From contig JACDCD010000065.1 of NCBI GenBank assembly GCA_013694625.1, positions 1-50,517 on the forward strand: DNA of 50,517 nucleotides. Reading direction: 5' to 3'. The stretch is from Actinomycetota bacterium. GTDB taxonomy: Bacteria; Actinomycetota; CADDZG01; WHSQ01. The translations under genes and the position numbers were made by a program. Shown here one piece after another: positions 1 through 50,517 of the stretch. Below the pieces are notes generated by a model. That model worked only from the letters and a program-made list of their open reading frames with translations, did not search any database and had not been told where the DNA came from. Position 1 is the first letter of the stretch. The number at the start of each line of letters is the position of its first letter.

Positions 1-1021
1 CTTCCTGCTGGCGGTTCTCGGACCGGTGCGCCGATTGCATCAATTGCAGATAGTCGATGATCACGAGTCCCAAACCGTGCCGGGCCTTGAGCCTCCGGCA
101 CTTTGCGCGTATCTCCATGAGGGTCACAGTGGCCGAGTCGTCGATGAAAATCGGCGCTTCGGCGAGCTTTCCCAGCGCAGCGGAGAGCCGCGGCCAATCC
201 TGTTCCTGGAGTGTCCCCTTGCGGATCCGCTGTGAATCGACCTTCGCCTCGGAGGAAAGGAACCGCTGCACCAGCTCGTGCCGCCCCATCTCGAGGCTGA
301 AGATCACCACCGGGAGGTTCTCACGGACGGCGGCGTGGAGGGCGAAGTCGCCGAGAAGACTGGACTTTCCCATCGAAGGCCTGGCGGCGACAATGACAAG
401 GTTGGAGGGCTGAAAACCAGAAGTCATCTCGTCGAGGTCGGGGAAGCCCGAGGCAAGGCCGGTCACCGAGGCCCCACGCTCGTAAAGAGCCTCGATCGCC
501 TCCATGTTCTCGGTCAGGAGGCCGTGAATCGGTTGCACCGATTCACGCAGTCGCCGGTTCCCGACTTCGTAGATGAGACCCTCGGCCCGGTCGATCGCAC
601 CTGCGACGTTCTCCGGCATCCCGAAGCCGAGCTCCTGCACCTTAGCCCCGACGTCGACGAGCCGCCGGAGCTGCGCTAGCTCCTCGACGATACGGGCATA
701 GTGGCGCGCCGAAGAGGCCGTCGGATAGGCATCGAGAAGCCCCAGGATGTAGGGCTTTCCACCGATGCTCTCGAGGGTGCCACGACGGCCGAGCTCGTCG
801 GCGACGGTTACCGCGTCGGCGGCTTCACCCTTGCCGTCCAGCGTGAGGATCGTCTCGTAAACCTCTGCGTGGGCGGGCTTGTAGAAGTCCTCTGAATGAA
901 GGATCTCGACGACGTTGGCGATTGCCTCACGCGATTCGAGCATCGCCCCCAGCACCGATTGCTCGGCATCGAGATTGTGCGGGGGTATCCGGTTCGGGCG
1001 CACGGATTGCACCGAAGCCAT
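1..1021 (-). CDS. dnaB: Replicative DNA helicase DnaB (N-terminal part, runs off the window)
   Basis: The hexameric helicase that unwinds DNA ahead of the replisome. About 340 codons are present, starting at ATG 1021 (MASVQSVRPNRIPPHNLDAE) and still open at base 1. The N-terminal DnaB helical domain covers roughly residues 10-110. The linker leads to the RecA-like ATPase core, with a Walker A loop reading ARPSMGKSSL, the segment SLEMGRHELVQRFLSSEA, and LVIIDYLQLM near the cut end. No intein appears in the visible part. It is the last gene of the rpsF-ssb-rpsR-rplI group but is separated from rplI by 266 bp with a terminator and an SOS box, so it is probably its own transcription unit. A GGAGG lies about 15 bases before the ATG, which is a rather long spacing. 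Confidence 0.97.
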   Translation of the reverse strand, partial: MASVQSVRPNRIPPHNLDAEQSVLGAMLESREAIANVVEILHSEDFYKPAHAEVYETILTLDGKGEAADAVTVADELGRRGTLESIGGKPYILGLLDAYPTASSARHYARIVEELAQLRRLVDVGAKVQELGFGMPENVAGAIDRAEGLIYEVGNRRLRESVQPIHGLLTENMEAIEALYERGASVTGLASGFPDLDEMTSGFQPSNLVIVAARPSMGKSSLLGDFALHAAVRENLPVVIFSLEMGRHELVQRFLSSEAKVDSQRIRKGTLQEQDWPRLSAALGKLAEAPIFIDDSATVTLMEIRAKCRRLKARHGLGLVIIDYLQLMQSAHRSENRQQE

Positions 1022-1058
1022 CTGAGCCAAAGAGTTCCTCCACCCCTGAATCGCCTAA

Positions 1059-1074
1059 TCGAACATATGTTCGA
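1059..1074. promoter_or_regulatory. Perfect LexA (SOS) box upstream of dnaB
   Basis: TCGAACATATGTTCGA is a perfect 16-bp palindrome. It matches the actinobacterial LexA box TCGAAC-N4-GTTCGA at every fixed position. It lies 38 bp upstream of the dnaB start, in the region expected to hold the dnaB promoter. The rest of the 266-bp spacer (1075-1228) shows no gene. The match is seen directly; repression by LexA is inferred from the consensus. Confidence 0.75.
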
Positions 1075-1228
1075 ACACTAGCAAGACCCAGTGACAAAAC
1101 CTCGGTTTACGCCACCGGAACCAAGGACGTTAGAACCTCAACCAGGTGAGCAACAAGCCCAACAACCTGTGTCTCTATTGTGGAGAAATATCGGGGGGCG
1201 GGGTTTTGGTTTTCCGCATAGCGAGGAG

Positions 1229-1280
1229 AGCCCGTTCCCGGAGGGACACTTAAAGCTTGCGTGTCCTGAGGGAACGGGCT
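1229..1280 (-). terminator. Terminator hairpin after rplI
   Basis: Long inverted repeat: the arm beginning AGCCCGTTCCC at 1229 pairs with the arm ending GGGAACGGGCT at 1280, about 20 bp per arm with a few mismatches. It starts 8 bp past the rplI stop. No strong U-tract follows on the minus strand, which is common in high-GC actinobacteria. It separates the ribosomal-protein operon from dnaB. Confidence 0.65.
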
Positions 1281-1287
1281 CCCGCAG

Positions 1288-1740
1288 CTACTCTTCGTGC
1301 GCGATCACCTCGACGTTGACCAGCGCATTGACTTCGGCGTGGAGGCGTACTTCTATCTGATGCGTACCGAGAGAGCGGATGGGGTCGTCCAGACGAATGT
1401 CGTGCCGGTCGATCGACTCGTCCAACTGCTCTTCGATCGCCCTGGCGACGTCGGATGAGGTGACAGACCCGAAGAGACGGCCGCCCTCACCGGCGCGCGC
1501 CGAGATATAGACCGGTTCCGCACCCAGCGTTGCGACGCGCGCTGCGGCAGCCTCCTTGGCCCGCTGCTCGCGGTCGAGCCGGGCTCGGCGCATCAACTCG
1601 GCCTGCTTCATAGCGCCCTTGCTTGCGGAGATGGCAAGACCCTTGGGGACCAGGAAGTTACGGGCGTATCCATCTGCGACCGAGAGTAGGTCTCCTTTGA
1701 GGCCGAGCTTTTCTACGTCCTGAGCGAGGATGATCTGCAC
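1288..1740 (-). CDS. rplI: 50S ribosomal protein L9
   Basis: Structural protein of the large ribosomal subunit. The 150-residue product has the usual bacterial L9 length. The N-terminal 23S-binding domain is recognisable from MQIILAQDVEKLGLKGD and the GYARNFLVPKGLA signature (about residues 24-36). A charged connecting helix (MRRARLDREQRAKEAAAARV) joins it to the C-terminal domain with GGRLFGSVTSSDVA. It follows rpsR by 11 bp, so it belongs to the rpsF-ssb-rpsR-rplI operon, and a hairpin terminator follows directly. Nothing unusual is seen. Confidence 0.98.
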   Translation of the reverse strand: MQIILAQDVEKLGLKGDLLSVADGYARNFLVPKGLAISASKGAMKQAELMRRARLDREQRAKEAAAARVATLGAEPVYISARAGEGGRLFGSVTSSDVARAIEEQLDESIDRHDIRLDDPIRSLGTHQIEVRLHAEVNALVNVEVIAHEE

Positions 1741-1751
1741 TTGGGGTGCTC

Positions 1752-2021
1752 CTATCGAGCCGAGTAAGGCAACAAGGCGACTTCGCGCGCGCTCTTGATC
1801 GCGGTCGCGACCTTTCGCTGATGGCGTGTGCAGTTCCCGGTCACGCGGCGCGCCCTTATCTTGCCGCGATCACTCATGAACTTGCGCAGGAGCGAAACGT
1901 CCTTGTAGTCGATGTACTTGTTGCCGTCCGCGCAGAATTGGCAGTACTTCTTCTTGCCTTTGCGCTGAAAGGCAGGCTTGGTGCTCTTTCGGTTCCGGTC
2001 TCTGTCTCTGTCTCTGGCCAC
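1752..2021 (-). CDS. rpsR: 30S ribosomal protein S18
   Basis: Small-subunit protein that pairs with S6 in the ribosomal platform. The 89-residue product has a basic N-terminal tail rich in RD repeats. The S18 core [20 protein letters not shown] is followed by [23 protein letters not shown] early in the protein plus NC and H in the second motif suggest the zinc-binding (C+) type of S18; such genomes often carry a second, cysteine-free copy elsewhere. It begins 3 bp after the ssb stop. Confidence 0.98.
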
Positions 2022-2024
2022 CGG

Positions 2025-2495
2025 CTAGAAGCTCCCTTCATCGGCCGGCGCAGGGCCGCCGACGGGCGCAGGCGCCCCCCAGTCCGAACCTCCGCCGCGT
2101 GCGGGCGGAGCCCCGGATTGCATGCCTCCACTGCGTTGAGGCTTCACCACCGTGGCGCTCGCCCATCGCAGAGAGGGACCGATTTCGTCTACCTGGACCT
2201 CGACGGCAGAGCGTTTGTTGCCCTCTGCGTCCTCCCAGGATCTCTGTGAAAGGCGGCCGACGACCACGACGCGGGCGCCCTTTGTCAGGGATTCCGAGAC
2301 GTTCTCGGCCATGTCGCGCCAGCAGCTGCACCGGAAGAACCCGTCGAGCTTGTCGTCCCACCCACCGTCCTGATTTTTGATTCGCCGGTTGACCGCCACG
2401 GTGAAGTTGGCCACCGGCGCGCCGGATGGAGTGAAGCGCAGCTCTGGGTCATCGGTGATGTTACCGACGAGCGTCACGGTGTTGTCACTTGCCAT
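2025..2495 (-). CDS. ssb: Single-stranded DNA-binding protein
   Basis: Binds single-stranded DNA during replication, repair and recombination. The start is set at ATG 2495 (MASDNTVTLVGNITDDPELR), where a GGGAGGAG ribosome-binding site sits 7-9 bases upstream; the frame is open further upstream but has no family similarity there. This gives 156 residues. The OB-fold covers about residues 1-110 (FTVAVNRRIKNQ, FFRCSCWRDMAENV, GARVVVVGRLSQRSWED). A Gly/Pro/Ala-rich linker follows. The C-terminal tip is ADEGSF, less acidic than the usual DDDIPF-type tip that recruits partner proteins. Confidence 0.96.
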   Translation of the reverse strand: MASDNTVTLVGNITDDPELRFTPSGAPVANFTVAVNRRIKNQDGGWDDKLDGFFRCSCWRDMAENVSESLTKGARVVVVGRLSQRSWEDAEGNKRSAVEVQVDEIGPSLRWASATVVKPQRSGGMQSGAPPARGGGSDWGAPAPVGGPAPADEGSF

Positions 2496-2536
2496 GTTCG
2501 TGCTCCTCCCTTGTCTCCCACCTGGATCCGCCGCAG

Positions 2537-2821
2537 CTACTCCGGGCGGACTATTTTGCAACGGACGAATTCGTCGGAGATCTGGATTGTCCGTTCGAGC
2601 TTTTGGGGGACGTCCTCAGCCGCCTGAAAGTTGGTGATGAAGTAGTAACCCTCGCGCTGATGGGCTATCTCGTAGGCGAAGCGTCGGGTGCCCCATCGCT
2701 CGACACCCGTTACCTTCCCACCGGAGTCAGACACGGCCCCGAGGAACCGGTCCACGGCTTTCTGGATGTCGCCTTCTTCGAGACGGGCGTCAACGATCAC
2801 CAGTGCTTCATAAGCTTGCAC
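2537..2821 (-). CDS. rpsF: 30S ribosomal protein S6
   Basis: Small-subunit protein that binds S18. The 94-residue product has the usual S6 fold markers: an N-terminal strand MQAYEALVIVD and the central GTRRFAYEIAHQREGYYFITNF. The start is GTG 2821, with a strong GAGGAGG five bases upstream. It is the first gene of the rpsF-ssb-rpsR-rplI operon, and the 134 bp in front of it contain a perfect hairpin (2901-2920). The gap to the GT87-like gene upstream is long for this strand, so a promoter in this leader is likely. Confidence 0.98.
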   Translation of the reverse strand: MQAYEALVIVDARLEEGDIQKAVDRFLGAVSDSGGKVTGVERWGTRRFAYEIAHQREGYYFITNFQAAEDVPQKLERTIQISDEFVRCKIVRPE

Positions 2822-2900
2822 TCAGGCCTCCTCTGGACTCAGGCGCACTTTGCGACCTCGAGGCCCCGTCTACGCCTGCGGCGCCGACGGAGCAGGGGAA

Positions 2901-2920
2901 GTTGCAGGTGAGCCTGCAAC
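2901..2920 (-). terminator. Perfect 8-bp hairpin between the GT87-like gene and rpsF
   Basis: GTTGCAGG and CCTGCAAC form a perfect 8-bp stem with a 4-base loop. It lies 36 bp after the stop of the upstream membrane-protein gene and 80 bp before rpsF. It could terminate the upstream transcript. It could also be part of an rpsF leader, since S6:S18 complexes bind leader RNA in several bacteria. The sequence does not decide between the two. Confidence 0.4.
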
Positions 2921-2955
2921 CCGGCAACCCTAGCACCTCCCTTCCGTGTCCCTGC

Positions 2956-4200
2956 TTAAGCTCGAGCCGAGCTCCCCGATCCGACCTCTCCCACCTTACG
3001 CAGGAGGTGCGACGATTCCGAGAGCTGCACCACACCGAGCGGCGTCACCGCCGCAGGGGCGCGCATGAAGACCACGATCAACATCGCCAGGAGAGCGGCC
3101 CGACCCCACACGGCCGAGATCAGCGCCACCTTCGCGGGTGTGAAGTCAAGGCCCAGATAGGCGGAGTCATAGAACCAGCGGAAGATGCCGACGTAGAGGA
3201 CGAGATCAACCAGCGAGTAGGCCGCCCACCACCACAACCTCACCCTGAGCAGGACAAAGAACGGGAGCAGCCACAGCACGTACTGGGGCGAATGGACCTT
3301 GTTCCACAACAGGAAGGCGGCCAGGCTCGCGGCACTGACCTGCAGCCAGGGGAACCCCGGCGCGCCCCGGGTGGTGTACCAAGCCCAAACCAAAAGGGCA
3401 ACACAGGAGGCGGCGATGGCCACCAGTGTCACCGTGTTGATGACCTCCGCCCCCGCCGAAGGCCATCCCCAGGCCCACACGGTGTTGAAGTCGGCGGTTC
3501 GGAGACGATGGAACGCGTAAGTGGCCCACCATCCCGCCGGATTCTGGACGAAGAAGGGAGCGTTTGCCGCTACGACCGTCGCACCCGCCACCAGCGCAGC
3601 CTGCATCCCCCCGCGGCGAGAACGCCGCCATTCGTCGAGCACCAGGGGGACAACGAAGAGCAGAGGGTAGAGCTTGAGCGCGCCACCCAGTCCGAGGAGC
3701 CCTGCGCTCCACAGCGTTAGTCCCCGTCGCCAGGCCCAGACCGCGCCCACCACCGCGGCCACAACGAGTAGATCCCAGTTGTGGAAGCCGTAGAGGACGA
3801 GCGCAGGAGCGGCGGCCCACAACAACCCCCTCCAGCCGGTCATGTTGGTCAGAACACCCGCGGTCAGGAGTCCGAACGGAGCCAGGAGCAGAGCCGAGAC
3901 CTTCAGATAGCTGTCGGGGCCGGTGGCAAGAGAGCCGCTTGCCCACATGAAGATCCCGGTGAGCACCGGGTACTCGATGGCCCCGTCGGTCAACTCACCT
4001 CCCACGAGGGCACCATGGATGTAGGGGAAGGTCCCACGGTCGATCGCGCGCCCCGTGTAGAGAGGCTGGATGTCGTTGTAGCAGAGCGTCCGGTACTGGC
4101 GCCCGTCCCAGGGGGCAAGACATCCGGCCTTGAGGGCCCAACCCGCTCCGAGAGTCACGGCACAAACACAGAGGACGAGGGCGGCGCGCCCCGCTCGCAC
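2956..4200 (-). CDS. Polytopic membrane protein, GT87 (DUF2029) mannosyltransferase-like
   Basis: A 414-residue protein with about ten hydrophobic segments, starting with a signal-anchor-like helix (ALVLCVCAVTLGAGWAL). An acidic, aromatic outer loop (YTGRAIDRGTFPYI) and the motif GAIEYPVL after the first helix are typical of the polyprenol-phosphate-dependent GT87/DUF2029 family. Also family-like are LKLYPLLFVVPLVLDEWRR and HSPQYVLWLLPFFVLLR. Family members transfer mannose or similar sugars from a lipid carrier outside the membrane; the substrate here is unknown. It starts 7 bp after ponA. Rv0051, an integral membrane protein, holds the same place beside ponA1 in Mycobacterium, which supports a role in envelope assembly. 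Confidence 0.8.
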   Translation of the reverse strand: MRAGRAALVLCVCAVTLGAGWALKAGCLAPWDGRQYRTLCYNDIQPLYTGRAIDRGTFPYIHGALVGGELTDGAIEYPVLTGIFMWASGSLATGPDSYLKVSALLLAPFGLLTAGVLTNMTGWRGLLWAAAPALVLYGFHNWDLLVVAAVVGAVWAWRRGLTLWSAGLLGLGGALKLYPLLFVVPLVLDEWRRSRRGGMQAALVAGATVVAANAPFFVQNPAGWWATYAFHRLRTADFNTVWAWGWPSAGAEVINTVTLVAIAASCVALLVWAWYTTRGAPGFPWLQVSAASLAAFLLWNKVHSPQYVLWLLPFFVLLRVRLWWWAAYSLVDLVLYVGIFRWFYDSAYLGLDFTPAKVALISAVWGRAALLAMLIVVFMRAPAAVTPLGVVQLSESSHLLRKVGEVGSGSSARA

Positions 4201-4207
4201 TCCCGGG

Positions 4208-6547
4208 TCAGCCCGGTAGACGGGCGCGGCTACGCAGGGCGGCCGGCAGGTTGCCCGGGGGGCCGCTCGGAGACGGGCCCGGAGCCGGATTCCCAGAGGG
4301 GCTCGGTTCGGGGGTGGGGGTTGGTTCCTCGGACGGGGGGGCCGACGGTTCCGGGGTCGGCTCGGGCTCGGGGGTGGGGGACGGCTCTTCGGTAGGGGTG
4401 TCCGACGGTTCGGGAGTCGGCGTCACGCTGGGCGATTCGCTCGGGGTCGGACTGGGCGATTCGCTCGGACTGGGCGATTCGCTCGGACTGGGCTCAGGCG
4501 TGGCGGTCGGGGTCGGTTCCGGAGGTGGTGGCGGATTGAGGACGCTCCCCGAGTCCACCGCGATGGGGAAGGGCTCGATCGGGAGGTCCGCGGTGGCGCG
4601 TGCCATGTAGGCCGCCCAAATCTGGGCCGGGAACGAACCGCCGGTCACCTCGATCCCGTGCACCGGTCTGCAGGTCTCGTCCGGTGCGCAAAAACCCATC
4701 TCGGGCACCTCGAGGGCGCCCCCGGGACCGGGGCGCGCCGGGTATCCCATCCATACGACGGTGGCCAGCTGGGGGACGTGACCGCCAAACCACGCATCGA
4801 CATTGTTCTGGGTTGTGCCCGTCTTGCCGGCGACGGGCCGGCCGATGGCTGCGGCTGTAGCGGTCCCCCCCTCCACCACGTGGGTCAGCGTCTCGTTCAA
4901 GACATCCACCGCCCCCTGGTCGGCCACCCGTTTGGTGTCCAGGGTGCTCTCCTCCAGGCACCGTCGCCCCTCACCTTCCCTGAAGAGGTCAAGGCACCTG
5001 TCCTCGGAATCGGTCACGTACCGAACGGGTTCGACCTCCGGAAGAACACCTCGCCCGGCGAAGGCGGCGTAGGCCCGCGCCATCTCGAGCGGCGTGACGT
5101 CGAGGGTACCGAGAGAGAGCGAGCAGTTGGGCTCGATCGTCCTGCGCGACCCGGTTCCGGTGCGGTCGAACTCGAATCGCCTCAACTTGTCGACGAGGGC
5201 CTCCGGGCCGATCTCGGCGACGAGTTGCGCGTAGACGGTGTTGACGGAGTTGGTGGTGGCCTCGTCGAGCGTAATGGTTCCGTACGCCGCCCCGCCGTAG
5301 TTCTCGGGTTCCCAGGGGCTCCCGTCGGGATCGGCACAGGCCGGCTCGGTCACGGTCGCAGGGCTGGGCCCGGGGAAGTAGGAGCGGGGCGAGATGCCTT
5401 GTTCGATCGCCGCCAGCAGGGTGAACGGCTTGAACGACGATCCCGCCTGTCGTCCGGGAAGGCTCGAAGCGTAGTTGAATCCGCGTGCCTTCTTGACGCT
5501 GGTGTAGTCCGTTCCTCCCACGAAGGCCCGGAGGGCCCCCGACGGCGTCATCGAAACCAAGGCGGCCTGCGGATCACGGGGTTCGGTGAGAGTGCCTGCG
5601 ATTGCCTCTTCCGCATAGCGCTGCATGTCGAGATCGAGCGTCGTGTGGATCTTCAAGCCCCCGGTGTAGAGCCGGTTCCCGTACTTTGGATAGAGATATT
5701 CACGGCGCAACCACTCCATGAAATAAGCGGCTTGCTGATGCTTAATCCGTCCCAGCGCGCCGGAAGCCAGCTTCACCGGCCCTCGGGAGGCGCGCTCGGC
5801 GCGCTGGGCGCTTATGTAGTCCTGTTGCGCCATGAGCCTCAGAACCTGGTTGCGCCGGCCTTTGGCCATCCGGGGGTGCTCGTCGGCCTGGTAGCTCTCA
5901 GGTGACGGGATGATGCCTACGACATAGGCGGCTTCCTGCAGCGTGAGGCCAGAGGCGTGCTTGTCGAAGTAGCTGCGTGCTGCGGCTTCGATGCCATAGG
6001 TGCTGCGTCCCAGATAGATCGTATTGAGATAGAAGCCCAAGATCTGTCGCTTTGAGAACCGGCGCTCGAGCTTGACCGCAAGGATGGCTTCCTTGGCCTT
6101 CCTGCTGAGCGTCTGGGCATCGTCATGCAGCACCGCGTTCTTGACGTACTGCTGCGTGATCGTCGAGCCACCTTGGCGGATCTCGCCGCCGGTGATGTTC
6201 GCCCATGCGGCACGTGCGATGCCACGAACCGAGACGCCGTTGTGCTCGAAGAAGCCGCGATCCTCTGCCGCAACCACTGCTTGCTTGAGATAACGCGGCA
6301 ATTCGGCCGTGTCTACAAGGAATCTACGAACTTCGTCGCTGTAGGTCCCGATGAGCTCACCGTCCCGATCGTAGACCTCGGCGGAGGAAGCGAGCGGCAC
6401 CTCCTTGGGCAGTGGAATTGATGCGAAGGCATAGGTGATCAAGAGGATCCCAAGTCCCAGGAACAGCGTCACGAGTGGAAGGAGCCAACCGAAACGGAGC
6501 AGCGCAGGGGCCTTCGTCGGCGTGGCTGAGGCAGCGGTGCTGGTCAT
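4208..6547 (-). CDS. ponA: Bifunctional class A penicillin-binding protein
   Basis: Polymerises and cross-links peptidoglycan. The 779 residues comprise a short cytoplasmic tail, one TM helix (about 20-43), a GT51 glycosyltransferase domain with the catalytic Glu in EDRGFF (about residue 95) plus GGSTITQQYVKN, and a transpeptidase domain. That domain has the SxxK nucleophile in GSSFKPF (about 371), SxN in TNSVN (about 434) and KTGT (about 572). Residues from about 680 to the end are a Pro/Ser/Thr/Glu-rich tail built from short repeats, probably wall-spanning and disordered. It lies between DUF5318 (36 bp) and the GT87-like gene (7 bp), as in Mycobacterium ponA1. Confidence 0.97.
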   Translation of the reverse strand: MTSTAASATPTKAPALLRFGWLLPLVTLFLGLGILLITYAFASIPLPKEVPLASSAEVYDRDGELIGTYSDEVRRFLVDTAELPRYLKQAVVAAEDRGFFEHNGVSVRGIARAAWANITGGEIRQGGSTITQQYVKNAVLHDDAQTLSRKAKEAILAVKLERRFSKRQILGFYLNTIYLGRSTYGIEAAARSYFDKHASGLTLQEAAYVVGIIPSPESYQADEHPRMAKGRRNQVLRLMAQQDYISAQRAERASRGPVKLASGALGRIKHQQAAYFMEWLRREYLYPKYGNRLYTGGLKIHTTLDLDMQRYAEEAIAGTLTEPRDPQAALVSMTPSGALRAFVGGTDYTSVKKARGFNYASSLPGRQAGSSFKPFTLLAAIEQGISPRSYFPGPSPATVTEPACADPDGSPWEPENYGGAAYGTITLDEATTNSVNTVYAQLVAEIGPEALVDKLRRFEFDRTGTGSRRTIEPNCSLSLGTLDVTPLEMARAYAAFAGRGVLPEVEPVRYVTDSEDRCLDLFREGEGRRCLEESTLDTKRVADQGAVDVLNETLTHVVEGGTATAAAIGRPVAGKTGTTQNNVDAWFGGHVPQLATVVWMGYPARPGPGGALEVPEMGFCAPDETCRPVHGIEVTGGSFPAQIWAAYMARATADLPIEPFPIAVDSGSVLNPPPPPEPTPTATPEPSPSESPSPSESPSPTPSESPSVTPTPEPSDTPTEEPSPTPEPEPTPEPSAPPSEEPTPTPEPSPSGNPAPGPSPSGPPGNLPAALRSRARLPG
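4428..4486. repeat. 17-bp tandem repeats in the ponA tail
   Basis: The 17-mer CTGGGCGATTCGCTCGG occurs three times, at 4428-4444, 4452-4468 and 4470-4486. The last two copies are in an 18-bp period. They encode the SPSESP repeats of the PonA tail. This is a simple coding tandem repeat likely to vary in copy number between strains. Confidence 0.8.
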
Positions 6548-6583
6548 CTGGACAAGACGCGTTCGGTCACGCCGCGGCGCGCG

Positions 6584-7033
6584 TCAACCCCTCTTACGTT
6601 GTTTGTCGGGAGTCCCGTCCGAAACAAACCTGCGCCCTGCCGAGTCGGCGCGGAGGAGATGATTCCACCCGCAGTCGATGCACACCTCAACGGCATAGCA
6701 GGTGAACTCGTCATGCTTTCCGGACAGCTCCTTGAGCCACTCCGGCGGGTAGACGACGCGTCCGTTGTTGTGCTTCAGACCGTCCCCGTACACATAACGG
6801 ACCTTCCTGAGGGTCGAGTGGGAGCAGATCGGGCACGGAGCGTCCAATGGTTCGCCGATGTTCTTGGCAGCCCGCATCAACTCGGGGTGGGCGTCACAAA
6901 CATCAGTGGTCGCCAAGGTGCCGCGCTTGAGCGCCACTATCGAAGCCCGGCGCGCCAGGCTGTAGTCGACCGTCGGCCCCGCCGGAAGTGGCGGCATGCC
7001 GGTGGGATCGAACGATCGCCCTGATCTCGTCAT
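6584..7033 (-). CDS. DUF5318 zinc-ribbon protein
   Basis: A 149-residue soluble protein of the actinobacterial DUF5318 family; the function is unknown. Two CxxC knuckles (CPIC near residue 90 and CIDC near 120) look like one zinc ribbon. Between them lies a conserved stretch containing KVRYVYGDGLKHNNGRVVYP. The N-terminus (VDYSLARRASIVALKRG) is also family-typical. It is the first gene of the minus-strand envelope/ribosome group, 36 bp before ponA. The mycobacterial counterpart is next to ponA1 as well (the Rv0049 position). It is transcribed divergently from padR. No clear Shine-Dalgarno precedes the ATG, so the message may be leaderless. Confidence 0.85.
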   Translation of the reverse strand: MTRSGRSFDPTGMPPLPAGPTVDYSLARRASIVALKRGTLATTDVCDAHPELMRAAKNIGEPLDAPCPICSHSTLRKVRYVYGDGLKHNNGRVVYPPEWLKELSGKHDEFTCYAVEVCIDCGWNHLLRADSAGRRFVSDGTPDKQRKRG

Positions 7034-7126
7034 GGAGAGATGGTAAACGCACCCTCGGACAAGTGGCCCTACCCGAGGGGCCGGCCACTGCCGCCCAGGG
7101 GGCCTCGATTGAGCCGTGTTATCGTG

Positions 7127-7151
7127 TCGATATATCGTTCCGATATATCGA
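7127..7151. promoter_or_regulatory. 25-bp perfect palindrome, likely PadR operator
   Basis: Arms TCGATATATCG (7127-7137) and CGATATATCGA (7141-7151) are perfect inverted repeats around a TTC centre. The site lies 39 bp before padR, in the divergent spacer with DUF5318. AT-rich palindromes of this kind, in otherwise GC-rich DNA, are typical operators of PadR repressors, so autoregulation is likely. Each arm is itself palindromic (CGATATATCG), giving a nested symmetry. Binding is inferred. Confidence 0.7.
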
Positions 7152-7189
7152 TGCTACTCAAGGCCTAGGGAAATGGTGATCGCCTCTCC

Positions 7190-7843
7190 ATGAAGCAGAC
7201 CGGCATGCTGGAGTTGGCCGTGCTCGGGCTCTTGAAAGAGCGCTCGATGCACGGCTACGAGCTCAGGAAACAGCTTAGCGCCAAGCTTGGTCCGTTATGG
7301 CACGTCTCGTGGGGATCCCTGTACCCGGCCCTGAGACGCCTGGCGCGCCGGGGTGCGATCGAAAAGGTCGCCGAGAACGGCCCCAGCCTCGGCCCCGGGC
7401 GCCACAAGACCGCGTATCGGATAACCACCCTCGGTGAAGAATCGTTCGATGGGCTTCTGCGGGAAACCGGCGCGGTTCCCGATCCCGAGCTCTTTGCCTT
7501 GAAGGTGGCCTTCTTTCGCTACCTTCAGCCCGAGATGCGTGTGGCGATGCTCGAACGGCGGCGCATCTACCTGCAGGACAAGTTGGCGCAGTTCAGGTCG
7601 AACCTGCGGGACTACCGGGAGCGCATCGATAGCTACGCGTTGACATTGCAAGACCACGGCATGGCCGTAGTGGAAGACGACATCGAGTGGATCGACGAGC
7701 TCATCTCGAAGGAAAAGAGCCTCGTCGCAGCCGACGTCGACGATAAATCCAGCAGCACCCACAAGCCAAGCTCTAAGGCCAGTAAGGACAGTTCGGATCC
7801 GCAACGGTCCCGGGCGGGGGAAAGCCTGGGGAAGAGGAGGTAG
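7190..7843 (+). CDS. PadR-family transcriptional regulator
   Basis: Winged-helix repressor of 217 residues. The N-terminal PadR domain (about residues 1-90) contains [21 protein letters not shown] and [20 protein letters not shown], with the wing in the following [19 protein letters not shown]-terminal helical dimerisation segment (about 95-180) ends in a Ser/Lys-rich tail. It overlaps the region just before ino1 and is probably co-transcribed with it; the ino1 start is 2 bp beyond its stop. The same PadR-ino1 pairing is found in Mycobacterium (Rv0047c-Rv0046c). The palindrome at 7127-7151 is the obvious operator. The ligand is unknown. Confidence 0.95.
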
Positions 7844-7845
7844 TG

Positions 7846-8913
7846 ATGGAAAAGATAAGAGTGGGCATCGTAGGGGTTGGAAACTGCTCTTCTTCGCTTA
7901 TTCAAGGAGTGGAGTACTACGCCAAAGCGCGCTCGGATGAGAAAGTCCCAGGTCTGATGCACGTCGACTTGGGTCCCTATCACGTATCAGATATCGAATT
8001 CGTGTGCGCTTTCGACGTGGACGGCAACAAGGTCGGGCTCGATCTCGCCGACGCCATCTGGACCGAGCCAAACAACACCACGAAGTTCGCCGACGTTCCT
8101 CCCACCGGAGTGCTCGTTCAGCGCGGACACACCCTCGACGGGCTCGGACAGTTCTACTCGCACGTCATAGAGGAGTCATCCCAGGAACCGGTTGATATCG
8201 TAGGGGCCCTCAAGGCCACCGGTACAGACGTGCTCATCAACTATCTTCCGGTCGGTTCTGAACAAGCCGCGCGCTTCTATGCCGAGACCGCTCTCGAAGC
8301 CGGCGTTGCCTTCATCAACTGCATGCCGGTCTTCCTTGCCAGCAACGAGGAATGGGCTAGTCGTTTCGTCCAGGCGAACGTGCCGATCATCGGCGACGAC
8401 ATCAAGAGTCAGCTCGGCGCCACCATCTCCCACCGCGTCTTGTCCAAGCTGTTCGAGGACAGGGGAGTCGTGATCGACCACACCTACCAGCTGAACTTCG
8501 GCGGGAACATGGATTTCATGAACATGCTCGAGCGCGAACGCCTGGTGTCGAAAAAGATCTCCAAGACCCAGTCTGTGACCTCCCAGATCAGATCCGGGAT
8601 CGACAGCGAAGACATTCACATCGGGCCATCGGATCACGTTCCCTGGCTCAAGGATCGAAAGTGGGCCTACATCAGGATCGAAGGACGCGAGTTCGGAGAC
8701 GTGCCTGTGTCCATGGAGCTCAAGCTCGAGGTATGGGATTCGCCGAACTCTGCCGGAGTCGTGATCGACGCAGTGCGTTGTGCGAAGCTCGCCAAGGATC
8801 GCGGTGTCGGAGGCCCCCTTCTCGGGCCGAGCAGCTACTTCATGAAGTCACCGCCGATGCAGTACTCCGACAATGAGGCCCATGAGCTGGTCGAAGCCTT
8901 CATCGAAGCCTGA
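7846..8913 (+). CDS. ino1: Inositol-3-phosphate synthase
   Basis: Converts glucose-6-phosphate to 1L-myo-inositol-1-phosphate using NAD, the first step to phosphatidylinositol and mycothiol in actinobacteria. The 355-residue product has the short actinobacterial length. The NAD-binding loop is [17 protein letters not shown] near the N-terminus, and the catalytic core includes [28 protein letters not shown], and the [15 protein letters not shown] stretch. ATG 7846 is chosen over the adjacent GTG 7843 because GAGGAGG ends five bases before it. Co-directional with padR, which probably controls it. It supports a mycothiol- or PI-making actinobacterium. Confidence 0.97.
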
Positions 8914-8914
8914 C

Positions 8915-8935
8915 CGCACGGGAATCTCCCGTGCG
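8915..8935 (+). terminator. Hairpin directly after ino1, overlapping the next start codon
   Basis: CGCACGGGA and TCCCGTGCG form a perfect 9-bp stem with a 3-base loop, starting 2 bp past the ino1 stop. The GTG start of the MFS gene (8931) lies in the 3' arm. It may terminate or attenuate ino1 transcription, or hide the MFS start in RNA structure. There is no U-tract. Confidence 0.5.
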
Positions 8936-10208
8936 TAACGACCCGCAACCCCAAGGACTGGCTCTCCTGCTCGGGAGCCAGTCCTGTTCCCAGGCAGCCG
9001 ACGGGCTCGCCCAGGCCGCCTTCGCCAGTGTTCTGGTGTTGGACGCTCTCGATCGTGGCGTGCCGACGCGCATCCTGGGACTGCTCGCCCTGACTCTCAT
9101 CCCCTATTCGCTGATCGGGCCGTTCGCAGGTGTGTTCGTCGATCGGCTCGAGCGCCGCCGGTTGTTGCTCTGGACCAATGTCGTGAGGGCTGCGGTGCTG
9201 CTCGCCTTTCCCCTGTGGTCCAACCTTCTGCCGGGTGACGTCTCCCTGTATGCGGGCATCTTGACCGTCCTGGGGCTGGGCAGGCTGTGGCTCACGACCA
9301 AGAGTGCGGTCCTTCCGCTCCTCATTCCGGAGGACGGTCTCCTGCGGGGAAATGCGCTCTCCAGCGGCTGCGGAATGATCTCCGCGCTGATAGGAGGCGC
9401 CGGGGGAATAGCGCTGACAGGCTGGATGGGAGTTGATCGGGCCCTTGCTGCAGCCGGTTTTCTCTACCTTGCCGCGGCCGGTGGGTCCTGGCTGCTTCAC
9501 CTTCCGCCGAGGCCACACGTCGGCGTCGGGGAACCGTTGCTCGAGGCGGCCGCAGAGATTGCGGCTCAGCTCAAAGGCGGTGCCTCCCAGGTCTGGACCC
9601 ATATGCGGGCGCGCCTGCCGTTGGTGGCCATATTCATGTCCAGGACCGTCGCTATGTTCATCGCCATCGTTGCGATCCTGGTCATCAAGAGCGAGTTCCC
9701 CGGTGCAGATGACCGTGCGGGCCGGCTGTCCGCCGGCGCCCTGTCGTTGGGAGCCGCAGGGGTCGGCGCCTTCCTGGGCACCCTGACGGCCGGCTTTCTC
9801 GGCAGGCGGATGAGCAAGCCTGCGCTCATGCTGGTGGGATTCGGCGTCTCCGGGGCCGGGATTGTGGTCCTCGGCGGGGTTCCCAGCCTCGTGGCCGTCG
9901 CATTCTTCACCGGAATAGCCGGGTACGGGAGCTTCATCATCAAGGTCGCCGTCGACGCTCAGCTACAGCAGGTGCTGGCGAACGACTTCCACGGGCGAGC
10001 ATTCTCCCTCTACGACATTCTCTACAACCTGGCAAGTGTCCTGGCCGGGATCATCGTGGTGGCGTTCGAGGGGGCGCCTCTCCGAACCCTCGTCCTCCTT
10101 GCCGGGCTGGCGACCCTGCTGCTCACCGTGGCGTTGGGGATCGCGATGCAGCGCGCCGGGATGTTCGGTGATCCGGCGCATGCACCGCTGATCGAACCTC
10201 AGGGGTAG
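8931..10208 (+). CDS. Major facilitator superfamily transporter
   Basis: A 425-residue protein with about 12 hydrophobic segments. The loop 2-3 signature appears as GVFVDRLERRRLLLWTN. A central hydrophilic loop (about residues 190-215) separates the halves, and the second half contains GAFLGTLTAGFLGRRMSK. The start of the frame (LLLGSQSCSQAADGLAQAAF) resembles the first TM of actinobacterial MFS exporters, so GTG 8931 is accepted despite lacking a clear ribosome-binding site. Two hairpins (8915-8935, 8955-8984) cover the start region. The substrate is unknown. A similar MFS gene lies near ino1 in Mycobacterium (Rv0037c). Confidence 0.85.
   Translation: MRNDPQPQGLALLLGSQSCSQAADGLAQAAFASVLVLDALDRGVPTRILGLLALTLIPYSLIGPFAGVFVDRLERRRLLLWTNVVRAAVLLAFPLWSNLLPGDVSLYAGILTVLGLGRLWLTTKSAVLPLLIPEDGLLRGNALSSGCGMISALIGGAGGIALTGWMGVDRALAAAGFLYLAAAGGSWLLHLPPRPHVGVGEPLLEAAAEIAAQLKGGASQVWTHMRARLPLVAIFMSRTVAMFIAIVAILVIKSEFPGADDRAGRLSAGALSLGAAGVGAFLGTLTAGFLGRRMSKPALMLVGFGVSGAGIVVLGGVPSLVAVAFFTGIAGYGSFIIKVAVDAQLQQVLANDFHGRAFSLYDILYNLASVLAGIIVVAFEGAPLRTLVLLAGLATLLLTVALGIAMQRAGMFGDPAHAPLIEPQG
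8955..8984 (+). promoter_or_regulatory. Second hairpin, inside the 5' end of the MFS gene
   Basis: GGACTGGCTC (8955-8964) and GAGCCAGTCC (8975-8984) form a perfect 10-bp stem with a 10-base loop, beginning 25 bases into the MFS reading frame. Together with the hairpin at 8915-8935 it puts nearly the whole translation start region in predicted RNA structure. Confidence 0.45.
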
Positions 10209-10212
10209 CCGG

Positions 10213-10239
10213 GGACGGTGAGCCGGCTCAGGACCGTCC
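10213..10239. terminator. Bidirectional terminator between convergent genes
   Basis: GGACGGT (10213-10219) pairs with ACCGTCC (10233-10239), and the inner GAGCCGGCTC (10220-10229) is a 10-bp palindrome. Together they form a compound stem. It lies just past the MFS stop and overlaps the last bases of the convergent methyltransferase gene. Confidence 0.6.
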
Positions 10240-10974
10240 GGAGGGCCGGCGGGCAAGAAGCATGAGCTCCGGGTGTTCGAGGTCAGGAGCACGGCGTGCA
10301 TAGCCGCCTGGTTCGACCGCCCACAACTCCTCTGGGATCAGCCCCACTCCCAGGGCCAGAAGCCTGAGCTCGCGCGCCGTGTAGACGCCCGTCCACAGAT
10401 CGACCTGCTCCGAGGTTCCAGCCTCGGTCGTGATCTCGGCCAGCTCGTGGACCAGCCCGGCATCGGCGTCGAGGGTCGCGCCTGCGCGGGGGTGACGGGC
10501 TTCGTAAAGGGCGTTGAACGCGGTCACGACCACGCGCCCGCCCGGCACCACGGCCTCGGCCATGCGCTTGAGGACGAGTGAGTCGTCCCGGCCCATCAAC
10601 CCAAAGGCGCCCTGGCACAGCGAGATCACCGCATCGAACTCGTCGTCGAAGGGCATCTGGCGGGCGTCGACCTCGAAGAAAGCTGCGCCTACACCGGCGT
10701 TGCGCGCAGCGTCCGCAGCGATATCCAGAAATCGCGCGGAGACGTCCACTCCCGTCACGCTTAGTCCCGCCTGCGCCAGCGGGATCGCGTGTCTCCCGGG
10801 GCCACAGCCCACATCGAGGAGGCGCGCGCCTTCGGGTAGCCGGAGCGTGTCAACCAGGAACGCGACCTCCTGTGCGGTTCCCATGGTGAAGTTGTATCGA
10901 AGATAGGCCGCGCCCAGCCGATCGGCCACCGCGGCGAAATACGGCTCGCCGGGGTGACCAGGGGGCCGCCTCAC
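10228..10974 (-). CDS. SAM-dependent methyltransferase (class I)
   Basis: Rossmann-fold methyltransferase. Motif I reads LLDVGCGPGRHAIPLA and is followed by VTGVDVSARFLDIA, DAVISLCQGAFGLM and a post-motif VPGGRVVVTAFN. The start GTG 10974 overlaps the pcnA stop as GTGA, giving 248 residues; a longer frame starting at 11028 would overlap pcnA by 58 bp and adds only Pro/Arg-rich sequence. Translational coupling to pcnA is likely. The substrate cannot be told; the domain resembles the methyltransferase-11/25 groups that act on small molecules. Confidence 0.85.
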   Translation of the reverse strand: MRRPPGHPGEPYFAAVADRLGAAYLRYNFTMGTAQEVAFLVDTLRLPEGARLLDVGCGPGRHAIPLAQAGLSVTGVDVSARFLDIAADAARNAGVGAAFFEVDARQMPFDDEFDAVISLCQGAFGLMGRDDSLVLKRMAEAVVPGGRVVVTAFNALYEARHPRAGATLDADAGLVHELAEITTEAGTSEQVDLWTGVYTARELRLLALGVGLIPEELWAVEPGGYARRAPDLEHPELMLLARRPSGRS

Positions 10975-12410
10975 CCGGACGCCGAACCTTCCCCAGGGGG
11001 GGTGGGGGTGGCCCTTATGCGTGCCCACTCCAAGAGGCGCCGGCGCGCTTCCTCCTTGCCGATCTGCCCTTCGTCCAGACGAAGTTCGAGCAGGAACGCC
11101 AGCGCCTCGCCGACCACGGGGCCGGGCGGTGCGCCGAGAAGCTCCATCACCTCATGTCCGTCGAGCTCCGGGCGCATCTTCGCCAGCTCCTCTTTGGCGG
11201 CAAGCTCGATGATGCGCCCTTCGAGCTCGTCCATCCGGGCTGCAAGGTGTCTGGCTTTCGCCGGATTGCGTGTGGTGCAGTCGGCTCTGACCAGCGCGTT
11301 CAAGAGCGGGAGCAGGGGGCCGGCATCGCGCACGTAGCGCCGCACTGCCGAGTCGGTCCATCCCAACCGGTAGGTGTGGAACCTGTGGTGCAGCCGAATT
11401 ACCTCGCTCACGGTGTCCACCACGTCGTTGGGGAAGCGCAGCGCAGTCAGGCGCGTCTTTGCCATCTGCGCGCCCACGACCTCATGGTGGTGGAAGGAGA
11501 CCCCCTCAGGCCCGATGCGGCGGGTTCGGGGTTTGCCGATGTCGTGCAGCAAAGCCGCCAGCCTGAGCTCCCGTAGGGGGTCGGTGCGCTCGATGACGGC
11601 GAGGGTGTGGCGAAAGACATCCTTGTGCCGGTGAACTGGATCCTGCTCCAGCTTGAGTGCACTCAACTCCGGCAGAAACAGGCCCGCCAGGCCGGTGGCC
11701 TCAGCCCGCTCAAGGGCGTGCGCCGGCGCCGGTCCGGCAAGCAATCTCACCAATTCGTCGCGGATCCGTTCGGCCGAAACGGTGGTCAGATGATCCTTCA
11801 GGTCCGCGATGGCTCCCTCTACGGCGGGGTCGACGCTGAACTCCAGCTGGGACATGAACCGGAATGCGCGCAACATCCGCAGCGGATCATCGAGGAACGA
11901 CGCCTCCGGCGCGATCGGTGTCACGAGCAAGCGTTCCCTGAGATGGCCGCGCCCGCCGAAGGGATCGATCGCCTCTCGCTCTGGAAGTCGCACCGCCATC
12001 GCATTGACGGTGAAGTCCCGGCGCGAGAGGTCCGCGACAACGTCACCCACAAAGGAAACCTCCGGGTGGCGGGAATCCGGTTTGTAGCTCTCGCTACGGA
12101 AGGTCGTGATCTCGAATGAAATCCCATCGACCTCGCCTCCCACCGTCCCGAATCTCATCCCCTGACTCCAAACCGTGTCGGTGAACCGGCGCAGGATCCC
12201 GAGGGTCTCTTCCGGGGGCGCATCGGTTGAAAAATCGCAATCGACGTGCGGGCGGCCCAACAGGGCGTCGCGCACCCACCCTCCCACCAGGTAGAGCTCA
12301 TGGCCGTGCACACGAAAAGCGTGGGCCAGGGCAATCACCGTGCCGTCCTCCCGGAGAAGATCGGGCGTTCCCTCGGACGAGGGCCCCGGTGTGGAAAGTG
12401 AAGATGGCAT
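10971..12410 (-). CDS. pcnA: CCA tRNA nucleotidyltransferase / polynucleotide adenylyltransferase family
   Basis: Adds or repairs the 3' CCA end of tRNA. The 479 residues from ATG 12410 contain the Pol-beta-like head domain (YLVGGWVRDALLG and the metal-binding DxD in HVDCDFST), RRDFTVNAMAV, the RNA-binding domain (FLDDPLRMLRAFRF), and an HD domain (LAALLHDIGKPRTR near residue 287, with FHHHEVVGA). An upstream in-frame start at 12509 would overlap the divergent gene at 12467 and is rejected. In Mycobacterium the gene also stands at this edge of the murJ-sigM cluster, but there mutT4 lies between; here mutT4 is missing and unrelated genes take its place. Confidence 0.95.
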   Translation of the reverse strand: MPSSLSTPGPSSEGTPDLLREDGTVIALAHAFRVHGHELYLVGGWVRDALLGRPHVDCDFSTDAPPEETLGILRRFTDTVWSQGMRFGTVGGEVDGISFEITTFRSESYKPDSRHPEVSFVGDVVADLSRRDFTVNAMAVRLPEREAIDPFGGRGHLRERLLVTPIAPEASFLDDPLRMLRAFRFMSQLEFSVDPAVEGAIADLKDHLTTVSAERIRDELVRLLAGPAPAHALERAEATGLAGLFLPELSALKLEQDPVHRHKDVFRHTLAVIERTDPLRELRLAALLHDIGKPRTRRIGPEGVSFHHHEVVGAQMAKTRLTALRFPNDVVDTVSEVIRLHHRFHTYRLGWTDSAVRRYVRDAGPLLPLLNALVRADCTTRNPAKARHLAARMDELEGRIIELAAKEELAKMRPELDGHEVMELLGAPPGPVVGEALAFLLELRLDEGQIGKEEARRRLLEWARIRATPTPPGEGSASG

Positions 12411-12466
12411 GGTGGCAAGGGTAGCCGCCCGCGCTCCCGTTCCTCCGGGTGGGGTAGACAAAGGCT

Positions 12467-13342
12467 GTGACAGCACTGACCAGGGCCAATGTCCGCCACA
12501 TCGGCGCACTGTTGCGCCAGGGCCGCAACCCCGCCGCCACCGTCTATGACAGCATCGGGTCCAACTTCTTCCTCGAGCCCGCCCCCGGGTGGCTCAACCT
12601 CGGATTATGGGAAGGGCCGGGTGATACCTCCGAGGCGCCACATGCGGTCCGCCGGCTCGTCGAGACGCTCGCGCGGGAGCTCCCCCACGGTGGCGCGGTC
12701 CTCGACGTGGGTAACGGGCTGGGGGCTCAGGACCTCGTCATTGCAGAGGTGGTCCGGCCCCAGAATCTCGTCGCACTCAACATCACCGAATCGCAGCTGC
12801 GAGCCGGGCGCGCCAGGCTCGAGGCGGCCGGCGCCCACGCGGTGCTGGGCGACGCCGTCCGCATCCCGGTGCAGGGGGCGAGTGTTGACGGGGTGATCAG
12901 CATCGAGGCCGCGTTTCACTTCCCCTCCAGGGCCCGGTTCTTCTCCGAGACCCTGCGCGTGCTGCGCCCAGGTGGAGTGCTCGCGTTCTCCGACGTCGCC
13001 AGCGAACGAATCGTGCCCCGCACACCCGGAGAGTTGATGGCCGGGCTGAGCAATCTGCGGATCTGGGGCATGGGCCGGGACCACCTGGCCACATCCGCGC
13101 AGATCCGGGACGCAATGGTTGTCGCCGGCTTCACCGATGTTGGCGTCCAGAAGGTGGGGGCGAGGGTGTTTCCGCCTGCGATAAGGCTGTTCAGGAAACA
13201 GCTCGAAACCCGCGGAGGCGAGCAGCCGATTCTGTACCGGTTGGCGGCGCGCCTTCTGCTGCGCCAATGGGACCTTCTCTACCGACGCGGGATGATGGAG
13301 TACCTACTCGTCCGGGGCCGCCGCCCGGCCTCCCTTACCTGA
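12467..13342 (+). CDS. SAM-dependent methyltransferase (type 11)
   Basis: A 291-residue methyltransferase starting at GTG 12467, divergent from pcnA. The N-terminal part VYDSIGSNFFLEPAPGWLN leads into LNLGLWEG, a layout seen in O- and C-methyltransferases of lipid and polyketide pathways. Motif I is LDVGNGLGAQDLVIAEV, where the usual DVGCG Cys is Asn. Later motifs are VLGDAVRIPVQGASVDGVIS and LRVLRPGGVLAFSDV. The C-terminal 80 residues are Arg-rich and amphipathic and may touch the membrane. The substrate is unknown. It ends 8 bp before the convergent pilT. Confidence 0.85.
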   Translation: MTALTRANVRHIGALLRQGRNPAATVYDSIGSNFFLEPAPGWLNLGLWEGPGDTSEAPHAVRRLVETLARELPHGGAVLDVGNGLGAQDLVIAEVVRPQNLVALNITESQLRAGRARLEAAGAHAVLGDAVRIPVQGASVDGVISIEAAFHFPSRARFFSETLRVLRPGGVLAFSDVASERIVPRTPGELMAGLSNLRIWGMGRDHLATSAQIRDAMVVAGFTDVGVQKVGARVFPPAIRLFRKQLETRGGEQPILYRLAARLLLRQWDLLYRRGMMEYLLVRGRRPASLT

Positions 13343-13350
13343 GGCCACGG

Positions 13351-14427
13351 CTAGACCGGCTGGAGACCCGCCTGCTGCAGGGCGATCTGAAAGTCGTGCG
13401 GGTTGGTCGCCGCGCTCTTGGCGTCTTCGAACTCGACGACGCCGGCTCTGAAGAGGGCCAGGAGAGCCTGATCGAAAGTCTGCATACCGTAAAAGGACGA
13501 CTCGGCAACGATGTCGTGGATCATGTGGGTCTGGCCCGCATTGAGCACCAGGTCGCGGATCCGCCCGTTCATCACCAGGATCTCGATCGCGGCAACACGG
13601 CCGCCGCCGACGCGCGGCAGCAGCCGCTGAGAAACGATCCCGGCAAGCGAACCGGCCACAGCGGCACGCGTCTGCTTCTGCTGGTGGGGCGGGAAGAAAT
13701 CGATGATCCGGGTGATCGTCTCGCTGACATCTGTGGTGTGGAGGGTGGCAACGACGAAGTGGCCTGTTTCGGCCGCCTGGAGTGCGGCTTTGACGGTTTC
13801 GGGGTCACGAATCTCACCGACGAAGATGACGTCGGGATCCTGTCGCATCGCTGCCCGCAGCGCGGTGGCGAAGTCTTCGGTGTCCTGTCCGATCTCGCGC
13901 TGACTCACCATCGCCTTCATGTCCTGGTGGAGGATTTCGATCGGGTCCTCGATGGTCAGGATGTGAGCGGCGCGGGTGGAGTTGATGTGATTGATGATCG
14001 CTCCGGTGGTTGTGGACTTGCCCGAGGACGTCGGTCCCGTGACCAGAAGCAGACCGCGATGCTCGTTGGCGAGCGCCTCGACGGCAGGAGGAAGACCGAG
14101 CGAGCCGAACGAGGGTGCACCGGGTAGCACGAGCCGGGCGGCGATGCCTACGCTTCCCCGCTGGCTGTAGACGTTGACTCTGAAGCGGCCAATGCCGGGT
14201 TCCGAATAGGCAAAGTCGACCTCCCCCGCCGAGTCCAGGACCTCTTTCTGCTTGTCGTCCATGATCTGTACGGCCGCATTGAGGCAGTCGCTGGCCGACA
14301 ACTTGGGAAAATCCGTAGGGGTCAGCAACCCACTTATGCGGACACTCGGAGGGCCGCCTGCCTTGGCGTGCAGGTCAGACCCTTTGTGCTCGACCACGTA
14401 CTTGAAGAAACTATGAATATCGGCCAT
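13351..14427 (-). CDS. pilT: PilT-type twitching motility ATPase, without other pilus genes
   Basis: Hexameric ATPase of the type II/IV secretion superfamily that retracts type IV pili. The 358 residues show the N-terminal PilT domain (KGSDLHAKAGGPPSVRISG), Walker A (GPTSSGKSTTTG, about 131-142), Walker B/Glu box (DVIFVGEIRDPET, about 190-202), His box (VVATLHTTD) and the PilT-specific C-terminal arm (RIRDLVLNAGQ... HDIV). ATG 14427 has AGGGAG three bases upstream. No pilin, PilB, PilC or PilM-Q gene is nearby, so its pilus partners must lie elsewhere, or the protein serves another role. It is not part of the conserved oriC-region order. Confidence 0.9.
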   Translation of the reverse strand: MADIHSFFKYVVEHKGSDLHAKAGGPPSVRISGLLTPTDFPKLSASDCLNAAVQIMDDKQKEVLDSAGEVDFAYSEPGIGRFRVNVYSQRGSVGIAARLVLPGAPSFGSLGLPPAVEALANEHRGLLLVTGPTSSGKSTTTGAIINHINSTRAAHILTIEDPIEILHQDMKAMVSQREIGQDTEDFATALRAAMRQDPDVIFVGEIRDPETVKAALQAAETGHFVVATLHTTDVSETITRIIDFFPPHQQKQTRAAVAGSLAGIVSQRLLPRVGGGRVAAIEILVMNGRIRDLVLNAGQTHMIHDIVAESSFYGMQTFDQALLALFRAGVVEFEDAKSAATNPHDFQIALQQAGLQPV

Positions 14428-14567
14428 CTGCTCCCTTTACCTCGCTGGTCGGCAAGAGGCGCCGGCGACGAGCTGGTCTGGATTCCATCCAATCGGCATC
14501 GGCGCAGCGGTGATTGAGCCGACAGACGCTTTTGCCCGAAAGTCATGTCCCGGACGCCCGATCTGCC

Positions 14568-14592
14568 GTTTGAGGTGACCTCCTGCGGGTAG
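14568..14592 (+). promoter_or_regulatory. Candidate general-stress sigma factor promoter for the KGG gene
   Basis: GTTT (14568-14571) and GGGTAG (14587-14592) are separated by 15 bases. This fits the SigB/SigF-type promoter (GTTT-N13..17-GGGTA), with the last base differing from the usual T or C. It lies 63 bp before the start of the KGG-repeat gene. The rest of the 228-bp spacer between pilT and this gene shows nothing else. Confidence 0.5.
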
Positions 14593-14655
14593 GTGAACAG
14601 GAGTCCCAACCTCCAGCATCGGGTTCCGAGTATCAAATCGAGGGGAGCAAGGCTC

Positions 14656-14871
14656 ATGGCCGCCGACGGAAGCAGCTACGGGAGCGACGGAGGCAAGATG
14701 TCCAGAGCCGAAGCCGGTCGCAAGGGCGGACGCACCACCAAGAGTCGCTACGGCGAAGATCATTTCGGCCGGATAGGCAAGATCGGCGGGAAAAAGGGTG
14801 GCGAGACCACCAAACTCCGTTACGGCTCGGAATTCTACCAGAAGATCGGGCGGTTGGGCGGCTCCAAGTAG
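14656..14871 (+). CDS. Small KGG-repeat stress protein
   Basis: A 71-residue, highly charged and glycine-rich protein from ATG 14656, with GGGGAG nine bases upstream. It contains two imperfect repeats of about 24 residues, AGRKGGRTTKSRYGEDHFGR and GGKKGGETTKLRYGSEFYQK, each followed by IG(K/R)(I/L)GG. KGG repeats of this kind mark small hydrophilic general-stress proteins (the KGG/GsiB-like group), thought to act in desiccation or stationary-phase survival. The stress-type promoter upstream fits this. It is monocistronic, closed by a terminator at 14892-14953. A longer frame starting at 14593 is open but lacks a ribosome-binding site. Confidence 0.8.
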   Translation: MAADGSSYGSDGGKMSRAEAGRKGGRTTKSRYGEDHFGRIGKIGGKKGGETTKLRYGSEFYQKIGRLGGSK

Positions 14872-14891
14872 AGGAAGGACGGCTCCTTCAA

Positions 14892-14953
14892 CCCGAGCAT
14901 CGGCTTTGATGAGGAAGTCCCCGCGTAGGGGGGCTTCCTTTCTTATGCTCGGG
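14892..14953 (+). terminator. Nested terminator between the KGG gene and DUF6049
   Basis: The inner hairpin AGGAAGTCCCC / GGGGGGCTTCCT is followed by a short T-rich tract (TTTCTT) and looks like an intrinsic terminator. An outer pair, CCCGAGCAT (14892-14900) and ATGCTCGGG (14945-14953), encloses it perfectly. The outer 3' arm ends 2 bases before the next start codon. Confidence 0.75.
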
Positions 14954-14955
14954 CC

Positions 14956-17193
14956 ATGCTGCTTCGTTCCCCTGTAAGCGCCGGTTCGGTGCTCTTCAGC
15001 CTCCTGTGCACGGTGATCTGCGCGGGTGCGCCGGCGCTTCCGGCTCGGGCCGCTCAAGAGGACGGTCGCGTCCACATGGAGCTGGCGGACCAGCCGGTCG
15101 CCCACGGTCCGGGGGACCCCCTCGACCTCGCCATCGAGGTGACCAACAACACCTCCGAGACGCTGAGGGGCCTGGCCGTAACCGTGGGGGTCTCCGAGCG
15201 CGTGCTGAGTCGCTCGGCTCTCCGGGACGCCTTGGCCAACTCTCCGGAATTCCGCCCGAGCGCATTTACGAGGTACTTCAGGGCAGAGGACATCGCCCCC
15301 GGGAAATCGGTCACCCTCTCCATCCGGGAATCGGTGTACGAGCTGAGCACACTCGAACAGGCGGTCGAAGGAGGCGTGTACCCCTTGACGCTCGAACTGT
15401 TCGACGTCGCCCTGACCGAACGTCTGGATGAGCTCACGACGCCCTTGATCTATTACCCAACTCCTCCCGAGACGCCCTTGAACCTGGTCCTGGTGGTCCC
15501 GATCAATGCCCTGCCGGCACGGGCTCCGGATGGGACCTTTCCCGCAGATGCCTCCGGAGGTTGGCCGCTGGAGAATGCCGTGCGGAGGTCGGGATGGCTG
15601 GCGGGGGCCGTCGACGTCATCCAGCGTCTGGCCGGCCCCCAGGGGCCGCGAGCGGCACCCGGTTCGCCTCTGAGACCGAAGCCCGACCGCAGAACCCGTA
15701 CCCCTCGGACCACGTTGCCGGCCGGTCCGAATGGCCTGCGGATCGCCCTTGCTCCCACACCGAGGCTGATAGAGGAACTGACGGATATGCGAAACGGCTA
15801 CGCGCGCACCGGCGACGCCGGCACAGAGATGCTGGGAGCGGGCGCACCGGGGGCCGAGGGTGCTGCAGCCGTCCTCGATGGGATCAGCTCCCTCCTCGAT
15901 CTCGACGACGTTCAACCCCTGCTCGTCCCCTACTCCCTTGCGGACCTACCCTCGGCCGAGCGCAGCGGGCCCGGTCTTTCCCCGAGTCAGACCCAGCTCG
16001 GGGTGGCTGAGCAGGTGCTCGGCAAGGCTCTCGGTCATGACTTCAGGCAGGAGTGGCTGTTGCCTCCTGGGGGCCGCATCGACACCGGCACGCTGCAGGA
16101 GCTTCAGCTCGGCAACGCGGCCGGCCGTCTGTTCTTCTCTAGCCGGTCGCTGCAGGGCGCCCCCGAGCTCTCGGGCGAAGGCTGCACCGAGCCCTTTGCC
16201 AGCTTCACCTGCCCGGTGAGGGCCACTACGGGGGCGGGAACGGCATTGGGCTTCGTGGCCGACAAGGGTCTGCAGCAACGCTTTGCCGGGGTTGGCCGCC
16301 AACCCCGGCTCGACCGCCTCGCCCTCCAGGCGCTGCTCGCTGAGACCGCATCGATATGGGCGGAGCTGCCCGGCAGATCGGAGCGCGTGGTTCAGGCAAC
16401 GATACCGCCCCTCTGGCATCCCCGGCCGGGATCGATGAACCGGCTGCTAGAGGCGTTCGCTGCGGCCCCGTGGCTGAATACGGTCACTCCGTCTCAGGGA
16501 TTGAGCATGGGATCCCCCTCCGATCAATCCACCGTGTCCTCTCTAGGGAACACATCGGATCAACCCGGCATCGATTTCGCCACGACCGTGGAGGACGCCG
16601 ATGCCGCCGTCCAGAGTTTCAGCTCGCTCGAACCCCCCGAGGCCATGGTCGAACGTCTCTCCCGCAACCTCCTCGTAGCGCAGAGCAGGATGTGGTGGGG
16701 AGACGACACGCTGGAGGCGAGGGGCCTGTCGTATGCACTCGAAACCGCGCACGAGGCGTACGGCGAGATGGCGAAGGTTCGGCTCGGCGCGCCGGACCGC
16801 ATCACGCTGACCGCTCGCCAGGGCCAGATCCGCCTCGAGGCCTTCAACGACGCCGACTACCCCGTGAAGGTTCGGATCACCTTTGCGGCTCCCAAGCTAT
16901 CCATCGCCGAGAGCATCGTGCGAACCATCCCGCCGGGCAAACAGCAGCCATTGGAAGTCGAAGCCACCGCCGAGGCCAGCGGCACATCCTCGCTGGAGGT
17001 CTATCTAGAGACTCCCGACGGACTGACTCTCCCGGGTAGCCAAAAGAGGATCGCCGTCACGTCCACGCAGTTCAATCGCATCGCGCTTGGTCTGACGTTC
17101 GGCGCTCTCGCCTTTCTCGTGTTGTTCTATGTGAATCGGGCGATCATCAGACGCCGACGTGCGAGGCCCAGCGCGCAGACCACCGCCACTTGA
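14956..17193 (+). CDS. DUF6049-type secreted, membrane-anchored protein
   Basis: A 745-residue protein with an N-terminal signal peptide (hydrophobic core about residues 11-30, cleavage after PARA), a large outer region, and one C-terminal TM helix (about 705-725) followed by an Arg-rich cytoplasmic tail. Residues 35-170 look like an immunoglobulin-like beta domain (VHMELADQPVAHGPGDPLDL onward) and a second beta domain precedes the TM. It matches the actinobacterial family at the Rv3909 position, directly before murJ, whose function is unknown. Its stop overlaps the murJ TTG as TTGA, implying coupled translation and a shared envelope role. Ribosome-binding site is not evident; ATG 14956 lies just after the terminator. 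Confidence 0.8.
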   Translation: MLLRSPVSAGSVLFSLLCTVICAGAPALPARAAQEDGRVHMELADQPVAHGPGDPLDLAIEVTNNTSETLRGLAVTVGVSERVLSRSALRDALANSPEFRPSAFTRYFRAEDIAPGKSVTLSIRESVYELSTLEQAVEGGVYPLTLELFDVALTERLDELTTPLIYYPTPPETPLNLVLVVPINALPARAPDGTFPADASGGWPLENAVRRSGWLAGAVDVIQRLAGPQGPRAAPGSPLRPKPDRRTRTPRTTLPAGPNGLRIALAPTPRLIEELTDMRNGYARTGDAGTEMLGAGAPGAEGAAAVLDGISSLLDLDDVQPLLVPYSLADLPSAERSGPGLSPSQTQLGVAEQVLGKALGHDFRQEWLLPPGGRIDTGTLQELQLGNAAGRLFFSSRSLQGAPELSGEGCTEPFASFTCPVRATTGAGTALGFVADKGLQQRFAGVGRQPRLDRLALQALLAETASIWAELPGRSERVVQATIPPLWHPRPGSMNRLLEAFAAAPWLNTVTPSQGLSMGSPSDQSTVSSLGNTSDQPGIDFATTVEDADAAVQSFSSLEPPEAMVERLSRNLLVAQSRMWWGDDTLEARGLSYALETAHEAYGEMAKVRLGAPDRITLTARQGQIRLEAFNDADYPVKVRITFAAPKLSIAESIVRTIPPGKQQPLEVEATAEASGTSSLEVYLETPDGLTLPGSQKRIAVTSTQFNRIALGLTFGALAFLVLFYVNRAIIRRRRARPSAQTTAT

Positions 17194-18764
17194 GCTCCCT
17201 GGCGCGTGCAACCGCGCTGATGACCGCCGGCACGGTGTTGTCGCGTGTCTCGGGGTTGGCGCGACTGGCTGCCATAACCGCAGCACTCGGGGTAGTGGAA
17301 ACGCGTCTCGCGGATACCTACAACTTCGGCAATACCGCTCCCAACATCATCTACGAGTTCCTTCTGGGAGGGATCCTGACGTCGGTGTTCGTGCCCGTGT
17401 TCGTCGAACTGCTGGAGAAGGAGGGGCAGGACTCCGCGTGGGAGGTCGGCAGCGCGATCATCAACATCTCGCTTCTCTTTCTCGGCGTCATGACCGTCCT
17501 GGGAATCTTCGCTGCGCCGCTGCTGGCGAGATTCTACGAGGTGGACGTTCCCGGGCAGCAACGGGCCCTGACCGTTCTGCTCCGTTTGTTCATTCCCCAA
17601 ATAATGTTCTATGCGCTGGCGGCTATCACTGCCGGTCTCCTGAATGCGCACAAGCGCTTCGGACCGCCCATGTACACGCCAATACTCAACAATCTGACCG
17701 TTATCGCTATCTTCCTGTACTTCGCTTCCACATTCGGCGAAGTCGACCTTGCATCGGTAACAACCGGGCAATTGATCCTCATCGGTGCGGGTACCACCCT
17801 CGGAGTCGTCGTAATGGCCCTGGGGCAGCTCCCCTTCCTGAGGGGGCTTGGCTCTTACAGGCTGACTTTCTCAGTAGCCCATCCCTCTGTTAGAAAACTC
17901 GCCGGTTTATCGGTGTTCGTCGTTGGCTACGTGATGGCTAACCAAATCGGATACCTGATTGTCCAGCGGCTGGCCAGAGGAGAGAGGGGTGCATACACAG
18001 CCTACGTATCAGCTTTCATCTTCTTTCAACTTCCTTATGGGCTCTTTGCCGTCTCGGTCATCACTGCGCTGCTTCCGAACATGAGCGAGCTGGCCGTACA
18101 CCGGCGGTGGGATGACTTTAGATTCAGGCTCTCGGACGGCCTGCGTGCAACGGTCTTTTTGATTCTTCCCGCCGCAGTTGGTTACGTGGTACTCGGCGCG
18201 CCGATAGTGCGGCTATTGCTTCAAAACGGCGTCACCACCTCTCAGTCGACCGAGCTTGTTGCGTCGGTCCTGAGATTCTTCATGCTGGGGCTCGTCCCCT
18301 TCTCTCTATTTCAACTCTTGCTCCGGGCGTTCTATGCGACCCAGGACACTCGCACGCCTTTTCTGGTCAATTGCGCTGCGGTGGGTATCAACATCGCCGC
18401 CAACATCGTCCTGTTCGGGACGCTGGGCGTGCAGGGTCTCGCAGCGGGACACGCCATCGGTTACAGCTTTGGGGTGGTCGCGCAGGGCCTGATCTTGTCC
18501 CGGAGGATCGGAGGCCTTGAAATGAGGCGCTTCTGGGCGACGGCGGCCAAGGTCGCCATTGCCTCGGCGGGCATGGGCCTTGCCGTGTGGGCGGCTTATT
18601 CGGCGGCAGAGAGCATGGCGCCGACCAACACCCTCACAGGTCAGGCGTCAACGGTTCTGGCACCTGTGCTTGTCGGTGTGGCCGTCTACGGATTGCTCGC
18701 CTACCTGTTGCGGATCGAGGAGCTTGAGGCCGTACGAAGCCTGTTGCGGCGGCGTATTTCCTGA
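17190..18764 (+). CDS. murJ: Lipid II flippase MurJ (no fused kinase domain)
   Basis: Moves lipid II across the membrane for peptidoglycan synthesis. The 524 residues form about 14 TM helices of the MVF family. The N-terminus carries ATALMTAGTVLSRVSGLARL, and the first half contains NFGNTAPNIIYEFLLGGILT. Arginine and aspartate positions of the central cavity appear conserved in outline. The start is TTG 17190, overlapping the DUF6049 stop. The protein ends soon after the last helix. The mycobacterial equivalent (Rv3910) continues into a pseudokinase, TM and outer domain; here these parts are a separate gene 442 bp downstream. The central part of the gene is slightly richer in A/T than its neighbours. 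Confidence 0.95.
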   Translation: MSSLARATALMTAGTVLSRVSGLARLAAITAALGVVETRLADTYNFGNTAPNIIYEFLLGGILTSVFVPVFVELLEKEGQDSAWEVGSAIINISLLFLGVMTVLGIFAAPLLARFYEVDVPGQQRALTVLLRLFIPQIMFYALAAITAGLLNAHKRFGPPMYTPILNNLTVIAIFLYFASTFGEVDLASVTTGQLILIGAGTTLGVVVMALGQLPFLRGLGSYRLTFSVAHPSVRKLAGLSVFVVGYVMANQIGYLIVQRLARGERGAYTAYVSAFIFFQLPYGLFAVSVITALLPNMSELAVHRRWDDFRFRLSDGLRATVFLILPAAVGYVVLGAPIVRLLLQNGVTTSQSTELVASVLRFFMLGLVPFSLFQLLLRAFYATQDTRTPFLVNCAAVGINIAANIVLFGTLGVQGLAAGHAIGYSFGVVAQGLILSRRIGGLEMRRFWATAAKVAIASAGMGLAVWAAYSAAESMAPTNTLTGQASTVLAPVLVGVAVYGLLAYLLRIEELEAVRSLLRRRIS

Positions 18765-18797
18765 CTTCGCTTACTTTTCCGCGCGCCGGGCCGATAG

Positions 18798-19196
18798 ATG
18801 ACCATGTACAAGTTGCCGGACGAACGCGGCGTAGTTCTGGACTGGTTCCTGAAGATCGTCGTGGTGGGGGGAATATTCGCTGTAATCCTCTTCGACTTCG
18901 GCGCGATTGCCGTGAACACCGTGGGCCTGGAGTCCACCGTCGACGAGATCGCTCACAGCCTCTCTGTATCGGTGGCCGACGACAGTCTCAATGCAGTCGA
19001 TGAAGCGGCCTTGATAGAGGCGGCGCGGCCAACTGCCCAGCTTGCCGACGCCCGGGTCGTCAAGGTGAGTGTCGATGTCGAGGGCCGGGTCCACGTTCGA
19101 ATCCGCCGTCGCGCCACCACTATGCTCGTCGCCCGCGTCGGCCCACTCAGTCACTGGGCGGTGGCGACGGCGGATGGCAGCGCCGTCACCCAATAG
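18798..19196 (+). CDS. Small single-pass membrane protein between murJ and the kinase gene
   Basis: A 132-residue protein I do not recognise by family. A short charged N-terminus (MTMYKLPDERGVVLDW) precedes one TM helix (about 17-38), then a probably helical stretch with small and polar residues (NTVGLESTVDEIAHSLSVSV). A C-terminal part follows that looks like beta strands (ARVVKVSVDVEGRVHVRIRRRA). This TM-helix-plus-strand layout recalls TadE-like or pilin-like minor proteins, but the likeness is only in layout. It lies 33 bp after murJ and 10 bp before the kinase, so it should belong to the same operon. ATG 18804 is an alternative start. Confidence 0.6.
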   Translation: MTMYKLPDERGVVLDWFLKIVVVGGIFAVILFDFGAIAVNTVGLESTVDEIAHSLSVSVADDSLNAVDEAALIEAARPTAQLADARVVKVSVDVEGRVHVRIRRRATTMLVARVGPLSHWAVATADGSAVTQ

Positions 19197-19206
19197 CATC
19201 TCCGGA

Positions 19207-20949
19207 ATGACATCGGAGATCGTGACCCTTGCCCAGCGCTACGTTCTCGAAGCGCGCATCGCCGCAGGCGGCATGGGCACGGTCTGGCGCGCCCGGGACC
19301 AGGTGCTGGCTCGCACCGTAGCGGTCAAGATCCTTCATCCGGCGCTGTCTGAGGATGAGGAATTCATCGAGAGGTTCAGACGAGAGGCCTTCGCCGCAGC
19401 CAGGCTGACCCACCCCGATATCGTAGCCATCTACGATACCGGCCATGAAGCCGCCTTCAGAGACCGCAACGATCGCCACTACATCGTCATGGAGTACTGC
19501 CCCGGGGGAACCCTGAAGGACTCGCTGCGGCAGGCCGGGCCGTTCGCCCCTGCCCGGGCGCTCGAGTTGGGCAGCAGGATCTGCGGGGCTCTCGGCTACG
19601 CCCACAGCAAGGGAGTCATCCACCGGGATGTCAAGCCGGAGAACGTCCTCCTCTCCGAGGACGGGGACCTCAAGGTTGCCGACTTCGGGATTGCAAAGGC
19701 CGCCTTCGCCCTCAGCGATCTGACCTCGACCGGAGTCATCCTCGGTACGGTCACCCACATCTCACCCGAGCAGGCACAGGGCGAGGAGCCCGATGCCCGT
19801 TCAGACCTCTACGCCGTGGGCGTTCTGCTCTACGAGCTTCTGGCCGGCCATCCCCCGTTCCAGGCCGAGACCGAGATCGCCACGGCTATGCAGCACGTCA
19901 ACAAGGCTCCTCCGTCCCTCAGGGGGCTGCGCGCGGATGTTCCCAAGAGAGTCGAAGGCGTCGTCTTCAAGGCCCTGGCCAAAGACCCCGAAGACCGCTA
20001 CCCCTCAGCCGAGGAGATGCGCTCTGCTCTGGAGATGGCGATCTACAGCCTTGGACCGGCGAAATCGTATGAGCGTCCCCCCGGAGACACGGGCGGGACG
20101 GCACCGGGCCCGGGGCCGGGTCCCAGGCTTCGCCGAGGCGGCAGGCACAGGCGAAGATCCCCTGCGCCTCCGGACTCCGTCTCCCATCCCGAGGCCGCCC
20201 CGACCTCACCCGGAGTCCGCAACCGCGGAACCGGCGATGAGATGGACGCTGCCCCAACGACGCCGGGCCTCTCATATTCCAACTCCCCAACCACCCGGGC
20301 ATTGTCTACCGATGCCCCGGCCGGCCGCACCCGGGAGACGGCCGTTCCGGTATCGGCGGGCGGGACGGGCCCGCGCCGGCGCGGGGCGGTGGTCACCATG
20401 GTGCTGGTGGCCATCGGCGCAGTCATCGCCGTTGCGGCTTACAATTTCACGGGCACAGACCCCGGCGAACCCTCGGGCGGAGGCGGCCCGGAGAGTGAGG
20501 AGAACGCTCCACGGAGCCGACCACTGAGCGTGAAGAGCGTGGGTGACTTCGACCCCTACGGGGACGGTCAGAGCGAACATCCCGAAGAAGCCGGCCTCGC
20601 CGTCGACGGGGACCGTTCGACGGCCTGGACGACCGAGACGTACCAAGCCCCCCTGGAGCTGATCAAGCCCGGGGTGGGCCTCGTCTTCGACCTCGGGCGC
20701 GACCGGGATGTCCAACGCGTCAGGGTCATCTCCGGTCAGCCGGGCTACGCTTTCGAGGTGAAGACCGCCGGCAGCCTGCCCGGGGACGAAACAGGGTTCA
20801 CGGACGTGGGCACGCAGAGCAGGGCCCCCGGTGCGGCCAGGATCGATGCGGGCGGGGCCAGGGGCAGGTACTGGCTGGTATGGATCACGAAGCTGCCTGA
20901 TGGAGACGGCGGGGCGGCATCGCTGGCCGAAGTCAAGTTCATTGGCTGA
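19207..20949 (+). CDS. Transmembrane Ser/Thr protein kinase with discoidin-like outer domain
   Basis: From ATG 19207 the protein has 580 residues. The kinase domain (about 12-275) has every catalytic element: glycine loop AAGGMGTVW, VAVK Lys41, helix-C Glu60, HRD 139-141, Asn146, DFG 159-161 and SPEQ. A Pro/Thr/Ser-rich linker leads to one TM helix (about 393-415). The outer part (about 435-580) looks like an F5/8 type C (galactose-binding) domain: EAGLAVDGDRSTAWTTETY, VFDLGRDRDVQRVRVISG. This order equals the C-terminal half of the mycobacterial MurJ fusion Rv3910, whose kinase domain is inactive; here it should be active. Longer upstream starts overlap the previous gene. Confidence 0.9.
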   Translation: MTSEIVTLAQRYVLEARIAAGGMGTVWRARDQVLARTVAVKILHPALSEDEEFIERFRREAFAAARLTHPDIVAIYDTGHEAAFRDRNDRHYIVMEYCPGGTLKDSLRQAGPFAPARALELGSRICGALGYAHSKGVIHRDVKPENVLLSEDGDLKVADFGIAKAAFALSDLTSTGVILGTVTHISPEQAQGEEPDARSDLYAVGVLLYELLAGHPPFQAETEIATAMQHVNKAPPSLRGLRADVPKRVEGVVFKALAKDPEDRYPSAEEMRSALEMAIYSLGPAKSYERPPGDTGGTAPGPGPGPRLRRGGRHRRRSPAPPDSVSHPEAAPTSPGVRNRGTGDEMDAAPTTPGLSYSNSPTTRALSTDAPAGRTRETAVPVSAGGTGPRRRGAVVTMVLVAIGAVIAVAAYNFTGTDPGEPSGGGGPESEENAPRSRPLSVKSVGDFDPYGDGQSEHPEEAGLAVDGDRSTAWTTETYQAPLELIKPGVGLVFDLGRDRDVQRVRVISGQPGYAFEVKTAGSLPGDETGFTDVGTQSRAPGAARIDAGGARGRYWLVWITKLPDGDGGAASLAEVKFIG

Positions 20950-20961
20950 CGGGATCGCACC

Positions 20962-21531
20962 GTGCCCGGGGAGACGACCGACGAAGAGCTCCTAGATGGT
21001 TGGCTGCAGGGCCGGGAGGACTGCTTCTCCGAGCTGGTCCGCCGGCACGAGGACCGGATCTTCGCACTGGCGCTTCGTATGACCGGCAACCGCCCCGATG
21101 CGCTCGACGCAACCCAGGACACCTTCCTGACCGCAGCTCGGCGCGCCTCCAGTTGGCGTCGCGAGGCCAGCTTCGGCACCTGGCTCTACCGCATCGGGAT
21201 CAATGCGACCCATGATCTCCTGCGGAGGAAGAAGGGTTGGGAAACCCTCGAGGCCGATCCGGCCGAGGCGGCCCCCGCCGCCCCACCTGAGCAGGGCTTC
21301 GACGAGAGCATCGCCCTGCAGGTAGATCTGGCCCACGCCCTGGCCTCCCTTCCGCCGGCTTACAGAGAGGCGGTCGTGATGCACGATCTCGGCGATCTTC
21401 CCTATGACGCCATCGCTCGCCTCACCGGGGTCGGCATAGGGACGGTCAAGTCCAGGATAAGCCGGGGGCGGCGCCGGCTCGCCGAACTGCTGGAACAACC
21501 ATCCACCCCGGGCCCGTCAAAGGATCGATGA
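20962..21531 (+). CDS. sigM: ECF RNA polymerase sigma factor, SigM-like
   Basis: A 189-residue ECF sigma factor starting at GTG 20962, 12 bp after the kinase gene. Region 2 contains RHEDRIFALALRMTGNRPDALDATQDTFL, and region 4 contains LPPAYREAVVMHDLGDLPY followed by the helix-turn-helix IARLTGVGIGTVKSRISRG. A linker of about 25 Ala/Pro/Glu-rich residues joins them. Position between murJ/kinase and trxB matches mycobacterial sigM (Rv3911), which responds to envelope stress. Its stop overlaps the anti-sigma start by 4 bp. Target promoters cannot be named from this window. Confidence 0.93.
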   Translation: MPGETTDEELLDGWLQGREDCFSELVRRHEDRIFALALRMTGNRPDALDATQDTFLTAARRASSWRREASFGTWLYRIGINATHDLLRRKKGWETLEADPAEAAPAAPPEQGFDESIALQVDLAHALASLPPAYREAVVMHDLGDLPYDAIARLTGVGIGTVKSRISRGRRRLAELLEQPSTPGPSKDR

Positions 21532-22484
21532 CCTTGCACCCAGAAATGGCGCACGAACGCTGCTCGGAGCTTCTCGGCCCCCTCGTCCGGGGGAGGCTGA
21601 CGCCCGCCGACACGGCCGCGGTCGAGGGGCACCTCTCGGGTTGTGCGGACTGTGTGCGGGAGCTCGAGGCGGTGAGCTCACTCCTCGGCGCGCCGGTCGA
21701 GGCCATGGACGACCTCGAACGCACCCGGCTGCGCGCCGGAATCGCCGGTGGGTTACGTCATGTGGTCCCGGTGGCGGATCCGTACGTCCACCCGGATCAG
21801 GACGACGGCGCGCCCCCGAACCTGCGACGCGCGTCGCGGAGGCGGGTGCAGCCCGGCGCATGGCTCGGGGTCGCCGCAGCCACCCTGATCCTCTTCGCCG
21901 GTGCTCTCACCTACCTCGGGGCGGGGGGGTTCGTGGCCGGGGGCTCGGACCAGGGTGGGGCAGGGAGATCGGCGCAGTCGACGGAAGGCGGGGCCGGGGG
22001 CGGCATCCCCGGCGCCCGGGCGCCGGATGCCGGTGAGGCCGGAGTCTCCGACCGTCCGCAGATGACACAGAAGCCGCTCATTGTCCGAGGGGGCACAAAG
22101 TTCACCGAAGAGGCCCTGTCCGTTCTCGGCCGGCAGGCCCCGTCCTTCCGTGCGTTCGCCGGCGTCCACGGCCCCGATGACGTCCCCCTGCTCCAGGGCC
22201 GCTACGCCCGTTCCCTCGAGCGTGGGCTCAGGGGCGGGCCGGTTGAGCCCTGCCTGGACCAGGCGATCGAGAAGCGGCCCGGGTCCCTGCCCGCCTACGG
22301 TGCGCTCGGCGCGCTCAGGGGCGGCCGGGTACTGGTCCTGGGATTCGTCCTCCCGTCGACACGATCCGGGGCCGATCGCTTCGAGGTCACCTGGTGGGCT
22401 GTGGGCGATCCGGGCCCGGCGATAAGATGCCCGCAGCCCCTGGGTCACGCTCGTGGGGCGATAGGGGACGGGGAATCCCGCTAG
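21528..22484 (+). CDS. Membrane anti-sigma factor with zinc-finger (ZAS) domain
   Basis: A 318-residue protein translationally coupled to the sigma factor (ATGA overlap). The N-terminal 50 residues hold a zf-HC2 anti-sigma motif with HxxxCxxC in GHLSGCADCVREL. One TM helix spans about 110-133 (WLGVAAATLILFAGALTYLGA). A Gly/Ala-rich spacer leads into an outer domain of about 130 residues (about 185-318) that I do not recognise. It has two cysteines that may pair. It probably holds SigM at the membrane until an envelope signal is sensed. The mycobacterial partner at the same place (Rv3912) is a similar anti-sigma factor. Confidence 0.85.
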   Translation: MTLHPEMAHERCSELLGPLVRGRLTPADTAAVEGHLSGCADCVRELEAVSSLLGAPVEAMDDLERTRLRAGIAGGLRHVVPVADPYVHPDQDDGAPPNLRRASRRRVQPGAWLGVAAATLILFAGALTYLGAGGFVAGGSDQGGAGRSAQSTEGGAGGGIPGARAPDAGEAGVSDRPQMTQKPLIVRGGTKFTEEALSVLGRQAPSFRAFAGVHGPDDVPLLQGRYARSLERGLRGGPVEPCLDQAIEKRPGSLPAYGALGALRGGRVLVLGFVLPSTRSGADRFEVTWWAVGDPGPAIRCPQPLGHARGAIGDGESR

Positions 22485-22506
22485 CCTCGGAGAGGTTCTA
22501 AGAGAC

Positions 22507-23457
22507 ATGGCTACCCCAAGAGGAACTCGTCGACTGGTGATCATCGGCTCGGGGCCTGCGGGGTTGACCGCAGCCGTGTATTCGGCCCGTGCGAGTCTCG
22601 CGCCGCTCCTGATCGAAGGGGTGGAAGCCGGTGGACAGCTGATGCTCACCACCGAGGTCGAGAACTACCCGGGCTTCATCGATGGGATCATCGGCCCGGA
22701 TCTTATGGACCGGATGCGCAAACAGGCGGCTCGCTTCGGCACCGAGTACATGTCCGGGAACGTCACCGAGCTCGACTTCTCCACCCGGCCCTTCTCCATC
22801 GCAACGGGTGAAAGCACGATCCTCGCCGACGCGATCATCCTCGCGACCGGCGCCCAGGCGAAGATGCTGGGAGTGCCCGGCGAGCGGAGGCTTCTGGGGC
22901 ACGGGGTGTCGACGTGCGCCACCTGTGACGGCTTCTTCTTCCGGGAGCGCGAGATCGTCGTGGTCGGGGGCGGCGACTCGGCTATGGAGGAAGCCTTGTT
23001 CCTGACCAAATTCGGTTCGAAGGTCACCGTCGTGCACCGACGAGACCATCTGCGTGCTTCCAAGATCATGCAGGAGCGCGCCTTCGCCAACCCCAAGCTC
23101 GAGTTCATCTGGAACGCCAAGGTTCAGGAGATCGTGGGTGACACCACGGTGAAAGGTTTACGGTTCGAGGATTCCCGGACCGGCGTGACCTCTGAGCTGG
23201 CCGCCGAAGGAGTCTTCGTCGCCATCGGCCACACCCCCAACACAAAGTTGTTCGAGGGCAAGCTCGAGCTCACGGGTGGTTACATCGACGTGGAGCCGAA
23301 CACCACCAGGACCTCGGTCGCCGGGGTGTTCGCCGCTGGGGATGTCGTCGATTCCCACTACCGTCAGGCCATAACGGCGGCCGGCATGGGCTGCATGGCC
23401 GCTATCGACGCCGAGCGCATGCTCTCCGATGTTCCGCTGATCGAAACCGCCTGGTAA
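22507..23457 (+). CDS. trxB: Thioredoxin reductase
   Basis: FAD enzyme passing electrons from NADPH to thioredoxin. The 316 residues include the FAD loop IIGSGPAGLTAAVYSARA (about 12-29), the redox pair CATC (about 137-140, in GVSTCATCDGFFF), the NADPH-binding GGGDSAMEEALFLTKF and the C-terminal VAGVFAAGDVVDSHYRQ. It sits 22 bp after the anti-sigma gene, as in Mycobacterium. There, trxC (thioredoxin) follows directly; here no thioredoxin gene lies between trxB and cwlM, so the partner must be encoded elsewhere. Confidence 0.97.
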   Translation: MATPRGTRRLVIIGSGPAGLTAAVYSARASLAPLLIEGVEAGGQLMLTTEVENYPGFIDGIIGPDLMDRMRKQAARFGTEYMSGNVTELDFSTRPFSIATGESTILADAIILATGAQAKMLGVPGERRLLGHGVSTCATCDGFFFREREIVVVGGGDSAMEEALFLTKFGSKVTVVHRRDHLRASKIMQERAFANPKLEFIWNAKVQEIVGDTTVKGLRFEDSRTGVTSELAAEGVFVAIGHTPNTKLFEGKLELTGGYIDVEPNTTRTSVAGVFAAGDVVDSHYRQAITAAGMGCMAAIDAERMLSDVPLIETAW

Positions 23458-23463
23458 AGGGTC

Positions 23464-23492
23464 TTGGCCGGGGGCGGCACCCCTGCCATACT
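23464..23492 (+). promoter_or_regulatory. Candidate promoter for cwlM
   Basis: TTGGCC (23464-23469) and CATACT (23487-23492) are spaced by 17 bp, a fair housekeeping-sigma match. Transcription from here would give a leader of about 125 bases before the chosen cwlM start. The 168-bp spacer holds no other recognisable gene. Confidence 0.35.
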
Positions 23493-23625
23493 TAGCCCGC
23501 TTCGGGTTCGGGACGAGACACCTCTTCGGCACCGCGTGCGACGTCACCGGTGGCCATTCCCGGACCATGGCGTAAACCGGCAGGCATCCCACAAATCCAC
23601 TTCTGCGAGGGCTTCGACGACGACC

Positions 23626-24678
23626 GTGTCCAACTTGATAAGAGCCGGAGATCGCTCCTCCCAGGTGGCCGACGTGCAGGCCCGGTTGCGGGCGCTCGGC
23701 ATCGCGGTGGACGACAACGCAGGATGGTTCGGGGACTCGACCATGCGGGCCGTCAGAGCCTTTCAGCAGCAGCGGGGGATCCTCGTGGACGGGATTGTGG
23801 GGCCCGGCACCTGGGGTGAGCTGGTCGGGGCGTCACGTCGTCTGGGAGACGCCCTCCTCTACCTCAGGCAACCTCCCATGCGGGGCGATGACGTGGCCCT
23901 GCTGCAGGAGCGGCTCAACGCTCTCGGCTTCGACGCCGGACGCCGCGACGGGATCTTTGGACAGGCCACCGACTCCGCGGTGCGCGCCTTCCAGAAGGAG
24001 TACGGTGTCGCCGAGGACGGCATGTTCGGTCCCAGGAGCCACTTGGCACTCATGGGTCTGCGGGTCGACCGCCAGGGAACCTCGGCGGGCTTACGGGAGG
24101 AGCTCCGGCGCGCCGAGCTCGGGGGCCGCGGCTTGGGAGGGGCGGTCGTCATCATCGACCCCGGCCATGGGGGCCCCAACCGGGGGAACCTCGGCGCCGA
24201 CGGCGCGTGTGAGGCTGATCTCTGCTGGCGGCTCGCCCTGGAGGTGGCCGAGCGTCTGGCTGCGGCGGGAGCGACCGCCCGACTCACGCGCACCGAGGCC
24301 GAGGATCCCGACAACTCCGAGCGGGCGCGTCGAGCCAATCACATCGGCGGCGAGATGTTCCTGTCCCTGCACCTCAATACCTACGACGAGCCTACGGCCG
24401 AGGGCTCTTCGACCTACTACTTCAGCTCCTCGCACGCCGCGCAGCGACTTGCAGAGGGCATCCAGGGAGAACTGGTCGGGCTCGGGCTCAACAACTGCCG
24501 TTCCCACGGCCGCTCCTACGCAGTATTGAAGGAAACACGTATGCCGGCGGTCCTCATCGAACCCGTGTTCATCACGAACCCCGACGAAGCCAAGAAGCTT
24601 CTCGACCGGGAATTCCTGAAGGCGGTCGCGCAGGCCATCGTCTCGGGCCTCGAGCGCTACTACAGTGACCTGGGTTAA
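23626..24678 (+). CDS. cwlM: CwlM-like N-acetylmuramoyl-L-alanine amidase-family protein
   Basis: The start GTG 23626 gives 350 residues and matches the beginning of the first repeat; the frame is open to 23464 but that part is Arg-rich and unlike the family. Two peptidoglycan-binding (PGB1) repeats (about 8-62 and 75-135) precede an Amidase_3 domain (about 160-348). Zinc ligands and the catalytic Glu appear intact: His in DPGHGG, Glu in ACEADL, His in SLHLN, Glu in LIEPVFITN. No signal peptide is seen, so the protein should be cytoplasmic. In Mycobacterium CwlM is a cytoplasmic, enzymatically dead activator of MurA phosphorylated by PknB at its C-terminal tail; that tail is absent here. Confidence 0.88.
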   Translation: MSNLIRAGDRSSQVADVQARLRALGIAVDDNAGWFGDSTMRAVRAFQQQRGILVDGIVGPGTWGELVGASRRLGDALLYLRQPPMRGDDVALLQERLNALGFDAGRRDGIFGQATDSAVRAFQKEYGVAEDGMFGPRSHLALMGLRVDRQGTSAGLREELRRAELGGRGLGGAVVIIDPGHGGPNRGNLGADGACEADLCWRLALEVAERLAAAGATARLTRTEAEDPDNSERARRANHIGGEMFLSLHLNTYDEPTAEGSSTYYFSSSHAAQRLAEGIQGELVGLGLNNCRSHGRSYAVLKETRMPAVLIEPVFITNPDEAKKLLDREFLKAVAQAIVSGLERYYSDLG

Positions 24679-24685
24679 CGGTGTT

Positions 24686-24729
24686 GGAGCGGGCCCGGAT
24701 TCGGCTCAGTGCGCCGGCGCTCCCGCTCC
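24686..24729. terminator. Likely bidirectional terminator between cwlM and parB
   Basis: GGAGCGGG (24686-24693) and CCCGCTCC (24722-24729) are perfect 8-bp inverted repeats in the 74-bp gap between the convergent genes. The sequence between them includes the self-complementary GCGCCGGCGC, so a longer branched stem is possible. Confidence 0.5.
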
Positions 24730-24752
24730 GAGGTCCGGCACGCCCCCGGTTC

Positions 24753-25697
24753 TCAGTCGAGTGTCACCACCGTCGGCTGTCCCGCCGCCGACTCGCCGAT
24801 GATCCTGCGCATCAGCCGGTCGAGCTCCTCAAGCGACACGAAATCGATCGTCACCTTGCCTTTGCGCTTGCCCATCTCGACTCTCACCCTCGTCTGCAGG
24901 TGGTCGGCCAGCCGGCGCTGCGCTTCGCTCACGAGAGGCGGGCGCGCCGAGCCGCCCGTCCCCGAGCGTCCCCGGCCTGCCTCCGAGATCGCCCCGTAGC
25001 GCCGGACGAGGTCCTCGGTCTCGCGCACCGACAGGCCCTCCTGGGCGGCGCGCCGGGCGAGCCGTTCCTGAAAGGGATTTCCTTGCAGGCCGAGGAGTGC
25101 CTTACCGTGCCCGGCGCTCAGCCTGCCTTCGGCCACCAGCTTCTGGCTCGCAGTCGGCAGGTCCAGCAGTCGGAGAGCGTTGGAGATGCTCACCCGGTTG
25201 AGCCCCAGCCGGCCGGCGAGTGCCTCCTGGGTCAAACCGCCCTCGTCGATGAGTTGGCGATAGGCCGAGCCTTCCTCGATGGGGTTGAGATCGGCGCGGT
25301 GCAGATTCTCGACCAGCGCCCGCTCCAGGGAGCCTCGTGGATCGGTCTGGACAACCACGGCGGGCACCTGCTCGAGGCCGGCACGGCGCGCCGCCCGCAG
25401 TCTGCGCTCCCCCGCCACCAGCTCGAAGCGGCCTGCAGGACGCCTCTGAAGCAGCAGCGGCTGCAGGACTCCGAGCTCTTTGATCGAGACGGCTAGCTCC
25501 TCGAGGGCGGCCTGGTCGAAGGTACGGCGGGGTTGATCGGGGTTCGGTTCGATCGCATGGACGGCGACCTCCAGGAAGCCGCTCCCCTCCTGTGGCGTCG
25601 GTTCGGCCTGGGGCAGGAGCGAGTCAAGGCCGCGGCCGAGCCCCGAGCGCCGCCCGGAGCCGCCGGCCGGCCCCCCAGCGGGCGATCGAGCGCTCAT
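24753..25697 (-). CDS. parB: Chromosome partitioning protein ParB
   Basis: CTPase clamp that loads at parS sites and spreads to organise and segregate the origin region. From ATG 25697, overlapping the parA stop as ATGA, it has 314 residues. After a Gly-rich start come GLGRGLDSLLP, the ParB/Srx CTP-binding domain (NPDQPRRTFDQAALEELAVS; GERRLRAARRAG; ENLHRADLNPIEEG), the helix-turn-helix (LTQEALAGRLGLNRVSISNAL) and the C-terminal dimer domain. A longer frame to 25787 lies within parA. I found no sequence resembling the parS palindrome in the window. Confidence 0.96.
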   Translation of the reverse strand: MSARSPAGGPAGGSGRRSGLGRGLDSLLPQAEPTPQEGSGFLEVAVHAIEPNPDQPRRTFDQAALEELAVSIKELGVLQPLLLQRRPAGRFELVAGERRLRAARRAGLEQVPAVVVQTDPRGSLERALVENLHRADLNPIEEGSAYRQLIDEGGLTQEALAGRLGLNRVSISNALRLLDLPTASQKLVAEGRLSAGHGKALLGLQGNPFQERLARRAAQEGLSVRETEDLVRRYGAISEAGRGRSGTGGSARPPLVSEAQRRLADHLQTRVRVEMGKRKGKVTIDFVSLEELDRLMRRIIGESAAGQPTVVTLD

Positions 25698-26689
25698 CGC
25701 TCCGGCCCTCCGGCTGCGTGCCCGGTCTCGGAGTGCGCCGGGGCACCCCCCTCGGGCCGCCGTTCCCATGGTTCTGAGCGCGGCCATGCCTCGTCCACCC
25801 CGTCGGGCTCGGAGGCCCGGGTGCCATAGGCGCGGCCTCCGGGAGGCGCAGGGAGACGCCTGAGCGGACGGTTGAGCCCGTAGCGCTCGGCGAACTCGGA
25901 GGCGAGCGCCCGATAGGCCTGCGAGCCCCTGGATCCTGGGTCGAGGGTGACCACCGGCTCACCGAAGGAAGGCGCCTCCGATAGACGAACGCTGCGCGGG
26001 ACCACGGTGTCGAAGACCAGCTCTCCGAAGTGCCCCCGGACCTCGAGGGCAACCTGCTCCGCCAGCCTCGTCCGTGCGTCATACATCGTCAAGACAACCC
26101 CCCCTATTCGCAACTCCGGATTCAGCGCTGCGCGCACACGCTCCGCACTACCCATCAGGCGCGCCACGGCCTCCAGTGCGTAGAATTCGCACTGGACCGG
26201 CACGAGAACGTCGCGCGCCGCAACCAGTGCATTGACGGTAAGCAGTCCGAGGGAGGGAGGGCAGTCCAGCAGCACGACCCTGTAGCGCTCCGGCGCATCC
26301 GCGAGGCTCTCGGCCAGACGGTGCTCGCGCTCCATTGCAGCGACAAGCTCGATCTCGGCTCCGGTCAGATCCAGGGCCGAGGGAACGCAGCTCAAACCGG
26401 GCATCCGGGTGGGCACCGCCACCTCTTCCAGGGAAGCGGAACCCGTGATCAGGTCGTACGACGACCGTTGAACCGTGCGGTGGTCGATCCCCAGACCGGT
26501 CGTTGCGTTCGCCTGCGGGTCGAGATCAATGACGGCCACCGCGTGCCCTGCCAGGGCCAAGCCGGCCGCCAGGTTCACACAGGTCGTCGTCTTGCCGACT
26601 CCCCCCTTCTGGTTGGCGACACATACCACCACTCCGCCACCCCGTGGGGCGCCGTGGGGACCTAATAACTTCCAGTTCATCAGATCCAT
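25694..26689 (-). CDS. parA: Chromosome partitioning ATPase ParA
   Basis: Deviant-Walker ATPase that moves ParB-bound origins. The core shows VVCVANQKGGVGKTTTCVNL, VIDLDPQANATTGLG, LLDCPPSLGLLTVNAL and GVVLTMYDARTRLAEQV. The start is uncertain: ATG 26689 (MDLMNWKLLG) is chosen, ATG 26680 is equally possible, and a TTG at 26749 would overlap little but has no family support. About 60 residues past the conserved core form a Pro/Arg/Glu-rich tail. It lies 63 bp after rsmG and is coupled to parB. Confidence 0.95.
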   Translation of the reverse strand: MDLMNWKLLGPHGAPRGGGVVVCVANQKGGVGKTTTCVNLAAGLALAGHAVAVIDLDPQANATTGLGIDHRTVQRSSYDLITGSASLEEVAVPTRMPGLSCVPSALDLTGAEIELVAAMEREHRLAESLADAPERYRVVLLDCPPSLGLLTVNALVAARDVLVPVQCEFYALEAVARLMGSAERVRAALNPELRIGGVVLTMYDARTRLAEQVALEVRGHFGELVFDTVVPRSVRLSEAPSFGEPVVTLDPGSRGSQAYRALASEFAERYGLNRPLRRLPAPPGGRAYGTRASEPDGVDEAWPRSEPWERRPEGGAPAHSETGHAAGGPER

Positions 26690-26752
26690 AAAATTATGCA
26701 ATACCCTCGCAACAAGGTCCTCGCCCCTCCCACATACAAACCTCAGCAACCC

Positions 26753-27244
26753 TCAGCGTCGTACTATAGCGATCCCTTCCTCCACCACGTCGGCTTCCGG
26801 AGGAATCTCGGCGGCCTTCCCGAGGAACACCAAGGCAGCGCCTCCGGGCGCCACCAGGGGAGATCCCAGGCGGAAAGCGGCGGCGGGAGGCGCCACCGCC
26901 CGCAGGGTCACCACCAGATGCGCCGCCACGAAAGCCGGGTCGTTCGCGATCTCCTCGGCACGCCGGACCACGACTTCGCAGTTGAGCTCAAGGGTGCGAA
27001 CAACCTCCTCGAGGAACGCAGCGCGCTTGGTCTGGGGTTCGAGAAGCCTCCAGTGCCGGGAGGGTTCGGCTATCGCCAGCGGTATCCCCGGTAACCCCGC
27101 CCCCGAGCCGATATCGATTCCGGGCCCGGCAGGCAACGACGTCACCGTGGGTAGCGCTCTCAAAGAGTCTGTGATGTGTCGCTCCTTGAAGCGACCGAGG
27201 TCGCCGGGGGCGACCAGGTCGACGCGGCCGGCCCACTTCCGCAC
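26753..27244 (-). CDS. rsmG: 16S rRNA (guanine-527-N7) methyltransferase RsmG
   Basis: Methylates G527 of 16S rRNA (the gidB product; loss gives low-level streptomycin resistance). Motif I is PGIDIGSGAGLPGIPLAIAEP, followed by LLEPQTKRAAFLEEVV and VVTLRAVAPPAAAF. The first canonical start is GTG 27244 (163 residues, GAGG five bases upstream). However, the usual N-terminal helix continues upstream of it (YEPTLERYEALVRKWAGRVD), and no ATG, GTG or TTG lies between it and an in-frame TAG. A rare ATT start at 27280, seven bases after AGAGGGGG, would give 175 residues and restore the family N-terminus. Part of the jag-rsmG-parA-parB group. Confidence 0.9.
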   Translation of the reverse strand: MRKWAGRVDLVAPGDLGRFKERHITDSLRALPTVTSLPAGPGIDIGSGAGLPGIPLAIAEPSRHWRLLEPQTKRAAFLEEVVRTLELNCEVVVRRAEEIANDPAFVAAHLVVTLRAVAPPAAAFRLGSPLVAPGGAALVFLGKAAEIPPEADVVEEGIAIVRR

Positions 27245-27330
27245 GAGGGCCTCGTAGCGCTCCAGGGTGGGTTCGTAAATCGTGGAACCCCCTCTGGCCT
27301 GGGCTTTTGCGAGGAGCAGTCCGGTCCCGG

Positions 27331-27939
27331 CTAGCCTTCCGCCGGACCGGGCCCGGGCGATCCGGGACTATCTCCACGCACGATCACCTTACGGGTCGGC
27401 TCCTCACCCTCGCTGAAGCTGGTCGCACCATCGACCACTGCGACTGCGTCGTGGATGATCTTTCTCTCGTACGCGTTCATCGGTTCGAGCTCGATCTCGG
27501 TGCCGCGCTCCTTAGCCCGTTCAGCCATCGACCGGGCGTAGTCCTCCAATGAGACCCGGCGGCGCGCCCTGTAGGACTCGACATCGACCGAGAGTCGCAC
27601 CCGGTTGCGGAGTCGCCGTTGCACCGCGGTTCGGGTGACCTCCTGGAGTGCCTCGAGGGTCTGGCCACGGCGGCCGATCATGGCGCCCATATCGCCACCG
27701 CTGACGTTGACGACCACGCTACCCTCCTCGATCACCGCTTCGACATCCCCTTGGATCCCCATCGCCTCGATGAGGCCGCTCACGAAGCTCCGGCCCGTCT
27801 CGGCCACCGTCTCGAGCGACGGAGGTGACTCCTCCCCATCGTCCGCGCCGCCCATAGTGCGGGGGTCATCATCGGTCCCGCCGGTCAGAGCCGTGCCGGC
27901 AGCCTCGGATGGGGGGTCAAAACCATGGGGATCGGTCAT
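27331..27939 (-). CDS. jag: RNA-binding protein Jag/KhpB (KH and R3H domains)
   Basis: A 202-residue protein found beside yidC in most Gram-positive bacteria. About 50 acidic, low-complexity residues precede the conserved part. The KH domain follows (VVNVSGGDMGAMIGRRGQTL with the GRRG loop), then the R3H domain near the C-terminus (NAYERKIIHDAV). In other bacteria KhpB binds RNA with KhpA and influences cell elongation. Its ATG overlaps the yidC stop by 4 bp. The C-terminal 15 residues are Pro/Gly-rich. Confidence 0.93.
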   Translation of the reverse strand: MTDPHGFDPPSEAAGTALTGGTDDDPRTMGGADDGEESPPSLETVAETGRSFVSGLIEAMGIQGDVEAVIEEGSVVVNVSGGDMGAMIGRRGQTLEALQEVTRTAVQRRLRNRVRLSVDVESYRARRRVSLEDYARSMAERAKERGTEIELEPMNAYERKIIHDAVAVVDGATSFSEGEEPTRKVIVRGDSPGSPGPGPAEG

Positions 27940-29021
27940 CTGCGCCTCTTCTTCTTGCTGGCGTTGGGTGAGCGTGATGTTGTCGCAGTGGGCTGTTCGT
28001 CACCGTTGGACTGGGCTTGCTGAGGCGGTTGGGTGGTGCTGGTTTTCTTGCGGGCTCCCGGCTGCGACGTCCCCCCGTTGGTCTTGGGTTTGGGTCGGGC
28101 CCCGTCTTTTGGCTTGGGCTTGGCAGGGGTTCCCCCTTTTAGTTTGGGAGTTTCCTTTGGGGCTTCCTTGGAGCCGTCGCCGTGAAGCAGGTGGGGGAGG
28201 AGGGGCGGGGCGGCTTTCAGTATCAGACGCTGTTGGACAATCATCCAGACGTTGGTGGTCAGCCAGTAGATGACGACTCCTGTGGGAAAAGAGAACGCGA
28301 AGAACATCAGCATGAACGGCATGATCTTGGCGAATGTCTGCATCTGTTGGGCCTGGGGCCCCGTGGCTGTCTGCGAGCTCTGCATCTGCTTTTGTTGGTA
28401 GTAAGTGGTAAACCCCATGAAAAGCACAAGCGCAATGTAGGGAAGCATCGAGGGGATCCCGGTGCCGCAGGGGGCCGGGACACTGCGGCTGCCCACCTGT
28501 TGGATCGACGCCTGCAACGAACAGTCGAGCCTTAACCCGGGGAAGAACCGGTTGACGGTCGCGGGGCTCTGGATCAGCTCCCGGGCGAAGGCCGAGTTCT
28601 GCACCCGCTCGACGAGCCACGACAGCCCCTCGGTCGGGACTGCTCGCCATGCCCCGTCGAGGAAGTTGTAGCCGAGGTGGGTCAGGGGGTCCCGGATAAC
28701 GTAGAAGAGCCCGATCAGGGCGGGAAACTGCATCAGCAGGGGCAGACACCCTCCGAAGGGGTTGACCCCGTGCTCTTTGTACAGGGCCATCATCTCTTCG
28801 TTGGTCTTCTGCCGGTTTCCCTTGTTGCGCGCCTGGATTTGTTTGACCTCGGGTTGGATCCGCTGCATCTCCCGCATCGATCGCGTCTGCTTGATCGACA
28901 GCGGCAACAGGACGACACGCACCAGCAGCGTGAGGAGGATGATTGACACCCCGTAGCTGGGGATCACCGCATAGAGCCCCGCCAGGGCGCTGGAGAACAG
29001 CTCTAAGAATCGTTCGAACAT
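27936..29021 (-). CDS. yidC: Membrane protein insertase YidC
   Basis: Inserts membrane proteins, alone or with SecYEG. The 361 residues lack the large periplasmic domain of Gram-negative YidC, as in other Gram-positives. About five TM helices are present. The conserved groove region YGVSIILLTLLVRVVLLPLSIKQ has the key Arg, followed by the cytoplasmic coiled-coil loop (MREMQRIQPEVKQIQARNKG) and NPFGGCLPLLMQFPALIGLF. The C-terminal 80 residues are Lys/Pro/Thr-rich and end in KKKRRR, suited to ribosome binding. It lies between yidD (3 bp) and jag. Confidence 0.96.
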   Translation of the reverse strand: MFERFLELFSSALAGLYAVIPSYGVSIILLTLLVRVVLLPLSIKQTRSMREMQRIQPEVKQIQARNKGNRQKTNEEMMALYKEHGVNPFGGCLPLLMQFPALIGLFYVIRDPLTHLGYNFLDGAWRAVPTEGLSWLVERVQNSAFARELIQSPATVNRFFPGLRLDCSLQASIQQVGSRSVPAPCGTGIPSMLPYIALVLFMGFTTYYQQKQMQSSQTATGPQAQQMQTFAKIMPFMLMFFAFSFPTGVVIYWLTTNVWMIVQQRLILKAAPPLLPHLLHGDGSKEAPKETPKLKGGTPAKPKPKDGARPKPKTNGGTSQPGARKKTSTTQPPQQAQSNGDEQPTATTSRSPNASKKKRRR

Positions 29022-29024
29022 CCT

Positions 29025-29279
29025 CTAAACCTTTCCTGTGCTTCCTGCGCTCCGCCTAGGTTCGGGAACCGGGTCGAATCCCCCCGCAGCCCAGGGGTGG
29101 CACCGGAGTACCCGGGTCACTGTCATTGTGCCCCCCTCGAGGGCTCCAAAGCGCCGTATCGCCTCGAGTGCATAGGCCGAGCAAGTCGGTTCGTAGCGGC
29201 AGTGCCGGGCGAACATCGGCGAAACGAATCTCCGGTAGCCGGCGAGCAGCCCACACATGGCCCGCGCTCCCGGGCTCAC
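29025..29279 (-). CDS. yidD: Membrane protein insertion efficiency factor YidD
   Basis: Small amphipathic protein that assists YidC. The start GTG 29279 overlaps the rnpA stop as GTGA and gives 84 residues; ATG 29258 is an alternative. The family core is clear: [27 protein letters not shown] and [16 protein letters not shown], with the conserved cysteines. Confidence 0.95.
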
Positions 29280-29647
29280 CTGCGCGCGCCCCGTTGTCGT
29301 GTCGGCACCCCGCAAACCGCCAGGGCCTTACCCAGGGCGCCGGTGAGAACGGTGAAGGGCATGGTCTCCGCCCGCTCGTCGGCTCGGATCACAACGTCAT
29401 ACCCGGCCGCGGGACCGCAGGCAATGAAGGCGGCGTGGATCCGGCGTTTAATTCGGTTTCTCACCACTGCCCGGTTCGGAGCTCGCACCACAAGGCCAAC
29501 TCTCGATCGAGGGTGGTTTTCCTGTTGTGGGGGAGAGGCCTGGGTGGGGAGTGCGTAAACCACTACGCCGTTTGTACCAGCCTTACGCCCCCCGCGAAGA
29601 ACGCGTCTGAACTCGGCCGATCTCCGCAAGGCGCCCGGTGTCCTCAA
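29276..29647 (-). CDS. rnpA: Ribonuclease P protein component
   Basis: Protein cofactor of RNase P, which matures the 5' ends of tRNAs. The 123 residues carry the basic RNR motif region [12 protein letters not shown] (about 62-73) and the N-terminal [17 protein letters not shown]. It follows rpmH by 15 bp, the normal order, and overlaps yidD. Confidence 0.95.
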
Positions 29648-29662
29648 GCCTCAGCGTCGCCG

Positions 29663-29797
29663 CTAGGCGGACAGGTGGGCGCGGCCCTTGGCGCGACGAT
29701 TCCGCAGAATCGCGCGGCCGGAACGGGTCTTCATGCGCGCACGAAAGCCATGCTTTCTCTTGCGGCGCCGGTTGTTTGGTTGAAAGGTTCGCTTCAC
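29663..29797 (-). CDS. rpmH: 50S ribosomal protein L34
   Basis: The 44-residue L34 begins at GTG 29797 ([20 protein letters not shown]) and ends GRAHLSA. AGAGGG lies seven bases upstream. It is the first gene of the minus-strand group rpmH-rnpA-yidD-yidC-jag-rsmG-parA-parB. The frame stays open to 29917, but those residues do not belong to L34. Confidence 0.97.
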
Positions 29798-29886
29798 TCT
29801 GTGCCCTCTTGATCTGTCCACCCAACCGACGCTTGGCCCAAAAACGTGGTCGCGAAAAGTTGATTGTCCTCTTGAGCCGACTTCCG

Positions 29887-29892
29887 AGTATA
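29887..29892 (-). promoter_or_regulatory. Likely -10 element of the rpmH promoter
   Basis: TATACT on the minus strand (5 of 6 to TATAAT) lies about 90 bp before rpmH. A weak -35 candidate, TGACGT, stands 18 bp further upstream. The 440-bp spacer to dnaA otherwise holds the dnaA control region. Confidence 0.4.
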
Positions 29893-29959
29893 GGGGACGA
29901 GTGTTTTGCCACGTCACGCCCCTACTTTCGGGGAGCGCGAAAGTGTTGCGCCACCGCCC

Positions 29960-29989
29960 TTGACGCCGGCGCTCATGGGTCGCTTAGAT
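29960..29989 (+). promoter_or_regulatory. Candidate dnaA promoter
   Basis: TTGACG (29960-29965) is a good -35 element. TTAGAT (29984-29989) is a modest -10 at 18-bp spacing. The start of dnaA is 249 bp downstream, with three DnaA boxes between, as expected for an autoregulated gene. Confidence 0.4.
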
Positions 29990-30069
29990 AACTGGAGTCT
30001 CGGCTTTGGAGTGTCGAGGCGGGTCTGCGGCAATCTCGCAGTGTGCGCAAGCCGAGTTCACCGACAGCT

Positions 30070-30186
30070 TTGTCCACACCTGTGGATAGAGATGTTGAAT
30101 GCGACCGACATGCCTGCTTGGGCCCGCTTTTTCCGCCCCATTCGCCCCGGCGAGAATCTGCGGGGCCCCGATGTGCCTGTGAATAA
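30070..30186. promoter_or_regulatory. DnaA boxes in the dnaA leader
   Basis: Three 9-mers: TTGTCCACA at 30070-30078 (plus), CTATCCACA at 30081-30089 (minus, read TGTGGATAG on plus), and TTATTCACA at 30178-30186 (minus). The first two face each other two bases apart. They are suited to DnaA autoregulation or may form an outer part of the origin. Confidence 0.65.
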
Positions 30187-30237
30187 GTGATCGATCCGGA
30201 CGCCCGATCCGGGCGGCGACAAAGTGAGGGGGAGCCT

Positions 30238-31659
30238 ATGCAAAGCGCTACCAGGCTTGGCGCCGACGACGGTGTCCAATCCATTGAGGCCCTCTGGGAG
30301 GCTGCGTCGGAACGGCTGAAGCAGCAGCTCTCGGTGGCCAACTACTCGACCTGGTTTGCGAGGGTTCAACCCGTAGAGATCGAAGGCGACCTCGTCCGCC
30401 TTGGCGTCCCGAATCTTTTCACCAAACAGTGGATCGAATCGCACCACCGGGCCGCACTCGAGGCGGTCCTGTGCGCCGTGGCCGGGCGAGAGGTGACGGT
30501 GTCACTCGTGGCGCTCGAGACACCCTCCACCGAGGAGATCGATCTCACCACGCCCCCGCCCGGCGCGCCGCAGGGAGCAACCACTGTTCCTGCCGCCACC
30601 CCATCGGACCGGATCACCGACGGCCCCGGCCGTTTCCACCCCAAGTACGTCTTCGAGTCCTTTGTCATCGGGGCGTCCAATCGGTTTGCACACGCCGCCG
30701 CCCTGGCGGTCGCCGAAGCGCCTGCGTCCGCCTATAACCCGCTGTTGATCTATGGGGGGGCCGGTCTGGGGAAAACCCACCTCCTCCAGGCGATCGGGTC
30801 CTACGTGCGCAGGTATCACCCTGAGCAGGCGATCCGCTACATCTCCACCGAGCAGTTCCTCAACGACTTCATCGTTGCGCTTCAGCGACGAACCATTCCG
30901 GACTTTCACCGCCACTATCGGGCGGTTGACATCCTCTTGGTCGACGACATCCAGTTTCTAGAGGGCAAGGAGCACTTCCAAGAGGAGTTCTTCCACACCT
31001 TCAACGCGCTGCACCCCTCCAGCCAGGTTGTCCTGAGCTCGGACCGGCCTCCCAAGAAGATCTCGACCCTCGAGGAGCGGCTCCGGACCCGCTTCGAGTG
31101 GGGCCTTATCACCGACGTGCAGCCTCCGGACCTCGAGACGAGATTGGCCATCCTCCAGAAGAAGTCCGAATCCGACAACCTCCTCGTGCCCTCCGACGTG
31201 ATGGCGTTCATCGCAAGCAGGATCCAGACCAACATCCGTGAGCTCGAAGGGGCACTTATCCGCGTTGCTGCATATGCTTCACTCACCCGCTCAGAAGTGA
31301 CCTTGGATCTGGCTCAGAATGTACTCCAGTCCCTCCTCTACGGTGGACGGGAGGCACGCGTCACTGAAGACCTCGTGATCTCTTTGACGGCCGACTACTT
31401 CGGTCTCAGCGACGATGAGATCCGTTCGGCCAGCCGGTCGCGTCCTCTCGTTCACGCACGTCAGATCGCCATGTACCTGTGCCGGGAGCTCACCGACTTA
31501 TCACTTCCGCGCATCGGAGATCGTTTCGGTGGGCGGGATCATTCCACCGTTATTCACGCAGATAAGAAGATTCGCAAGCTACTGCAAGAGCGCCGGGCGT
31601 GCTACGAGCAGGTCCAGGAGCTTACCGAACGCATTCGTCAACAGGCAGCGCGTGGATGA
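30238..31659 (+). CDS. dnaA: Chromosomal replication initiator DnaA
   Basis: Opens the origin and recruits the helicase. ATG 30238 has AGGGGGAG just upstream and begins [12 protein letters not shown]; an upstream GTG at 30187 is less likely. The 473 residues contain domain I ([16 protein letters not shown]...YSTWF), a short domain II, the AAA+ core with Walker [11 protein letters not shown] (about 173-182) and Walker [10 protein letters not shown] (about 231-239), and the domain IV helix-turn-helix with the signature [15 protein letters not shown] (about 431-445). It lies between rpmH and the DnaA-box-rich spacer before dnaN. Confidence 0.98.
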
Positions 31660-31939
31660 CGGTTGATCAAACTGTGCGTTTTGTGGACAACGAGACCCTC
31701 TACCCGGCGAACGCCGGGTACGGCTTAGTTGTCCACGGGATCCAGTGTCTTTATCCACCGGCTGGGAAGTGGATTGACCAGCCCAAAGGCCGCTTATCCG
31801 CACTTTCAACACCCCCTAATACGAATGCTAAGAAATACTTATCTATCTTTAGTACTTGTGGCACCGTTCACAACCACAGGGACGAGACATGGGTTTATCG
31901 TGATCTTGAGCGAGATATCGAACCGATGGGAGACGCAAG
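31660..31939. other. Probable origin of replication (oriC), dnaA-dnaN spacer
   Basis: This 280-bp spacer holds at least four DnaA boxes or near-boxes: TTGTCCACA at 31682-31690 (minus), TTGTCCACG at 31729-31737, TTATCCACC at 31751-31759 and TTATCCGCA at 31794-31802 (all plus). They are followed by an A/T-rich stretch at 31812-31860 in otherwise GC-rich DNA, which suits a DNA-unwinding element. Gene orientation switches from minus to plus around this region. In most actinobacteria oriC lies in the same spacer. The dnaN promoter should also be here. Confidence 0.8.
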
Positions 31940-33073
31940 ATGAAGTTTCGCTGTGAACGAGACGACCTTCTGGGAGCGGTTCAGTTTGCGTCGCGCGCCA
32001 TCTCGAACCGCGCAACGCTACCGGTCTTGTCCGGCTTGCGAATAGAGGCCAACGAAACGGGATCGGTCGGCGTGGCCGCAACCGATCTCGAGCTCACGAT
32101 GCAAACAGCCCTCCAGGCCGGTGTTGACGAGCCGGGGTTGGGAGTGGTACCCGGCCGGCTGTTCAACGAGATAGTGCGGAATCTCGGTTCGGGTCAGGTC
32201 TCGTTGGCGAGCGGCGAAGGTGAGATCGAGATCGCTTCGGGACGAGGGCACTTTCGTGTAAGGACCCTCATGCCCGATGACTACCCGGCTCTTCCGGTGG
32301 AAGAGGGAACGCCGGATTCCATCAGCGTCGAGATGGATTCCGGAGTATTGGCGGGCTCACTTGCCCAGGTGGTCCGGAGCGCATCGTCCGACGAGAGCCG
32401 CCAGGTGCTAACGGGGGTCCTGTGGGAGATAGAACCCGGGCGTCTAACGTTGGCGGCAACCGATTCCTACCGATTGGCGGTCTCTGAGATCGAGGTGGAG
32501 GGCGGTCCCGGAGAGGTGGTCAAGGTCATACTGCCGGCACGCGCCCTCGCCGAGTTGGGCCGCGCCCTTCAAGGCACCGGAGGCCGTGTGAGGACGCTGG
32601 TCAGAGAGAACCTCGTGACTTTTTTCCTCACCACAGGCGGGCAGGAAGGCTCCGGAGGAGAATCTGTGATCGCCTCCCGCTTCATCGAAGGGGAGTTTCC
32701 GAACTACCGCAGGCTCTTGCCGGAGGGCTACCCGAACGCCTTGACGGTGGACCGTGAATCGCTTCTCGAAACCGTGAAGCGTGTAGGGCTGCTGGCGCAG
32801 AACAATCTACCTGTCAAGCTCCGACTGGCCGGCGAGCTCGAGGTCTCAGCCCACACCCCCGACGTCGGTGAGGGCCAGGAGGTCATGGACGCGGAGTACC
32901 GAGGAGAGTCCTTTGTGATCGCATTCAATCCCCAGTTCCTTCACGACGGTGCGTCTGCACTCCGCACCAAACGAGTGGTTCTCGAGGCCGGTGACGGGCT
33001 GAAACCAGCACTCCTCAAAGGAGAGGACGAATCCACCTTCACCTATCTGCTGATGCCGGTGAGACTCTCCTAG
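31940..33073 (+). CDS. dnaN: DNA polymerase III beta subunit (sliding clamp)
   Basis: Ring-shaped processivity clamp. The 377-residue product begins MKFRCERDDLLGAVQFASRA at ATG 31940, with GGGAG seven bases upstream. Three clamp domains are visible, with typical stretches RATLPVLSGLRIEA, FRVRTLMPDDYPALP, TLAATDSYRLAV, FPNYRRLLP and the C-terminal TYLLMPVRLS that forms the peptide-binding pocket. Confidence 0.98.
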   Translation: MKFRCERDDLLGAVQFASRAISNRATLPVLSGLRIEANETGSVGVAATDLELTMQTALQAGVDEPGLGVVPGRLFNEIVRNLGSGQVSLASGEGEIEIASGRGHFRVRTLMPDDYPALPVEEGTPDSISVEMDSGVLAGSLAQVVRSASSDESRQVLTGVLWEIEPGRLTLAATDSYRLAVSEIEVEGGPGEVVKVILPARALAELGRALQGTGGRVRTLVRENLVTFFLTTGGQEGSGGESVIASRFIEGEFPNYRRLLPEGYPNALTVDRESLLETVKRVGLLAQNNLPVKLRLAGELEVSAHTPDVGEGQEVMDAEYRGESFVIAFNPQFLHDGASALRTKRVVLEAGDGLKPALLKGEDESTFTYLLMPVRLS

Positions 33074-33108
33074 TCATTTCTTCTCCTACAGGGCTGGAAG
33101 GCTCCCAC

Positions 33109-34281
33109 GTGCCGGCAAGGAACACCCTGACCGTCGAGCAACTAACGCTGCACGATTTTCGGAATTATCATAACGAAGAAGCACGGTTCGCAACCGGGGT
33201 CAATTTCATCATCGGACAGAACGCTCAGGGGAAAACCAACCTCCTGGAAGCAATCCACTGTCTCAGCGGACTGGGTTCGCCACGCTCGCAAGACGCAGCG
33301 TTGATCCGAGAAGGCGCCGAACGGGCGGTGCTGCATGGGGGCTTGAAACGCGCTACCCGGCGGGTTCAGATCGACATCGAATGGAAGCCCGGGAGGGGAG
33401 CGCGCAGTCTCATCAACGGTTCCCCCCTCCAAGGGACACGAGCCTTAAGCGAAGTCATGGTGTGCGTTTTCTTCGGCCCCGATGATCTTCTTGTGATCAA
33501 AGGCTCACCGGAGGGCCGGAGGAGGCTGCTCGACGATCTGGGCGTGAAGCTCAAACCTGCGCGACACGCCACAGGACGTGAGTGGGAACGGGTGCTCCGG
33601 CAACGGAATGCGTTGTTGAAGAGTTTGCGGGCGACACATCCCAATTCAAAGGAGCGGGGAACGGCTCTCGCGACTTTGGAGGTGTGGGACGAAACCTTCT
33701 GCAGAGCCGGAGCCGCGCTTACCGCCGCCCGGCTCGAGACCCTGTCGTTGTTGTTGCCCTATGCGGCGAAGCGCTATGAGGCGATTGCCGGCGGCGGTTG
33801 CTTCGAAATATCGTATCTGAGCGAGTGGCTGGCAGGAGACGGCGCCGAGGGCCCTCGCCCCGAGAGTGAGCTGCGCGCCGAGCTGACGGTGGCGCTGTCC
33901 TCCATACGTCAGCGCGAGATCGAGCGCGGCATGTCATTGATGGGTCCTCAGCGCGATGATCTGCTGATCCGGCTTACCACTAAAGACGGCGAGGGCGCGC
34001 TGAACGCACGGGTTTACGCATCTCAAGGCGACCAGCGAACCTCGGCCCTCGCCCTCAAGTTGGGTGAACACGACCTGCTTACCGAGGTATTGGGTGTTAC
34101 ACCAGTGTTGTTGCTCGATGACGTGTTCTCAGAATTGGACAACTCTCGTCGTAAATGGCTGGATGAAACGGTCCGTGATATGGGACAGACGATCCTGAGC
34201 TCCGCCGAGCCCGGGGGTGCCGGCGACCTTGAGCCCGACTGCGTACTTCAGATCTCTGGAGGGCGAATCCAGAGTGGATGA
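33109..34281 (+). CDS. recF: DNA replication and repair protein RecF
   Basis: SMC-like ATPase that helps load RecA at gaps. GTG 33109 (GGAAGG seven bases upstream) gives 390 residues. Walker A is GQNAQGKTNLLEAI, the signature region contains ASQGDQRTSALALKLGE, and Walker B is PVLLLDDVFSELDNSRR. It follows dnaN by 35 bp and overlaps dciA by 8 bp. Confidence 0.97.
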   Translation: MPARNTLTVEQLTLHDFRNYHNEEARFATGVNFIIGQNAQGKTNLLEAIHCLSGLGSPRSQDAALIREGAERAVLHGGLKRATRRVQIDIEWKPGRGARSLINGSPLQGTRALSEVMVCVFFGPDDLLVIKGSPEGRRRLLDDLGVKLKPARHATGREWERVLRQRNALLKSLRATHPNSKERGTALATLEVWDETFCRAGAALTAARLETLSLLLPYAAKRYEAIAGGGCFEISYLSEWLAGDGAEGPRPESELRAELTVALSSIRQREIERGMSLMGPQRDDLLIRLTTKDGEGALNARVYASQGDQRTSALALKLGEHDLLTEVLGVTPVLLLDDVFSELDNSRRKWLDETVRDMGQTILSSAEPGGAGDLEPDCVLQISGGRIQSG

Positions 34282-34732
34282 CGAACCGCTTCGACTGAAG
34301 GACGTGCTGAGATCAGAAGGCCACCGGCTCGGAATAGATGCTGCAGTGGAGATTGCGGCAATCTTTTCGCGCTGGCGCCGCATCGTTGGCGATGGTGTGG
34401 CTGCCCACGCTGGGCCAAGCTCGCTTCGCGAGGGTGTGCTGAGAGTCAGGGCGGACTCGCCGGTATGGGCAACCGAGATCTCATATCTCGCTCCCGAGAT
34501 ACAGCGTCGCGCCAACGAGGAAGTGGGCGGGGCGGTTGTGAAGGAAGTGCGAGTGTGGTGGGCACCCGGGGGAACGGAGACTCCTTTACCCACCGCAGGC
34601 TCAAGTGTTGGAGGACGGTCACCGAGCCCAGATGCGGGTTCCCGGGGCCACGGCGGAGACCCGGCAGGCGCCCTCGAACGGGCGCGCCGGGCCTGGCGTC
34701 AAAGGGGTCGCCGCGCACCTGGGCCCCCGTGA
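34274..34732 (+). CDS. dciA: DciA-like protein (DUF721)
   Basis: Member of the DUF721 family, whose DciA members assist loading of DnaB. GTG 34274 is the natural start (VDDEPLRLKDVLRSEG), overlapping recF by 8 bp; 152 residues. The conserved N-terminal domain (about 1-95) contains FSRWRRIVGDGVAAHAGPSSL followed by LRVRADSPVWATEIS, the KH-like fold of the family. The last 55 residues are Pro/Gly/Arg-rich and probably disordered. Same place as Rv0004 in Mycobacterium. Confidence 0.9.
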   Translation: MDDEPLRLKDVLRSEGHRLGIDAAVEIAAIFSRWRRIVGDGVAAHAGPSSLREGVLRVRADSPVWATEISYLAPEIQRRANEEVGGAVVKEVRVWWAPGGTETPLPTAGSSVGGRSPSPDAGSRGHGGDPAGALERARRAWRQRGRRAPGPP

Positions 34733-34852
34733 CCAACGGGTCGCCGGCCGGGGAAAACAGTCTCTTGAATGGTAGTATTGGACCTATGAATCCATGCATA
34801 TCGCGGCGCAATCGGCGCGCCGTTTCCCGCTTGCGTCTGCAGCAAGCATAGG

Positions 34853-36817
34853 ATGAGCTCGACTCCCAGATCCCCTTCGGCGACGTCTTCCGACAGAGGT
34901 AACGGTTCACCGAAACGGCCCACCTACACCGGCCAGGACATCACCGTACTCAAGGGGCTCGAACCGGTTCGCCAGCGACCCGGTATGTACATCGGGACTA
35001 CCGGAAGCCGCGGACTACACCACCTCGTCTACGAGGTAGTGGACAACGCAGTTGATGAGGCCATGGCCGGTTACTGCGACCGCATCATCGTCGAGTTGCT
35101 GGCCGACGGAGGCTGCCGGGTGAGCGATAACGGACGGGGCATCCCTGTCGACGCCCCCCCCGGGCAACGTAAGTCGGCGGTCGAGGTCGTGCTCACAACG
35201 CTGCACGCCGGGGGGAAGTTCGGCGGTAAGGGGTACCAGGTCTCAGGGGGCCTCCACGGAGTCGGAGTCTCCGTGGTGAACGCCCTGTCCGAACGCCTGG
35301 TGATCGAGGTGGCGCGCGACGGGAAGCGCTGGCACCAGGAGTATGAACGAGGCCGTCCTCTGGCCCCCCTGGCGCCGGGAAAGCCCGTCAAACGAACCGG
35401 TACGACGGTGGCTTTCTGGCCGGACCCCGAGATCTTCACCGAAGAGCGAGAGTTCAAGTTCGACACCCTCGTGCAGAGGCTGCGGGAAATGGCTTTCTTG
35501 AACCGCGGCCTCGAGATTCGTCTGGCCGACCGGCGCGTGGAGCCGGCCGAAGAAGAGCAGTTCCGCTACACAGGCGGGATCATTGATTTCGTCAAGCACC
35601 TTAACGCGACGCGCGACCCAATCAACAAGCGAACGGTGTACTTCGAAGCCAAGGGCAGCCAGCATGAGCTCGAGGTGGCGATGCAATGGACAACGGGTTA
35701 CACCGAATCTGTATTTACATTTGCGAACAACATCAATACTCATGAGGGCGGGATGCACGAAGAGGGCTTCCGGCGTTCCTTGACGCGCGTGATCACGTCG
35801 TACGCGCGCTCCAAGGGCATTCTCAAGGAGAAGGACGACCCTCTGGTGGGTGAAGACTGTCGCGAGGGCCTGACGGCGATCGTATCCGTGAAGCTGCAAA
35901 ATCCACAGTTCGAAGGCCAGACCAAGACAAAACTTGGCAACACCGAGATCCGCTCCTTCGTCGAGACTTCGATGAATCAACGATTTGCCGAGTTCATGGA
36001 GGAACATCCGAGTGAGGCTCGGGCGATCTGCAATAAAGCGATTGCGTCGCAACGCGCCCGCCTTGAAGCACGAAAGGCCCGCGAACTGGTGCGGCGCAAG
36101 TCACTGCTCGAGTCGACCACGCTGCCTGGGAAGCTTGCTGACTGCCAAACCCGCGACCCAAAGGAGGCGGAACTACTGATCGTCGAGGGGAATTCGGCGG
36201 GCGGCACCGCAAAGAGCGCCCGCGAACGCAGATACCAGGCAGTCCTCCCGCTGCGCGGGAAGATCCTGAATGTCGAACGCGCGCGGCTTGCCAAGATCCT
36301 CGAGAATAAGGAGATCCAGGCGATCATCACGGCGGTGGGGACCGGGATCGGCGACGAGTTCGACATCACCAAGTGCCGGTATCACAAGATCCTGTCCCTC
36401 GCCGACGCGGACGTCGACGGCTCGCACATCAAGACGCTGCTACTCACATTCTTCTACCGATACATGCCGGAGTTGATCGATGCCGGATATGTCTACGTCG
36501 CCCAACCACCCCTCTACCGGCTTGACTACAAAGGCGAGGCGCACCATTTCAAGAACGACGCCGAACTCGAAGCGTTTCGCGAGAAGAGCAACGGCATCCG
36601 AATGGAGCCCCAGCGTTTCAAGGGCCTTGGAGAGATGAATGACGTGCAGTTGTGGGAAACCACGCTCGACCCCGAAAAAAGAACGCTGCTGAGGGTGACG
36701 ATGGAGGACGCGGCGCTTGCAGAGGAGATCTTCTCGACCCTGATGGGCGAAGACGTGGAGGCTCGCAAGTCGTTCATCCAACGCAACGCCAAAGACATCC
36801 GTTTCCTGGATATCTAG
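34853..36817 (+). CDS. gyrB: DNA gyrase subunit B
   Basis: ATPase subunit of gyrase. The 654 residues have the GHKL ATPase domain ([39 protein letters not shown]), the transducer, and the Toprim domain ([30 protein letters not shown]). In the Toprim EGDSAGG motif the Asp is replaced: here it reads [11 protein letters not shown], with Asn447 at the position of E. coli Asp426, a known quinolone-resistance site. A 120-bp spacer separates it from dciA and carries A/T-rich -10-like sequences (TAGTAT, 34773-34778) plus the stem GCTTGC/GCAAGC before the start. Seven bp separate it from gyrA. Confidence 0.98.
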
Positions 36818-36824
36818 AGAGACA

Positions 36825-39344
36825 ATGGCGAACAGACCTCCATTTCAAGGCGATCTCTCCGGAGACGGGGACCAGCCCGAACGGGGAATCGAAGACATAA
36901 GCCTCGAGGAAGAAGTCCAGACGTCCTTCCTCGAGTATGCAATGTCGGTCATAGTCAGCCGTGCCCTTCCCGACGTGCGCGACGGCCTGAAGCCGGTCGC
37001 ACGGAGGATTCTCTACGCAGCGCTTCAGGCGGGGCTGCGATCCGATCAACGCCGCCGCAAGTGTGCGGCCCTAGTCGGCGAGGTGATGAAGACCTATCAC
37101 CCGCACGGTGATCAGGCGATCTACGACGCGTTGGCCCGGCTTACCCAGGACTTTTCAACGCGTTACCCGCTCATCGACGGACAAGGGAACTTCGGTTCTG
37201 TTGACGGAGACCCTCCGGCGGCGATGCGTTATACAGAGTCCCGGTTGTCCGGCATCGCGATGGAGTTGCTGCGTGATATCGGGGAAGACACGGTCGATTT
37301 CAAGCCGAACTACGACGGGGACGCGCAAGAGCCGGTGGTGCTACCGGCGCGGTTCCCCAACTTGCTGGTGAATGGGTCGATTGGCATCGCCGTGGGGATG
37401 GCCACGAATGTCCCCCCACATAACCTGGGAGAGGTGATCGATGCGATCGTCGAGATCCTCGGGAACACCGAGGTGGCCCAGGACCGGGACAAGATGCTCA
37501 AGCTCGCCCTCAAACACATAAAGGGCCCCGATTTTCCCACCGGCGGCTTGATTCTAGGCAGATCGGGCATTCTCGACGCCTACTCGACGGGACGTGGGTC
37601 GATCAAGATGCGGGCGATATGTGAGATCGAAGAGGGGCCCCGCGGCGCTCCTCGCATCGTCGTGACGGAGCTCCCGTACCAGGTGAACAAGGCGCGGCTC
37701 ACGGTCAAGATCGCGGAGCTGGTGAATGCCAAGGAGGGGAGGTTGGAGGGGATCTCCGATCTGCGCGATGAGTCGTCTCGTGATGGGATGCGATTGGTTA
37801 TCGATCTCAAGCGAACCGCCGTACCCCAGGTGGTGCTCAATTCGCTCTACAAGCGGACTCAAATGCAAGAGAACTTCAATGTGAACATCCTGGCGCTCGT
37901 GGATGATGTACCACGCACGCTCAGTCTCGGCGAGGTCATCGAGCACTACATCAGTCACCAGATCGAAGTCATCGTGCGGCGCACGAGATTCAGGCTCAAC
38001 AAGGCCGAGCAGCGCCTTCACATCGTCGAAGGTCTGATTGTCGCCCTGGACCACATCGACGAGATCGTTGCGCTCATCCGGGCAGCACCCGACGCAGGCG
38101 TCGCCCGCACCGGATTGATCGAGCGATTCGCCCTCAGCGAAACACAGGCTCAACACATCCTGGACATGCCTCTGAGACGACTTACCGGGCTCGAACAGAA
38201 CAAGATCAGAGCAGAGCGGGAAGAGCTGCTCCAGACCATTGCGGAGCTTCGAGCCATCCTGCAGGATCCGGCCAGAGTCAGAGCCATCATCGCCGACGAG
38301 CTGAGAGCGCTCAGGAACAAGTTCGCAGACCCGCGCCGAACCAAGCTCGTTCCGGACGAGGGTGAATTCGATATCGAGGACCTCATCGCGGACGAGGACC
38401 TGGTGATTTCGGTGTCGCGCGACGGTTACATCAAGAGCGTCGCCCTGGACACCTATCGCCGCCAAGGACGTGGCGGCCGAGGGGTGCGGAGCACCGGACT
38501 CAAAGAGGGCGACATCGTTCAGCACCTGGTGATGACCACAGCACATGCATACCTGCTCCTGTTCTCCAGTAGTGGCCGTGTCTACCGGCTCAAGGCCCAT
38601 GAGATACCCAAGCGAGATCGCACGGCGCGTGGTACGGCAGTTGTGAACGTGGTTGCGACTCGCCCCGAAGACAAAGTGGCCGCTGTGATCGACACACGCG
38701 ATTACGAAACCTACAGATTCCTTTTGATTGCAACGAAGCGGGGAATGGTCAAGAAGACACCCTTCCGTGAATACGACTCCTCACGCAAAGAAGGGATCAT
38801 CGCTCTCAATCTGAGGGACGGGGATGAAGTCGTGCATGTCCATCCGACCACCGGAAACAGCGATGTCCTGCTCATCACCAGGAAAGGTAAAGCGATCAGG
38901 TTCTCGGAGAGCACCGTGAGACCGATGGGCCGAACCGCAACAGGTGTCATAGGAGTCCGTTTGGACGACGATGACGAGGTGGTGTCTTGTTGCGTCGTCG
39001 ATGAAGGCGACGAAATCCTCCTTGTTACCGAGCTCGGTTACGGAAAGAGAATGAAGCTGTCATCCTTCCCAAGGAAGGGGCGGGGTGGCAAAGGGGTCAT
39101 CGCAGCGAAGACGACCAGAAGCCGGGGGACAGTCGTGGGCGCCTGCCAGGTCGATCCCGACGACGAGGTTTTCATCATCTCGAGCGATGGGGTCGCGATC
39201 CGCATGCGTGCCGGTTCCATCTCTCGTCAAGGCCGGCCGGCGACAGGTGTGCGGGTGATGAACCTGGACGAAGGCACCAGATTGTCGGCCGTAGCCCCAG
39301 TGGTAGGCGAGAAGGAGAACGGGCAGAGCCAACTGCCCACCTAG
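36825..39344 (+). CDS. gyrA: DNA gyrase subunit A
   Basis: DNA-cleaving subunit of gyrase, 839 residues from ATG 36825. The breakage-reunion domain has RALPDVRDGLKPVARRILYA and the active-site Tyr in AAMRYTE. The quinolone-resistance region reads YHPHGDQAIYDAL: Gln97 stands where E. coli has Ser83, while the following Asp (Asp101, E. coli Asp87) is kept. The C-terminal beta-pinwheel carries a GyrA-box-like YRRQGRGGRGV and six blades. It follows gyrB by 7 bp and is probably co-transcribed. Confidence 0.98.
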   Translation: MANRPPFQGDLSGDGDQPERGIEDISLEEEVQTSFLEYAMSVIVSRALPDVRDGLKPVARRILYAALQAGLRSDQRRRKCAALVGEVMKTYHPHGDQAIYDALARLTQDFSTRYPLIDGQGNFGSVDGDPPAAMRYTESRLSGIAMELLRDIGEDTVDFKPNYDGDAQEPVVLPARFPNLLVNGSIGIAVGMATNVPPHNLGEVIDAIVEILGNTEVAQDRDKMLKLALKHIKGPDFPTGGLILGRSGILDAYSTGRGSIKMRAICEIEEGPRGAPRIVVTELPYQVNKARLTVKIAELVNAKEGRLEGISDLRDESSRDGMRLVIDLKRTAVPQVVLNSLYKRTQMQENFNVNILALVDDVPRTLSLGEVIEHYISHQIEVIVRRTRFRLNKAEQRLHIVEGLIVALDHIDEIVALIRAAPDAGVARTGLIERFALSETQAQHILDMPLRRLTGLEQNKIRAEREELLQTIAELRAILQDPARVRAIIADELRALRNKFADPRRTKLVPDEGEFDIEDLIADEDLVISVSRDGYIKSVALDTYRRQGRGGRGVRSTGLKEGDIVQHLVMTTAHAYLLLFSSSGRVYRLKAHEIPKRDRTARGTAVVNVVATRPEDKVAAVIDTRDYETYRFLLIATKRGMVKKTPFREYDSSRKEGIIALNLRDGDEVVHVHPTTGNSDVLLITRKGKAIRFSESTVRPMGRTATGVIGVRLDDDDEVVSCCVVDEGDEILLVTELGYGKRMKLSSFPRKGRGGKGVIAAKTTRSRGTVVGACQVDPDDEVFIISSDGVAIRMRAGSISRQGRPATGVRVMNLDEGTRLSAVAPVVGEKENGQSQLPT

Positions 39345-39453
39345 GAACGGGTTACTGCAAGGGCATCCCGGCAGGCAGCGCCGGTGTTAGCAACTTGGCA
39401 AGGTTTCGCTCATACTTGGCGGTTGAACAAAGAGCCCGACAGAGGAGAGCTGA

Positions 39454-40062
39454 TTGGTCTCGAAGGAGGATAAGGCCGAGAGGTTCGGTGAGCCGGCCAC
39501 GGTGGTGGAGAAACCAGAGCGGATGCCGGAAGAGCCGCAGGAGCAGCCGGCCGAAGAGCAGCAGGAACCAGCGGCCCGCTCATCCCAATCCCGTGGCTAC
39601 GCCGAGCGAACCGACGTCGTCCCCAGAAGCCCCGAGCTCCTCCCTCTGGGGGCCAACCAGGCGGCCCCTGTGCTTCGTCGTCGAGCGAGCCACAGGGCTC
39701 AGCCGGAGGTTCGCCGGGTCAGACGTACGGTTAGCCATGTCGACCTCTTCAGCGTGCTCAAGGTCTCACTTTTCTACTGGGTCTGCATGTTCGTCCTATG
39801 GCTGTGTTTCGTGGCCGTCGTCTACGGCTTTCTGGACGGCCTGGGGATCTTCCGTCAGATCGAGAAAGCAGCCGCCAACGAAGGCGTGCTGGACCTGAAG
39901 CTCGACATCACACTAGCGGGAGCCGAACGCTGGGCGACCCTGATCGGTGGAACCCTTTCTCTCCTGGGCTCGCTTGCCACCGTCTTCCTGGCCTTCCTCT
40001 ACAATCGCGCAGCCGCCTGGCTGGGCGGGCTCGAGCTCACCTTCGTGGAGCGAGACTTCTAG
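39454..40062 (+). CDS. DUF3566 membrane protein
   Basis: Actinobacterial family always found after gyrA (Rv0007 position). The 202 residues start at TTG 39454, with AGAGGAGAG six bases upstream. A Glu/Pro/Gln-rich disordered N-terminal half (about 1-85) precedes the DUF3566 domain: VRRTVSHVDLFSVLKVSLFYW, first TM (about 108-130), GFLDGLGIFRQIEKAA, second TM (about 165-188) and a short C-terminus. The function is unknown; related proteins have been linked to division and envelope. The spacer from gyrA (109 bp) has no tRNA, unlike Mycobacterium, where ileT and alaT follow. Confidence 0.88.
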   Translation: MVSKEDKAERFGEPATVVEKPERMPEEPQEQPAEEQQEPAARSSQSRGYAERTDVVPRSPELLPLGANQAAPVLRRRASHRAQPEVRRVRRTVSHVDLFSVLKVSLFYWVCMFVLWLCFVAVVYGFLDGLGIFRQIEKAAANEGVLDLKLDITLAGAERWATLIGGTLSLLGSLATVFLAFLYNRAAAWLGGLELTFVERDF

Positions 40063-40085
40063 CACCTTCGGAACCCTCCGGTTCG

Positions 40086-40439
40086 TCAACCTTCGTCTGT
40101 CCGGACGAACACCCGGACCGCATAACCGTTTTTCGGATCTACCTGGGCGAGGTAGGCGTCCGGACGCCACCCCAGTATCTCCTCGAACTGGTCCACGAAA
40201 TCATCTGCAGTGGCGCTGTGGATCGCCTGGTGGTGAGATACGACCGCCGCGACGTGATCGCGCTCTGTCAAGGTCCGGTCGGCGACGGTGAGGCTGTCGA
40301 CAGACAACACTGTGATCACAAAAGGGGCGCTGTCGCTGACCGAGACTCGTACGGAGCTCGGCCCCCTCCCGTAAAAATCCCGTTCGAGCTTCATTACGGC
40401 TTCGGCGAGAGCGGCCCGCTGGTCTCTGGTCACCTCCAT
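40086..40439 (-). CDS. DUF2294 family protein
   Basis: A 117-residue soluble protein, convergent with DUF3566. The stretch FYGRGPSSVRVSVSDSAP, the LTVADRTLTE segment, and the C-terminal WRPDAYLAQVDPKNGYAVRV are characteristic of DUF2294, whose role is unknown. The 257 bp between its start and the cysteine dioxygenase gene form a divergent promoter region; TATGAT at 40638-40643 on the plus strand is a possible -10 element there, and nothing else is recognised. Confidence 0.82.
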   Translation of the reverse strand: MEVTRDQRAALAEAVMKLERDFYGRGPSSVRVSVSDSAPFVITVLSVDSLTVADRTLTERDHVAAVVSHHQAIHSATADDFVDQFEEILGWRPDAYLAQVDPKNGYAVRVFVRTDEG

Positions 40440-40696
40440 GTATCACTCATCCTAACCAGCCACTCCGACCCATGGCGGAAGGTCCATAAGGGGGCGTTGG
40501 GTGTAAGGTAAGCAGGCCGGGCCCGGACTTCGGTTGACGGGGTGAGGGACCGGTCTGACGACGAACCGCACGGGCGGCCTGTTGCATTACTGTCGCATCG
40601 GCCGGACGGCGGTTAGGCCCAGGAGGTCGCGTCTGGCTATGATCATCGCCGGTTGGTGGTCGGTACGAGATCTCCTGAAGAGGTAGGAGGTCTGTA

Positions 40697-41242
40697 ATGC
40701 GCACCGCCGAAGCGACGCCTGAAGAGGCCATCGCGACCCTGGTTCGATCTCTGGATTTGAGCCCACATCGGCTGGCAGGGGATGAGTTGACCCAGCTCGT
40801 GGGCATCTTCGCCGATGCGCACGAACTGTGGCGGCCTCTTGTTCAGCACATCCCCTCCGAACGCTGGTACAGGCGTCTGTACAGGACCGCCGGCTTCGAG
40901 GTCTGGTTGTTGGGCTGGGATGCTGCCCAGGACACCAAGATCCACGACCATGGAGGATCGTCCGGCGCCATCTATGTCGCGGAGGGAGCGCTGGTCGAGT
41001 ACCACAGCGACCGCGACCGGCAGGGCCCAATGCTGCGTGTACGCCACCGACACGGCAGGAGCCGCGCGTTCGGTCCTTCCTATGTCCACAACCTCGGCAA
41101 TGAGGGCCCTGGGTTTGCGACGAGCTTGCATGCCTACTCACCTCCACTGACGAAGATGAACTACTACCGGTGCACCTTAGATGGGGGCCTCGAGCTCGAC
41201 CACACTCTCGAGGTCGAGGGGCCCGAACGCAGTGCTTCGTGA
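40697..41242 (+). CDS. Cysteine dioxygenase-type thiol dioxygenase
   Basis: Cupin iron enzyme oxidising a thiol, most likely cysteine, to its sulfinate. ATG 40697 follows AGGAGG by six bases; 181 residues. The iron ligands are His-x-His in KIHDHGGSSG and a later His in LHAYSPPL. The Tyr in the following segment (TKMNYYR) sits where the active-site Tyr is found in the family. The residue next to the first motif is Gly rather than the Cys that forms the Cys-Tyr crosslink in animals, as in other bacterial members. An Arg in RRLYRT may bind the substrate carboxylate. It overlaps the rhodanese gene by 11 bp. Confidence 0.88.
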   Translation: MRTAEATPEEAIATLVRSLDLSPHRLAGDELTQLVGIFADAHELWRPLVQHIPSERWYRRLYRTAGFEVWLLGWDAAQDTKIHDHGGSSGAIYVAEGALVEYHSDRDRQGPMLRVRHRHGRSRAFGPSYVHNLGNEGPGFATSLHAYSPPLTKMNYYRCTLDGGLELDHTLEVEGPERSAS

Positions 41243-41678
41243 GGAGGCGCCGGTAAAGACAGTCGCTCAGCTTCTCGCTGCCGCCCGCGAGCGCCTGCAC
41301 CGAGTCACCCCACGGCAAGCTGTTGCAGCAGCCGAAGGCGGCGCGCTTCTTGTTGACATCAGATTGTCCGAGGAGCGCCTGGCCCAGGGGGCGATACCCG
41401 GCGCGCTCATAATCTCGCGTAACCACCTCGAATGGCGTCTCGATCCGACCTGCGATGCCCGCATACCGCAGGCGACCGGTTATGACCGCCAGATCATCGT
41501 CTTCTGCGTGGAGGGGTATACGTCCAGCCTCGCCGCGGCGGCACTTCAGGACATGGGCTTTTCGAATGCCACGGATCTGGATGGAGGTTTCAGGGCGTGG
41601 GCCAGGGACGGTTTACCGATTCAGCGATCCGCCTCCTTACGGGAGCACGAGGCGGAGACCGCCATCCACACGATGTAG
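41232..41678 (+). CDS. Rhodanese-like sulfurtransferase
   Basis: Single rhodanese domain of 148 residues. The active-site loop is FCVEGYTSSLAAAAL with the catalytic Cys; the CH2A-like and C-terminal motifs are LLVDIRLSEERLAQGAIPGA and DLDGGFRAWARDGLP. Start: GTG 41232 overlaps the previous stop but lacks a ribosome-binding site, while AGGAGG ends five bases before an in-frame GTA codon (41253), so a rare start there cannot be excluded. Pairing with the dioxygenase is common in actinobacteria and suggests a sulfur-handling step next to cysteine oxidation. Confidence 0.88.
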   Translation: MLREEAPVKTVAQLLAAARERLHRVTPRQAVAAAEGGALLVDIRLSEERLAQGAIPGALIISRNHLEWRLDPTCDARIPQATGYDRQIIVFCVEGYTSSLAAAALQDMGFSNATDLDGGFRAWARDGLPIQRSASLREHEAETAIHTM

Positions 41679-41706
41679 GCACGGTTCGAGCATCTATCCT
41701 TAGGTG

Positions 41707-42135
41707 ATGCTGACGGGATGGGCCCGGCGACTGCGCGTTTTTGCCACACTGATCGTTCCCATGGCCCTTGTTGCTGGTTCGGTCGGCGGAGAGGACGACC
41801 ACTTTCCCTTCGGCCCTTTCCGTATGTACGCGGTGACCACGAAACCCACCGGGAAGGCGTCGTCTCTGAGACTCGAAGGAGTGATCGGGGATGCGGAGCC
41901 CAGGGCCTTCAGAATTGCAGAAGTGGGGATGCGCCGCGCCGAGCTTCAATCTCAGCTCGTCTTCTACGGAGAAGTGATCCTCCCTCATCTGGCGTCGGCT
42001 TACAGACGACTGCACCCCGGCAAGCCGGCAGTAGAAGAACTGCGCGTCATATATCTCACCTACCGACTAGAAGGCGGCGCAACGGTGGGGAACCCCATTT
42101 CGCGCACAGCGCTGATCTGGAGAAGGCATGACTAA
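41707..42135 (+). CDS. Small membrane-anchored protein paired with an HTTM-like gene
   Basis: A 142-residue protein, not assigned to a named family. One N-terminal TM or signal-anchor (about 8-28) is followed by FPFGPFRMYAVTTKP, which resembles the W/F-P-F-x-x-(Y/F)-x-M-(F/Y) signature near HTTM and vitamin-K-carboxylase-like proteins. The rest forms a small outer domain ending RTALIWRRHD. It overlaps the next gene by 8 bp, so the two products probably work together. It starts 28 bp after the rhodanese gene. Confidence 0.65.
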   Translation: MLTGWARRLRVFATLIVPMALVAGSVGGEDDHFPFGPFRMYAVTTKPTGKASSLRLEGVIGDAEPRAFRIAEVGMRRAELQSQLVFYGEVILPHLASAYRRLHPGKPAVEELRVIYLTYRLEGGATVGNPISRTALIWRRHD

Positions 42136-43024
42136 TCGGGCGGCTACCTCGAGATCGAGCGCGCTGTTCAACCGATGGATCGATTGGTGGTTCGTCCCGC
42201 TGCCAATCGCACGGATCTTCTGGCTGCGCGTGTTCCTTTACGGCTTCGTCTTGGTCGATGTCCTGGTGACGACGTCGTGGGTGTCCATGCATGGGTCCGT
42301 ATCCCCCGAGCTCTATCGGCCCTTGTGGCTGGCGCGCGTCTTCGCTGTGCCGGCCCCGGGGCCGGCGTTCGTCATTGGCATGAAGGTCGCCCTCGTTGTC
42401 TGTGCCGGTGTGGCCATGACCGGGTGGCGGCCTCGGTTGACGGGGTCGATTGTCTTTCTTCTCTATCTCGAGTGGATGTTGATTGCCTTCTCCTACGGCA
42501 AGGTCAACCACGATCGAGTGGCGTTCCTGGTGGCTTTGGCCGTGTTACCGACGGTGGGGGAGGCCCGGCGAGAAGCAACGTTGAGCGACGCTGCGGGTTG
42601 GGCCATACGCTGCATTCAAGTCGCCGTAGTCCTGACCTACTTTCTGGCTGCGTACGCGAAGCTACGCTATGGAGGGATCGAATGGCTGAACGGAGCGACT
42701 CTGCTCCGCGCCGTGCTGCGACGCGGCACGTGGCTCGGAGATGAGCTGAGAGACTTCCCTTTGCTGTTGCGCGCCGGCCAATACGCCCTCGTGACGTTCG
42801 AATTGGCCTCGCCCCTTCTCCTGAGCCGGGGCAAGCTGCGGCTCATCTACCTTTGGCTGGCGGTGGCCTTCCATGTGGTGACGTGGTTGACCCTGAAGAT
42901 CTCCTTCTTGCCACACGTTATCTGTCTTCTGGCATTCACCCCGTTGGAATCTCTGCGCGAGCCTGTCCGCTTTGTGTCCCCGAAGTTACATAGGCGAGCA
43001 CCCCCGAGACTTGGATCTCCCTGA
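42128..43024 (+). CDS. HTTM-like integral membrane protein
   Basis: A 298-residue protein with about seven to eight hydrophobic helices. PIARIFWLRVFLYGFVLVDV near the start, the long loop with SVSPELYRPLWLARV, SYGKVNHDRVAFLVALAVL and YFLAAYAKLRYGGIEWLNG are typical of HTTM (horizontally transferred transmembrane) and vitamin-K gamma-carboxylase-like membrane domains. These act on partner proteins or lipids in ways still little known. Overlaps its small partner gene upstream and ends 27 bp before the convergent ornithine cyclodeaminase-family gene. Confidence 0.72.
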   Translation: MTNRAATSRSSALFNRWIDWWFVPLPIARIFWLRVFLYGFVLVDVLVTTSWVSMHGSVSPELYRPLWLARVFAVPAPGPAFVIGMKVALVVCAGVAMTGWRPRLTGSIVFLLYLEWMLIAFSYGKVNHDRVAFLVALAVLPTVGEARREATLSDAAGWAIRCIQVAVVLTYFLAAYAKLRYGGIEWLNGATLLRAVLRRGTWLGDELRDFPLLLRAGQYALVTFELASPLLLSRGKLRLIYLWLAVAFHVVTWLTLKISFLPHVICLLAFTPLESLREPVRFVSPKLHRRAPPRLGSP

Positions 43025-43051
43025 CACCGGACCGCGGCGCGCCGTCGGTTG

Positions 43052-44053
43052 CTATCGATACCGAAGAACGGTGCCAACGCCGGCCAGCTCGGCGCGCCGA
43101 AAGATCATGTGCGCGACGGCTATGTCGGTGGTAGCAAGCCCCCTGTGCCAGAAGAGAGTCCTCTCGGCGTCGGTCTCGCGTCCCGGTTTCTTTCCGGAAA
43201 CGATGTCCCCCAGTTCGGCGTGCAGCGTGGCTTCGCTCAACAAGCCGCTGTCGACGTGACGGCGGAGCGAACCGAACGGGCCCGCAGTGGCTTGTCCCCA
43301 GTCGTCCACGACGACTTTGTCCATCACCTCGGTGAGTGACAGCTCGACTGCGCTCACCGTTCCGTAGGGAACCACGAGGACTCCCGGAGCGACCCACTGC
43401 GTTTGCAGCAGAACTTCAGGCCTTGTCAGGCGCGTTGCCTCGACCATGATGTCGGCGCCCACGAGAGCCTCTTCACTTGTTGCCACTGCCCTTACGGGTT
43501 TACCGAGATGGGCGCCGAGACGGCCGGCGAAACCCTCGCGCGACTCGGCGCGCCGGCTTGTCACGCGTATCTCGTCGAAATCGAACAAGTCGTCGAGCAT
43601 CGCAATGTTCCACCAGGCGGTTCCCCGTGCCCCGATATGCCCGAGCACCTTGCTGTCCCGGCGGGCAAGATGCAGGGCTCCGAGCGCAGTTAGAGCGCCG
43701 GTCCGGGCGTCGGTGATCGTCGACGCGTCGATGATGGCGATGGGGGCGCCATTGGCCGGGTCGTAGAGGGTCACCAGCGCGAGCTCGCTGGGTAGGCCCC
43801 GGCGGTAGTTGTCGACGAAGTCCCCCACGACCTTCACGCCGCTGACGTTCTGCGGCCCGAGATGGGCACGCAGAACGTTGAAGTGGCCGGCCCCGTCGTT
43901 GGCCGGTACGAGGTGAACCCGGGGCTCGAGCACCACTTTGCCCTCGCCTTGGGCCAGCACAGCGCCTTCGACTGCGCCGAAAACCTCGGCACGGGTAATG
44001 GCAAGCGCATCGACGTCGGGCCCGGAGACAAACCGGAGCCACAGCTCGGTCAT
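43052..44053 (-). CDS. Ornithine cyclodeaminase / mu-crystallin family protein
   Basis: Rossmann-fold NAD(P) protein of 333 residues from ATG 44053 (GGAG nine bases upstream); an in-frame start at 44125 would run into the previous gene. The substrate-binding Lys in GVKVVGDF and the Arg in TITDARTGALTALGAL are kept. The nucleotide loop reads HIGARGTAWWNIAML, departing from the usual GxGxQA. Family members include ornithine cyclodeaminase (ornithine to proline), alanine dehydrogenase and the ectoine-catabolism EutC group. It is the last gene of an OpuC-type transporter operon (38 bp gap), so a role in osmolyte synthesis or breakdown is plausible. Confidence 0.85.
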   Translation of the reverse strand: MTELWLRFVSGPDVDALAITRAEVFGAVEGAVLAQGEGKVVLEPRVHLVPANDGAGHFNVLRAHLGPQNVSGVKVVGDFVDNYRRGLPSELALVTLYDPANGAPIAIIDASTITDARTGALTALGALHLARRDSKVLGHIGARGTAWWNIAMLDDLFDFDEIRVTSRRAESREGFAGRLGAHLGKPVRAVATSEEALVGADIMVEATRLTRPEVLLQTQWVAPGVLVVPYGTVSAVELSLTEVMDKVVVDDWGQATAGPFGSLRRHVDSGLLSEATLHAELGDIVSGKKPGRETDAERTLFWHRGLATTDIAVAHMIFRRAELAGVGTVLRYR

Positions 44054-44091
44054 TGGCTGTGGCTCCGGTCCTATTCCCGATGCGGGCAGTT

Positions 44092-45021
44092 CTAGCTGCC
44101 GATTAAGCCCTTCTCTTCGAGCCACGCCTTCCCTACATCCTGGGGATCTTCCTTGTCGACGTCGACCTTCTTGTTCAGCGCCGTTATCTCGGCCGTGGTC
44201 AGCTTTGCCGACATGTCGTTGAGCGCACTTTCGATCTCAGGGGTCGAGACATCTTCGGTGATGACCGGGATGATGTTCTCGGTGGGGATCAAAGGCTTGT
44301 CCTCTTCGAGTAACACCCAGCCCTTCTGATCGATGATTCCCTGCGTCGAAAAGAATCTTGCCACATCGATCTGTTCGCTCTCTAATGCGTTGGAAGTCAG
44401 TGGGCCACCTGCGTCGAGCGCACGGAACTCGGCGAACTCTATCCCGTAGACTTCTTTGAGCCCCGGGAGTCCAACGAAGCGCTCCTTTTCCTCGGGAGGC
44501 CCTCCCGCCGTGAGCTCATCCGCCACCGGCGCAAGGTCGGAAACTGTCTCGAGGTTGTACTTCTCGGCCGTCTCCGGTGTGACCACCAACGCGTCCTGGT
44601 CTTGCGCGGGAGCCGGCTCGAGCACCTTGATGCCGTCGGGCTCGAGCGCGTCGCGCAGCCCGGCGACGAGCTCGTCGCCGTCACTGCTGGCTTCGGCTTC
44701 CTCACCGGTTACAAAGGTGGTGAGTGCGCCCGTGTATTCGGGCACAAGGTTGACATCCCCCTCCTCCAACGCCGGAAAGAGAACCTCGCGCGATGCCAGC
44801 GGCTGCTTGAGCTCGACCTCGCCCCCGGCATCCTCCACGACGAGCGCGTACATCTCCTGCAGGATGATGTTCTCTGTGAACTCGACAGCCCCGACAACTA
44901 TCGGGCCCGAGTCTCCCGAACCGGAGCTCGGGGCGGCGTCCTCCTCCGCAGCACAACCAGCGCCCAAAAGCGCCAGTGCGGTAAATGCCGCAGCGGCCTT
45001 GCGAGTAACGGTGCCTCTCAT
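44092..45021 (-). CDS. opuCC: Glycine betaine/choline-type ABC transporter, substrate-binding lipoprotein
   Basis: A 309-residue lipoprotein: signal peptide with lipobox LLGAGC (lipid-modified Cys about residue 23), then an acidic Ser/Gly linker. The OpuAC-type fold begins PIVVGAVEFTENIILQEMYA and contains VNLVPEYTGALTTFV and FGF-free betaine-pocket regions typical of the choline/betaine class. ATG 45021 has AGGGG upstream. It receives compatible solutes for the permeases encoded just before it. The exact substrate cannot be fixed from sequence alone. Confidence 0.9.
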   Translation of the reverse strand: MRGTVTRKAAAAFTALALLGAGCAAEEDAAPSSGSGDSGPIVVGAVEFTENIILQEMYALVVEDAGGEVELKQPLASREVLFPALEEGDVNLVPEYTGALTTFVTGEEAEASSDGDELVAGLRDALEPDGIKVLEPAPAQDQDALVVTPETAEKYNLETVSDLAPVADELTAGGPPEEKERFVGLPGLKEVYGIEFAEFRALDAGGPLTSNALESEQIDVARFFSTQGIIDQKGWVLLEEDKPLIPTENIIPVITEDVSTPEIESALNDMSAKLTTAEITALNKKVDVDKEDPQDVGKAWLEEKGLIGS

Positions 45022-45051
45022 GTGGTCCCCTCTCTCAGATGGCCATTTACG

Positions 45052-45780
45052 TCATGCTCCGGAGCTTGCAACTCCGGCTCTCCCACTCATTTTTGCGTCG
45101 ACTGCCGCAGTAGCGTTGCGTTTCGCCAAGCCCTTCGGGACGATAACTGCCTGCACGCGGGCCAGCGCGAATTCGGTGATCAGTGACAAGGCGGCGATGA
45201 GGAGCGCACCGCCTGTCAATTGCTCGTAGTCCTGCAACGCGAGGCCGTCGAACAGGAAACGGCCCAGGCCCCCGAAGCTCAAGTACGCAGCAAGAGTGGC
45301 GGTAGCGACAACTTGCACGGCAGAAGTGCGGAGGCCGGCCATGATCAACGGCAAAGCCACTGGAATCTCGACCCGGGTGAGAATCTGCCACCCCGTCATT
45401 CCCATTCCACCAGCAGCGTCACGCACCTCCCGGTTGACGTTGCGGATTCCGATATAGGTGTTGGTGACAATGGGTGGGATGGCAAGCGCAACGAGGGCAA
45501 TCATCACAGGCACGATGTTCAAGCCCAAGAGGATGAATGCCATGATGATCAAACCGAGGGACGGGATGGCCCGCCCGATGTTGGCGATGTTGATGGCTAA
45601 TAGCCCTCCGCGCCCCGTATGCCCCAGATAGAGCGAAATTGGCAGAGCGATCAAAGCGGCTATGAGTGTGGCCGCGACTGAGTACTGAATGTGCTCCCAG
45701 GTGCGTATGGGTATGCCGCTGGTTCCCTGCCAGTTGAGGGGGTCCGTGAACCACGCCAGCAGCTCGCTCAGGAAGGTCAT
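45052..45780 (-). CDS. opuCD: OpuC-type ABC transporter permease (second)
   Basis: A 242-residue inner-membrane permease with about five to six TM helices. It has the binding-protein-dependent transport EAA-loop, seen as EVRDAAGGMGMTGWQILTRVEIPVALPLIMAGLR (quoted in parts: DAAGGMGMT, EIPVALPLIMAGL). Its ATG overlaps the stop of the first permease by 4 bp, so the pair is translationally coupled. Forms the heterodimeric channel of the betaine-type transporter. Confidence 0.92.
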   Translation of the reverse strand: MTFLSELLAWFTDPLNWQGTSGIPIRTWEHIQYSVAATLIAALIALPISLYLGHTGRGGLLAINIANIGRAIPSLGLIIMAFILLGLNIVPVMIALVALAIPPIVTNTYIGIRNVNREVRDAAGGMGMTGWQILTRVEIPVALPLIMAGLRTSAVQVVATATLAAYLSFGGLGRFLFDGLALQDYEQLTGGALLIAALSLITEFALARVQAVIVPKGLAKRNATAAVDAKMSGRAGVASSGA

Positions 45781-46418
45781 CGGCCACCTGCCCCCCGCGC
45801 CCAGGGGGTAAGCATGCGCTGGGCGCCCACCAATGCCACGTCGGCAACAACCGCAAATAGGACCGATAGTGTGAACCCGACAATGATCGGCGTTCCGAAA
45901 GCCTGCCTGAAGCCGTCGATGAACAGCGCACCCAGTCCCCCGAAACCGATCAGAGCCGTGATGGTCACCAATCCGATGGTGGTGACCACGGCTATACGGA
46001 TCCCGGCGATGATGACCGGGAGAGCGATGGGAAGCTCCACCCGGAAAAGTTGTTTGAACCGCCGGTACCCCATTGCCTCGGCCGCCTCGCGGACTTCTCG
46101 TGGGACACCCCTCAGCCCCTCGACGGTGTTACGCACCAGCACCAGAAGGGTGTAGATCGTCAACGCGATCAGGCAGGTCGTGGCTGTCGGGCCGGTAAAG
46201 GGCATCATCAGCATGAACAAAGCGATTGAAGGAATGGTGAACAAGATGCCGGTAAGCCCGAGTATAGGCGTGTAGAGACGGGGCCACCGGGTAGCTGCAA
46301 GGGCCAACGGAAAGGCAATGGCAAACCCGTACACGAGGGCGAGCAGCGTGAACTGCGCGTGCTGGAAAAATAGCGATTGGATCTCGTCGAGGTGATCTTG
46401 AACCCAGCCCCAGTCCAT
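45777..46418 (-). CDS. opuCB: OpuC-type ABC transporter permease (first)
   Basis: A 213-residue permease with about five TM helices. The EAA loop is visible as EAAEAMGYRRFKQLF followed by RVELPIALPVIIAGIR. It begins 2 bases before the end of the ATPase gene region (a gap of 1 bp) and overlaps the second permease by 4 bp. The two permeases share their EAA-loop pattern but only modest overall similarity. Confidence 0.92.
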   Translation of the reverse strand: MDWGWVQDHLDEIQSLFFQHAQFTLLALVYGFAIAFPLALAATRWPRLYTPILGLTGILFTIPSIALFMLMMPFTGPTATTCLIALTIYTLLVLVRNTVEGLRGVPREVREAAEAMGYRRFKQLFRVELPIALPVIIAGIRIAVVTTIGLVTITALIGFGGLGALFIDGFRQAFGTPIIVGFTLSVLFAVVADVALVGAQRMLTPWARGAGGR

Positions 46419-46419
46419 A

Positions 46420-47535
46420 TCAGTCTGGCGTGTGCTGCGCGGGCTTGGACAACTCTTCGTTGATGAGCCTATGGGTGACGATCCCCTCGTAGATGCCGCC
46501 TTCGCCCACGCGTGCAGCGACCCCGGTGCGAGAGGTGACCATGGCGTTCAGTGCGGTCCTTAACGAGTCGCCGCTCTTGACCTCGGCACTGAAAGCGTGA
46601 ATGTTGCCTTCGCCGACGTTGCGTTGTCCGTTGAGCTCTTCGATAGACACCCAGCCTCTTAGGTGCCGTGCGTCATCGACCACAACGACCCAGTCGGTGT
46701 TTGCGTCACCGGCAACCTCTGAGGCATGCGCACGTGTGTCTTCGAGAGTGACTACGGGGCCGCTCTGCGCATCGACGTCGCTCACCGAGATGAGAGCCAG
46801 TTGCTTGAGGCCCCTTTCTCCACCAAGGAAATCGGCGACGAATTCGTTGGCTGGGGATGCCAGCATCTCCTCGGGAGTTGCATACTGCTCGAGGTGGCCC
46901 CCCTGGCTCAACAGGGCGATGCGGTCTCCCATCTTGATGGCCTCATCGATATCGTGCGTCACGAATACGATGGTTTTCTGCACCTCTTGCTGGAGGCGGA
47001 GGAACTCCTCCTGCAGGCGCGTTCGCACGATTGGATCGACGGCGCCGAAGGGTTCGTCCATGAGCATGATCGGCGGGTCGACGGCAAGGGCGCGCGCCAC
47101 ACCCACCCGCTGCTGCTGCCCACCCGAGAGCTCATGAGGATAGCGGTCGCCGGAATCTTCCTGCAGCCCCACGACTTCGATCAGTTCGTCGACTCGCTCC
47201 TGGGTCCGCTTCTTGTCCCACCCGACGAGCCCGGGGACGGTCCCGATGTTTTCACGTATCGTGCGGTGGGGGAAGAGTCCGATCTGCTGGATGACATAGC
47301 CGATGCGCCTGCGAAGCTCGGCCGGGTCCTCCTTCAGGATGTTCTTCCCGTCGACTTCGATGACCCCATCTGTAGGTTCGATCATGCGGTTCACCATTCG
47401 AAGGGTGGTGGTCTTGCCGCAGCCTGAAGGGCCGACGAACACGGCGATCTCGCCGTCGGGCACCTCTAGGCTCAAGCTGTCGACGGCCGTAGTGCCATCG
47501 GCAAAGCGTTTGCTAACGGAGTTGAACGTGATCAT
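46420..47535 (-). CDS. opuCA: OpuC-type ABC transporter ATP-binding protein with CBS domains
   Basis: ATPase of a compatible-solute importer. ATG 47535 (MITFNSVSKRFADG) has GGGAG six bases upstream and is preferred to GTG 47547; 371 residues. Walker A GPSGCGKTTT (about 36-45), signature LSGGQQQRVGVARAL, Walker B IMLMDEPFGAVDP and the His loop VFVTHDIDEA are complete. Residues about 250-365 form two CBS domains (WVSIEELNGQ; LRTALNAMVTSRTGVAAR), which in OpuA-type transporters sense ionic strength or c-di-AMP. First gene of the five-gene operon; a -10-like TATAGT lies about 80 bp upstream on the minus strand. Confidence 0.95.
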   Translation of the reverse strand: MITFNSVSKRFADGTTAVDSLSLEVPDGEIAVFVGPSGCGKTTTLRMVNRMIEPTDGVIEVDGKNILKEDPAELRRRIGYVIQQIGLFPHRTIRENIGTVPGLVGWDKKRTQERVDELIEVVGLQEDSGDRYPHELSGGQQQRVGVARALAVDPPIMLMDEPFGAVDPIVRTRLQEEFLRLQQEVQKTIVFVTHDIDEAIKMGDRIALLSQGGHLEQYATPEEMLASPANEFVADFLGGERGLKQLALISVSDVDAQSGPVVTLEDTRAHASEVAGDANTDWVVVVDDARHLRGWVSIEELNGQRNVGEGNIHAFSAEVKSGDSLRTALNAMVTSRTGVAARVGEGGIYEGIVTHRLINEELSKPAQHTPD

Positions 47536-47612
47536 GAAGGCTCCCACTGCTGCGGTCCAGTTTGTCCCTGCCCTAAGCAGGCCTTCAAGGTGCTCTGCGG
47601 CCTCAAAGCGGA

Positions 47613-47618
47613 ACTATA
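47613..47618 (-). promoter_or_regulatory. Possible -10 element of the opuC operon
   Basis: TATAGT on the minus strand (5 of 6 to TATAAT), 78 bp before opuCA. No clear -35 stands 16-18 bp upstream. The 175-bp spacer between opuCA and hutF should contain promoters for both directions. Confidence 0.3.
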
Positions 47619-47710
47619 CAGGGGAGCGGCATACTACGGCGGTCGCAGAGAATTCGGCCAGGCGATCTAAGCCTTGATCCTGACATGGAGGACCAGAAGT
47701 CGATTCGACC

Positions 47711-49084
47711 TTGAGGCCGGCTCCGTCCGGCGCTCATCGGTATCTGGCCGAGCTGGCCTGGCTGGGCGGGCCGTCTCCGGTTGTAGAGAAGGAAGTCCTG
47801 CTGGAGGTTCACAACGGTCGCATTGCGGCCGTCACCCACCAGGCCGGCCCCCGGCGCGACGGTGTGGTTCGGCTCGCGGGCCTGACCATCCCGGGTCTCG
47901 CCAACGCGCATTCCCACGCTTTCCAGCGCGCCCTGCGGGGACGAACCCATGGCCGAACCTCCAATGGGGACTTCTGGAGCTGGCGGGACGCGATGTACGG
48001 ACTGGCGGCGCGCCTCGATCCGGAGCGCCTCTTGGCTTTGGCACGGGCTGTTTACGGCGAGATGGCGCTGGCGGGGATCTGTGCAGTGGGGGAATTCCAC
48101 TATCTCCACCACTCTCCGTCGGGGCGGCCCTACGGAGAGGCGAATGTCATGGGCGGCGCTCTCGTACAGGCGGCATCGGAGGCGGGGGTCAGACTCACTC
48201 TTCTCGACACGTGCTATCTGCGGGGTGGCTTTGACCGTCCGCTCGACGGCCCTCAGAAGCGCTTCGGCGACCGGGACGCTCACGCGTGGGCCCGGCGCGC
48301 CGACCTGATTGAAGTCCCCGACGACACCGTGATCGGGGCCGCCATTCACAGCGTGAGGGCCGTGGATCCCGGTTCGATGGAGGTCGTGCGGGAGTGGGCG
48401 GACGGACGCGGTGCCCCTCTTCACGTCCACGTGTCCGAGCAGCGCGCTGAGAACGAGGCTTGCCTAGCAGCGACCGGCCGCACTCCCGTCGGACTGCTAG
48501 AGGCCTCGGGGGTCCTCGGGCCGACGACGACCGTGGTGCACGCCACGCACCTGAGCGGAGACGACATCGCCCGGCTGGGGGCGAGTTCGACCCGGGTCTG
48601 TTTGTGTCCCACCACCGAGCGGGATCTAGCCGACGGGGTCGGGCCCGCCGCCGCACTGGTGACGGCGGGAAGCCCACTGTGTTTCGGCAGCGACAGCCAC
48701 GCGGTGGTGGACCTCTTCGAGGAAGCGCGCGCCGTGGAGCTCGACGAGCGCCTGGTCACCGAACGCCGGGGTCACCACAGCGCCGTCGACCTGCTCCAGG
48801 CCGCAACGGCGGGCGGAATGCGGTCCCTTGGGAGGAGCGGTGGCGTACTCGAGCCCGGCGCGCCGGCGGACTTCGTTACGGTGCGACTCGACTCTCCGCG
48901 CACCGCCGGCGCCGGCGCGCCGGGGTTACTGGACCATCTTGTTTTCGCCGCGAGTGGCGCCGACGTCACCCACGTCGTCACCGAAGGCCGCCCTGTCGTC
49001 GTCGACGGAGCGCACGTTGGGCTGGTCGACGTGGGACACGCCCTCGCTGAAGCGATCACACCACTGTTCGAGGAGCAGCCATGA
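47711..49084 (+). CDS. hutF: Formimidoylglutamate deiminase
   Basis: Amidohydrolase of histidine degradation, turning N-formimidoyl-L-glutamate into N-formylglutamate and ammonia. The 457 residues have the metal site LANAHSHAFQRALRG (HxH, about 65-75), FHYLHH, LHVHVSEQRAENEAC and GSDSHAVVDLFEEAR. TTG 47711 is the only possible start after an in-frame stop, and it overlaps the end of a 9-codon open frame (47685-47714). The stop overlaps hutI by 4 bp. HutF implies the five-step hut route; hutH, hutU and hutG are not in the window. Confidence 0.92.
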   Translation: MRPAPSGAHRYLAELAWLGGPSPVVEKEVLLEVHNGRIAAVTHQAGPRRDGVVRLAGLTIPGLANAHSHAFQRALRGRTHGRTSNGDFWSWRDAMYGLAARLDPERLLALARAVYGEMALAGICAVGEFHYLHHSPSGRPYGEANVMGGALVQAASEAGVRLTLLDTCYLRGGFDRPLDGPQKRFGDRDAHAWARRADLIEVPDDTVIGAAIHSVRAVDPGSMEVVREWADGRGAPLHVHVSEQRAENEACLAATGRTPVGLLEASGVLGPTTTVVHATHLSGDDIARLGASSTRVCLCPTTERDLADGVGPAAALVTAGSPLCFGSDSHAVVDLFEEARAVELDERLVTERRGHHSAVDLLQAATAGGMRSLGRSGGVLEPGAPADFVTVRLDSPRTAGAGAPGLLDHLVFAASGADVTHVVTEGRPVVVDGAHVGLVDVGHALAEAITPLFEEQP

Positions 49085-50271
49085 GACTTCTGAACCACAT
49101 CGGCCGGCTCTACACCGGCACCCGCCTAGGAGTGGTGGAGAACGCGGTCCTGGCGATCGAGGGAGATCGGATCGCCTGGGCCGGTCCGGCGGAACCGGGG
49201 CCGCCGCAGGAGGTGCGCACCCGAATCGAGGAGGAGGACAGCTGCGGGGGCGCGCTGGTGACCCCGGGGTTCATCGACGCCCATACCCACCCGGTTTACG
49301 CCGGCGATCGTATGGCCGAGATCGCCCAGAGATCCGCGGGCGAATCCTACGAGAATATCGCCGGCGCGGGAGGAGGGATCGGCGCCACCGTCGCGGCCAC
49401 GCGACAGGAGCCGGCCCGGGAACTTCGGGAGTTGGTGGCAGGGCGGTTAAGCGCCTGGCTCCGGGATGGGACCACGACGATCGAGGCCAAGACCGGGTAC
49501 CACCTCGAACGGGAGGGGGAGCTCGATGCGGTCGGCATCCTGACGGAGCTCGGCCTCGATCCCAGCCTTCCCCGGGTGGAGTCAACCTTTCTGGGCGCCC
49601 ATGCGGTGCCGCCCGGCGGCGTCGCAGACACCTTCATCGACGAGGTGGTCGAATGGTGTGGCCCGGCGGCGGCCGCAGGGGCTCGTTTCTGCGACGTGTT
49701 CTGTGACGAAGGCTATTTCTCGGTGCCTCAATCCAGAAAGGTGCTCGCGGCGGGCAAGCGGGCCGGGCTCATCCCCCGGATACACGCAGACGAGCTCGCC
49801 CACAGCGGTGGCAGCCTTCTGGCGGCAGAGCTCGGCGCCCAATCGGCCGACCATCTCCTCTACGCCGACGAAGACGATGCGCGTGCCCTTGCTGAGGCGG
49901 GCGTGGTGGCGACGCTGGCGCCGGGCACGGCGCTCGCCATGGGCCGGATGCCCCCGGTGCACACCTTTCTGGACGCCGGAGTCACCCTGGCGCTGGGGAC
50001 CGACCACAACCCCGGGACCTGCGGGGCGACCAGCATGAGCCTCGTGGTTGCCCTTGCGGTGGCCGCCTTCGGGTTGTCGGTGGACGAGGCCCTGGCCGCG
50101 GTAACAGTGGGCGGCGCCCGCTCGTTGGGCCTGAAGGACCGAGGGACTGTCGAGGCCGGGAAGCTGGCAGACCTTGTGGTGTGGGATGCAGAGCACGAAG
50201 GCGCGTTCGCCTGGTCCTACGGTCTCGCCCCGCTAGAGGTCATGCTCGGAGGAAGGGTCACCGCCCGGTAG
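49081..50271 (+). CDS. hutI: Imidazolonepropionase
   Basis: Hydrolyses imidazolone-5-propionate to N-formimidoyl-L-glutamate, the substrate of the HutF encoded just upstream. The 396 residues are of usual length. The metal ligands are in PGFIDAHTHPVYAG (HxH, about 65-67), FLGAHAVP, IHADELAHSGG and LGTDHNPGT. ATGA overlap with hutF indicates one operon. Its 3' end overlaps the convergent DUF1684 gene by 39 bp. Confidence 0.96.
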   Translation: MRLLNHIGRLYTGTRLGVVENAVLAIEGDRIAWAGPAEPGPPQEVRTRIEEEDSCGGALVTPGFIDAHTHPVYAGDRMAEIAQRSAGESYENIAGAGGGIGATVAATRQEPARELRELVAGRLSAWLRDGTTTIEAKTGYHLEREGELDAVGILTELGLDPSLPRVESTFLGAHAVPPGGVADTFIDEVVEWCGPAAAAGARFCDVFCDEGYFSVPQSRKVLAAGKRAGLIPRIHADELAHSGGSLLAAELGAQSADHLLYADEDDARALAEAGVVATLAPGTALAMGRMPPVHTFLDAGVTLALGTDHNPGTCGATSMSLVVALAVAAFGLSVDEALAAVTVGGARSLGLKDRGTVEAGKLADLVVWDAEHEGAFAWSYGLAPLEVMLGGRVTAR

Positions 50272-50517
50272 CTGCTCACCGCCGTGCACGGATGCCGGGA
50301 GGCGGTTCGCCGGCGGGGCGAGCGGGCACACCCAGGCGGGGTCGTAGACGCAGGAGGGGTTGTAGGCGAAGTTGAAGTCGAGCACCAGTTGCCCGCCGGA
50401 CGCCCCGAGGTCGGCCCCCTTGATTGTGTCGAGCAGATAGCGGCCGGCCCCATAGGACGACCGACCGGAGGTGGCATCCCGGAAGGGGAGCAACAGGCCA
50501 CCCCCGTAGCCGTCCAA
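50233..50517 (-). CDS. DUF1684 family protein (C-terminal part, start outside the window)
   Basis: The 94 visible residues are the C-terminal end of a DUF1684 protein, recognised by GGLLLPFRDATSGRSSYGAG, RYLLDTIKGADLG and LVLDFNFAYNPSCVYDP followed by CPLAPPANRLP. The function of the family is unknown; two cysteines are conserved in it. The frame is open to the window edge. It overlaps the end of hutI. Confidence 0.88.
   Translation of the reverse strand: MDGYGGGLLLPFRDATSGRSSYGAGRYLLDTIKGADLGASGGQLVLDFNFAYNPSCVYDPAWVCPLAPPANRLPASVHGGEQLPGGDPSSEHDL

Follow-up and report, generated by a model that had tools for sequence, protein, structure and literature searches.

Does an actinobacterium adjust the supply of its replicative helicase to DNA damage and, if so, through which regulators? 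To our knowledge, the SOS regulon of E. coli does not include the main fork helicase. The question is raised by a window of 50,517 nucleotides (the whole stretch of DNA analyzed here) from an uncultivated actinobacterium, where a putative LexA operator, or SOS box, precedes the dnaB gene. Specifically, a sequence scan finds, at 1059-1074 of the minus strand, the perfect palindrome TCGAACATATGTTCGA, which has no mismatches to TCGAAC-N4-GTTCGA, in agreement with the initial annotation of a perfect SOS box before dnaB.

The gene itself (2-1030, minus strand) is assigned to the replicative helicase by its Pfam DnaB N-terminal and DnaB_C domains. The contig ends within it, and the remainder is found on contig C7, which shares at least 119 bp of exact overlap; dnaB is, hence, a single gene, and no second strong DnaB was found in the genome. 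The TTG codon at 1030 is most likely the better start, because the same TTG frame and ribosome-binding site (here GGAGG, 1037-1041) recur in the congener G001. The 38 bp previously given as the gap between box and gene had been counted to an internal ATG at 1021; the box is there, and its distance from the TTG is 28 bp. As to the protein, DnaB reading frames reach 865-963 amino acids in relatives (L030, L035, L042 and others) and up to 1069 amino acids in sampled Mycobacteriaceae, which suggests inteins in dnaB of relatives, these Mycobacteriaceae included.

The upstream neighbor, rplI (1288-1740; ribosomal protein bL9, as judged from its translation), is read in the same direction, and just past its stop codon a strong hairpin is predicted by folding at about 1226-1283 (whole fold -47.4 kcal/mol, z -6.0). 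The terminator that had been placed between rplI and dnaB is borne out only insofar as a very strong hairpin is present there: it lacks a T-run, and a scan for intrinsic terminators after rplI found none with a T-run. The hairpin is a possible terminator, and transcriptional separation of dnaB from rplI appears plausible. A scan of the intergenic region for sigma-70 -35/-10 promoters found none, in line with a promoter devoid of a normal -35. A divergent gene was considered as a source of control and rejected: both neighbors lie on the minus strand, and a plus-strand reading frame at 1091-1360 overlaps rplI and looks spurious.

Would the LexA of this organism recognize the palindrome? One LexA is encoded in the genome (contig C95), with the LexA DNA-binding and S24 domains. 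A scan of the remaining genome for LexA boxes had been proposed; in pattern searches over the contigs, the exact 12-letter consensus occurs five times in 2.72 Mb, the dnaB box included, and sites with at most one mismatch number 36, versus 8 for a reversed control pattern. Three of the other four exact sites precede an Rv2578c-like radical SAM gene, a DUF6504-dnaE2 pair and a DUF222/HNH gene, respectively, and the fourth overlaps the likely start of a UvrD-type helicase gene. Less perfect sites, with one or two mismatches, stand in front of recA, ruvC, a second DUF222 gene and the gene of a DnaQ-type exonuclease; counted as GAAC-N4-GTTC, there are four boxes upstream of lexA (L022:2251-2365) and one each at recA and ruvC. 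By its sequence, the dnaB box is in the same class as the best boxes of the repair genes. Given that lexA, recA, ruvC, dnaE2 and further repair genes have the same motif in front of them, the LexA encoded here should bind the dnaB box, and the first four of these genes speak against the concern that this LexA might use a different motif.

It could be argued that the palindrome arose by chance, inasmuch as this GC-rich genome contains many single sites with one or two mismatches. The promoter site, however, has zero mismatches, and its conservation was assessed in the dnaB upstream regions of 20 class genomes, which belong to three families, and of 130 other Actinomycetota. A box with up to two mismatches, at most 300 bp from dnaB, was found in 14 of the 20 class genomes (mean 0.37 and maximum 3 in shuffles) and in 12 of the 130 others (mean 1.65, maximum 6), and eight permuted palindromes, used as a control before dnaB, occurred in 0-3%. 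In the two species of the genus, the arms of the box are identical and only the N4 differs (ATAT/ACAC), so that the box is perfect in both. The class conservation is far above that of the shuffles and the permuted palindromes; it refutes a chance origin, which we regard as hardly credible, and it confirms the expectation that the palindrome would be kept in sister genomes. In two genomes of family f40 (G113, G132), a near-perfect box, GCGAACATnnGTTCGT, lies about 175 bp before dnaB, with no PafBC-type element.

The last remark pertains to a second element that was absent from the initial annotation. Directly upstream of the LexA box, at 1075-1096 of the minus strand, which here reads TTGTCACTGGGTCTTGC-TAGTGT, lies a PafBC (RecA-NDp)-type promoter, TGTCAC-N10-TAGTGT, with TGTCAC at 1091-1096 and the -10 hexamer TAGTGT at 1075-1080. 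Single-stranded DNA activates PafBC, which enables the housekeeping polymerase to work from a -26 element instead of the -35 (PMC11804915). The PafBC motif of M. tuberculosis consists of TGTCGG, TGTCAG or TGTCAC followed by ten bases and TA-N3-T (PMC8151990), and the segment 1075-1096 is an exact match to the published form TGTCAC-N10-TA-N3-T. PafB- and PafC-type WYL regulators are encoded side by side in the genome, PafC being identified by Pfam HTH_PafC and PafB by its translation and by being the neighbor of PafC. Exact TGTCRS-N10-TANNNT sites number only 32 in the genome and include recA, uvrB, rmuC, a UvrD-type helicase gene and several DUF222/HNH genes; the reversed control gives 24, so that the count alone is weak.

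The spacing of the two halves is more telling. Within 220 bp of dnaB, GTCR-N11-TANNNT is present in 11 of the 20 class promoters, all other spacers occurring in 0-2, and in 14 of the other 130 genomes, other spacers in 0-4. The element is followed by the box within 16 nt in 11 of the 20 class promoters, where 0.00 were expected and none were seen in shuffles. In two further genomes without a strict match (G021, G123), GTCC stands at the same spacing in the dnaB promoter, with the box directly after it. One might still regard the box as an ordinary SOS operator and TGTCR-N11-TANNNT as an ordinary -10 with an accidental TGTC, the more so as the box is perfect and is kept without a strict PafBC match in four class members (G003, G018, G014, G019). 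We consider this unlikely: the distance from TGTCR to the -10 is sharply peaked at exactly 11, within the class as well as elsewhere in the phylum, the same spacing recurs in genomes that have no box (three out of three in family f12, as well as f34 and f48), and recA, uvrB and rmuC of this genome stand behind the same strict motif. With a TGTCR-type element at a fixed distance from TANNNT, both PafB and PafC encoded and the motif present at other repair genes, the element qualifies as a PafBC-type promoter.

Several other occurrences of the element deserve mention. A DUF222 (13E12-like) gene (L135:1652-1689, corresponding to G000:C22:8651-8688) also has abutting elements, TGTCGG-N10-TAGAAT followed by ACGAACGTACGTTCGA. 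Near-identical copies of a DUF222 gene at L280, L286, L291 and L302 (G000 contigs C4, C42, C62 and C150) stand behind TGTCACACCC...TA, with the ATG 6 nt past the -10 where a reading frame was found; they represent a multicopy, probably leaderless PafBC-type family. The LysM-like gene divergent from lexA has a PafBC-type promoter at 2459-2480 (L022). Finally, the dnaB promoters of G032, G046 and G060 (family f12), G084 and G153 have the PafBC-type element without a LexA box, which suggests that the activator element is more widespread before dnaB than the box.

The converse reading, in which a PafBC-type promoter carries a vestigial or non-functional LexA box whose palindrome no longer matters, draws on such cases, many phylum members having only the PafBC-type element, and on four family members (G006, G008, G011, G012) where the box is absent before dnaB and TGTCA/G with a near -10 is retained. 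A relic would decay, though, and the box of the two species of the genus is perfect and differs only in the N4, and it keeps its register with the -10 in most class members; accordingly, we give this reading very little credence. As the PafBC promoter abuts the LexA box, dnaB probably belongs to both damage regulons. The original proposal of SOS control of dnaB is, hence, well supported by sequence as far as LexA is concerned and is incomplete without PafBC.

How, then, might the two inputs be combined? Eight genes of this genome that share the promoter motif have their ATG 6-7 nt past the -10 hexamer, as in leaderless transcripts; the dnaB start is, therefore, placed about 7 nt past the hexamer, at 1068 of the minus strand, that is, inside the LexA box, which would span about -6 to +10 of the predicted transcript. 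Given this predicted start, the operator, which is kept in relatives, is placed to block the promoter. We consider it quite probable that PafBC activation and LexA repression act on one dnaB promoter and that damage raises its transcription by both routes. Under this scenario, a compact promoter of 38 bp would drive dnaB and respond to damage through two inputs. The polymerase with the housekeeping sigma factor would use a promoter without a normal -35, with TGTCAC correctly spaced relative to the -10 TAGTGT, and would be recruited there by PafBC once the latter is switched on by single-stranded DNA. A LexA dimer bound to the palindrome just downstream, over the start site, would block initiation until, upon damage, the RecA-driven cleavage of LexA removes the block. 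Undamaged cells would then maintain dnaB at a basal level that rises after damage through both routes, and the benefit would be more helicase to reload stalled or restarted forks.

The basis for such a mechanism is present in the genome: both motifs with their conservation and spacing, the genes for LexA, RecA and PafBC, and the motifs at repair genes. From this sequence record we infer binding of LexA and PafBC, the start site, induction and benefit. DNA damage probably increases the supply of helicase, whereas restart of collapsed forks, offered initially as an example of the purpose, is a guess. Against dual control, it can be held that the four family members named above lack the box and that dnaB is presumably essential: cells must still obtain sufficient basal expression despite a perfect operator over the only visible promoter, and transcripts reading through from rplI, or a second promoter, could weaken the operator's effect.

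A perfect LexA operator that covers the predicted start site of a presumably essential replication gene, is fused to a PafBC promoter and is conserved in the class suggests that the helicase supply is raised during damage, and the dnaB promoter illustrates how a single start site can receive both damage responses of actinobacteria. It is tempting to speculate that damage-inducible control of this helicase by overlapping PafBC and LexA elements is ancient and belongs to the core traits of Actinomycetota, several deep lineages and the mycobacteria having kept it and others having reduced or lost it. We put this forward with reservation, as somewhat less likely than not; if true, the damage response of actinobacteria would include helicase supply among its regulated steps. 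For direct testing, the promoter is conveniently short, and mycobacteria provide a tractable stand-in.

The mycobacteria also provide the closest comparison. Family f27 of our sample is Mycobacteriaceae: the DnaB N-terminus of G158 matches 2R5U, which we take to be the solved N-terminal domain of M. tuberculosis DnaB, in an alignment of 108 residues that shows one difference. A box precedes dnaB in four of the five sampled Mycobacteriaceae, and both elements are present in three of the five. In M. tuberculosis, dnaB (Rv0058) is reported to have a putative SOS box and to be over-expressed after mitomycin C in a partly PafBC-dependent manner (PMC8151990). These data do not support the initial view that SOS control of dnaB falls outside the usual mycobacterial regulon. 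Induction of dnaB persisted in a recA-deleted strain with pafBC knocked down (PMC8151990); therefore, a further input may exist. The sampled Mycobacteriaceae share the order of a PafBC-type element and a LexA-like box upstream of dnaB, but their box lies some 14 nt farther away from the -10, on its downstream side, and is mostly less perfect (TCGAATGTATGTTCGG), whereas here the elements abut and the box is perfect.

The LexA regulon of Streptomyces relies on a motif of the same class, and its targets include recA, lexA, dnaE2 and ruvC; the paper that describes it (PMC9380542) does not mention dnaB, and our scan of Streptomyces dnaB upstream regions found neither element. A dnaB entry in a Leptospira SOS study was rejected as evidence of LexA control. 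Dual control by an SOS box and RecA-NDp/PafBC has been described for recA and other actinobacterial repair genes (PMC8223512), where likewise both regulons converge on one gene. The recA gene of the present genome has both elements too, but its SOS box lies upstream of the PafBC promoter, whereas at dnaB the box sits on the start site of the same promoter. A dual-controlled dnaB promoter is, then, of a kind already known, and its instance in this lineage is unusually compact, perfect and class-conserved.
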